Shown in pieces: positions 1-40,205 of a stretch of 40,205 bases of DNA. The notes below the pieces were generated by a model, which was given only the letters and a program-made list of their open reading frames with translations, made no database searches and had not been told where the DNA came from. Numbering within the stretch: position 1 is the stretch's first letter; the number at the start of each line of letters is the position of its first letter. Origin of the DNA: an uncultured Porphyromonadaceae bacterium. Its GTDB lineage: Bacteria > Bacteroidota > Bacteroidia > Bacteroidales > Muribaculaceae. The position numbers were made by a program, and so were the translations under genes. The stretch lies in assembly GCA_947178215.1 (NCBI GenBank), contig CAMWXJ010000022.1:1-40205 (forward strand), read 5' to 3'.

Positions 1-100
1 GGCCACTCTATACTCTTGACACCCCCTCCGCTCACCGGAAAAATCCGCTGACCCCATTTTGTTTCGTATATCTGCGCGATTGTTGCTTATTAGAAAAGCA

Positions 101-135
101 AAACCCCTTAAAACTCAATGAGTTAAAAGGGGTTT
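101..135 (-). terminator. Intrinsic terminator after tRNA-Leu
   Basis: An inverted repeat pairs AAACCCCTT with AAGGGGTTT, with an AT-rich inner part. Read on the minus strand it starts about five bases after the tRNA 3' end and is followed by TTGCTTTTCTAA, a moderately T-rich tail. The remainder of positions 1-100 shows no gene or recognisable element. Confidence 0.7.
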
Positions 136-139
136 AGGG

Positions 140-220
140 TGCGCATGAAGGGACTCGAACCCCCACGTCTTTCGACACCAGATCCTAAGTCTGGCGCGGC
201 TACCATTACGCCACATGCGC
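140..220 (-). tRNA. tRNA-Leu (anticodon UAG)
   Basis: On the minus strand the ends GCGCATG and CATGCGC form a 7-bp acceptor stem. The anticodon arm is CCAGA-CTTAGGA-TCTGG, giving anticodon TAG, which reads CUA-type leucine codons. A short variable-arm hairpin (GTC-GAAA-GAC) and the T-loop GTTCGAGTC follow. Position 73 is A, as expected for leucine tRNA. The 3' CCA is not encoded. A promoter-like TAACTTTGC lies 22 bases upstream and a terminator directly downstream, so the gene is probably its own transcript. Confidence 0.95.
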
Positions 221-241
221 ATCAATATGTTTTTTGTAGTT

Positions 242-250
242 GCAAAGTTA
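242..250 (-). promoter_or_regulatory. Promoter -7 element for tRNA-Leu
   Basis: TAACTTTGC on the minus strand matches the Bacteroidetes -7 consensus TAnnTTTG and lies 21 bases upstream of the mature tRNA 5' end. I do not see a good -33 TTTG or TTGC at the usual 19-20 base spacing. Confidence 0.55.
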
Positions 251-361
251 GCAATTTTTTGTGAATAATCGATGCCGAGGTGGCAAAAAAAAGTGCTGAC
301 CGTACAGAATTAGCGGCCGGCGACACGGATATGCTATAACGGCAACGGTCGTAGGGCTTTG

Positions 362-2338
362 TTAGCCGAGCGATTCGAGCTCGGTCTGCGCAAGCTCCCA
401 AACGCTCATGGCGTTGTCGAGTCGTTTTCGTGCCTCGAGGTGGGAACTCATGAGCTCTTCCGAATAAGAACCATCGGCCATTTTCGCTTCTATGGCAGCT
501 ACTTCGGATTCAAGGCGTTCTATTTCGGCCTCCGCCTCTTCAACGCGCTTTCGGGCACGACGCACAATCCTCTCATGCTCCTTCTGCTCGGCGTAACTGC
601 GGCGCTGGGGTGCCGCTTCTGCCGTAGATGTCTCTGCTTTGGCACCCGCGGCGGCCTTGTTCTCTTTCGGTGTCGGCTGTTTACCGGTCGAGAGTCGAAT
701 TTCCTGCGTAGTGCCGAGGAGGTCAAGAGATTGCAGCCGCTTCTTTTCGAGGAACTCATATATGCCGCCAAGACATTCTTTTACGTTGCCGCCTCCGAAC
801 TCATATACCTTGTCGACGATGCCGTCGAGAAAATCTCGGTCGTGGCTCACGAGAATCACTGTGCCGTCGAAGTCGCGTATGGCCTGTTTGAGCACCTCTT
901 TCGACGGGATGTCGAGATGATTAGTGGGCTCGTCGAGAATAAGCAGGTTGACCGGCTCCAACAGCAGGCGTATCATGGCGAGGCGTGTTTTCTCGCCTCC
1001 TGAAAGCACTTTGACCTTTTTGTCGGATGCTTCTCCACCAAACATAAACGCTCCCAGGATGTCGCGTATTTTTGTGCGGATGTCGCCGGTCGCCACGCGG
1101 TCGATTGTGTCGAACACAGTTATCTCGCCGTCGAGTAGCTGGGCCTGATTCTGTGCGAAATAACCAATCTTTACATTGTGGCCTGTTTTGAGCATACCAC
1201 TGTATGGTATCTGCCCCATGATGCACTTCACAAGCGTAGACTTGCCCTCACCGTTCTTGCCCACGAAAGCTACTTTTTCGCCGCGCTTGATAGTGAATGT
1301 GGCATGGTCGAATATCTGACAGTCGCCGTATGCCTTGCCGACGTCTTCGAGAATGAGGGGATAGTCGCCTGAACGGGGAGCCGGCGGAAAGCGGAGGTTG
1401 AGATGCGAGGTGTCGACCTCGTCGACCTCGATGCGTTCTATCTTAGCAAGCTGTTTTATGCGGCTCTGCACCTGCACGCTCTTTGTCGCCTTGTAGCGGA
1501 ATCGCTCAATGAAATCCTCAGTCTCCTGAATCTGCTTCTGCTGGTTGGCGAAGGCGCGGCGCTGCTGTTCCAGTCGCTCGGCGCGCAGGGTAAGATAATG
1601 TGAATAGTTGACCGAGTAGTCGTATATCTTGCCGAGTGAGATTTCGATAGTGCGGTTGGTCACATTGTCAATGAAAGTACGGTCGTGGCTAACGAGCACC
1701 ACGGCCTTTGCCTTGGAAATAAGGAACTGTTCGAGCCACTGTATCGACTCAATGTCGAGATGATTGGTGGGCTCGTCGAGAAGCAGTAAGTCGGGGCGCG
1801 AGAGCAGAATCTTTGCAAGCTCTATGCGCATACGCCAACCGCCCGAGAACTCCGATGTCGGACGGTCAAAGTCGTTGCGGGTGAAGCCGAGGCCGAGCAG
1901 CGTTTTCTCTGCTTCGGCACGGGAGTTGTCGCTCTGCTCCATGGCGAGGCGTTCGGTGAGCGATGTCATCGCCTCAATCAGTTCCTGAAAGGCAGGGGTG
2001 TCGAAGTCGGTGCGTGAGGCCAGTTCAGCGTTCATATCGTCGAGGTGCTGCTGCATACGGTCAATATGCGCGAACGCCTTCAATGCTTCCTGGATTGCGG
2101 TGGTGTCATCGGCGAGCACCATCTGCTGCGGCAGATAACCAATCGTCATGTCGCGGGCTATCGCCACGGTGCCTGACGTGGGTTTCTGTATGCCGGCAAT
2201 GATTTTGAGCATCGTTGATTTGCCGGCACCATTCTTGCCTACGAGCGCTATCTTGTCGCGGCGGTTTATGACATAGTTAACGTTGTCGAACAGTGCGCGC
2301 GCACTGAACTCGACTGACAGATTATTGACAGATACCAT
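362..2338 (-). CDS. ABC-F family ATPase (duplicated ATP-binding cassettes)
   Basis: A 658-residue soluble protein with two ABC cassettes and no membrane segment. The first has Walker A GKNGAGKST (residues 35-42), signature FSGGW and Walker B LLLLDEPTNHLD. The second has GKNGEGKST, LSGGEKTR and LLILDEPTNHLD. A linker rich in Arg, Gln and Glu separates them, and the C-terminal 100 residues are charged and likely coiled coil. This is the ABC-F layout: such proteins act at the ribosomal E site in translation, some giving antibiotic resistance. The length with C-terminal extension is closer to the housekeeping Uup/YdiF type than to resistance types, but the subfamily cannot be fixed by eye. It is the last gene of a four-gene minus-strand unit, 38 bases after the cyclo-ligase stop. 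Confidence 0.93.
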   Translation of the reverse strand: MVSVNNLSVEFSARALFDNVNYVINRRDKIALVGKNGAGKSTMLKIIAGIQKPTSGTVAIARDMTIGYLPQQMVLADDTTAIQEALKAFAHIDRMQQHLDDMNAELASRTDFDTPAFQELIEAMTSLTERLAMEQSDNSRAEAEKTLLGLGFTRNDFDRPTSEFSGGWRMRIELAKILLSRPDLLLLDEPTNHLDIESIQWLEQFLISKAKAVVLVSHDRTFIDNVTNRTIEISLGKIYDYSVNYSHYLTLRAERLEQQRRAFANQQKQIQETEDFIERFRYKATKSVQVQSRIKQLAKIERIEVDEVDTSHLNLRFPPAPRSGDYPLILEDVGKAYGDCQIFDHATFTIKRGEKVAFVGKNGEGKSTLVKCIMGQIPYSGMLKTGHNVKIGYFAQNQAQLLDGEITVFDTIDRVATGDIRTKIRDILGAFMFGGEASDKKVKVLSGGEKTRLAMIRLLLEPVNLLILDEPTNHLDIPSKEVLKQAIRDFDGTVILVSHDRDFLDGIVDKVYEFGGGNVKECLGGIYEFLEKKRLQSLDLLGTTQEIRLSTGKQPTPKENKAAAGAKAETSTAEAAPQRRSYAEQKEHERIVRRARKRVEEAEAEIERLESEVAAIEAKMADGSYSEELMSSHLEARKRLDNAMSVWELAQTELESLG

Positions 2339-2376
2339 TTGATTGCATTAAGGTAGTTGCGCCCTACGACTGCAGT

Positions 2377-2931
2377 TTAGCGCCTGACAATGAGTAGCGT
2401 GCTCTCGGTGATGATTACGTCGAGAGGCACGTCATTCTGATCAGGCTCAATGTCGCCGTCGGGGCGGAGCTGGAAATCGTAGCCTACGCCTACTTTCAGC
2501 GCACGGGTAGTGGCGAGAAGACGGTCGTAGTAGCCTTTGCCGCGTCCCACACGGTTGCCTTTGCGGTCGAAAGCCACGGCAGGGACAATTATCATCTCTA
2601 TGTCGTCGACCGATGTGGTGTCGAAGCCGTCGGGTTCTTCGATATGGAAAGCCCCGAGGCGCAGACTGGATTTGTCGTAGGGTAGAATGTCGAGGTTTAC
2701 GCCGTTGACGCGCGGGAGAAAGAACCGTTTGCGCTTGCCCCAGCGGTCGAGAAACTCATGCGTCGAAAGTTCGTCGGGGAGCGAATGATACATGAGGATG
2801 CGGTCGGCCATCATAAAGGCCGCCATTTTTTCAAGACGGTTGAACACACTTGTGGCGGCGGAGCGACGTTCGGCTTCACCTACGAGCGCCTTTGCGGCAC
2901 GGATTTGGGCACGGATAATATCTTTATTCAT
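2377..2931 (-). CDS. 5-formyltetrahydrofolate cyclo-ligase
   Basis: A 184-residue protein of normal family length. These enzymes convert 5-formyl-THF to 5,10-methenyl-THF using ATP. Supporting motifs are the N-terminal KDIIRAQIRAAK helix, HSLPDELSTHEFLDRWGKRK, and the signature GRGKGYYDRLLA near residue 140, which forms the ATP and substrate site. I place the start at the ATG at 2931 (MNKDII), which overlaps the stop of the upstream protease gene by 8 bases; the open frame runs further upstream but that part is the protease in another frame. The tight overlap indicates translational coupling. Confidence 0.92.
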   Translation of the reverse strand: MNKDIIRAQIRAAKALVGEAERRSAATSVFNRLEKMAAFMMADRILMYHSLPDELSTHEFLDRWGKRKRFFLPRVNGVNLDILPYDKSSLRLGAFHIEEPDGFDTTSVDDIEMIIVPAVAFDRKGNRVGRGKGYYDRLLATTRALKVGVGYDFQLRPDGDIEPDQNDVPLDVIITESTLLIVRR

Positions 2932-4567
2932 TGTCGTGTAGAGGCATGATAGGTACTCTCGCATTACCGTTTTCAAGCTCGTCAAGAGCTTTGATAACTG
3001 CGGCATCGGTCGGGTTAATGGCCTCGTAATAGCCATTGAGTCCGATGATGTCGCGGGCAATAAGAGCTTTCAATTGTCTAACAATGAGATTGCGCGAAAT
3101 GTTTATATAATACCATTGTGCCGGTATCTTCCCCTCGCGCGAGGCATAGGTGACAAACGTTGACAGTAGCTCGGAGTCGGAGGGGAGAATGCTGAGCAGT
3201 TCTTCGGTCGTCTTGGCGTTTCCGAGACGGTCGCGGGCGGCGTCGGTATAAGCGAATGCGAATTTCTGGAGCAGACCGGCATTTAGCACGCTGAAATAAT
3301 ACTTGGAGTAGCCGGTGGTGTCGGCGGGTACAAACACGTCGGGCATGATGCCTCCGCCTCCGTAGACTTCGCGGCCGGTAGAGGTGAAATAGGTCACGCT
3401 CTTGTCAAGTGTAATTGAGTCGGCCGAGAGGCTCTCGCCGTGACTCAGGCGTTCGTATATGTCGAGCTCGTAGCTCTCCTGGTCACCGGGAGTGTAGCGT
3501 TTCTGGATGCAACGGCCGGAGGGGGTGTAGTAGCGTGCTGTGGTGATACGCACTGCACTGCTGTCGGATAGCGGAAGCTGACGCTGTACGAGACCTTTGC
3601 CGAATGATCGGCGTCCTACTACAAGGCCGCGGTCATTATCCTGTATCGTGCCGGCGAACACTTCCGAGCAGCTTGCCGAATATTCATCAATCATAACCAC
3701 CAGTTCTGCATCCTGGAACGAGCCCTGGCCGTTGGCGCGAATCATGTCGTCGGAGTCGGCCGAGCGGCCGTGCATCGATACGATGGTCGCGCCTGCCGGA
3801 AGAAATTCGTTTGCCATCATAGCCGCTATGTCGAGGAAGCCGCCGGAGTTGCCGCGGAGGTCGACTATAAAGCGCTTGGCGCCCTTGTTGGCAAGCATGC
3901 CGAGCGACGTGAAGAACTCATTGTAGGTGGTGCGTCCGAATTTGTTGACACGGATATAACCGGTGGTCGGGTCAATCATGTATGAAGCATCAATCGAGGT
4001 GACGGGAATGTCGTCGCGCACCACGGTAAAGGGGAGAAGCTTGTCGGGTGCCGAAGAACGACGTATGCCGAGGGTTACTTCCGTGCCTTTGAGGCCTCGA
4101 AGAGTGGTAAGCACCTTGTTCTGCGGCCATCCTACGGCTACGGAATCATTGATAGTGATGATACGGTCGCCGGGTAGTAGGCCTACGCGCTCAGCCGGTC
4201 CGCCCGACACTACCTCGTTGACGGTAATGGTATCGGTAAGCATGGTAAACGACACGCCTATTCCGGAGAATGAGCCGTCGAGCTCTTCATTGACGCTCTG
4301 GAGGTCGGCGGCCGGGATGTAAATAGAGTGGGGGTCGAGTTTGGCCATAATGTCGCTCATTGAGGCTTCGAGTATTGAGTCGGTATCGACTTCGTCGACA
4401 TAGAGCGCCGAGATTATGTCCATCATCTCGCTTATCTTGTGCTGTGCCGAGCTTGTGCGGGGCGCAATGACTGTAGGGAGCTTGGTCCCGAGCCAAAGTC
4501 CGACAACGAGTGTCACGGCTACGATGAGCGGAAGCCACGTTGTGGTCTTGCGGAAATTGGGTTGCAT
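2924..4567 (-). CDS. S41 family C-terminal processing protease (CtpA-like)
   Basis: A 547-residue protease with one N-terminal membrane anchor (about residues 10-30, TTWLPLIVAVTLVVGLWLG), so the body is periplasmic. A PDZ domain follows (GIGVSF ... GPAERVGLLPGDRIITIND), then the S41 domain with FIVDLRGNSGG, the catalytic Ser in YSASCSE and the catalytic Lys in SFGKGLVQ. The family cuts substrate C-termini in envelope maintenance. The long C-terminal tail of about 150 residues is typical of Bacteroidetes members. I choose the ATG at 4567 (MQPNF) because it gives a clean membrane anchor directly; the longer frame would add about 39 residues with no recognisable feature. It lies 70 bases after the dCMP deaminase gene. 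Confidence 0.92.
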   Translation of the reverse strand: MQPNFRKTTTWLPLIVAVTLVVGLWLGTKLPTVIAPRTSSAQHKISEMMDIISALYVDEVDTDSILEASMSDIMAKLDPHSIYIPAADLQSVNEELDGSFSGIGVSFTMLTDTITVNEVVSGGPAERVGLLPGDRIITINDSVAVGWPQNKVLTTLRGLKGTEVTLGIRRSSAPDKLLPFTVVRDDIPVTSIDASYMIDPTTGYIRVNKFGRTTYNEFFTSLGMLANKGAKRFIVDLRGNSGGFLDIAAMMANEFLPAGATIVSMHGRSADSDDMIRANGQGSFQDAELVVMIDEYSASCSEVFAGTIQDNDRGLVVGRRSFGKGLVQRQLPLSDSSAVRITTARYYTPSGRCIQKRYTPGDQESYELDIYERLSHGESLSADSITLDKSVTYFTSTGREVYGGGGIMPDVFVPADTTGYSKYYFSVLNAGLLQKFAFAYTDAARDRLGNAKTTEELLSILPSDSELLSTFVTYASREGKIPAQWYYINISRNLIVRQLKALIARDIIGLNGYYEAINPTDAAVIKALDELENGNARVPIMPLHDNE

Positions 4568-4637
4568 TTGTGTGCTGTATATCTTGTCCTTGTGGAAACT
4601 GTGAGTCAGATTGATAGTGATATGGAGGCGACGCGTG

Positions 4638-5063
4638 TCAGTCGATATTCGGTATATGGCAAATCTCGATGCCTGCGCGTTCAAGAAGTTCGAGGCCGTC
4701 GGTGATACGGTAGAGCTCGTTGAACACTACGCGGCGTATTCCGCTCTGTATTATAAGCTTGGTGCATTCAAGGCATGGTGACGCCGTGACATAGAGCGTG
4801 GCGCCGGCCGACGAGTTGTTGCTTGCCGCAACCTTGGTGATAGCATTAGCTTCGGCATGAAGCACATAGGGCTTGGTGACGCCGTCGGCATCTTCACACA
4901 CATTTTCAAAGCCGGCGGGGGTACCGTTGAAGCCGTCGGATATTATCATGCGGTCTTTGACTATCAGTGCTCCCACCTGCCTGCGACGGCAGTAGGAGTT
5001 TTCGGCCCAAATACGGGCCATGCGCAGATAGCGCCTGTCGAGTGTGTCCTGCTTGATGTCCAT
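4638..5063 (-). CDS. dCMP deaminase (ComEB-like cytidine/deoxycytidylate deaminase)
   Basis: A 141-residue zinc enzyme. HAEANA (His69, Glu71) and PCLEC (Cys97, Cys100) supply the zinc ligands and the proton-shuttling glutamate. The FNGTPAGFENVCED stretch is characteristic of the dCMP deaminase branch, which converts dCMP to dUMP for thymidylate synthesis. It is the first gene of the minus-strand unit dCMP deaminase - S41 protease - cyclo-ligase - ABC-F. The start codon lies only 7 bases beyond a TAATTTTGC -7 element, so the transcript is probably leaderless or nearly so. It shares its upstream region with the divergent ABC ATPase gene. Confidence 0.93.
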   Translation of the reverse strand: MDIKQDTLDRRYLRMARIWAENSYCRRRQVGALIVKDRMIISDGFNGTPAGFENVCEDADGVTKPYVLHAEANAITKVAASNNSSAGATLYVTASPCLECTKLIIQSGIRRVVFNELYRITDGLELLERAGIEICHIPNID

Positions 5064-5067
5064 ATCA

Positions 5068-5113
5068 ACTGCAAAATTAGTGAAAATTCACGAGAAATAG
5101 CTAATTTTGCAGT
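5068..5113. promoter_or_regulatory. Symmetrical overlapping divergent promoters
   Basis: A perfect 13-bp inverted repeat, ACTGCAAAATTAG at 5068-5080 and CTAATTTTGCAGT at 5101-5113, separated by 20 bases. Each arm carries a Bacteroidetes -7 element TAATTTTGC, one firing left to the dCMP deaminase gene (ATG 5063) and one right to the ABC ATPase gene (ATG 5115). Between the arms lies a second short dyad GTGAA-AA-TTCAC (5080-5091). Each -33 region overlaps the opposite -7 element. Confidence 0.6.
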
Positions 5114-5114
5114 A

Positions 5115-5834
5115 ATGAATACGCAAGGCGAAAGAAATGTGACAGGCACTCCGGCTATACGTCTTACCGACGTAGGAATGCACTATGGTCGCAAGGAGGT
5201 GCTGAAAAATATAACTCTCGATATCAACCGCGGTGATTTTATGGCGATTACCGGCCCAAACGGCGGCGGTAAAACCACTCTTCTCCGCATCATGCTCGGG
5301 CTGTTGCGCCCCACCGCCGGGAGTGTGAGCTACCTTGACTGCCACGGCAATCAGGCACCTCGACTCACTATCGGTTATCTGCCTCAGAAAAGTGCCGTGG
5401 ATGCAAGGTTTCCTATTACTGTCGAAGAAGTGATAAGGCTCGGACTTATGGGTCCCGAGGCACCGCATGACAATGTAGACGCTCGCGTGGCCGACATGCT
5501 TGCGCGCCTTGAACTCGAAGTAAAGGCCGGTTCGCCTGTCGGTGAACTGTCGGGCGGTCAGTTCCAGCGCGCTCTTCTTGGGCGTGCGCTTGTAGCCGAG
5601 CCGGAAGTAGTGATTCTTGACGAGCCACTGAGTTATCTTGACAAACATTTCGAACATGAGTTGTATGGTATGCTCCAGGAAGTGAAATCTGTGCGCCCCG
5701 ACACCGCTATTGCGCTTGTGAGCCACGAGATGAGCGAGATTGCCGCAATGGCGACGCGACATGTCATTATAGACCATACGCTTCATATCTGCCACTCAGC
5801 CACACACCTCGTGCATTACGATTGCGATCTATAA
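5115..5834 (+). CDS. Metal-type ABC transporter ATP-binding protein (ZnuC/MntB-like)
   Basis: A 239-residue ATPase with Walker A GPNGGGKTT (near residue 45), Q-loop GYLPQK, signature LSGGQFQRALLGRAL, Walker B VVILDEPLSYLD and switch His in LVSHE. The GGG in Walker A and the FPITVEEVIRLGL stretch resemble the zinc/manganese (ZnuC, MntB) group, which drives import through a separate membrane permease and binding protein. No permease or binding protein is adjacent; the next gene downstream is a PHP phosphatase. The last 20 residues are rich in His and Cys (HTLHICHSATHLVHYDCD), a possible metal-sensing tail. The start is the ATG at 5115, a few bases after the -7 element, so the message is almost leaderless. 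Confidence 0.85.
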   Translation: MNTQGERNVTGTPAIRLTDVGMHYGRKEVLKNITLDINRGDFMAITGPNGGGKTTLLRIMLGLLRPTAGSVSYLDCHGNQAPRLTIGYLPQKSAVDARFPITVEEVIRLGLMGPEAPHDNVDARVADMLARLELEVKAGSPVGELSGGQFQRALLGRALVAEPEVVILDEPLSYLDKHFEHELYGMLQEVKSVRPDTAIALVSHEMSEIAAMATRHVIIDHTLHICHSATHLVHYDCDL

Positions 5835-5869
5835 GAACTACTGAAAAATCATAACAAAACATACGGACA

Positions 5870-6691
5870 ATGAGCCAATTCAGGGAAATACTCAGGGAGC
5901 TCCGACCCGATGTATCATATAATCTCCATAGTCACACCCAATTCTGCGACGGGCGTGCAACGATGGCCGAGTTTGCCGAGGCTGCTGTCAAAGCTCGTAT
6001 GAGCCACTACGGTTTTTCGCCACATTCGCCGATTAATGTTCCATCAACCTGCAATATGTCAAGTGCTGCAGTCTACGAATATATTGCCGAGGTGGAGCGT
6101 CTCAGGGAGTTGCACGCAGATGCGCCCACTAAATTTCTGGTTTCGATGGAGATTGACTATATCGGCCAGGAATGGGGGCCGGCCATTGATTACTTTCAGG
6201 AGTTGCCGCTCGACTACCGTATAGGTTCAGTGCATTTTATTCCCGACCTTCACGGCGGTATGTGTGACATTGACGGTTCGCCCCTGAACTTTGCCCGCAA
6301 TCTGCATGAGGTTTTTGACGACAACCTGCGTTATGTGGTCGACAAATTTTATGAGCAGTCTATGGCAATGGTTGAAGCTGGCGGTTTCGACATTATAGGG
6401 CATCTTGACAAGATTGGCTACAATGCTTCGACAATAGACCCCGAGATTGAATTTCAGCCGTGGTATCAGGATCATGTGGAGGCGCTGATAAATGCTGTAG
6501 CTTCAAAAGGACTGACAGCAGAAATAAACACAAAGGCATACTCAAAAACAGGCCGCTTCTATCCTCATCAGCGCCACTTCAAGAAACTTAGAGACGCAGG
6601 CATATCGGTAGTTGTAAATTCAGATGCGCATTATACCGAGCTCATTGAAGCGTCGCGCCGCGAAGCGTTTGAGATGTTTGCAGGGGTCTGA
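5870..6691 (+). CDS. PHP-domain phosphatase, histidinol-phosphatase-like
   Basis: A 273-residue PHP-family metal hydrolase. The N-terminal metal motif is LHSHTQFCDGR (His20, His22, Asp27) and the C-terminal one VVNSDAH (Asp252, His254); FSPHSP, SMEIDYIG, GSVHFI and IIGHLD supply further metal ligands at the expected spacing. The length and motifs match histidinol-phosphatase HisK of the PHP type, which removes phosphate from histidinol phosphate in histidine synthesis. There is no other his gene here, so the substrate is inferred only from similarity. It follows the ABC ATPase gene by 35 bases and may be co-transcribed. Its stop codon is only three bases from the convergent flippase stop. Confidence 0.82.
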   Translation: MSQFREILRELRPDVSYNLHSHTQFCDGRATMAEFAEAAVKARMSHYGFSPHSPINVPSTCNMSSAAVYEYIAEVERLRELHADAPTKFLVSMEIDYIGQEWGPAIDYFQELPLDYRIGSVHFIPDLHGGMCDIDGSPLNFARNLHEVFDDNLRYVVDKFYEQSMAMVEAGGFDIIGHLDKIGYNASTIDPEIEFQPWYQDHVEALINAVASKGLTAEINTKAYSKTGRFYPHQRHFKKLRDAGISVVVNSDAHYTELIEASRREAFEMFAGV

Positions 6692-6694
6692 CCC

Positions 6695-8209
6695 TCATTT
6701 TTCGGAGCGCTTGCGCAGAAAGTCAATAGCGTCGGACTGTATGCGGGAATGAAACAGCCTGTTGAGCGAGAAATATATCGTGCATCCGGCGGCGAGAGCG
6801 AGGGGGATAACTGTCTTCGGCGAAAGACTGCTGTTGACAATCAGCGATATGACCCACACAGCAAGCAGACTTTCGATAAGATAGGGGAAAATATCTTTGA
6901 GCATCTGCCACCAGCGACGGCCCGACACATTGGCTGCAATAACGGTCATTATCGCCCAGAATACCGCCGAGGCCACAATCTGGCCATAGAGAAGAATGCG
7001 TATTCCTTCGGTTACATCGGTCGGCGTTGATAGCGAGATATAGGGGAGTGTGACGACTATTGCGACGGCGGCTACGATATATCGCACCGTCTCACTCACC
7101 ACGAGCAACTTGGCTTTGCCACGAGCAAGAATCACGTTGGTGTAAAGTCCGGAAAGCACCACAAAAACACCTTGAAGCAACAACAATTGGAACAGGGATA
7201 TTGAACCATCCCACTTGTTGCCGAACAACGCGTGAAAAATGGCGGGGGCGAGAGCTGCAAGCATGCCCAGTGCGGGAATAGAGATATAAGCTGTAAGGCG
7301 GTTGCACTTTGATGTCACAGCGGCGTACTCTACCGGCTCGTCCTGATAGCGCGACAGCAAGGGGAGAAACGACGATGTCACTACGGCTCCAAGCGATGAC
7401 ACTCCTATTTTGCTCCACTTGTCGGCCTGACTGTAATAGCCGAGAGCCACCATGCCCACACGGTTTCCTATTATAAATGCATATATGTTGAGATACAGCG
7501 TGTTGAAAAATGAAGAAATCATCACGCTCGACCCTACTTTGAAAAACGAGCGCAATATTTTAAAGGAAAACACAGCCGAGGGGCGCCACGAAGTCATGTA
7601 CCATAATACGAGTGATTTGATTGTAGACAACACGAGCGACTGCCCGACGATGGACCACGCGCCACAACCAGTAACAGCCATGCCTATGCCGGTAACAGCC
7701 CCTGAAAAGACACCCACCGAATTGGCAATCGTGACCTTTTTCATTTCGAGATGCTTGTTGAGACGGTTGACCTGAACTATCGAGGTGGCGTTTATAATAA
7801 AGGTCAGAAACATCACGCGAGCCAACGGGATGATTCGCTTGTCGCCGTCATAACAATCAGCAATGAGAGGTGCCGCAAAGAATAAGATAACATAGAGCGC
7901 AGTGGCCATGAAGATGTTAAACCACAGCACGGTAGAGTAATCGTCCTGCGTTGGCGATTTGCGTTGGAGCAGGGCCGACGCAAAACCGCTGTCGACAAAG
8001 AGCGACCCGAAGGCCTGAAACACAAGCACGGCGCCGACAAGTCCGAAATCGGCGTGCGTAAGTTTGATAGCGAGCACTATGCCGGTAAGGGCATATAATA
8101 TCTGGACCGACACTTTGTCGATGACAGTCCACTTTATGGTGCGAGCAACCTTGACTTTCAGTTCTGCACGTTCGCTGTGATACGGTTCGTCAACTCTGTC
8201 TTCGGGCAT
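6695..8209 (-). CDS. Polysaccharide/lipopolysaccharide flippase (MOP superfamily, Wzx-like)
   Basis: A 504-residue integral membrane protein with roughly 12-14 hydrophobic segments spread evenly and short polar loops. The N-terminal TIKWTVIDKVSVQILYALTG and the conserved FGLVGAVLVFQAFGSLFVDSGF and ALLQRKSPTQDDYSTVLWFN stretches are typical of the WzxC/RfbX branch, which flips lipid-linked sugar units across the inner membrane. No glycosyltransferase neighbours are present, so its particular glycan is unknown. It is the last gene of the long minus-strand run, starting 6 bases after the GIN-domain gene stop, which implies co-transcription and possibly translational coupling. Confidence 0.88.
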   Translation of the reverse strand: MPEDRVDEPYHSERAELKVKVARTIKWTVIDKVSVQILYALTGIVLAIKLTHADFGLVGAVLVFQAFGSLFVDSGFASALLQRKSPTQDDYSTVLWFNIFMATALYVILFFAAPLIADCYDGDKRIIPLARVMFLTFIINATSIVQVNRLNKHLEMKKVTIANSVGVFSGAVTGIGMAVTGCGAWSIVGQSLVLSTIKSLVLWYMTSWRPSAVFSFKILRSFFKVGSSVMISSFFNTLYLNIYAFIIGNRVGMVALGYYSQADKWSKIGVSSLGAVVTSSFLPLLSRYQDEPVEYAAVTSKCNRLTAYISIPALGMLAALAPAIFHALFGNKWDGSISLFQLLLLQGVFVVLSGLYTNVILARGKAKLLVVSETVRYIVAAVAIVVTLPYISLSTPTDVTEGIRILLYGQIVASAVFWAIMTVIAANVSGRRWWQMLKDIFPYLIESLLAVWVISLIVNSSLSPKTVIPLALAAGCTIYFSLNRLFHSRIQSDAIDFLRKRSEK

Positions 8210-8215
8210 CGGCTG

Positions 8216-8953
8216 TTATTTTGCCTTTTCGCCGGCCTGATTATCGTCAATCAGCGGCTTGGTCTTGACTCCGAGAGTGCGGTTTTTAATCGTGGGAGTG
8301 CCGATAAAATACACCGTGCCGGAACCCATGCCACTGACGGTAAGCGCGTCGGAGGCATTCACGCCTATCGAGCCAGTGCCTACCACACGACACTTCGCTT
8401 CGCGGGCAACAAGTTCATCGGCTTGAATCTGTCCTGTGCCGGTCGATGAAAGCTTTGCTACATCGCATTTGCCCGACACCACGATCTCTCCGTTGCCTGT
8501 CATGAGCGAGGCCTCTACTTGGGTGAAGTTCAGACCGCGGGCCACAAGGCGTCCGTTACCAACAAGCACACATTTGATTTTCGCTCCTGCCGCGGCGTTA
8601 TCTATTCGCAATGTAGCCTTGCCATCGTTTTCGGCACGCGAAAGGAAAGTAGAGTAGACTGTGACAGTGGGCAGTCCGTCGGGGTTCTGCGCCACTTCCG
8701 GCGCGAGCTCTATGCCGAGCTTAGCGCCGTCGGGCTGAAATATGAAAGCCGCAGCATGTGAAGGTGTGGCGTTGAACACCACATGGCCGGCAGAGTCTGG
8801 TACGCAACGATAAATAACATTTACGTTGTCGACAACTTTTAGCTCTGTGAAGTCATTGACTTTTAGATCGTAGCGTGTAACTTCGTCGGCATGCACGACC
8901 ATGGGGGCCGCCAAGGCCACAATAAGTGAGGAGAATGTATGTCGAAGTATCAT
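8216..8953 (-). CDS. Exported protein with GIN/DUF2807 head domain
   Basis: A 245-residue protein with a Sec signal peptide (MILRHTFSSLIVALAAP, cleavage probably after VHA) followed by one DUF2807 domain: YDLKVNDFTELKVVDNVNVIYR, then repeated short beta-strand units ending in Gly-rich turns (VGNGRLVARGL, LMTGNGEIVVSGK, SSTGTGQIQAD, VVGTGSIGVNASD, SGMGSGTVYFIG). This repeating pattern forms a right-handed beta-helix in family members; their function is unknown and they are sometimes called putative auto-transporter adhesin heads. I take the ATG at 8953, which gives a clean signal peptide; the frame extends to 9010 but those residues are not signal-like. A variant -7 element lies just upstream. 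Confidence 0.85.
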   Translation of the reverse strand: MILRHTFSSLIVALAAPMVVHADEVTRYDLKVNDFTELKVVDNVNVIYRCVPDSAGHVVFNATPSHAAAFIFQPDGAKLGIELAPEVAQNPDGLPTVTVYSTFLSRAENDGKATLRIDNAAAGAKIKCVLVGNGRLVARGLNFTQVEASLMTGNGEIVVSGKCDVAKLSSTGTGQIQADELVAREAKCRVVGTGSIGVNASDALTVSGMGSGTVYFIGTPTIKNRTLGVKTKPLIDDNQAGEKAK

Positions 8954-8985
8954 TGTAGTGCGATAAAACTGATAGAATTTAATGT

Positions 8986-8994
8986 GCGAAATTA
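8986..8994 (-). promoter_or_regulatory. Possible -7 element for GIN-domain gene
   Basis: TAATTTCGC on the minus strand, one mismatch from TAnnTTTGC, placed 32 bases before the ATG at 8953. No good -33 element at standard spacing, so this is a weak call. Confidence 0.35.
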
Positions 8995-9042
8995 GCAAAA
9001 AAATCGCCAATTTAACTGTTTCAGGAGAAAATTAGCGGTTGA

Positions 9043-10038
9043 TTAACTAATTCCGCCTATGTCGAGGCAGCGTGTAGCCACGTCCGACAATATGTCTTCA
9101 AGCTCACTAAGCGACGAGGCGCGGAGCATGGCGATACGGGTAGCTCTGAAATCGGGTATACCCTTGAAAAGGGGCGACGCAGCGAGGTGACGTCGGATAT
9201 GGAGTATGCCACGGTATTCATCTATGCGCCCAACGCTTTCATGAATCTGCCTCATTACGATGGCGAGTTTCTCGGCATTGGATAATGGAGTTATCTCTTT
9301 TCCGTCGAGAGTGGCGCGCATATCCCTGAACACCCATGGCGCTCCAATGGCAGCGCGTCCTACCATGACTCCGTCTACTCCGTAGCGGGTGAACGCTTCG
9401 AGTGCGGCTTCCGGCGTGGTGATGTCGCCGTTGCCGATTATCGGAATTGTGAGACGGGGATTCTCTTTGACACGAGCAATCATTTCCCAGTCGGCACAGC
9501 CGGTGTACATCTGTGAGCGGGTTCGTCCATGTATGGCGAGTGCCTGTATGCCGCAGTCCTGCAATTGCTCGGCCAGAGTGACTATGACGCGTGAATCATG
9601 ATCCCAGCCGAGTCGTGTCTTGGCAGTAACGGGCAGCTTGACAGCCTTGACAATGGCCGAGGTGATTTCAAGCATACGAGGTATGTCACGAAGCAGTCCG
9701 GCGCCTCCTCCTTTGCCTGCCACTTTTTTTACGGGGCATCCGAAGTTGAGGTCGAGCACGTCGGGGTGCGCCTGCTCGACTATCCTGGCCGCCTCTACCA
9801 TCGAGTCGACATCCCTACCGTAGATTTGAATCGCGGCGGGTCGCTCGGCAGGATTTATTTCGAGCTTGCGGGTAGTGGATGCTATGTTGCGTATAAGCGC
9901 GTCGGCCGACACAAATTCTGTTGTAACCATGTCGGCCCCCATTTCCTTGCAAATGAGTCGGAACGACGGGTCGGTCACATCTTCCATAGGCGCGAGCATG
10001 AGCGGACGCGCTCCGAGGTCGATATTGGCTATCTTCAT
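9043..10038 (-). CDS. dusB: tRNA-dihydrouridine synthase (DusB-like)
   Basis: A 331-residue flavoenzyme that reduces uridine to dihydrouridine in the D-loop of tRNAs. The FMN-binding TIM barrel starts with LMLAPMEDVTDPSFR, the catalytic cysteine is Cys101 in LNFGCPVKKV, followed by GKGGGAGLL, and further motifs are KTRLGWD, IHGRTRSQMYTG, IIGNGDI and GVMVGRAAIGAPW. The DusB branch is suggested by CPVKKVAGKGGGAGLL. It begins 27 bases after the rodA stop, so it probably belongs to the same transcript as the elongasome genes. Confidence 0.93.
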   Translation of the reverse strand: MKIANIDLGARPLMLAPMEDVTDPSFRLICKEMGADMVTTEFVSADALIRNIASTTRKLEINPAERPAAIQIYGRDVDSMVEAARIVEQAHPDVLDLNFGCPVKKVAGKGGGAGLLRDIPRMLEITSAIVKAVKLPVTAKTRLGWDHDSRVIVTLAEQLQDCGIQALAIHGRTRSQMYTGCADWEMIARVKENPRLTIPIIGNGDITTPEAALEAFTRYGVDGVMVGRAAIGAPWVFRDMRATLDGKEITPLSNAEKLAIVMRQIHESVGRIDEYRGILHIRRHLAASPLFKGIPDFRATRIAMLRASSLSELEDILSDVATRCLDIGGIS

Positions 10039-10065
10039 ATACTCTTGTTTACGGGTAGATAGATG

Positions 10066-11568
10066 TTAACGGTAATCGCGGCGTGAGGCATCAAGTCGCA
10101 GCAGTATAAATAGCAGGATAGTGAAGCCCCACAGTGAAGAGCCGCCGTAGCTGAAAAATGGGAGAGGTATGCCAATTACAGGGCACAGTCCTATAACCAT
10201 ACCCACATTGATTGCGAGGTGGAAAATGAAATACGAGGCGACACAATAGCCGTAGACTCGCCCGAAAGCACGTGGTTGTCGCTCGGCGATTGTAATAACA
10301 CGCAAAATAAGCGCAAGAAAAAGAAGCAGACACAGCGCCGAGCCGACGAACCCTTCCTCCTCGCCGATAGTGCAGAAAATGAAGTCGGTGTGCTGTTCAG
10401 GCACATATTTCAGCTTGGTCTGGGTACCGTTGAGAAAACCTTTGCCCCAGATACCGCCCGAACCTATTGCTATCTTAGACTGATTGACATTATAGCCGGC
10501 TCCGCGTAGGTCGTCGTCCATGCCGAGCGTTACGCGAATACGCTGCTGCTGGTGCGGCTGAAGCACATTGTTGAACGCATAGTTGACAGAGAAAAGAAAC
10601 CCTACCGATACTATTGTCACAAGAATGGTGATGAGGAGTCGGGGAGTCTTTTCATGCAGTGAGAGAACGGCGAGATATATTATAGCGACACCGATGATGC
10701 CAATCATGAAATATTCTGGCGACGGCACGGTGATGCCGATGAGTCCTAACCCCACAAGCGTCAGAGTAGTGCAAAGAAACCATATAAGCACATTACGCGC
10801 GGCTTTCGGGAAGCGGCAATAGAGGGCGGTCATGCAGGTGCAGATGAGCATTATCATGACAAACACCGCAAGCTCGCCCATAGGCATCCCGATAATGCTG
10901 AGGTCAGTAAACTTTACCGAGACAACGAAAAACACTACCGCACACAGGGCGGATAGAAGCACCAGGCCGCTCATGCCTTCGCGGTACAGCACGAAGAAAA
11001 GTGAGAGGTAGGCGAGTGCCGAGCCTGTCTCGCGCTGGGCGAGGATAAGCGCTATCGGCAGAAAAATTATGCCGAGTGCCTTGAAATAGTTGGTTCGCGA
11101 CGAATTCAGGCTAAACCCGTAGCCTGAAAAGAGCCGCGCCAGAGCAAGTGAAGTGGCAAACTTGGCAAATTCGGCCGGTTGCAGGCTCATCGGGCCGAGA
11201 ACTAACCATGAACGGGAGCCTTTGATGTCGGGGGCAATGAATATGGTGACTATAAGTAGCCCCATCATTGCAATATAGACCGGATAGGCATAGGTCTCGT
11301 AAGCTCGTGAGTCTATGAGCAGCAGGCCGAGGCCAAGAAGCATAGACAGGCCTATCCATCTTATCTGCTTGCCTGAAAATTCGGTAAAAGAGAATATGTT
11401 GGCATGGTCGAAGTCATAGCTGGCGGCGTAGATACACACGGCGCCGGCTGCGACGAGCAATACGTAGAGTACCAGCGTTACCCAATCGAGGTAACGGAAT
11501 ACGGAACCGGCACCTATCGGCTGACCCGGTCCCGACGGGCGATAGAGGTTGTCAGTATTTATACTCAC
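10066..11568 (-). CDS. rodA: Rod shape-determining protein RodA (SEDS glycosyltransferase)
   Basis: A 500-residue polytopic membrane protein of the SEDS family, the peptidoglycan polymerase partner of PBP2 in lateral wall growth. Recognisable motifs are GSRSWLVLGPMSLQPAEFAK, then LAQRETGSAL, and the C-terminal GIWGKGFLNGTQTKLKYVPE, QHTDFIFCTIGEEEGFVGS and GIPLPFFSYGGSS. It is longer than the approximately 370 residues of E. coli RodA because of extra hydrophobic segments in the middle (about residues 225-310), as in other Bacteroidetes members as I recall them. It overlaps the upstream PBP2 gene by 17 bases. Confidence 0.95.
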   Translation of the reverse strand: MSINTDNLYRPSGPGQPIGAGSVFRYLDWVTLVLYVLLVAAGAVCIYAASYDFDHANIFSFTEFSGKQIRWIGLSMLLGLGLLLIDSRAYETYAYPVYIAMMGLLIVTIFIAPDIKGSRSWLVLGPMSLQPAEFAKFATSLALARLFSGYGFSLNSSRTNYFKALGIIFLPIALILAQRETGSALAYLSLFFVLYREGMSGLVLLSALCAVVFFVVSVKFTDLSIIGMPMGELAVFVMIMLICTCMTALYCRFPKAARNVLIWFLCTTLTLVGLGLIGITVPSPEYFMIGIIGVAIIYLAVLSLHEKTPRLLITILVTIVSVGFLFSVNYAFNNVLQPHQQQRIRVTLGMDDDLRGAGYNVNQSKIAIGSGGIWGKGFLNGTQTKLKYVPEQHTDFIFCTIGEEEGFVGSALCLLLFLALILRVITIAERQPRAFGRVYGYCVASYFIFHLAINVGMVIGLCPVIGIPLPFFSYGGSSLWGFTILLFILLRLDASRRDYR

Positions 11569-13411
11569 TTAACTGTGCGGTTGAAGCGTTGAGCATTGCG
11601 GTTTCTATATGCCTGCGGGCATCGGAGATGTGGCGATTGAGATATTTCTCTATTATCAGCGATCCAATAGGCACACCGTAGGTGGCTCCCCAGCCACCGT
11701 TTTCGACATACACGGCGACGGCTATCTTGGGGTCATTGAAGGGTGCGAAGCCCATGAAAGCCGAGTGGTCTTTACCATGGGGGTTCTGGGCCGTACCGGT
11801 CTTGCCGGCTACCTCGATGTCGGGCAGATTGGCGGCTCGGCATGTGCCGCCGGTAACGGCCATGCGCATACCTTGAGCTACGTCGGGATAATACTTGGCA
11901 TCGACCGTAGGGAAACGTTTCTCACGATATTGCGGAGCGATGACCGTATCTTCGATTTCTTTCACCACATGCGGGGTAATGAACCAGCCGCGGTTGGCGA
12001 TAGTGGCACAAAGATTGGCGATTTGAAGGGGAGTGGCCGACACCTCGCCCTGACCGATTGACACAGATATGACTGTGTTGGCGCTCCAACGTCCCTCGCC
12101 GTATGCCTTGGAGTAATATTTGGCGTTAGGGAGGAACCCGCGTATCTCGCCAGGGAGGTCGATGCCGAGTTTGTAGCCGTAGCCCATTGACACAAGGTGG
12201 TTCTTCCAAACTTCGAATGCCTCGGCTGATGAGCCGTATTTGGAGCGACGGTCGATCATGTTTTTGAATCCCCAGCAGAAGTAGCCGTTGCATGACGTCT
12301 GTAGAGCCGGAAGCAGTGCAAGTGGCGACGGGTGGCCGTGGCAACCCACTCGCAGACCGCCGTTGATGTAGCCGTGGTAGCAGGGATATTGTGTAGATGT
12401 GGTTATTATCCCTTCTTGCAGGAAAATCAGCGCTTGAGAGGGCTTGAATGTGGAGCCGGGGGGATAAAAGCCTGCTATGGAGCGGTCGGTAAGCGGACGG
12501 TGTGGGGTGTCCATGAGCATGCGGTAGTTTTTGCCGCGATCACGCCCTACGAGTAGTGATGGGTCGTAATTGGGCGAGGTCACAAGAGCAAGTACTTCGC
12601 CGGTCGCCGGCTCTATTGCGACTATAGCGCCGAGCTTGTTGACCATGAGGCTTTCTGCGTATTGTTGCAGCTCGATGTCAAGCGATAGTTTGAGGTTGCG
12701 GCCGCCGACAGCTGCTACATCCCGGTTGCCATCCTCAAAGCGGCCTTGAATCTGTCCCCTTGAATCGCGTATAAGTATCTCCATGCCTTTGCGGCCGCGG
12801 AGAAATTCTTCATACGACTTTTCGACACCATTGTCGCCAGTGTAGTCGCCGGCTGCATAATAATTGTCGCGGTCTATGTCGTCGCGGTTTACCTCACGGA
12901 TATTGCCCAGGACGTTGGCGGCGCAATGGTAGCCGTAGTCTCTGACAATACGCTTTTGTATATAGAAGCCGGGATAACGGTACATCTTTTCTTGAAGGCG
13001 GCCATAGTCTTCGGGGTTAAGGTTGGTGAACAACGTCTGTGGCGAATAGGTAGAATAGCCGGGATTGGTGGCGCGGTTTGTCACCTCGTTCCATCGGGTC
13101 CGGAAGTCCTCTATCGAGATGCCTACCGCCTGACATAGATCGAGTGTGTCAAATTCCTCAATATCACGTTTTATAAACATGATGTCGTAGGCAGGCTGAT
13201 TGAACACCACGATGTTGCCGTTGCGGTCGTATATCGTGCCGCGCGACGGATATATGGTCTTTTTAAGGAAGGCGTTAGAATCGGCAAAAGCTTTGTATTT
13301 CTCGTCAGCGACTTGAAGGTCAAATAGTCGAAAGAGATAAATTACTACGATAACGAGTATAAAGCCGCCAATGACATATTTACGCCTTTCGAGGTTATAG
13401 TCTTTTCTCAC
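11552..13411 (-). CDS. mrdA: Penicillin-binding protein 2 (elongasome transpeptidase)
   Basis: A 619-residue class B PBP. It has one N-terminal membrane anchor (residues 12-30), a dimerisation region (SRGTIYDRNGNIVVFNQPAYDI) and the transpeptidase domain with STFK (Ser320 nucleophile, Lys323), SCN (373-375) and KTGT (537-540). It cross-links peptidoglycan made by RodA during cell elongation and is the target of mecillinam-like beta-lactams. It overlaps mreD upstream and rodA downstream, each by exactly 17 bases, so translation of the three is probably coupled. Confidence 0.95.
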   Translation of the reverse strand: MRKDYNLERRKYVIGGFILVIVVIYLFRLFDLQVADEKYKAFADSNAFLKKTIYPSRGTIYDRNGNIVVFNQPAYDIMFIKRDIEEFDTLDLCQAVGISIEDFRTRWNEVTNRATNPGYSTYSPQTLFTNLNPEDYGRLQEKMYRYPGFYIQKRIVRDYGYHCAANVLGNIREVNRDDIDRDNYYAAGDYTGDNGVEKSYEEFLRGRKGMEILIRDSRGQIQGRFEDGNRDVAAVGGRNLKLSLDIELQQYAESLMVNKLGAIVAIEPATGEVLALVTSPNYDPSLLVGRDRGKNYRMLMDTPHRPLTDRSIAGFYPPGSTFKPSQALIFLQEGIITTSTQYPCYHGYINGGLRVGCHGHPSPLALLPALQTSCNGYFCWGFKNMIDRRSKYGSSAEAFEVWKNHLVSMGYGYKLGIDLPGEIRGFLPNAKYYSKAYGEGRWSANTVISVSIGQGEVSATPLQIANLCATIANRGWFITPHVVKEIEDTVIAPQYREKRFPTVDAKYYPDVAQGMRMAVTGGTCRAANLPDIEVAGKTGTAQNPHGKDHSAFMGFAPFNDPKIAVAVYVENGGWGATYGVPIGSLIIEKYLNRHISDARRHIETAMLNASTAQLSEYKY

Positions 13412-13916
13412 GACGGTTTACGGTAATAAAATCGAGGGCTACGATGAGTGCCGTTGTGATGAGAGTCGAGCCCGCGATGAGGAGAAGAATACGGAGAGGG
13501 TTGAAAAACACGAAGCTGTCGGCGAGCACCACTACTATTGAGAAAATCAGTGTCAGCGTCACCGAATATCGCAGAAAGACGGCGAGGCCAAGGGAGTCGA
13601 CGCTCGGCCTCGGGTCGGTCAGTTCGTCCTCGCGTGGAAAAAACAAGCGCACCACAGGATGACGCAGGGCACTCATTACCGTCGAGCCGAGGGCATAGAG
13701 TCCCATAGTATCGGAAAAGATGTCGATGACAAGTCCGTAGATAAATGCTATTGTGAGCACTTTTCCCTGGCCGAGCGTAAGAGGCAGCGCAATTAGCAGG
13801 TAAATGAACACAAACGGTACCGCCACGCCAAAAAGGCAGATGTGATTGAACACCACCACCTGCGAAATAGCGAGTATTAATCCGAGAAGAATATAAAACA
13901 GTGCTGTACGTGTCAT
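13395..13916 (-). CDS. mreD: Rod shape-determining protein MreD
   Basis: A 173-residue membrane protein with about five hydrophobic segments and little else, which is what MreD looks like; it bridges MreC and the rest of the elongasome. The GLVIDIFSDTMGLYALGST stretch matches the conserved GLxxDxxxxxxxGxxa pattern of the family. The identification rests strongly on its place between mreC and PBP2. It starts 17 bases after the mreC stop and overlaps the PBP2 gene by 17 bases. Confidence 0.88.
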   Translation of the reverse strand: MTRTALFYILLGLILAISQVVVFNHICLFGVAVPFVFIYLLIALPLTLGQGKVLTIAFIYGLVIDIFSDTMGLYALGSTVMSALRHPVVRLFFPREDELTDPRPSVDSLGLAVFLRYSVTLTLIFSIVVVLADSFVFFNPLRILLLIAGSTLITTALIVALDFITVNRREKRL

Positions 13917-13933
13917 CGGATAACTTTTGCGTA

Positions 13934-14821
13934 TTACTGGGCCGTTGACGGCATCTTTTGCGGAATGGAGGTTTTACGTTCGGTCTTGCCGTCGTCCTCC
14001 ACTGTGCGGAGTTCGTCAGCGAGGTCGTCAATTATAATGCGCACCGTAGAGAGGGTGGTGAAGTCGGTGGAGAGCTTTACGCGGAGAGTGCGGAAGTTTT
14101 CTTCGCGGGCCGCGACGCGCTCTAATACCACTCCCACGGGCACTCCCTCGGGAAATACCGATGAGTAGCCCGACGTGACCACCGTGTCGCCCGGCTCATA
14201 GACGGCATGACGGGGCAGCTCTTCGAGAATTGCCATTGACGGGTCTACGCCGTCCCAAACGAGTGAGCCTACCACGTCGTGCCCCTTTATCTTGCACGAA
14301 ACACGCAGATACGGGTTAAGCAGGGAGATGACACGCGAGGTGTGCTTTCCTACCACATTGATGATACCGACGATGCCGTTCTGGTCTACGACACCCATTT
14401 CGGGGCGAAGGCCGTCATCACTGCCGCGGTCAAGTGTGATATAGTTGGTGGGGCGGCTCACAGAATTGTTGATTACGTGAGCCACAGCGAAATGATAGCG
14501 GGAGAGTGATGAGTCGATACGCGCGGTGTCGGCAAATTCCATCGCCTGGTAGTTGGCAATACGGTTTTTGAGTGCGAGGACTTCATGTTCGAGCTGCGCG
14601 TTGCGGACCTGAAGGTCTTCGTTGATTTCACGCAGATAGAAATATGAAGTGACCGAATTGGTGGCTGAATACAGCGCACCGCTCACCGCGTTGGCGCTCG
14701 TGAGCCACACATGCCTCTGGTAAGGATTGCGGGCAAAGAGCAACCAACTCGACGCAATGACGTAGATTATGAACAGAATCCACGTCGAATAGCGGAGTAT
14801 GAAACGGTAGAGATTGAGCAC
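13934..14821 (-). CDS. mreC: Rod shape-determining protein MreC
   Basis: A 295-residue bitopic protein: an N-terminal membrane helix (about residues 10-30), a coiled coil (about 60-95, LREINEDLQVRNAQLEHEVL), and a periplasmic beta-rich domain with NYITLDRGSDDGLRPEMGVV, GIVGIINVVGKHTSRVISLL and the typical C-terminal GDTVVTSGYSSVFPEGVPVG. The tail of about 35 residues is charged and likely disordered. MreC scaffolds PBP2 and RodA. It begins 19 bases after the mreB stop. Confidence 0.94.
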   Translation of the reverse strand: MLNLYRFILRYSTWILFIIYVIASSWLLFARNPYQRHVWLTSANAVSGALYSATNSVTSYFYLREINEDLQVRNAQLEHEVLALKNRIANYQAMEFADTARIDSSLSRYHFAVAHVINNSVSRPTNYITLDRGSDDGLRPEMGVVDQNGIVGIINVVGKHTSRVISLLNPYLRVSCKIKGHDVVGSLVWDGVDPSMAILEELPRHAVYEPGDTVVTSGYSSVFPEGVPVGVVLERVAAREENFRTLRVKLSTDFTTLSTVRIIIDDLADELRTVEDDGKTERKTSIPQKMPSTAQ

Positions 14822-14840
14822 GCTCTGAAGGCGTCTTTGT

Positions 14841-15860
14841 TCAGCGTATCAGGAATGAGAAGCGGTCGACATTGTTGAGCGCCACGCCGGTGCCTTTTGA
14901 CACTGCGAGCAACGGTTCCTCGGCAACGTGGAACTGTATGCCGATTTTGTCGGTAAGTCGCTTGTCGAGGCCGCGTAGCATAGCGCCGCCGCCGGCGAGA
15001 TAGATGCCGTTTTTCACGATGTCGGCGTAAAGCTCCGGGGGAGTCTGTTCAAGAGCCGAGAGAACGGCCGCTTCAATCTTCGATATTGACTTCTCGATAG
15101 AGTGGCTTATCTCCTGATAGCTCACGGGGACTTCCATTGGGAGCGCGGTAGTAAGGTTAGGGCCGTGGACGATATAATCCTCAGGCGGGTTTTCGAGCTC
15201 GGTGAGAGCCGAGCCAACGTTCATCTTGATTAGCTCGGCTGTACGCTCGCCAACGCGCACGTTATGCACGCGGCGCATGTGCTCGCGTATATCCTCTGTG
15301 AGGTCGTCGCCGGCAATCTGGATGCTCTTGTTGCTCACGATACCGCCGAGAGAGATTACGGCAATCTCGGTGGTGCCGCCGCCTATGTCGACAATCATGT
15401 TGCCCTCAGGGGCTACGACATCTATACCGATGCCGAGCGCAGCAGCCATCGGCTCATATATCATGTAGACGTCACGACCGCCGGCGTGCTCCGAACTGTC
15501 GCGAACGGCACGTATCTCCACTTCGGTCGAGCCTGAGGGAATACCTACCACCATGCGCATCGAGGGGCTGAACCAACGGCTCTTGGACGAGGCTTTCTCG
15601 ACAAGACCGCGAATCATCATCTCCGCCGCATTAAAGTCGGCGATAACGCCTTTGCGCAGGGGACGGATGGTCTGGATGCCCGCGGGCTCCTTGCCGCGCA
15701 TCTGCTGTGCTTCCTTACCCACGGCAATGAGCTTGCCGCTGCGCGTCTCGATAGCAACAATCGAAGGCTCGTCAATGACGATCTTGCCGTTGTGGATTAT
15801 GATGGTATTGGCCGTTCCGAGGTCAATAGCGATTTCTTTTGTCAGTGAAAACAGTCCCAT
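14841..15860 (-). CDS. mreB: Rod shape-determining protein MreB (bacterial actin)
   Basis: A 339-residue actin-fold ATPase. Phosphate-binding motifs are IDLGTANT (residues 12-19) and VDIGGGTTEIAVIS in the middle; YEPMAAALGIG and YLAGGGAMLRGL complete the nucleotide pocket. It forms membrane-bound filaments that direct the RodA-PBP2 machinery around the cell, so this cell is probably a rod or short rod. The N-terminal MGLFSLTKEIA is the short amphipathic membrane tether region. It lies 49 bases downstream of purH; I see no clear -7 element in that gap, so it is probably read from the purH promoter. Confidence 0.96.
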   Translation of the reverse strand: MGLFSLTKEIAIDLGTANTIIIHNGKIVIDEPSIVAIETRSGKLIAVGKEAQQMRGKEPAGIQTIRPLRKGVIADFNAAEMMIRGLVEKASSKSRWFSPSMRMVVGIPSGSTEVEIRAVRDSSEHAGGRDVYMIYEPMAAALGIGIDVVAPEGNMIVDIGGGTTEIAVISLGGIVSNKSIQIAGDDLTEDIREHMRRVHNVRVGERTAELIKMNVGSALTELENPPEDYIVHGPNLTTALPMEVPVSYQEISHSIEKSISKIEAAVLSALEQTPPELYADIVKNGIYLAGGGAMLRGLDKRLTDKIGIQFHVAEEPLLAVSKGTGVALNNVDRFSFLIR

Positions 15861-15909
15861 CTGTCAGGGGGATGAGGGGGTTATGGATATGATTACAATG
15901 ATTACTATA

Positions 15910-17457
15910 TCAGTGCTTGAAGTGACGGAAACCGGTCATAGCCATAGCTATGCCATTTGCGTCGCAGTAAGCAACCGAATCTGCATCGCGCACCGAGCCG
16001 CCGGGCTGGATGACGGCGTCTACGCCTGCCTCATGGGCAATCTGTACGCAGTCGGCGAAGGGGAAGAAGGCATCAGAGGCCATAACAGCGCCTTTGAGGT
16101 CGAATCCGAAGCTATGGGCCTTTTCGATAGCCTGTTTGAGTGCGTCGACACGTGATGTCTGGCCTACACCCGACGCGATGAGCTGGCAGCCGCGGGCGAG
16201 AACGATGGCGTTGCTCTTGGAGTGCTTCACAATCTTGTTGGCGAAGAGGAGGTCGGCCACACGGTCGGAGGTGATAGGAGTGGTAGTGACGCAACGGATG
16301 TCTTCGGGAGTCTCTGCTTTGAGGTCACGGTCCTGTACGAGTGCGCCGTTGAGTACAGAGCGGAACTGGCGGGTGGTGGAGAGGGGAGCCTTCTGAACCA
16401 GGATGATGCGATTCTTTTTCTGCTGGAGGATTGCGAGCGCCTCAGGGTCGTAACCGGGAGCGATGATGACCTCAAAGAAGAGTTTGCCTACCTCGGTTGC
16501 GGTTGCGGCATCGATAGTGCGGTTGGCTACAAGGACACCTCCGAAAGCGCTCACGGGGTCGCCGGCAAGAGCAGCTGCCCAGGCTTCGGCGAGGGTGGGA
16601 CGAGTGGCAAGACCACAAGCGTTGTTGTGTTTAAGGATTGCGAATGTGGGGTCGCAACCTTCAAACTCGCCCATGAGGCTGACAGCCGCGTCTATATCAA
16701 GGAGATTGTTGTAGGAGATTTCCTTGCCGTGGATCTTTGAGAAAAGACGCTCAAAGTCGCCGTAGTAACGACCTGCCTGGTGGGGGTTCTCACCGTAGCG
16801 GAGGTGCATCGAGCCGTCGAGGGCTACACGGAGGGCGGGAGCTGCCTCCGACTCCTCGGTGTTTGTCGAGGCAAACCAGTTGAATATATGCGAGTCGTAG
16901 CCGCTCGATACCGCGAAAGCTTCGGTGGCAAGGCGGCGACGTTGTTCGAGAGTGGTGACAGCGCCCTGGGTGGCGAGAATGTCGGCGAGCACGGGATACT
17001 GTGCTTTTGAAGCCACGATGGCCACGTCAGCGAAGTTTTTGGCTGCGGCGCGGATGAGCGAGATGCCTCCTATATCGATTTTCTCGATAATGTCGGCGTG
17101 GGAAGCGCCGGAGGCTACGGTATCCTCGAAAGGATATAGGTCGACGATTACGAGGTCGATACCTGGAATCTCATACTGGGTCTGCTGCTCGGAGTCGGTG
17201 GGGTTGGAGCGACGGGCAAGGATGCCGCCGAACACCTTGGGGTGGAGAGTCTTTACACGACCTCCGAGTATCGAGGGATAGCCGGTAAGGTCTTCTACGG
17301 CATCACATTCGAGGCCGAGGCTCTCAATAAAGGAGCGTGTGCCGCCGGTGGAGAGAAAACGCACGCCGGCGGCTGCAAGTGAACGCAATATGTTGTCGAG
17401 TCCGTCCTTGTGATATACGGACACAAGAGCTGTCTTGATTTGTCTGCTTTGGGTCAT
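15910..17457 (-). CDS. purH: Bifunctional purine synthesis protein PurH (AICAR formyltransferase / IMP cyclohydrolase)
   Basis: A 515-residue enzyme for the last two steps to IMP. The N-terminal MGS-like domain (about residues 1-195) has TALVSVYHKDGLD, FLSTGGT and LGGRVKTLHPKVFGGIL. The C-terminal AICAR transformylase domain has LRYGENPHQ, LLDIDAA, the catalytic KHNNACGLA (Lys-His pair) and SAFGGV. I choose the ATG at 17457 (MTQSRQ): it lies 29 bases after a TAACTTTGC -7 element, while the longer frame would start upstream of that element. It is the first gene of the shape operon, linking purine supply with wall growth genes. Confidence 0.95.
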   Translation of the reverse strand: MTQSRQIKTALVSVYHKDGLDNILRSLAAAGVRFLSTGGTRSFIESLGLECDAVEDLTGYPSILGGRVKTLHPKVFGGILARRSNPTDSEQQTQYEIPGIDLVIVDLYPFEDTVASGASHADIIEKIDIGGISLIRAAAKNFADVAIVASKAQYPVLADILATQGAVTTLEQRRRLATEAFAVSSGYDSHIFNWFASTNTEESEAAPALRVALDGSMHLRYGENPHQAGRYYGDFERLFSKIHGKEISYNNLLDIDAAVSLMGEFEGCDPTFAILKHNNACGLATRPTLAEAWAAALAGDPVSAFGGVLVANRTIDAATATEVGKLFFEVIIAPGYDPEALAILQQKKNRIILVQKAPLSTTRQFRSVLNGALVQDRDLKAETPEDIRCVTTTPITSDRVADLLFANKIVKHSKSNAIVLARGCQLIASGVGQTSRVDALKQAIEKAHSFGFDLKGAVMASDAFFPFADCVQIAHEAGVDAVIQPGGSVRDADSVAYCDANGIAMAMTGFRHFKH

Positions 17458-17485
17458 ATCTCTGCTTGTCGTTATTTTTTGAAGT

Positions 17486-17494
17486 GCAAAGTTA
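17486..17494 (-). promoter_or_regulatory. Promoter -7 element for purH and the shape operon
   Basis: TAACTTTGC on the minus strand matches TAnnTTTG. A TTGC lies upstream but with 22 bases of spacing, slightly long. Expected start of transcription is about 17480, leaving a leader of some 20 bases before the purH ATG. The rest of the 261-base gap to the flavodoxin gene shows no gene or clear plus-strand promoter. Confidence 0.6.
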
Positions 17495-17718
17495 CGCATT
17501 TTTTAGTAAAGCTACGGCAAGTAATACGCTTTATATTTCCCGAAAGACGGGTAAAAAGCGATGTACGGTTAAATAACACCCAAGAGTAACCGAAATGTTC
17601 GGAGCGGCAGTCGTAGCAACCGTGAGAAAATGCCTTGTGAAATGTGCAACTTTTTTCTGACAGCGATTGTTTTGGATATAAAACAATGTTTGTATCACAG
17701 ACACAAGGATATTCAACA

Positions 17719-18225
17719 ATGAAACCCACAGGAATATTTTATGGCTCAGCCACCGGGCAGACGCGTGATGCAGCCTATAAAATCGCCGCCAATCTCGGCA
17801 TCAACCCCGCTGACGTATATAATGTGGCCGATACTGGGCCCTCGGCTGTCGGCAAATACGACAATCTGATTCTCGGCACCTCGACTTGGGGTGACGGAGA
17901 CCTCGAAGATGACTGGATGGACTTTATCGACGGTCTTGAAAGTCTTGATCTCAAAGGCAAGAAAATCGTGCTGTTCGGTTGCGGTGATGAGACCATGACT
18001 GAGACTTTCTGCAACGGCGTCGGCCTTCTCTACGATCGCCTCGCAGGCACGGGTGCGACATTTATCGGCGAAGGCTTCCCGATTGACTGTTTCTCGTTTG
18101 CTACGTCGAAGGCTGTGAAAGGGGGCAGAGCGTGTGGCCTCCTGCTCGATAACGTAAATCACGAACAGCTGACCGACACCCGCATCGGCGAGTGGACGAA
18201 GGATATAAAGCCTAAACTTGGCTGA
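17719..18225 (+). CDS. Flavodoxin
   Basis: A 168-residue long-chain flavodoxin, a soluble FMN electron carrier that can replace ferredoxin, often under iron limitation. The phosphate loop is GIFYGSATGQTRD (residues 4-16); the isoalloxazine loops are LGTSTWGDGDLEDDW and FGCGDE with NGVGLLYDRL downstream. The start is the ATG at 17719, directly before the first beta strand; upstream in-frame residues have no flavodoxin character. No clear TAnnTTTG element was found upstream; AATGTTTG at 17685-17692 is one mismatch away. A hairpin follows 37 bases after the stop. Confidence 0.93.
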   Translation: MKPTGIFYGSATGQTRDAAYKIAANLGINPADVYNVADTGPSAVGKYDNLILGTSTWGDGDLEDDWMDFIDGLESLDLKGKKIVLFGCGDETMTETFCNGVGLLYDRLAGTGATFIGEGFPIDCFSFATSKAVKGGRACGLLLDNVNHEQLTDTRIGEWTKDIKPKLG

Positions 18226-18262
18226 GAACGTCTGAGCGTGACAGAGAAAGATATATTTGTAA

Positions 18263-18297
18263 AGGCCCCTGAGCGTCTTATTCATGCTCAGGGGCCT
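18263..18297 (+). terminator. Hairpin after flavodoxin, probable terminator
   Basis: A perfect 12-bp stem, AGGCCCCTGAGC with GCTCAGGGGCCT, around an 11-base loop. It lacks a T-run on the plus side, so it may be a 3'-end stabilising hairpin rather than a classic terminator. Its core resembles the arms of the larger hairpin at 29168-29246. Confidence 0.55.
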
Positions 18298-18319
18298 GTG
18301 ATGTTCAGCGTAGGTGTAT

Positions 18320-18618
18320 AAAAAGCAAAGTCGGCGAAAGGGTGGATAACACTGCTTTCGCCGACTTCGTATGGGCCACATCAAAGGATGCGATGAAACT
18401 CCGAATGACAGGATTTGAGAGCAAAGCCGGCCTTTGTAATCCTCTGTTATTCTTCCTGAAGGAAGCGCTTGACACGCGGTCGAGCGTGAGGCCCGCCATT
18501 GGCCGACCGAGCTTGTCTCGGTATTTCATTATAATTTGATGAGTTTCCCAATCAACTTTGATGTGGTTTTGGGTTATACTCTAAGGCGACTCTCTTGTCG
18601 CCGTTGGTGTTTGCTTTG
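18320..18618 (-). ncRNA. Candidate structured non-coding RNA
   Basis: A minus-strand transcript is predicted from a near-consensus promoter (TTTG at 18653-18656, 20-base spacer, TAACTTTGC at 18624-18632) to an intrinsic terminator (13-bp stem 18328-18340 with 18355-18367, then TTTGCTTTTTA). Inside, an 11-bp long-range stem joins 18556-18566 with 18376-18386, and the next 7 bases in, 18541-18547 with 18395-18401, pair as well. The enclosed domain has local hairpins: ACCGAG/CTCGGT (18506-18522), CTTCC/GGAAG (18452-18465), and a compound one AGGATT/AATCCT with CAAAG/CTTTG (18410-18443); a GGCGAC/GTCGCC hairpin lies near the 5' end. A 74-codon frame crosses the region but would read through the terminator stem. 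It does not carry the signatures I know for tmRNA, SRP RNA or RNase P. Confidence 0.72.
18328..18367 (-). terminator. Intrinsic terminator of the candidate ncRNA
   Basis: Perfect 13-bp stem AAGTCGGCGAAAG with CTTTCGCCGACTT around a 14-base loop. On the minus strand it is followed by TGCTTTTTATAC, giving the U-rich tail. The two 3'-end hairpins here (this one and 18263-18297) face each other and separate the convergent transcripts. Confidence 0.75.
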
Positions 18619-18623
18619 ATAAC

Positions 18624-18656
18624 GCAAAGTTAAGGCTTGAGGTTCGATTTTGCAAA
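18624..18656 (-). promoter_or_regulatory. Promoter of the candidate ncRNA
   Basis: TTTG (18653-18656), a 20-base spacer and TAACTTTGC (18624-18632) on the minus strand, a full match to the Bacteroidetes -33/-7 arrangement. It sits just downstream of the purF stop and faces away from it, with no protein gene ahead for hundreds of bases. Confidence 0.72.
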
Positions 18657-18699
18657 TTTCGCGGCCAGTTTTTTTGTGAAAAACCGCGCGGGAGATACT

Positions 18700-20106
18700 T
18701 CAGTCGTGGGATGAGCCGTCAAAGCAGTGAGTGCAGATTTTGCACTTGGGCAGACCGATAGAGTTGACTACATTCTCTATAGAGGCAAATTTGAGTGACG
18801 TAACGCCGAGCTGTCGGCGTATATCCTCCACCATGCCTTCATACTCGGGTGAGCCGGTAGTAGCATATGCGTCGAGGTTGCTGTCGTGAGCGCCTTCGCG
18901 TTCCTGAATTACTCGGCGTGTAATAAGTTCCAGCTCGCTTTTTGATGCCGTGAAGTTGATAAAGCGGCAAGGATAGATGAGCGGCGGGCAGGAAATGCGT
19001 ACATGTACCTCCTTGGCACCGTCGGCGTAGAGGTCAGCCACATTGTCGCGAAGCTGAGTTCCGCGCACAATGGAATCGTCGCAGAACACGACTCTCTTGC
19101 CACGCAACAATTCGCGGTTAGGTATGAGTTTCATCTTGGCGACGAGCTCGCGGCGCTCCTGGGTGCCGGGGGTAAACGAGCGGGGCCATGTGGGGGTGTA
19201 TTTGACTATCGCACGCTTGTATGGCACTCCGAGGCCCTGGGCATAACCGAGTGCCATGCCTATGCCTGAGTCGGGGATGGCACTCACATAGTCGACCTTG
19301 GTGTCGTCGGTGGCGGCCATATCCTCTCCACATTTGTAGCGCATTTCGTCTACATTGCGGCCTTCGTATTCACATACCGGATAGCCGTAATAAGTCCAGA
19401 GGAACGCGCATATCTGCATCTCCTTTTCGGGCTTACGCAGCTGTTCGCTTCCGTTGTGGGTGAAACGCACTATCTCGCCCGGTCCGAGATTGGCCTCGAT
19501 AGAGAAGCCAAGATTGGGGAACGAGCATGTCTCGGAAGTAGCCGCAAACGCGTCATCCTTTTTGCCCAGGATTACCGGGGTACGGCCAAGACGGTCTCGG
19601 GCGGCTATGATGCTTCCGTCGTCCATAAGTATGAGCATCGAGCAAGAGCCTTTGACATGGCGATATACATTCTCAATACCGTCAACAATATCTGTGCCGT
19701 CGCTGATAAGGGCGGCAATCATCTCGGTAGGGTTGATGATGTCGTAGGAATGTTCGCAGAAGTGATGGCCTTTGGCGAGCATCTCACGTTCGAGCTCGTC
19801 GATGTTGTTGATACGTCCTACCGTAACGATGGCGAATTTGCCGAGATGGCAGTTGACGATGATGGGCTGTGCGTCGGTATCGGAGATAACGCCGATGCCG
19901 GAATTGCCCGAGAACTGGTCGAGGTCGCCCTCGAATTTGGTTCGGAAATAGGTATTCTCAATATTATGAATCTGACGGCTGAAAATGCCGTTGTCGACAG
20001 TGGCCATGCCGGCGCGCTTAGTGCCGAGGTGGCTGTTGTAGTCTACTCCATAAAAGAGCTCGTTGACGCAGTTGCTTTTTTTAGCAACTCCAAAAAAACC
20101 TCCCAT
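18700..20106 (-). CDS. Amidophosphoribosyltransferase paralogue lacking the glutaminase nucleophile
   Basis: A 468-residue PurF-family protein. The C-terminal phosphoribosyltransferase part is intact, with the PRPP loop VVFCDDSIVRGTQ (about residues 339-351). Cysteines in QICAF, YPCRF and KCKICTHC (455, 458, 461) lie where Bacillus-type PurF binds a 4Fe-4S cluster. The N-terminal Ntn-hydrolase half is altered: canonical mature PurF begins with the nucleophile Cys followed by Gly, here it is Met-Gly-Gly-Phe; the usual HRGQDAAGI is SHLGTKRAGMA, and the NGNL oxyanion segment is GRINN. So it probably cannot hydrolyse glutamine and may use ammonia or do something else. It follows purL after 113 bases that contain a hairpin. 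A canonical PurF is presumably encoded elsewhere. Confidence 0.85.
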   Translation of the reverse strand: MGGFFGVAKKSNCVNELFYGVDYNSHLGTKRAGMATVDNGIFSRQIHNIENTYFRTKFEGDLDQFSGNSGIGVISDTDAQPIIVNCHLGKFAIVTVGRINNIDELEREMLAKGHHFCEHSYDIINPTEMIAALISDGTDIVDGIENVYRHVKGSCSMLILMDDGSIIAARDRLGRTPVILGKKDDAFAATSETCSFPNLGFSIEANLGPGEIVRFTHNGSEQLRKPEKEMQICAFLWTYYGYPVCEYEGRNVDEMRYKCGEDMAATDDTKVDYVSAIPDSGIGMALGYAQGLGVPYKRAIVKYTPTWPRSFTPGTQERRELVAKMKLIPNRELLRGKRVVFCDDSIVRGTQLRDNVADLYADGAKEVHVRISCPPLIYPCRFINFTASKSELELITRRVIQEREGAHDSNLDAYATTGSPEYEGMVEDIRRQLGVTSLKFASIENVVNSIGLPKCKICTHCFDGSSHD

Positions 20107-20151
20107 TGTGTATTATTTTGTCAATGTTGGTTGTGGTTATGTAACAAAGAG

Positions 20152-20190
20152 AGCGGCCCGGCGGAAGTTGCGGGCTCCCGTCGGGCCGCT
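20152..20190 (-). terminator. Hairpin between purL and the purF paralogue
   Basis: AGCGGCCCGgCG pairs with CGtCGGGCCGCT (one G-T pair) around a central loop. On the minus strand it is followed by CTCTTTGTTAC, a weak T-rich tail. Because it lies inside a probable operon it may be a partial terminator or a processing site that lowers purF paralogue expression. No separate -7 element is seen before the purF ATG. Confidence 0.5.
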
Positions 20191-20219
20191 GCCTTGATTC
20201 GTTATGCGATATTTTCGTT

Positions 20220-23200
20220 TCAGGCTTTGGTGCGGCGTTCTATCCAGCGGCGTGCGTTGATAAATGCGTCAATCCAGGGGGTAACATCGTCGCTACGATG
20301 CTCGGAGGGATAAACGGCACACTGCCAGGGATAGATAGCGCGTTCGAGGTGGGGCATCATTGCAAGATGACGTCCGTCGGGCGAGCAGATGCCGGCCACG
20401 GCTCCACGCGATCCGTTGGGGTTGCCGGGATAGGCGGCATAGCTGTAACGGAGTGCCACATTATAGGAGCCGGCGGGGAAAGGCAGGTGGAACTTGCCTT
20501 CGCCGTGAGCCACCCAGATGCCGGCTTTCATTTCTTCAAGGCCGCGGAACATCACGCAGTTGCTGTCTTCGACGGTGACACCGAGAAATGCACTTTCAAA
20601 CTTATGGCTATCGTTATGAGCCATATATACCTGCGAGCCGGGGGTGACCTCGGTGGCGGGCTGGATGAGGCCGAGCTCAATCATGAGCTGACAGCCGTTG
20701 CACACGCCAAGGCTGAGGGTGTCGGTGCGCTTGTAGAAACGATTGAGTGTGGCACGTGCCTTGTCATTGTAGCGGAAGCCCGATGCCCAGCCTTTGGCTG
20801 AGCCGAGTACGTCGGAGTGCGAAAAGCCGCCGCAGAACACAATCATGTTTACGTCGTCGAGTGTCTCGCGCCCGCTCATGAGGTCGCTCATGTGAACGTC
20901 CTTGACGTCGAAGCCGGCGAGATAGAGCGAGAACGCCATTTCGCGGTCACCGTTGATGCCTTTTTCGCGGATAATCGCGGCGCGTATGCCCGAAGGCTGA
21001 CGGTCGCCGGGGGTGATTCCTCGTGCAGCGAATGTGCCTCGGAAGTTGCGGGGCAGACGGAAGCGAAGCGGCTGACGCTTGTAGTTTTCGAAGCGCTCGG
21101 TGGCACATTCTTTTCCGCTTTGGATGGTGTCAAGAAGGTAAGAGGGGTAGTACCACACATCGCGCATCTCGTCGATGTTGAAGGTGAGTTTGCGCTCGCC
21201 GAATGTGATGTCGAGGTCGCGGCCACTACTGGTGCGTCCTATCTCGACAACGCGTACTCCGGCGTTGCGAAGAGCGCTCAGCATACCGTTGCGGCGGCTG
21301 TTGGCTACCTGGATTACAAGTGCCGGATTCTCGGCAAAGAGAAGCTTGACAATATCGTTCTCGCCAAGTGTCTCACTCATCTCTTTAAGGTTAATGTCGA
21401 GACCGCCCACATTGTTGGGGAACACCATCTCGAAAAGAGTAGTGATGAGACCTCCGGCCGATACGTCGTGAGCCGAGATGATTACGCCGCGCTTTACAAG
21501 CGCCTGAATGGCGTTGAAAGTGGCGACAAACTGTTCGGGAGACGCAACATCGGGGCATTCGTCGCCGAGACGTCCGAGGGTCTGGGCGAGGGCCGAGCCT
21601 CCGAGCGCGAGTGGAGAGCCCGAGAAGTCGATGTAATAGAGGCGTGAACCGGCGTGACGCTCAGCCACGGGGGTGACAGTGCGACGTATGTCGCTCACCT
21701 CGCCGGCAGCCGAGATAATGACTGTGCCGGGGGCATATACCTTGTCGTCGCCGTATTTCTGGGTCATTGACAGCGAGTCCTTGCCGGTGGGGATGTTGAT
21801 GCCGAGACGGCAGGCGAAATCTGAGCAGGCCTCTACTGCACGATAGAGAGCCGCGTCCTCACCAGGATTCTTGCACGGCCACATCCAGTTGGCGCTGAGC
21901 GATATGCTCTTGATGCCGTCGGTGAGTGGAGCGCCTACGATATTGGTGAGTGCTTCGGCGATAGCTATTACAGAGCCCTTGGCCGAGTCTACGAGCGCCA
22001 CTTGAGGTGCATGTCCGATTGAGGTGGCAATGCCTTTGTGGCCCTCGAAGTCGAGCGCCACAACGCCGCAGTCGCTGACGGGGAGCTGAATGTCGCCCTG
22101 ACACTGCTGGCGGGCAATCTTGCCGGTGATAGAACGGTCGACCTTATTGGTGAGCCAGTCTTTGCAGGCCACGGCTTCAAGGCTGAATACATTGCGCACG
22201 TATTCGTGTATCTTGTCGGGGTCAGTCACTACGGGCTGATATTTTACGTCGACGGTATTGTCGGTCATCACGGTGCGGGGCGAGTTTCCGAACATATCGC
22301 CCATGGCGAGGTCGATAGGACGTGTGCCGTCGGCTTCTTCAAACACGAAGCGGTTGTCGCCCGTTGTCTGTCCTACTGTGAACATAGGTGCGCGCTCGCG
22401 ATCGGCGATAGTGCGGATGCGGTCGAGGTCGGCTTCGGCGACAACCATACCCATGCGCTCCTGGCTTTCGTTGCCGATGATTTCCTTGGCGGAAAGAGTG
22501 TCGTCGCCAATGGGGAGGGCGCTCATGTCAATTTTGCCTCCGGTTGCCTCGACAAGTTCGGAGAGGGCGTTAAGGTGACCGCCTGCGCCGTGGTCGTGAA
22601 TCGACACAATGGGGTTGTTTTCATCCTCGGCAAGTGCGCGGATGACGTTTGACACACGCTTCTGCATCTCGGGATTGGCGCGCTGAACGGCATTGAGCTC
22701 GATAGCTCCGGCATAACGGCCGGTTTCTACCGATGACACGGCTCCGCCGCCCATGCCGATACGATAGTTGTCGCCGCCCATGACTACGACAGACTGTCCC
22801 GGTTCGGGCTCGCCTTTGATGGCGTCGCGCTCGTTGGCGAAACCTACGCCGCCGGCAAGCATGATAACCTTGTCGTAGGCATAGAGACGTCCGTTCTCAT
22901 CGTGCTCGAAGGTGAGGAGCGAACCGCAGATGAGCGGCTGACCGAACTTGTTGCCGAAGTCGGAGGCGCCGTTGGAGGCCTTGATGAGAATATCTGAGGG
23001 GGTCTGGTAGAGCCACACGCGGGGATTGGTCATGAGCTCCCAACGGCGCTCGGGGTCGATACGGGGATAGGAGGTCATGTATACCGCTGTACCGGCGAGC
23101 GGAAGTGATGCTTTGCCGCCGCCGAGACGGTCGCGTATCTCACCGCCCGAACCGGTAGCTGCGCCGTTGAAAGGCTCGACGGTGGTCGGAAAGTTGTGTG

Positions 23201-23948
23201 TCTCTGCTTTGAGGGATAGGACGGTAGGTATTTTCTTTACTTTGAAATATGAGGGCTTGGTGGGATCTGATGGAGCGAACTGCTCGATTTCGGGACCCTT
23301 GACAAAAGCCACGTTGTCCTTGTAAGCAGATACAAGTGAGCCGGGATTGGTCTGTGATGTCTTTTTGATGAGCTTGAAGAGGCTCATTGGCTTCTCCTCG
23401 CCGTCAATGACGAAAGTGCCGTTGAAGATTTTGTGGCGGCAATGCTCAGAGTTCACCTGCGAGAAGCCGAACACCTCGCTGTCGGTGAGCGGTCGGCCCA
23501 ACCGTTGGCTTAGGTCGGAGAGATATTTCTCTTCTTCGGGTGAAAGCGCGAGGCCCTCTTTGAGGTTGTATTCGTGTATGTCGTCGATGTGGACAATCGG
23601 GTCAGCCTTTTTGTCAAGGGTGAAGATGTTCTCGTTGAGGCCGTAGGGATAGAATCGGCTGAGCATTTTGTCGTAGACAGGCTCCACGTCGTGACGTGTA
23701 ACAAAAAACTCCTCGATGCGACTGATGCCTTCAATACCCATGTTGCGGGTGATTTCCACGGCATTGGTGCTCCAAGGAGTAATCATTTCTTTGCGGGGGC
23801 CTATGTAGCGGCCCTTGACAACCGGAGCTGCGATGTGGCGAGCTCCGTCGAAGAGCCATGAAAGCTTTTCTATCTCAACGGGAGAGAAACTGTGGTCGGT
23901 GTCGACGGCTATCACGCGTGTCGCTCCGTGCTTAAAGAATACAACCAT
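20220..23948 (-). CDS. purL: Phosphoribosylformylglycinamidine synthase (single-chain PurL)
   Basis: A 1242-residue large-type FGAM synthase, which uses glutamine and ATP to convert FGAR to FGAM. An N-terminal PurS-like domain and linker (LSQRLGRPLTDSEVFGFSQVNSEHCRHKIFNG) precede two AIRS-like halves; motifs include LKAETHNFPT, AATGSGGEIRD, GMGGGAVSS and HDHGAGGHLN. The C-terminal class I glutaminase (about residue 975 onward) has the nucleophile in GVCNGCQ and the His in AHGEGKFHLPF; the closing MPHLER replaces the more usual MPHPER. The start matches a promoter 70-100 bases upstream, located within the end of the previous gene. The purF paralogue follows. Confidence 0.95.
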   Translation of the reverse strand: MVVFFKHGATRVIAVDTDHSFSPVEIEKLSWLFDGARHIAAPVVKGRYIGPRKEMITPWSTNAVEITRNMGIEGISRIEEFFVTRHDVEPVYDKMLSRFYPYGLNENIFTLDKKADPIVHIDDIHEYNLKEGLALSPEEEKYLSDLSQRLGRPLTDSEVFGFSQVNSEHCRHKIFNGTFVIDGEEKPMSLFKLIKKTSQTNPGSLVSAYKDNVAFVKGPEIEQFAPSDPTKPSYFKVKKIPTVLSLKAETHNFPTTVEPFNGAATGSGGEIRDRLGGGKASLPLAGTAVYMTSYPRIDPERRWELMTNPRVWLYQTPSDILIKASNGASDFGNKFGQPLICGSLLTFEHDENGRLYAYDKVIMLAGGVGFANERDAIKGEPEPGQSVVVMGGDNYRIGMGGGAVSSVETGRYAGAIELNAVQRANPEMQKRVSNVIRALAEDENNPIVSIHDHGAGGHLNALSELVEATGGKIDMSALPIGDDTLSAKEIIGNESQERMGMVVAEADLDRIRTIADRERAPMFTVGQTTGDNRFVFEEADGTRPIDLAMGDMFGNSPRTVMTDNTVDVKYQPVVTDPDKIHEYVRNVFSLEAVACKDWLTNKVDRSITGKIARQQCQGDIQLPVSDCGVVALDFEGHKGIATSIGHAPQVALVDSAKGSVIAIAEALTNIVGAPLTDGIKSISLSANWMWPCKNPGEDAALYRAVEACSDFACRLGINIPTGKDSLSMTQKYGDDKVYAPGTVIISAAGEVSDIRRTVTPVAERHAGSRLYYIDFSGSPLALGGSALAQTLGRLGDECPDVASPEQFVATFNAIQALVKRGVIISAHDVSAGGLITTLFEMVFPNNVGGLDINLKEMSETLGENDIVKLLFAENPALVIQVANSRRNGMLSALRNAGVRVVEIGRTSSGRDLDITFGERKLTFNIDEMRDVWYYPSYLLDTIQSGKECATERFENYKRQPLRFRLPRNFRGTFAARGITPGDRQPSGIRAAIIREKGINGDREMAFSLYLAGFDVKDVHMSDLMSGRETLDDVNMIVFCGGFSHSDVLGSAKGWASGFRYNDKARATLNRFYKRTDTLSLGVCNGCQLMIELGLIQPATEVTPGSQVYMAHNDSHKFESAFLGVTVEDSNCVMFRGLEEMKAGIWVAHGEGKFHLPFPAGSYNVALRYSYAAYPGNPNGSRGAVAGICSPDGRHLAMMPHLERAIYPWQCAVYPSEHRSDDVTPWIDAFINARRWIERRTKA

Positions 23949-24016
23949 ATTGAATATGATGCGGACGAATGGTAGATAAATCTTGTTTTATCGTAGAGGG
24001 GAGAATGAATGAGGCT

Positions 24017-24048
24017 GCAAAATTACGCAAAATCCTCGAATTGACAAA
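24017..24048 (-). promoter_or_regulatory. purL promoter, overlapping the end of the upstream gene
   Basis: Minus strand: TTTG (24045-24048), a 19-base spacer, then TAATTTTGC (24017-24025). A full -33/-7 match. It overlaps the last codons and stop of the membrane protein gene ending at 24023. Expected leader before the purL ATG is about 60 bases. Confidence 0.7.
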
Positions 24049-24589
24049 TCTCTTGATGATTAAGATTAATCACATCAAGAGGAACAATCACGAGTTCGGT
24101 GGTAGACAGCCTATAAATAAGGTGCGAACGACTTAGACGACGGCTTACAATTCGACTCGACGGGATGAATACCGGATCGGGGAGACGAGGCCTGATGGCG
24201 GGATACGCGCCAAGGTCGTCATCGGAATTATCAACAAATTCATCCTGAATCCAGCTTATGTACAGCGAGCCGTCGCTCCGTAGCGTTACGGTGTGGAGCA
24301 ATGTAGACCTGGCGGCTTCGGGTGACAGTGCTATCGAGAACCATACGAAACTCATCGCTACGGGCACTCCGATGAAAAGCACCATCAGTGCGACCAGGAG
24401 AAACCGCAAATCTCCCGACATTGCCGAGACCGCGACAAGCGCAGCAATAACGGCGATGCACGCGGCAGAGACTATCGCCGCCGTCCGGTCTGCGAACGCG
24501 TAACGGAAATACACCGACGGTGAAATCCGGAACGGAGCGCTCGCAGACTCGGAATCAGGTTGGGGCGAATCAGGGGAGATAGAGCTCAC
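24023..24589 (-). CDS. Hypothetical two-helix membrane protein
   Basis: A 188-residue protein I do not recognise with certainty. Residues 1-25 are Ser/Pro/acid-rich, then two hydrophobic helices (about 37-55 and 62-85), then a soluble C-terminal domain of about 100 residues (LLHTVTLRSDGSLYISWIQDEF ... IPSSRIVSRRLSRSHLIYRL) that could be a small beta-barrel, loosely like YcxB or PH-type membrane domains; this is only an impression. The start is GTG at 24589, overlapping the stop of the DUF1015 gene as GTGA, which argues that it is real and translated by coupling. The purL promoter lies at its 3' end. Confidence 0.7.
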   Translation of the reverse strand: MSSISPDSPQPDSESASAPFRISPSVYFRYAFADRTAAIVSAACIAVIAALVAVSAMSGDLRFLLVALMVLFIGVPVAMSFVWFSIALSPEAARSTLLHTVTLRSDGSLYISWIQDEFVDNSDDDLGAYPAIRPRLPDPVFIPSSRIVSRRLSRSHLIYRLSTTELVIVPLDVINLNHQEICQFEDFA

Positions 24590-25842
24590 TCAGTACAGTC
24601 GTCAAGCGAATGGATGATGAGACCCGAGCGGAGTTTAGGCTCAAACCATGTAGTCTTGGGAGGCATGATGTTGCCACTGTCGGCAATATCCATGAGCTGC
24701 TTCATCGACACGGGATAGAGAGCCAGGGCGACAGCCATTTCGCCGGAGTCGACGCGGCGTTTTAGTTCACTGAGTCCGCGGATGCCGCCGACGAAGTCGA
24801 TGCGCTTGTCGGTGCGCAGGTCGGTGATACCAAGAATGTCGCGCAGGATAAGATCGGACGAGATGGTGACATCAAGCACGCCGATGGGGTCAGCGTCGTC
24901 AAATCTGCCTTCCTTGGCGGTGAGGCTATACCAGCGTCCGTCAAGATAGAGTGAGAAGTTGTGCAGACGCTCGGGATGATATATCTCTGTGCCTTTTTCC
25001 TCAATGTCGAAGTTCTCGGCTATCTTATCGAGCAACTGCGCCGGAGTAAGCCCGTTAAGGTCGCGAATCACGCGGTTGTAGTCGATGATTTTGAGATGTG
25101 AGGACGGGAAAGCTACGGCGAGGAAGTAGTTATATTCCTCATCGCCGCGGTTGGCGGGATTGGCGGCGGCCTTTTCGGCGCCTACGAGCGCGGCGGCGGC
25201 CGAACGATGATGGCCGTCGGCGATATAGAGATATGGTATGCCGTCGAAGGCGGCGGTTATCCTGTCGGTGAGAGTGTCGTCATCTATAACCCAGAAATGG
25301 TGACCGAAACCGTCGGGAGCAACGAAATCGTAGACAGGCTCACCTTTGGTGACAGTGTCTATGACATCTTGAAGCTCTACGTTGTCGGGAAACGCGAAGA
25401 ACACCGGTTCGATGTTGGCGTTGTTGACGCGCACATGCTTCATTCGGTCCTCCTCTTTGTCGCGACGTGTGAGTTCGTGCTTCTTGATGCGCCCCTCCAT
25501 ATAATCCTGCACGTATGCAGCCACCACAATGCCATATTGGGTGCGTCCGTCCATGGTCTGGGCGTAGATGTAGTAGTGCGGCTTGTCGTCCTGTACGAGC
25601 CAGCCTTCTGCTTTGAAACGTCGGAAGTTGTCGGCGGCCTTGTTGTAGACGCGGGCGTCGTGTTCGTCGGTGCCTGGCTCGAAGTCAATTTCGGGCTTGA
25701 TGATGTGGTAGAGGCTTTTGGGATTGCCTTCTGCTTCGGCACGCGCTTCTTCCGAGTTTAGAACATCGTAAGGACGCGATGCAACCTGCTCCACGAACTC
25801 GCGTGGAGGACGGATGCCTTTGAAGGGTTTTACTTTCGCCAT
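24586..25842 (-). CDS. DUF1015 family protein
   Basis: A 418-residue protein of the DUF1015 family, soluble, no known activity. Typical motifs are the N-terminal VKPFKGIRPP, SRPYDVLNSEEA, NPKSLYHIIKPEID, the YYIYAQTM segment, LTRRDKEEDRMKHVRVNNANIEPVFFAF, and YIADGHHRSAAAAL with a conserved DGHHR that looks like a catalytic or metal site. Members are often found near serine synthesis genes; here the neighbours are purA (53 bases upstream) and the small membrane protein (4-base overlap downstream), so that clue is missing. Its position in the purA-purL stretch suggests co-transcription with purA. Confidence 0.88.
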   Translation of the reverse strand: MAKVKPFKGIRPPREFVEQVASRPYDVLNSEEARAEAEGNPKSLYHIIKPEIDFEPGTDEHDARVYNKAADNFRRFKAEGWLVQDDKPHYYIYAQTMDGRTQYGIVVAAYVQDYMEGRIKKHELTRRDKEEDRMKHVRVNNANIEPVFFAFPDNVELQDVIDTVTKGEPVYDFVAPDGFGHHFWVIDDDTLTDRITAAFDGIPYLYIADGHHRSAAAALVGAEKAAANPANRGDEEYNYFLAVAFPSSHLKIIDYNRVIRDLNGLTPAQLLDKIAENFDIEEKGTEIYHPERLHNFSLYLDGRWYSLTAKEGRFDDADPIGVLDVTISSDLILRDILGITDLRTDKRIDFVGGIRGLSELKRRVDSGEMAVALALYPVSMKQLMDIADSGNIMPPKTTWFEPKLRSGLIIHSLDDCTE

Positions 25843-25895
25843 GTCGTTGATTTGATTAGGTTTTTATGGTAGAAGGTTACGGTCGGCGACTGTCG

Positions 25896-27170
25896 TCACG
25901 CCTTGGCGCGTTCTATGGTCTGCTCGCGGTCGGGGCCTATTGACACAATCGTTATCGGGGCTCCAAGCTCGCGTTCAAGGAACGTGATATAGTCGCGGAA
26001 TTGCTGTGGGAACTCATCCTCGCTCTTCATGCCGGTCATATCGGTTTTCCAGCCGGGGAGAGTAGTGTAGACGGGTTCGATGTCTATGCCGTCGACACTG
26101 TAAGGAAATTCAGTGGTAAGTTTGCCGTCGATTTTGTAGGCGGTGCAGGCTTTGATTTCATCGAAGCCGTCGAGTACGTCGCTCTTCATCATGATGAGCT
26201 GTGTTACGCCGTCAATCATGATGGCGTAGCGGAGTGCCACAAGGTCAATCCAGCCGCATCGGCGTTCACGGCCCGTTACGGCTCCGTACTCATGGCCGAG
26301 GTCGCGTATGCGCTTGCCTGTTTCGTCGTGAAGCTCTGTTGGGAAAGGCCCGGAGCCTACACGGGTGCAGTAGGCTTTGAAGATGCCGAACACTTCACCG
26401 ATTTTATTGGGGGCGACGCCCAGGCCGGCACATGCTCCTGCGGTAATGGTATTGGATGAAGTGACAAAGGGGTAGGAGCCGAAGTCCACGTCAAGCATCG
26501 TGCCCTGTGCGCCTTCGCACAATACGCTCTTGCTTTCGGCGAGTAGTCGGTTTATGTAGTGTTCCGAGTCGATGATGTCGTAGTTGCGGAGATAGTCAAT
26601 AGCGTCGAGCCACTCTTTTTCGATCTCTGTAATGTCGGGATTCTCGCCCATGGGTGCGAGAATGGCGAGATGACGGTTGCGAGCCGCTTCATATCGCTGA
26701 TGCCAGTCGGGGAGCAGTGCATCGCCGAGACGCAGACCGTTGCGCGAGATTTTGTCGGTATATGTCGGTCCGATACCCTTGCCTGTGGTGCCAATCTTGG
26801 CGCCGCCTTTGGCGCGCTCCAATGCAGCGTCAAGAATGCGGTGGGTGGGGAGTATGAGGTGAGCCTTACGGGAAATCTTGAGCACTTTGCGCAGGTCGAT
26901 ACCTGAAGCGAGGAGCTCTTCGGCTTCTTTGCGGAAGAGAATGGGGTCGAGCACGACGCCATTGCCGATTATATTGATCTGCCCGTCCTGAAAGATGCCG
27001 GAAGGAATAGAACGCAGGACATATTTCTTGCCTTCAAATTCGAGGGTATGGCCGGCGTTGGGGCCGCCCTGGAAGCGGGCCACTACATCGTAGCGAGGTG
27101 TGAGCACGTCAACTACTTTGCCTTTACCTTCGTCGCCCCATTGGAGGCCGAGCAAAACGTCAACTTTCAT
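25896..27170 (-). CDS. purA: Adenylosuccinate synthetase
   Basis: A 424-residue GTP-dependent enzyme joining IMP and aspartate, the first step from IMP to AMP. Motifs: GLQWGDEGKGKVVD at the N-terminus (catalytic Asp13), FQGGPNAGHT (catalytic His), GTTGKGIGPTYTDK, LCEGAQGTMLDVDFGSYPFVTSS, RVGSGPFPTEL, TGRERRCGW and the closing VSIGPDREQTI. Normal length. It lies 44 bases downstream of the Fur-family gene and 53 bases upstream of the DUF1015 gene in the same direction. Confidence 0.96.
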   Translation of the reverse strand: MKVDVLLGLQWGDEGKGKVVDVLTPRYDVVARFQGGPNAGHTLEFEGKKYVLRSIPSGIFQDGQINIIGNGVVLDPILFRKEAEELLASGIDLRKVLKISRKAHLILPTHRILDAALERAKGGAKIGTTGKGIGPTYTDKISRNGLRLGDALLPDWHQRYEAARNRHLAILAPMGENPDITEIEKEWLDAIDYLRNYDIIDSEHYINRLLAESKSVLCEGAQGTMLDVDFGSYPFVTSSNTITAGACAGLGVAPNKIGEVFGIFKAYCTRVGSGPFPTELHDETGKRIRDLGHEYGAVTGRERRCGWIDLVALRYAIMIDGVTQLIMMKSDVLDGFDEIKACTAYKIDGKLTTEFPYSVDGIDIEPVYTTLPGWKTDMTGMKSEDEFPQQFRDYITFLERELGAPITIVSIGPDREQTIERAKA

Positions 27171-27214
27171 GTCTGATTGGTGATGTTTTTTTAATTATGA
27201 TGAATGTTATTTTG

Positions 27215-27721
27215 TTATCCTTGTATCGAACCCGCCTTTCGTTGGCCACGCGACGCGCAACGTCGGCATAGGCCATAGAAAACGAGCGAGACATCAGCGG
27301 CCTTAAAGCCGCGCGGGAGAGTGACTCCAGAAGTCAGGGATTCGAGAGTGAACTCCGGCTCACGGGTCTCGAAGATGTTGCCGCATTTGGTACAGACCAG
27401 ATGATGGTGCCCATGCTGCGTGCGGGAATTTCCGCCAAGGGCCGGTGCCTTTTCAAAAAGCGGGCGGTGACCGTCGATGGAAAGGCGACGCAATATGCCT
27501 ATCTTAACAAACAAATCGAGTGTCGAATATATAGTGGGGAGGCTGACATGATGCCCCGCATATTTCAAGCTGTCGGCAAGATCAAATACGGAGAAGTGTG
27601 GCTCCCGCTCTATGGCGGCATCGAGTATAAGCAACCGTTCCTGGGTCCGTCTCATGTTGTTGTGGACCAGAAACTGATCAAGCATCGCCAGGGCGGTGCG
27701 CTTAGCTCGATTGTCGATCAT
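27215..27721 (-). CDS. Fur family transcriptional regulator
   Basis: A 168-residue metal- or peroxide-responsive repressor. An N-terminal winged helix (about residues 20-85, MRRTQERLLILDAA ... VSLPTIYSTLDLFVKIGIL) is followed by a dimerisation domain with the metal segment QHGHHHLVCTKCGNIFE and a second CRRC pair near the C-terminus, which together make the structural CxxC-CxxC zinc site. Whether it is Fur, PerR or Zur cannot be decided by eye. I choose the ATG at 27721 (MIDNRAK): an in-frame start at 27751 would lie inside the -7 promoter element at 27749-27756. It precedes purA, an unusual companion. Confidence 0.9.
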   Translation of the reverse strand: MIDNRAKRTALAMLDQFLVHNNMRRTQERLLILDAAIEREPHFSVFDLADSLKYAGHHVSLPTIYSTLDLFVKIGILRRLSIDGHRPLFEKAPALGGNSRTQHGHHHLVCTKCGNIFETREPEFTLESLTSGVTLPRGFKAADVSLVFYGLCRRCASRGQRKAGSIQG

Positions 27722-27748
27722 TGGTTGTGGCTGTATAGCTTTGTGCCA

Positions 27749-27780
27749 CAAAAATAGTCATAATAATTTTAATCGCCAAA
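27749..27780 (-). promoter_or_regulatory. Promoter of the Fur-family gene
   Basis: Minus strand: TTTG (27777-27780), a 20-base spacer, TATTTTTG (27749-27756). Full match to TTTG-N19-20-TAnnTTTG. Predicted leader about 20 bases. The spacing fixes the start codon of the downstream gene at 27721. The surrounding gap 27722-27873 holds nothing else I recognise. Confidence 0.65.
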
Positions 27781-27873
27781 CTCCAAAAGCCATTCCTTAT
27801 TAATAATTTCAGGCGACAGATGAAATCAGGTGGCACATATGGGCGCGGGAACTACAATAAATATATAGGAGAA

Positions 27874-28422
27874 TCACGGTTGGCGTTCCGGCACGAACGC
27901 CTGAAATGAATTGTCGGAATAATAGACAATGATGTTTACGATTTTTTTGGTGCTGTCGCCTGGGAGAGCTATGGATTGAAGGCCGCCGATGCCGCAGACG
28001 GTATTCTGCTGTGGGGTGTCACTGGAAATATCGGCCGAGATTTCGATTTCATCGTCATTGACACGTTCTGAATTATCTGCTTCAAAATCCGAGATTTCGT
28101 CGAACTGTAATACTTGCGGCGTATAAGGTTGTTCAACTGGCTGTTGCGAGTCTGCGGAGTCGGATTTTGACGTAGTTTGAGGCTCTGAGAATGCGATATT
28201 TTTATTGACAAGCATCTCTCCCTGTCCAAACATCAGCCATAAGACGTTGAGCTCAGGGAAGGCATCGTGGATTTTTGTGATGAGTTCGTTGCTCACTTTC
28301 TTGTTTCGTCCGCTGAGGAGCTGAGAGAAGGTGGGACGGGGGATGTTGCATGCGTCGGCAAACTGGGTTACCGGCATAGCAATGCTTTCGATATATGTTT
28401 TCAGACGTGAAACTAAATCCAT
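27874..28422 (-). CDS. Helix-turn-helix transcriptional regulator with acidic linker
   Basis: A 182-residue regulator. Residues 1-70 form a lambda-repressor-like HTH (SRLKTYIESIAMPVTQFADA, then IPRPTFSQLLSGRNKKVSNE, then LNVLWLMFGQGEMLV). Residues 75-145 are Ser/Gln/Asp/Glu-rich and probably disordered. The last 25 residues (KKIVNIIVYYSDNSFQAFVP) form a short beta-type segment common in Bacteroidetes HTH regulators of this design. The start is the ATG at 28422, about 14 bases after the predicted transcription start, so the longer open frame is discounted. The upstream region is unusually rich in TTTGCA words that may be its own sites; that is inference. Targets are unknown. Confidence 0.82.
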   Translation of the reverse strand: MDLVSRLKTYIESIAMPVTQFADACNIPRPTFSQLLSGRNKKVSNELITKIHDAFPELNVLWLMFGQGEMLVNKNIAFSEPQTTSKSDSADSQQPVEQPYTPQVLQFDEISDFEADNSERVNDDEIEISADISSDTPQQNTVCGIGGLQSIALPGDSTKKIVNIIVYYSDNSFQAFVPERQP

Positions 28423-28441
28423 GGTGTCGGTGATTACGGAT

Positions 28442-28474
28442 GCAAATGTAAGCACTATGATTGGAATATGCAAA
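28442..28474 (-). promoter_or_regulatory. Promoter of the HTH regulator gene
   Basis: Minus strand: TTTG (28471-28474), a 20-base spacer, TACATTTGC (28442-28450). Full consensus match. Expected leader before the ATG at 28422 is about 14 bases. Confidence 0.7.
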
Positions 28475-29160
28475 TTTTGCGTCAATTTTGTGAATTGCGA
28501 ATACAGTGCATCAGTTTTTCTTTTGGAATTTGCAAATGAGTAGACATAGTATGATTCCCGTTCGATCAACAAAAACCAACTGCAATATGACGATGGTAGA
28601 GCAGGGGATTAACAGTTATAATCAATCTTTAAGATTTGCCCATAACTATTGTGAAAGAACAACCATTAAATGCAACATCAGGGGATAATGCTGTTAAAAT
28701 CGAGCGCAACCGTGTTAAAATTTAGAATATCGATTTAAGATGATTAGACAAAGTGCTGGCAGCAAGGGCGCTAATAAATATGTTAACAATAGTTAATAAT
28801 ACGGTGATTATATGAAAGTTGTCGGATGCAAACGAGTATTGGGCGATTGTTAAATGCAAATTTTGTCGGTCCGGATGGATTTGCGTTATTTAATAGTACT
28901 GAATTTGCAGATGTAATTGGATGAATTTTTCCTGTTTGCATTATTGAATTATTCAAATGTAACTACTGGGTTGCGGTTGCAATCAACTCGCGTTGTTGTT
29001 TTGCAAAGTATGTATGCGTTTGCAAGTATGATAATGCTTGCGGTGTAGGTTTGAGCACTATCATCTATCTATAAAACGATCGGTGAAATTGCTTAGTTGG
29101 TTTAAGCAACGTTAAAACTCCCCAATATATAGCGAGTTAACATTTAAAAACATAGGCCTA
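28475..29160. other. AT-rich region without genes, dense in TTTGCA words
   Basis: About 690 bases without a credible coding frame and visibly more AT-rich than its neighbours. With the adjoining promoter (from 28441) it holds eleven TTTGCA or TGCAAA words (28441, 28469, 28529, 28531, 28827, 28855, 28904, 28935, 29000, 29002, 29019), including the 10-bp palindrome ATTTGCAAAT at 28528-28537. Two GTTAAAAT repeats lie 21 bases apart (28693, 28714). Short hairpins occur near its right end (29091-29111, 29111-29141). A TAGGTTTG at 29046-29053 on the plus strand is a weak promoter candidate. Confidence 0.55.
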
Positions 29161-29167
29161 ACTTACA

Positions 29168-29246
29168 TTTTAAGCCTCTGAGAGCAGCATTATTTGATTC
29201 GACTCATAACTCATGTCGAAACAAATGCGCTCTCAGGGGCTTAAAA
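29168..29246. repeat. 79-base inverted-repeat element
   Basis: An 18-bp terminal inverted repeat (29168-29185 with 29229-29246, one G-T pair; outer bases TTTTAAGCC and GGCTTAAAA) encloses an inner hairpin TTCGAC/GTCGAA with TTTG/CAAA. The whole can fold into one long stem. ACA flanks it on both sides. It may be a bidirectional transcription end, or a small mobile or REP-like repeat. Its arm core resembles the hairpin at 18263-18297. Confidence 0.55.
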
Positions 29247-29250
29247 ACAA

Positions 29251-29294
29251 TGTTGTCGTGACTGCCTGGGATCCCAGGGACTGTCGCGACAACA
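29251..29294 (-). terminator. Terminator of the carbonic anhydrase gene
   Basis: Stem TGTTGTCG/CGACAACA enclosing the palindrome CCTGGGATCCCAGG. On the minus strand it is followed by TTGTTTTTAAG, giving a good U-tract. It starts 27 bases after the carbonic anhydrase stop codon. Confidence 0.75.
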
Positions 29295-29321
29295 TCAGAT
29301 GTTTATTTCACACTGTCAATG

Positions 29322-29861
29322 TCAAAGGGGCGAAAGAAGTCCTGTGAGGGAATTCATGATATAGCCGGCGCAGCGGATGTCGTGAGGCATTAGCGGATGA
29401 TTGCATATAAGATCGACGGTCTCCTTTACGGCAACCTCTGTGTCTTCGAAACCGTGGAGCCAGCTGTCGAGGTCTATTCCGCAATGGCGCATAAGGGTTA
29501 TATGCTCGTCGCTCACTCCACGCTGCTTCATGAGCTGGAGCATCTCTGTGGCGTTCATTCCTTGAACGCCACAGCCTGTATGTCCGATGACCATAATTTC
29601 GGTTACTCCAAGCTCATATACGGCAACAAGAAGAGAGCGCATGGTCGAGTCGAAAGGATTGGTAATGGTTCCTCCCGCGTTCTTGATCATCTTTACGTCG
29701 CCATTGCGTATTCCGAGTGCGGCCGGAAGCAATTCAACTAATCGTGTGTCCATGCAGGTGACTATTGCAATCTTTTTATCCGGATATTTTGATGTGGTGA
29801 AGCGCTCGTATTCATTGCGCTCGACAAAGCTCTTGTTGTAGCTCAGTATTTCGTCTATCAT
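29322..29861 (-). CDS. Beta-class carbonic anhydrase
   Basis: A 179-residue zinc enzyme interconverting CO2 and bicarbonate. The zinc ligands are Cys36 (in TCMDTR, with the Asp38-Arg40 dyad), His94 and Cys97 (in IGHTGCGV). NAGGTITNPFDSTMRSLLVAVYELGV is the conserved helix. This is the short form, lacking long N-terminal helices. I choose the ATG at 29861 (MIDEIL), about 35 bases after the predicted transcription start, over the longer frame. It has its own promoter and terminator, so it is a single-gene unit; bicarbonate supply for carboxylation is the usual role. Confidence 0.93.
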   Translation of the reverse strand: MIDEILSYNKSFVERNEYERFTTSKYPDKKIAIVTCMDTRLVELLPAALGIRNGDVKMIKNAGGTITNPFDSTMRSLLVAVYELGVTEIMVIGHTGCGVQGMNATEMLQLMKQRGVSDEHITLMRHCGIDLDSWLHGFEDTEVAVKETVDLICNHPLMPHDIRCAGYIMNSLTGLLSPL

Positions 29862-29901
29862 GACTGTGGGCTTATTATTAAAGATGTTCCGATTAGAATG
29901 C

Positions 29902-29956
29902 GCAAACTTACAAAAGATTTGCATCATGAGCAAGCCAATTATTTAACTAATTAGTT
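29902..29956 (-). promoter_or_regulatory. Carbonic anhydrase promoter with upstream palindrome
   Basis: Minus strand: TTGC (29930-29933), a 19-base spacer, TAAGTTTGC (29902-29910). A perfect 12-bp palindrome AACTAATTAGTT (29945-29956) lies just upstream of the -33 element, where an activator or repressor could bind. No regulator is assigned. Confidence 0.55.
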
Positions 29957-30093
29957 CGAAAATCACAGTCTCTTTGAAAGCACCGTCTCCTGTGACGAAA
30001 TGCGCATAATCACTATTATGTTAAATAGAGATACGGGATATCCGGAAAATTCATATTAATCATGCCCTATTTAAGCCATCTGCGCCGAAACAT

Positions 30094-30125
30094 TTTCATG
30101 CTGGCAGCATTTTGCGTACCTTTGC
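30094..30125 (+). promoter_or_regulatory. Promoter of queD-queE
   Basis: TTTC (30094-30097), a 19-base spacer, TACCTTTGC (30117-30125). Expected leader about 15 bases before the queD ATG at 30147, leaving no room for a leader riboswitch. Confidence 0.6.
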
Positions 30126-30146
30126 CTCGTCATTAAGATTTTGCCT

Positions 30147-30500
30147 ATGTATTACGTATCTAAGCGTCTTGAAATAGCCGGCTCGCACCAGTTGACTCTG
30201 TCGTATGAGAGCCAATGCTCCAATATCCACGGCCACAACTGGATAATAACCGTTTTCTGCAAGGCTGAGCATCTTAACTCAGATGGAATGGTGTGCGACT
30301 TCAAGCATATCAAGGACAAGATTCACGGCCAACTCGACCACCGTCACTTCAACGATGTAATCCCCTTTAATCCCACAGCCGAGAATATTGCACGTTGGGT
30401 CACAGAACAATTCCCTGAGTGCTATAAGGTTATAGTACAGGAAAGTGAGGGTAATATGGCCATGTATGTCAAGGACGACACCGACCCCGGAGCTTTATGA
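30147..30500 (+). CDS. queD: 6-carboxy-5,6,7,8-tetrahydropterin synthase (QueD)
   Basis: A 117-residue enzyme of the queuosine pathway, turning dihydroneopterin triphosphate into 6-carboxytetrahydropterin. The zinc ligands are His14 (in AGSHQL) and His28 and His30 (in NIHGHNW); Cys24 (SQCSN) is the catalytic cysteine; VCDFKHIK and LDHRHFND are family motifs; the Glu in VQESEGN completes the site. Start chosen at the ATG at 30147; a TTG two codons earlier is possible. Its stop overlaps the queE start by four bases (ATGA), so the two are co-translated. Confidence 0.94.
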   Translation: MYYVSKRLEIAGSHQLTLSYESQCSNIHGHNWIITVFCKAEHLNSDGMVCDFKHIKDKIHGQLDHRHFNDVIPFNPTAENIARWVTEQFPECYKVIVQESEGNMAMYVKDDTDPGAL

Positions 30501-31069
30501 AAATCAACGAGATATTCTACTCACTCCAAGGCGAGGGCTATTTCAGTGGCACCCCTGCCGTCTTTATCCGTTTGTCGGGGTGTAATCTGAAATGTACGTT
30601 TTGTGACACACAACATGAGGACGGCCGTGTGATGACCGAAGCTGAGATTATCGAGCAGATAAAGCATTATCCGACCAAGCATGTTATAATTACCGGCGGG
30701 GAGCCCTCGCTTCAATTAACAACTGAATTTGTCGGCCTGCTCCACGACAACGGCTACTTCGTACAGGTCGAGACCAACGGTACGCGTACACTCCCCTCCA
30801 ATGTTGACTGGATTACATGCTCGCCGAAGTCGGCACCGGTTGTCCACAACGCCGTAAATGAAATAAAGCTTGTATATGAACCCGGCGGCTCACCCGAAGC
30901 TATCAGACGCGCTTTGTCGATTAAAGCCGACCAATATTACCTACAACCCTGCGATGTGGGCGACAAGGCTAAAAATGCGCATATTATAGCAGAGTGCATC
31001 GATTATATCAAGTCCAATCCCTGTTGGCGCCTCTCGTTGCAGACACATAAGATTCTCAATATTCGCTAA
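30497..31069 (+). CDS. queE: 7-carboxy-7-deazaguanine synthase (QueE, radical SAM)
   Basis: A 190-residue radical SAM enzyme that contracts the QueD product to 7-carboxy-7-deazaguanine. The cluster motif is C-x3-C-x2-C with Cys29, Cys33 and Cys36 (SGCNLKCTFCDTQH). SLQGEGYFSGTPAVFIRL at the N-terminus is the QueE hallmark; HVIITGGEPSLQ binds SAM; VETNGT and WITCSPKS follow. Overlaps queD by four bases. queC and queF are not in the window. The gene ends just before a strong hairpin. Confidence 0.95.
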   Translation: MKINEIFYSLQGEGYFSGTPAVFIRLSGCNLKCTFCDTQHEDGRVMTEAEIIEQIKHYPTKHVIITGGEPSLQLTTEFVGLLHDNGYFVQVETNGTRTLPSNVDWITCSPKSAPVVHNAVNEIKLVYEPGGSPEAIRRALSIKADQYYLQPCDVGDKAKNAHIIAECIDYIKSNPCWRLSLQTHKILNIR

Positions 31070-31084
31070 ACCGATAAAATGATT

Positions 31085-31137
31085 GCAACACAAGCAAGCC
31101 GTTGTCACACATCGCGACAACGGCTTGCTTGTGTTGC
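31085..31137. terminator. 22-bp perfect hairpin between queE and the MBL gene
   Basis: Arms 31085-31106 and 31116-31137 are perfectly complementary over 22 bp with a 9-base loop. It lies between two convergent genes, 15 bases after the queE stop and 28 bases from the MBL stop, so it probably ends both transcripts. No long T-run on either side. Confidence 0.7.
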
Positions 31138-31165
31138 AGAATTATGCCTTAAAAAGGCGTCGGGG

Positions 31166-31804
31166 TCATACCCATGGATTGGAGCGTTCCATAGCAACAG
31201 AGGTCGACGGGCCGTGACCGGGCAGCACTGTGGTGTCGGCCGGGAGAGTAAGCAGATTGGCGCGGATAGAGCGACGCAGTTCGTCGCCGTTGCCACCGGG
31301 GAGGTCTGTGCGGCCGATACTGCCACGGAACAGAGCGTCGCCGGTAAGAACGAAGCGATCCTTGGCGCAATAAAGCGCTATTGAACCCGGAGTGTGTCCG
31401 GGCACAGCAATTACTTTCAACTCCCCTTCTCCAATTTTTATGGTGTCGCCGGCATGCAGTTCTTTGCCTATGGTGAGCGGCGCGAGATTAGCGAAGTCAA
31501 GATGAAACAGTCGTGCCTGTGCCACACGGTCCTTGCCGAGGAAGTCGTCGGGAGCGGCGGCTTCGAGATCGAGACCATACGTTGAGCTCACGAATGTGTC
31601 GCCAAGTGTGTGGTCGAGGTGCAGATGGGTATTGATAAGGTGGACCGGATGAAGACCGTTTGAGGTGATGAAGTCGGCAAGTACTTTCTCCTCGTCGGAA
31701 GTTTGCATGCCTGGGTCCACGATAGCGGCGTCAAGAGTTTCCGGGTCCCATAATATATAGGTATTCTCACCAAATAGATTAAATTCAAATCGGGCAATCT
31801 TCAT
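31166..31804 (-). CDS. MBL-fold metallo-hydrolase (glyoxalase II-like)
   Basis: A 212-residue hydrolase with a binuclear metal site: NTHLHLDHTLGD (His60, His62, Asp64, His65), VPGHTPGS, LTGDALF and the final LPGHGPST. The layout matches small glyoxalase II-like or YcbL-type hydrolases; the real substrate may be a thioester or another ester, and cannot be read off. It begins 30 bases after the pullulanase stop, as the last gene of a three-gene unit. The carbohydrate link is by position only. Confidence 0.85.
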   Translation of the reverse strand: MKIARFEFNLFGENTYILWDPETLDAAIVDPGMQTSDEEKVLADFITSNGLHPVHLINTHLHLDHTLGDTFVSSTYGLDLEAAAPDDFLGKDRVAQARLFHLDFANLAPLTIGKELHAGDTIKIGEGELKVIAVPGHTPGSIALYCAKDRFVLTGDALFRGSIGRTDLPGGNGDELRRSIRANLLTLPADTTVLPGHGPSTSVAMERSNPWV

Positions 31805-31834
31805 CAGTCGTATGATTTTTGTCAGTTAATGTTA

Positions 31835-33883
31835 TTACTTTGTCTTTGTTGCCGGACGGGCAAGGATGAGGGCTGAACGCGGCGCTACCGTCACATTACC
31901 GCCTCGCGAGGAGCGTACACGGCCCTCGGAATCAAGGAGCCCATCTGCGCGGAGGTTGCCGTCGTCGGCCACCACTATCCACTCCCCTTTCGGCACTTTT
32001 ATTGAGCGGGGCTCGTCGGAACCATTGAACGCCACACGGATTGTGTGCCATTCGTCCCCCATGGCCCGGCCATTGAGGGTGTAATCAATAAGCAGTGGAG
32101 TGTTACGGGTGTCTTCGAATTTCAGATTCCGCGCGATCTCGTCGGCTTTCGTCATGCGGAAAGCTGGATGAGCCTTCCGCAGCGCTATGAGTTCGCGATA
32201 ATAGTCGAACTGCGATGCGTTGCGTGTCTTCAACTCCCAGTCAATCGCGTTGATTGAGTCGGGGCTCTTGTAAGAGTTGTGCACCCCCTTTTTGTCTCGG
32301 AACACTTCTTCGCCGGCAAACATGAAAGGCGTGCCCTGGGAGGTGAACACGATAGTCTGGGCCAGACGGGCGGCGCGCTGTCGCTCCTCTTCTGTTGACT
32401 CGGGCATAGATACCGCGAGCTTGTCGGTGAGCGACAAGTCGTCGTGACACGACACATAATTGATTATCTGCGTAGGTGCAGATGCGTAGGCAAACTTTGA
32501 GTTGTTGCCTTTTGAATAATCAACCTGCGGGTGAGCAGTAGAAGCCACAATGCCTATCTTTACAGTCTCTTCATTGCCCATTTTGCCGGTAGCGAAACCG
32601 CGGTCAGAGGCATCGGAATAATGCCCTTTCACTGCGTCACGAATATCATCGGAGAACACCGCCACGCCATTCATCTTAGCCACATTCTCTTTCAGGGCGC
32701 GACGGTCGGCCGCGAGAGGCGAGGCGCCTGCCGTCCATCCCTCGCCATAGACAAATATGTCGGGATTGATTTCATGCAGACGGCTCACCACGTCGTTCAT
32801 CGTCTCAATGTCGTGTATGGCCATGAGATCAAAACGAAAGCCGTCGATGTGGTATTCCTTTGCCCAGTAAGCCGCGGAGTTGACGATATAGTCGTGCATC
32901 ATCTTGCGGTCGGATGCCGTTTCGTTACCGCATCCTGAGGCGTCGGAATAGCTGCCGTCAGGGTTATGGCGATAGAAATATCCGGGCGCCGTGAGCGAGA
33001 AGTTGGAGTCGTCGTTGTTGGCAGTGTGGTTGTATACCACATCCATCACCACGCCGATGCCCGCGTCGTGCAGAGCCTTCACCATACGCTTCATCTCTCT
33101 CACTCTCGCCGCGGGATTGGCCGGGTCGGTCGAGTAGGAACCTTCGGGGGCGTTATAGTTCCAGGGGTCGTAGCCCCAATTGTAGGTGTTAGCCTGAAGA
33201 TTAGCTTCGTCTACACTGTTGTAGTCGTAACTCGGGAGAATATGCACGTGTGTGACGCCAAGCTCTTTCAGATGGTCGATGCCGGTGGCAAGACCCGAAG
33301 GATTGTGTGTGCCGTTTTCAGTAAGCGCAAGAAATTTTCCCTTGTGCACTATTCCCGACGACGGGTCGACCGAGAAGTCGCGATGATGCATCTCGTAGAT
33401 TACGGCGTCGGTGATTGCTGCGAGTGAGGGACCACGGTCGTCGGCCCATCCCTCGGGATTAGTATCGCTGAAATCTATTATGGCGGCGCGTTCGCCGTTG
33501 GTGCCGACAGCCTTGGCCCATATACCGGGCGTTTCGTTGAGCCATGCACCGCGATAGTTTATGGCGAAGGTATAGAATTTGCCATAAAGCCCGCTGTTGA
33601 GTTCGGCGGTCCACGTACCGGCAGTGTCGCGTTTCATGCCAATCACGCGCTCCGGCTTTGAGTTTCGGTCGGTGGGATATATCATCACCCTTACACTGTC
33701 GGCCTCAGGACTCCAAAGGCGGAAACGGGTGGAAGTTGTGGTGGCTGTGAGCTCGAGGTCATCGCCGCCATAGGCCGGCAACGCGTCAAGCACAGCGTCG
33801 GGTGAATGAGGGAGTGCGGCATCAGCGGCAAGCGGTATGGCGCTTACACCGCAGAGAACGGCTCCGAGGGTAATCAGTTTCAT
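31835..33883 (-). CDS. Exported type I pullulanase (GH13)
   Basis: A 682-residue debranching enzyme cleaving alpha-1,6 links in pullulan, starch or glycogen. It has a signal peptide (about residues 1-22, ending LAADA), an N-terminal CBM48/E-set region (about 50-145), and the GH13 barrel with the pullulanase signature YNWGYDP (234-240), VVYNHT, the nucleophile Asp352 in GFRFDLMA, the acid Glu381 in VYGEGW and the transition-state Asp in SCHDDLSL (about 481). A C-terminal beta domain closes it. It looks soluble and periplasmic or surface-exposed; no clear lipobox. It lies 34 bases downstream of the small sorting-domain protein gene. Confidence 0.92.
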   Translation of the reverse strand: MKLITLGAVLCGVSAIPLAADAALPHSPDAVLDALPAYGGDDLELTATTTSTRFRLWSPEADSVRVMIYPTDRNSKPERVIGMKRDTAGTWTAELNSGLYGKFYTFAINYRGAWLNETPGIWAKAVGTNGERAAIIDFSDTNPEGWADDRGPSLAAITDAVIYEMHHRDFSVDPSSGIVHKGKFLALTENGTHNPSGLATGIDHLKELGVTHVHILPSYDYNSVDEANLQANTYNWGYDPWNYNAPEGSYSTDPANPAARVREMKRMVKALHDAGIGVVMDVVYNHTANNDDSNFSLTAPGYFYRHNPDGSYSDASGCGNETASDRKMMHDYIVNSAAYWAKEYHIDGFRFDLMAIHDIETMNDVVSRLHEINPDIFVYGEGWTAGASPLAADRRALKENVAKMNGVAVFSDDIRDAVKGHYSDASDRGFATGKMGNEETVKIGIVASTAHPQVDYSKGNNSKFAYASAPTQIINYVSCHDDLSLTDKLAVSMPESTEEERQRAARLAQTIVFTSQGTPFMFAGEEVFRDKKGVHNSYKSPDSINAIDWELKTRNASQFDYYRELIALRKAHPAFRMTKADEIARNLKFEDTRNTPLLIDYTLNGRAMGDEWHTIRVAFNGSDEPRSIKVPKGEWIVVADDGNLRADGLLDSEGRVRSSRGGNVTVAPRSALILARPATKTK

Positions 33884-33917
33884 CGGTGTGTAAAGAAATA
33901 TTGTAAGTATGTATAGT

Positions 33918-34244
33918 TTATCGGACTATGATTTTCTTAGCCCAAGCCACGCAACGTACAACGTAACAACCGCCCGGGAGAGAAACGGTCATCTGCGCCG
34001 AAGCTTCTACTTCCGCCTTCTTTACAAGTTGACCTGTTATGGAGTACACCATAAACACAGTCGGCTCGTTGGGTGACGCTATAAGTTCCACTCCGCCCTC
34101 GGTGGCTCGTATGGCCGGATAGTCGGCTTTATCCACCGTGTTTATGGCCTCTAAATCCGCCTGGGGCATAATCGCACCGATCGCATCTACTTGTGCAGCA
34201 GATGTAATCAGGGCGCTCAGGGCTATTATGACTTTGCGTATCAT
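33918..34244 (-). CDS. Small exported protein consisting mostly of a type IX-like sorting domain
   Basis: A 108-residue protein: signal peptide (about residues 1-21, MIRKVIIALSALITSAAQVDA), a short linker, and residues 50-108 that match the beta-sandwich C-terminal domain of Bacteroidetes type IX secretion cargo: VFMVYSITGQLVKKAEVE, then VSLPGGCYVVRC and the terminal KKIIVR. Normally this domain ends a large secreted protein; here there is almost no cargo. It could be a decoy, a remnant, or a small surface protein. It is the first gene before the pullulanase, with its own promoter. Confidence 0.72.
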   Translation of the reverse strand: MIRKVIIALSALITSAAQVDAIGAIMPQADLEAINTVDKADYPAIRATEGGVELIASPNEPTVFMVYSITGQLVKKAEVEASAQMTVSLPGGCYVVRCVAWAKKIIVR

Positions 34245-34275
34245 TACTTGCGTCGGTGGTTATGGTGTTTTCTTT

Positions 34276-34307
34276 GCAAAGTTACAAAATCGCCGTCAAA
34301 TCGGCAA
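34276..34307 (-). promoter_or_regulatory. Promoter of the sorting-domain protein / pullulanase unit
   Basis: Minus strand: TTGC (34304-34307), a 19-base spacer, TAACTTTGC (34276-34284). Leader about 25 bases. It is back to back with the glycogen synthase promoter at 34355-34386, with about 50 bases between their -33 elements. Confidence 0.7.
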
Positions 34308-34354
34308 TATCAATGATAATTTTTTGTTACAGGGGTATTTTTTAAAGGGCAAAA

Positions 34355-34386
34355 TTGCGAAATTGCAGTGAAATGACTACTTTTGC
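34355..34386 (+). promoter_or_regulatory. Promoter of glycogen synthase
   Basis: TTGC (34355-34358), a 19-base spacer, TACTTTTGC (34378-34386). Predicted leader about 70 bases before the ATG at 34465, longer than most in this window. Confidence 0.7.
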
Positions 34387-34464
34387 AACGCTTTTTGATA
34401 TTTTTCATCTGCGGCTAAACCCTCATGAAGTCACAAAGCCAAGCGAAACACTTCATAACACATT

Positions 34465-36165
34465 ATGCATCAGCTTAATCAGTCGGAAGTTCTCGACCTG
34501 CTCGTAAGCGCGAGCTGGGAGGTCTGCAACAAAATCGGCGGCATTTATGCCGTGTTGTCGACCCAGGCTGCCAACCTCCAAAAGATTTACAAGGATAACG
34601 CTATATATGTAGGTCCCGATGTGTGGCGTCAGGAAGGAGTAGAATCACCATATTTCATCGAAGACGGTTCTGTACTTAAAAACTGGCGCGGACGGACTTC
34701 TCTCCCCGAAGGCGTCAAAGTTAGAGTCGGCCGTTGGAATGTGCCCGGACGCCCCGTAGCCATACTCGTTGATTTCCAGTCTATGTACGCCGGCAAGGAC
34801 GCGTTCTATGGCCGCATGTGGCAGCTTTACGGAGTCGATTCTCTACATGCCTACGGCGATTATGACGAGGCTTGTGCTTTCAGCCATGCCGCAGGTATTG
34901 TGGTAGCAAGCCTTTACGACCATTTCTCGGCCCTCAAAGCCAAGAAGAAAGGCGCCTCGCCTCTTAACGCCGCAGCCCATTTCCACGAGTGGACCACAGG
35001 TATGGGTCTATTATATATAAAGGCGGAACGCCCGGAGATTGCTACACTCTTTACTACTCACGCTACGTCGATAGGCCGCAGCATCTGCGGTAACGGCAAG
35101 CCTCTCTACGACTATCTGAAAGGCTATAACGGCGACCAGATGGCGCGTGAACTCAATATGGAGTCGAAGCATTCGCTCGAAAAGACAGCGGCCCACCAGG
35201 CCGACTGCTTCACAACAGTGAGCGACATTACTGCCGCCGAGTGCGAGCAGCTTCTCGACAAGCGCCCCGACATCGTAACCCCCAACGGCTTCGAGGCAGG
35301 ATTTGTCCCAGCCGAAAAAAAATTCGCCGCCGCGCGTGCCAAGGCGCGTAAAGTGCTTGCCGAAGTTGCCCGCTCCCTCACAGGCTGCGCCGAAAACGAC
35401 GATACATTTTTCGTGGCGACATCAGGCCGTTGCGAGTACCGCAACAAGGGCATAGACATTTATCTCGATGTAATGGCTACCCTCCGCGCACGCGCCGAGC
35501 AGCTTAATAGAAAAATTGTGGCCTTTGTCATGGTTCCCGCTTGGGTTGACAAGGCGCGTCAGGATCTGCGTAAAAGCATCGACGTCCAGAGCGCTGCCAC
35601 CCTACCCGATCCTGTCATTACCCACACGGTGCATAACCCCGACAGTGACCCCATCCTCTGTCGTATTCACGGCCTCGGCTTAGGCGCAATTGACAAGCGC
35701 CTTGCCGTAATATACGTGCCGTGTTATCTCGACGGACGCGACGGCATCTTCAACGGAATGACCTATTACGATCTGTTGATAGGCATGGACGCAACAGTGT
35801 TCCCCTCCTACTACGAGCCGTGGGGTTACACTCCCCTTGAAAGCTGCGCTTTCGGCGTACCTACCGTCACAACATCTCTCTCGGGATTCGGCCAGTGGAT
35901 TCTCAGATCATTTGAGGCTACTTTCGAAGGCTGCGGAGTAAATGTTGTCGCCCGTGGTGACAACAACTACGGCCATGTTGTCGATTCTATCAGTAACTCG
36001 CTCCGTTTTCTTATCAATAGCGACAAGACCCAGGTCGCAGCAATAAGCGCCGCCGCCCACCACACAGCCGAGTGCGCTGCATGGGATCACTTTATCAAAT
36101 ATTATATAGAAGCCTATGCTATAGCCGAACGCAACCGTGACGCCCGCACCGGCTCAGGGATGTGA
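34465..36165 (+). CDS. Glycogen synthase, GT3 family (eukaryote-like)
   Basis: A 566-residue glycosyltransferase resembling yeast and animal glycogen synthase rather than bacterial GlgA. The N-terminal ASWEVCNKIGGIYAVLST is the GT3 sugar-nucleotide loop. AAHFHEWTTGMGLLYIKAERPEIATLFTTHAT, then NMESKHSLEKTAAHQADCFTTVSDITAAE follow. The catalytic Glu pair lies in EPWGYTPLE (Glu451, Glu459), then VPTVTTSLSGFGQWI. It would use UDP- or ADP-glucose; GT3 enzymes use UDP-glucose. The animal Arg-rich regulatory region is not seen. It is followed after 87 bases by the phosphorylase, so both arms of glycogen turnover share a transcript. Confidence 0.92.
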   Translation: MHQLNQSEVLDLLVSASWEVCNKIGGIYAVLSTQAANLQKIYKDNAIYVGPDVWRQEGVESPYFIEDGSVLKNWRGRTSLPEGVKVRVGRWNVPGRPVAILVDFQSMYAGKDAFYGRMWQLYGVDSLHAYGDYDEACAFSHAAGIVVASLYDHFSALKAKKKGASPLNAAAHFHEWTTGMGLLYIKAERPEIATLFTTHATSIGRSICGNGKPLYDYLKGYNGDQMARELNMESKHSLEKTAAHQADCFTTVSDITAAECEQLLDKRPDIVTPNGFEAGFVPAEKKFAAARAKARKVLAEVARSLTGCAENDDTFFVATSGRCEYRNKGIDIYLDVMATLRARAEQLNRKIVAFVMVPAWVDKARQDLRKSIDVQSAATLPDPVITHTVHNPDSDPILCRIHGLGLGAIDKRLAVIYVPCYLDGRDGIFNGMTYYDLLIGMDATVFPSYYEPWGYTPLESCAFGVPTVTTSLSGFGQWILRSFEATFEGCGVNVVARGDNNYGHVVDSISNSLRFLINSDKTQVAAISAAAHHTAECAAWDHFIKYYIEAYAIAERNRDARTGSGM

Positions 36166-36252
36166 ACATAAACCGCTCTCCGCGTGTCATCATTAAATGA
36201 TACCTACAAACGAATAACGAAACTTAAAGTCAATATACAACTAAGTCAGCTT

Positions 36253-38820
36253 ATGAAAATTCAGGTAAGCAACACAAACTCTCCCCAATGGCGTGACATG
36301 ACTGTCAATGCCGAGCTGCCCCTCAAACTTGCTCCGCTGTCGACACTCGCAAAGAATCTCTGGTGGGTATGGAACAGCGATGCCAAGAACCTCTTCCGTG
36401 ACCTCAATCCCGACCTATGGCGCGCTACCGGCCAAAATCCGGTGATGCTGCTCCAACGCCTTTCGGCTGAGCGTCTTTCCGAGATCATCAAGGACAAGGA
36501 AATGATGTATCGCATCAACAAGGTCTATGCCGACTTCCAGGCTTACATGGCCAAGCCGATGCGTGCCGACATCCCCTCGGTGGCCTATTTCTCGATGGAA
36601 TACGGCCTGTGCAACTGCCTCAAAATATACTCCGGTGGCTTAGGTGTGCTTGCCGGTGACTATATCAAGGAAGCTTCCGACAGCTGCGTCGACATGACTG
36701 CGGTCGGCTTCCTCTACCGTTACGGCTACTTTACCCAGACCCTCTCGGTCGACGGCCAGCAGATAGCCAACTACGAGCCCCAAAACTTCAACCAACTCCC
36801 TATCGAGCAGGTTACCGATGCAGAAGGCCAGCCACTCATACTCGAAGTACCCTATCCCGGTCGTATAGTTTACAGCCACATATGGCGCGTAAACGTAGGC
36901 CGCATGAAGCTCTACCTCATGGATACTGACTTCGACATGAACTCGGAGTATGACCGCTCTATCACCCACCAGCTCTATGGCGGTGACTGGGAAAACCGTA
37001 TCAAGCAGGAATACCTCCTTGGCATCGGCGGCATCCTCATGCTCAAAGCCCTCGGCATCAAGTCGGAGCTCTATCACGCCAACGAAGGCCACGCCGCACT
37101 CCTCAACCTCCAGCGTCTGGTGGACTATGTGCAGGAGAAGAATCTCGACTTTAACACCGCCCTCGAACTCGTTCGCGCTTCGAGCCTCTACACCGTTCAC
37201 ACTCCCGTTCCTGCCGGTCACGACTACTTTGACGAAGGCCTCTTCGGCAAGTACATGGGAGAATATCCCGCCAAGCTCGGTATCTCTTGGCAGGACCTTA
37301 TGAATATGGGCCGTGAGAATCCCGACAGTCATGAGCGCTTCTCGATGAGCGTGTTTGCGCTGAACACCTGCCAGGAAGCCAACGGCGTAAGCTGGCTCCA
37401 CGGCGAAGTGTCGAAGAAGATGTTTGCCGGCATCTGGAAAGGCTACTCATGGGAGGAAAGCCATGTAGGCTATGTAACCAACGGCGTACACATGCCCACC
37501 TGGGCTGCCTCCGAATGGAAGCAGTTCTATGCAGAGAACCTCGGCGAGCAGGTGTTCGACCACCAGAGCGACCCCAAAGCATGGGAAGGCATCTTCAAGG
37601 TGTCCGACGACGCTATCTGGGATATGCGAGTGCGCCTCAAAAACAAGTTCATCAACTTTGTTAAGCGCGATTTCAAGGAGAAGTGGCTCGCCAACCAGGG
37701 CGATCCCTCCGCTGTGATGAAGATTGTCGACAAGATTAATCCCAACGCTCTCATCATCGGCTTCGCCCGCCGCTTCGCTACCTACAAGCGCGCTCATCTC
37801 CTCTTTACTGACCTCGACCGTCTTGCCAAGATTGTCAACAACGACCAGTTCCCCGTACAGTTCGTGTTCTCCGGCAAGGCTCATCCCGCCGACGGTGCAG
37901 GACAGGGCCTGATCAAGCGCATCATGGAGATTAGCCGCATGCCCCAGTTCCTCGGCAAAATCATCTTCCTTGAAGATTACAACATGATAGTGGCCAAGCG
38001 CCTTGTAACCGGTGTCGACATATGGCTCAACACCCCGACCCGTCCCCTTGAAGCATCCGGCACATCAGGCGAGAAAGCCGAGATGAACGGTGTGCTCAAC
38101 TTCTCGGTACTCGACGGCTGGTGGTACGAAGGCTACAAGTTTGACGAGAAGGCCGGCTGGGCCCTTACCGACAAACGCACCTTCACCGACCAGAGTCAGC
38201 AGGACAAGCTCGACGCCGCCACCATCTACTCAATGCTCGAGAACGAGATTATTCCCCTCTACTTCGCCAAGAACTCCAAGGGCTATTCTCCCGAGTGGAT
38301 TCAGTACATCAAGCGTTCTATCGGCCATATCGCTCCTCACTTCACCATGCAGCGCATGATTGAGGACTATATCGACCGCTTCTATCGCCCAGAGGACAAG
38401 CGCTTCCGCGCTCTCGCCGCCAACGACTACTCTCTCGCCCGCGAAGTAGTGGCATGGAAGGAAAAGGTTGTCGCCGCATGGAGTGGCATCAAGGTTCTCA
38501 GTGTCAACGATGACATCAACACCCTCACCCAGCCCGCAACCACCGGCGAGAAGTTCAGCGTAAACATCACTATCGATACCAACGGCCTGTCGTCGGAGGA
38601 CCTCGGCGTAGAACTCGTAATATATCGCGTGGCCGACGGTGTCGAGAATCTCGCTACCACCCGTCAGTTCACAGTCACCAAGCAGGACGGCAACATCGTT
38701 ACCTACTCGCTCCGCGACAACATGCGCGAGGCCGGTGTTTATCGTTTTGCATACCGTCTCTATCCCAAGAATGTCAATCTGCCTCACCGTCAGGACTTCG
38801 CCTACGTGCGTTGGCTCTGA
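36253..38820 (+). CDS. Alpha-glucan phosphorylase (GT35) with DUF3417 N-terminus
   Basis: An 855-residue enzyme releasing glucose-1-phosphate from glycogen. The N-terminal DUF3417 segment ([20 protein letters not shown]) marks the bacterial alpha-glucan family phosphorylase branch. ACTIVE-site features are [41 protein letters not shown] and the PLP lysine Lys608 in [17 protein letters not shown], where GEKAEMNG replaces the commoner GMKAAANG. I use the ATG at 36253; a GTG start 23 codons upstream would be open, but the preceding residues do not belong to the family. A C-terminal beta-rich domain of about 90 residues follows the catalytic part. A strong terminator follows. Confidence 0.93.
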
Positions 38821-38844
38821 TAATCCGGCAGCTTCATACATAGT

Positions 38845-38877
38845 TCGGGCCGCTTTCCGTATCGGAAAGCGGCCCGA
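38845..38877 (+). terminator. Terminator after the phosphorylase gene
   Basis: A perfect 15-bp stem, TCGGGCCGCTTTCCG with CGGAAAGCGGCCCGA, and a TAT loop, 24 bases after the stop. The tail TTGCTATACT is only weakly T-rich. Confidence 0.75.
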
Positions 38878-38979
38878 TTGCTATACTGACACTGACTGCG
38901 ATGCCATGAACCACTGTCACCTCAATGTTGTTATCCACACAGAAAAAAGACTAACAACACACTCATCAATATCTTAATC

Positions 38980-39924
38980 ATGGACAGAAAAATCCTGCTC
39001 TCCGACCTCCAGACATCTGTTGCCGAGGCCTATGAGAAATATCGCGTATATGACACCGGCGAAGCAACCTCCGATTCGCGTGTTGAATCTGTCGACCCCA
39101 ACGCTTTCGGTATCGCCGTAACTTTGACCGACGGCACTGTTATAGCCGCAGGCGATTCCGGCAAGGCCGTGCCTATGACCACAGTGGCCAAAATACCCAT
39201 AATGCTCACTCTGCTCACTCAAAACAATCCTCAGGATATAATCCAACGCTCGGGTATGTGCAAATGCGGAGCCGGTGGCTGTAAGCATCCCGCCAAACCC
39301 AAAGTGCCGGTAAGCGCAAAGGGTATCCGTGCCATGAGCATGCTTCAACCTACCGGCGACCCCGACGGCAAATGGGATATTCTTATCGGTAATATGCTTG
39401 GTCTTACCGGCTCGGAAGTGACCCTCGACGACGGCTTTTTCCAAAAGATGATGGGCGAGAATAAGTCGGCCAACACCGAAAATCTGCTCGCCGACGCAGG
39501 CTACTATCTTTACGACGACGCTCAGAAGTCAATCGAACTCTATACTAAGATGATGGCGATGACTGCATCCGCCGAGCAGTTGTCGGCCATGTGTGCCACA
39601 ATCGCCGCCGACGGCTACAACCCCCTTACCAAGGCCAACATCTTTGATGGCAATCTCGCTCAGCGCCTCGTAGGATTCATTGCTGCCAAAGGGCCTCACA
39701 AGATGGCAAAACCCTGGCTTATGCTCACAGGCCTTCCGGCTCTTTCCGGATATGCGGGCACCATTGCCGGCGTACTTCCGGGTGTGATGGGCATCGCAGC
39801 CTATTCGCCAGTGGTAAACGGAGCAGGCATCTCCATACGCAGCGCACAGGCTATCGCCGAGATTATGAACCGTCTTGAACTCTCGGCGCTTTCAAGCGCG
39901 CGTGTCACCATTTCAGAGAAATAA
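38980..39924 (+). CDS. Glutaminase-like protein with altered active site
   Basis: A 314-residue protein resembling GlsA/YbaS-type glutaminases (serine beta-lactamase-like fold). Similar stretches are FGIAVTLTDGTVIAAGDSGKAVPMTTVAKI, then LSAMCATIAADGYNPLTKANIF and GLPALSGYAGTIAGVLPGVMGIAAYSP. At the catalytic S-x-x-K, the serine is Thr68 (TVAK, Lys71). The usual NP-x-x-NAGAI becomes VPVSAKGIRAMSML, and the Tyr before GLPA is not evident. A Cys/His-rich insert CKCGAGGCKH (94-103) could bind a metal. Whether it still hydrolyses glutamine to glutamate is uncertain. Alone between two terminators, so a single-gene unit. Confidence 0.75.
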   Translation: MDRKILLSDLQTSVAEAYEKYRVYDTGEATSDSRVESVDPNAFGIAVTLTDGTVIAAGDSGKAVPMTTVAKIPIMLTLLTQNNPQDIIQRSGMCKCGAGGCKHPAKPKVPVSAKGIRAMSMLQPTGDPDGKWDILIGNMLGLTGSEVTLDDGFFQKMMGENKSANTENLLADAGYYLYDDAQKSIELYTKMMAMTASAEQLSAMCATIAADGYNPLTKANIFDGNLAQRLVGFIAAKGPHKMAKPWLMLTGLPALSGYAGTIAGVLPGVMGIAAYSPVVNGAGISIRSAQAIAEIMNRLELSALSSARVTISEK

Positions 39925-39950
39925 ATCTAAACTGACACCTTACATATACG

Positions 39951-39993
39951 TCATCCGCTCGGGTATGACACATAGTTGTGCCCGAGCGGATGA
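39951..39993 (+). terminator. Terminator after the glutaminase-like gene
   Basis: A 13-bp perfect stem TCATCCGCTCGGG with CCCGAGCGGATGA and a 17-base loop, followed by TGTATATTTTC. It lies 27 bases after the stop codon. Confidence 0.72.
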
Positions 39994-40033
39994 TGTATAT
40001 TTTCGGAAATGTGTCATACTCTCGCCTGCGTGC

Positions 40034-40065
40034 TTGCACAGGGCTTACGAATTTAGTAATTTTGC
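40034..40065 (+). promoter_or_regulatory. Promoter of lepA
   Basis: TTGC (40034-40037), a 19-base spacer, TAATTTTGC (40057-40065). Expected leader about 15-18 bases before the ATG at 40088. Confidence 0.7.
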
Positions 40066-40087
40066 TATCTCAAAAGCAATGTAAGTA

Positions 40088-40205
40088 ATGAAGAATATGC
40101 GCAATTTCTGCATAATCGCACATATCGACCATGGCAAAAGCACCTTAGCAGACCGCCTGCTTGAATACACCAAGACCGTGGCACAAAAAGACCTGCAGGC
40201 TCAGG
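40088..40205 (+). CDS. lepA: Elongation factor 4 (LepA), N-terminal part
   Basis: The first 39 codons of a translational GTPase, cut by the window end. [19 protein letters not shown] contains the G1 P-loop AHIDHGKS, and [11 protein letters not shown] is the typical LepA continuation. LepA acts on the ribosome, where it is linked to back-translocation and to initiation and assembly. The frame is open to the last base. Confidence 0.93.

Follow-up and report, generated by a model that had tools for sequence, protein, structure and literature searches.

The window, that is the whole stretch of 40,205 nucleotides analysed here, originates from a Muribaculaceae bacterium and harbours, on its minus strand and between a purF-like and a flavodoxin gene, a locus that comprises a promoter, a leader hairpin, a conserved body and a terminator (Table 1). 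The neighbouring PurF-like protein (18700-20106, minus strand) contains a GATase_7 glutamine amidotransferase domain according to Pfam, with GATase_6 just below the cut-off. Amidophosphoribosyltransferases possess an N-terminal catalytic cysteine; the PurF-like protein starts with MGGFFGV and seemingly lacks such a residue. A tRNA gene (56.5 bits) is located at positions 140-220 on the minus strand of the window.

Table 1. Positions of the promoter, the RNA and its structural elements in the window
Feature	Position	Strand	Basis
-33 element TTTG	18653..18656	-	sequence; consensus from PMC7366714
-7 element TAACTTTG	18625..18632	-	sequence; same element upstream in 50/55 family loci
5' leader hairpin GGCGAC-AAGAGA-GTCGCC	18585..18602	-	recurs in relatives
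Bacteroidales-1 / 6S RNA conserved body	18368..18568	-	RF01693 full length; single copy in genome
Closing stem P1, 5' strand	18556..18566	-	covariation; pairs with 18376-18386
Stem P2 GAAACUC, 5' strand; probable product-RNA template	18541..18547	-	covariation; pairs with 18395-18401
5' central bulge, A/U-rich	18522..18540	-	unpaired between P2 and apical arm
Apical arm, 5' side; conserved GGCGGGCC at 18497-18490	18488..18512	-	covarying pairs with 18421-18444
Apical arm, 3' side; conserved GGAUUACAAA at 18442-18433	18421..18444	-	alignment, covariation, RNAalifold
Stem P2 GAGUUUC, 3' strand	18395..18401	-	covariation, RNAalifold
Closing stem P1, 3' strand	18376..18386	-	covariation, RNAalifold
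Intrinsic terminator (perfect stem of 13 bp, T tract)	18320..18367	-	sequence, fold, relatives

Both promoter elements that the initial annotation had read on the minus strand, TTTG at -33 and TAACTTTG at -7, are indeed present, as is the terminator. The consensus applied here, TTTG / TAnnTTTG, is the one quoted in a passage of PMC7366714, and the transcript would start near 18618 (minus strand). Fifty-five loci, namely the own one, the 30 best and 24 others, were fetched from the 110 matches within the family. TAnnTTTG occurs at most 120 nt upstream in 50 of them (2.9 expected by shuffling), and a terminator-like hairpin follows at most 90 nt downstream in 47 (12/55 when each was shuffled once). 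In the window, the terminator stem pairs 18367-18355 with 18340-18328 and is followed by TGCTTTTT on the minus strand; an automated terminator scan with a loop limit of 8 listed none on this strand. In some divergent 6S-like copies (L139, L146, L154-L156 and L158) the closing stem runs straight into a T run and may double as a terminator, whereas the terminator in the window is separate from it. Of the 50 promoter-bearing Muribaculaceae leaders, 28 contain a hairpin with a varying stem and an AAGAGA-like loop, as against 3 of 50 after one shuffle each; this count is based on a broad loop criterion and, since the pattern was first spotted by eye, does not constitute a blind test. With a stem of at least 4 pairs, the AAGAGA-loop hairpin occurs a single time across the two strands of the window.

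The locus is an ordinary further copy of the known RNA family Bacteroidales-1. In a cmscan with all 4227 Rfam families, RF01693 was the sole match above cut-off, covering positions 1-179 of its 179 with the window stretch 18568-18368 (minus strand) at 110.7 bits (E 1.2e-17), above the 60 bits from which Rfam assigns membership. The structured RNA is thus not new, as had been considered at first, but belongs to one of the two Bacteroidales motifs which had been named as alternatives in the same annotation, and it was the suggested search with covariance models that identified it. A permissive Rfam scan of the locus revealed no match to RF00013 (6S/SsrS, cut-off 46.4 bits) or to RF01685 (6S-Flavo, cut-off 85 bits) at E-values up to 10. 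In agreement with the earlier remark that the marks of tmRNA, SRP RNA and RNase P RNA are missing, the permissive scan gave no match to any of these; it added a single match on the opposite strand to RF02233, which was rejected as sub-threshold (21.2 bits, cut-off 80). Compared to the RF01693 model, the RNA in the window is matched over the full length but possesses a longer apical arm (201 nt on 179 positions), and neither P1 nor P2 is drawn as paired in the consensus structure of Rfam. The Rfam entry itself carries the description "6S-Bacteroidales RNA suggested".

RF01693 is present once in the own genome, which lacks an RF00013 match at E ≤ 0.001. Of 119 Muribaculaceae genomes, 110 possess one copy each (91 of the 92 good genomes), and in a sample at the level of the order it was matched in 48 of 198 genomes (E ≤ 0.001), in 36 of these above cut-off.

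The 11-bp stem P1 and the 7-bp stem P2, both of which had been proposed from the single sequence, are present and are supported by covariation across relatives. The comparison is based on a MAFFT alignment (A1) of 78 Bacteroidales sequences, obtained from 88 loci by an identity limit of 88% and without L100, which is cut at a contig end. All 11 pairs of P1 exhibit double-sided changes and 93.2% of the cells are paired; in P2, 97.8% are paired, three of seven pairs are doubly changed and three are invariant. RNAalifold recovered 9/11 pairs of P1 and 6/7 pairs of P2 unprompted. The covariation score of the full structure is 0.346, while shuffling gives 0.158 and sliding the structure along the alignment no more than 0.087; P1, P1b and P2 alone score 0.283 (0.151 shuffled, at most 0.091 slid). 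The structure was, however, drawn in part from the sequence of the window, giving it an advantage over the slid controls, and the shuffles ignore relatedness. The assertion that such nested complementarity is beyond chance is also corroborated by folding. The stretch 18625-18320 folds with z = -6.8 (0 of 100 shuffles as stable) and the core 18566-18376 alone with z = -4.6 (0 of 200), while a perfect long-range helix of 11 bp enclosing a nearby perfect one of 7 bp arose once when 18620-18320 was dinucleotide-shuffled 5000 times, by a criterion set after the stems were known. Taken together, the sequence and its comparison with relatives support the original proposal that a structured non-coding RNA is encoded here between a promoter and a terminator of its own.

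In the minimum-energy fold of the single sequence the 7-bp stem does not form, and its 3' strand is instead paired with 18527-18521. Six pairs of this alternative helix (18527-18521/18401-18395) persist in 61 of 78 sequences if one mismatch is allowed, but since its covariation stays within the range of shuffles, 105 of 500 of which attain its score, it was rejected as a supported stem and P2 is the better supported of the two. The alternative helix might conceivably play a role in refolding after product-RNA synthesis.

With regard to the apical arm, doubly changed pairs were found at 7/7 pairs in columns 70-77 and at 4/4 in columns 87-90 of A1, and at 0/6 pairs of the bulge-adjacent helix (columns 54-59, 78 sequences). 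A two-pair helix drawn at columns 80-81 is one column off (3.8% paired) and was carried into the models in this form; RNAalifold sets it correctly. In the helix beside GGCGGGCC, columns 89/151 (window 18489/18443) are occupied by A-U, U-A, G-C or C-G, but 23 of 78 sequences have C facing C there, which is a recurring mismatch within a conserved stem. In 44 of 78 sequences, the complement of the 5' bulge agrees with TAnnTTTG at 5 or more of its 6 letters (shuffle mean 24.7, maximum of 100 shuffles 32), and there is no excess on the 3' bulge strand (5/78, shuffle mean 5.4). This hints at a tendency of the 5' bulge complement to resemble the -7 box, in a count that is uncorrected for relatedness. 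A closing stem, a large 5' central bulge and an apical arm, which are the elements of the 6S layout, are thus all present with covariation in 78 sequences. The opinion that the RNA branches more than 6S RNA could consequently not be upheld, the more so as profiles also tie it to RF01685 and RF00013.

Among 159 sampled Bacteroidia genomes (E ≤ 0.001), RF01693 was found in 10, five of them above cut-off, and RF01685 in five, none of them above; the three Rfam families together exceed their cut-offs in five genomes. One locus, in genome G139, is recognised by RF01693 as well as by RF01685, in each case below cut-off. Two further loci, L173, which belongs to the genus of G139, and L207, also draw matches from both families, with L207 scoring above the RF01685 cut-off. 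We also consulted profiles of our own, whose E-values are rough owing to a short calibration. R1, built from A1 and hence from Bacteroidales sequences only, includes P1 and P2; it matches 26 of the 159 genomes, including three of the five RF01685 loci, and in the fetched loci it also found a fourth, L041 (E 3.3e-7), and weakly the fifth, L045 (E 0.012). R2 was trained on 73 sequences, all of them from Bacteroidia, with L045 of genome G260 left out. It matches 63 of 159 genomes and all five RF01685 loci, of which four are in its training set and G260 alone is independent. In a specificity search of 252 kb, 28 true loci scored 88.9-156.8 bits under R2 and the best other match 14.4. As alignment A4 (97 rows, 406 columns) was too wide to model, R3 was built from A5, for which L071, L102, L107, L113, L153 and L198 were dropped and two loci of other classes, L213 and L217, were added, so that R3 lacks the independence from RF00013 that R2 has. 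R3 matches 72 of the 159 genomes, two of them at two loci each, and the other 87 gave no match at E ≤ 0.001 under strict filters. Among 20 divergent loci submitted to cmscan, none reaches any Rfam cut-off. The sequence of 6S-Flavo has diverged from that of the window, to which RF01685 shows no match, but the bridging loci share the layout of P1, P2, bulge and apical arm, and some loci are matched by both families.

The link to canonical 6S RNA was approached in a similar manner. R2 matches 30 of 148 genomes sampled from the phylum, seven of them outside the class, and five of the six fetched loci from outside the class are also matched by RF00013 over the full length, at the same place and on the same strand, with sub-cut-off scores of 25 to 31.5 bits. 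In the reverse and cleaner test, RF00013 itself was run on these 148 genomes and gave matches in 15, once above cut-off. Twelve of these 15 loci, including the sole one above the Rfam cut-off, were re-found by R2 in place, on the same strand and over the full length (E 1.6e-6 to 0.0025 in 48 kb), in a search of fetched loci that was smaller and had laxer filters than the whole-genome search, in which R2 reached two of the 15 RF00013-positive genomes (G519 and G568). Of the remaining three loci, one gave a weak partial match and two gave none. RF00013 yielded no match at E ≤ 0.001 in the 159 Bacteroidia genomes, and E. coli ssrS gave no match with R2 (under 6 bits) and none was listed with R3 at E-values up to 10. 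Since R2 misses the E. coli 6S RNA and RF00013 misses the Bacteroidia, the link runs via intermediates, and we conclude from these sequence comparisons that Bacteroidales-1 is probably homologous to 6S RNA through a chain of them and not by direct similarity. Bridging loci and profiles thus provide an indirect homology to accepted 6S RNAs. Closing stem, 5' bulge and apical arm are common to both; in contrast, RF00013 does not directly match the window, its genome or the 159 Bacteroidia, and the predicted product RNA differs.

As R1 finds 6S-Flavo loci and R2 re-finds canonical 6S loci, the locus very probably represents the gene for 6S RNA in this Muribaculaceae bacterium. 6S RNA is a small RNA that ties up RNA polymerase. 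According to passages of PMC8414754, in which the 6S layout is described, the product RNA starts in the 5' bulge and its synthesis triggers the release of the enzyme. Applied to the window, a housekeeping promoter would give rise to a transcript of about 300 nt that is ended by the intrinsic terminator and whose body would fold, as covariation supports, into the closing stem P1/P2, a large A/U-rich 5' bulge and the apical arm. By homology, this RNA would bind polymerase with the primary sigma factor by mimicking an open promoter, and the sequestration would lower transcription in poor growth. When nucleotides return, polymerase might copy the bulge-adjacent strand into a short product RNA, whose synthesis would unzip P2 and P1 and set the enzyme free. 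In the alignments of L218 with R2 and with RF00013, the 5' strand of P2 is in register with CUGAGCC of 6S RNA, the template strand in E. coli, which makes it the probable template also here. From this register and from the start of the E. coli product RNA at U44, a start near 18538 on the plus strand is predicted, running upward in coordinates, and the -7-like geometry would allow a start up to about 18543. A GG at positions 4/5 or 5/6 of product RNAs is described in PMC8414754 as key and as conserved beyond the lactic acid bacteria. The product RNA predicted here has no GG at these positions, which counts against the exact start site.

A passage of PMC7366714 reports a Bacteroides 6S RNA that was seen by dRNA-seq together with two classes of product RNA. 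An exact-pattern scan of genome contigs, in which one changed base would hide a locus, did not connect the B. thetaiotaomicron 6S RNA treated there to RF01693; it returned 27 stretches, none titled B. thetaiotaomicron. Named Bacteroides species tied to the RF01693 family are, e.g., B. fragilis and B. cellulosilyticus.

It is also conceivable that the locus gives rise to something other than a 6S RNA. The location between the purF-like and the flavodoxin gene would be in line with a cis-acting leader or 3' element of one of these genes. However, the RNA has its own promoter and terminator, and it is kept where its neighbours are not: in 170 other loci, the flanks of the RNA (mostly 0.5-1.5 kb, some cut by contig ends) gave no match to any of the four neighbour proteins, so that we regard a cis-acting element as extremely unlikely. 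Conserved synteny with purF-like, fld, purH or purL was likewise rejected, being confined to the own locus (tblastn, E ≤ 1e-5). Since the neighbours are not conserved, the purF/flavodoxin surroundings are uninformative on function. A short messenger RNA carrying the 74-codon frame (18529-18305) has hardly any probability either. This frame is open in the window, but of 55 relatives just 36 retain a start codon (ATG, GTG or TTG), the frame length varies from 0 to 200 codons, and the box-to-box distance modulo 3 is 0 in 27, 1 in 14 and 2 in 14. As neither start, length nor phase is conserved, the frame was rejected as a protein, in accordance with the previous judgement that no convincing protein is encoded here.

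A structured RNA of unassigned job, i.e. Bacteroidales-1 in a neutral sense and unrelated to 6S RNA, has somewhat more in its favour. Rfam places RF01693, RF01685 and RF00013 in no clan, and Table 1 of PMC2864571 keeps Bacteroidales-1 and 6S-flavo as separate motifs. Against this stand the loci that are matched by two families, the matches of the profiles to RF01685 and RF00013, the common 6S layout and the single copy throughout the family, and an unrelated RNA is therefore improbable, leaving a 6S RNA as the preferred reading.

Beyond the single locus, it appears likely that Bacteroidales-1, 6S-Flavo and canonical 6S RNA constitute one Bacteroidota-wide family, represented in Muribaculaceae by a precursor with a recurrent AAGAGA-loop leader hairpin. 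The family would be partly hidden because the Bacteroidales-1 model of Rfam omits the outer stems; R3, which includes them, detects loci in 72 of the 159 Bacteroidia genomes, as against the five in which the three Rfam families exceed their cut-offs. The polymerase of Bacteroidota reads TAnnTTTG and not the boxes of E. coli (consensus as given in a passage of PMC7366714). Such promoters, together with a bulge complement that resembles the box, suggest that the RNA may mimic the phylum's own promoter and may have co-evolved with it. In the open-access literature, as represented by listings and passages, we found no paper joining Bacteroidales-1, 6S-Flavo and 6S. Wehner et al. 2014, as cited in a passage of PMC7366714, predicted product RNAs in Bacteroidetes, so that the case for one family may partly be in print already. 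6S RNAs are also discussed in the supplement of PMC2864571.

The side results outweigh the additional copy itself. The "suggested" 6S label of Rfam gains a tested, if indirect, homology, and the structure of Bacteroidales-1 is completed by the outer stems P1 and P2 that are missing from the Rfam model. Moreover, many Bacteroidia, a group with a polymerase that reads unusual promoters, are indicated to carry 6S genes below the Rfam cut-offs, and it becomes testable how far the principle of promoter mimicry tracks an altered promoter code.

Two genomes possess two 6S-like loci each, at C37:11960-12162 and C93:5472-5679 in G164 and at C3:61119-61308 and C7:46668-46858 in G196. Bacillus subtilis has two 6S RNAs, as stated in a passage of PMC8414754, and the paired loci in G164 and in G196 are perhaps paralogues.
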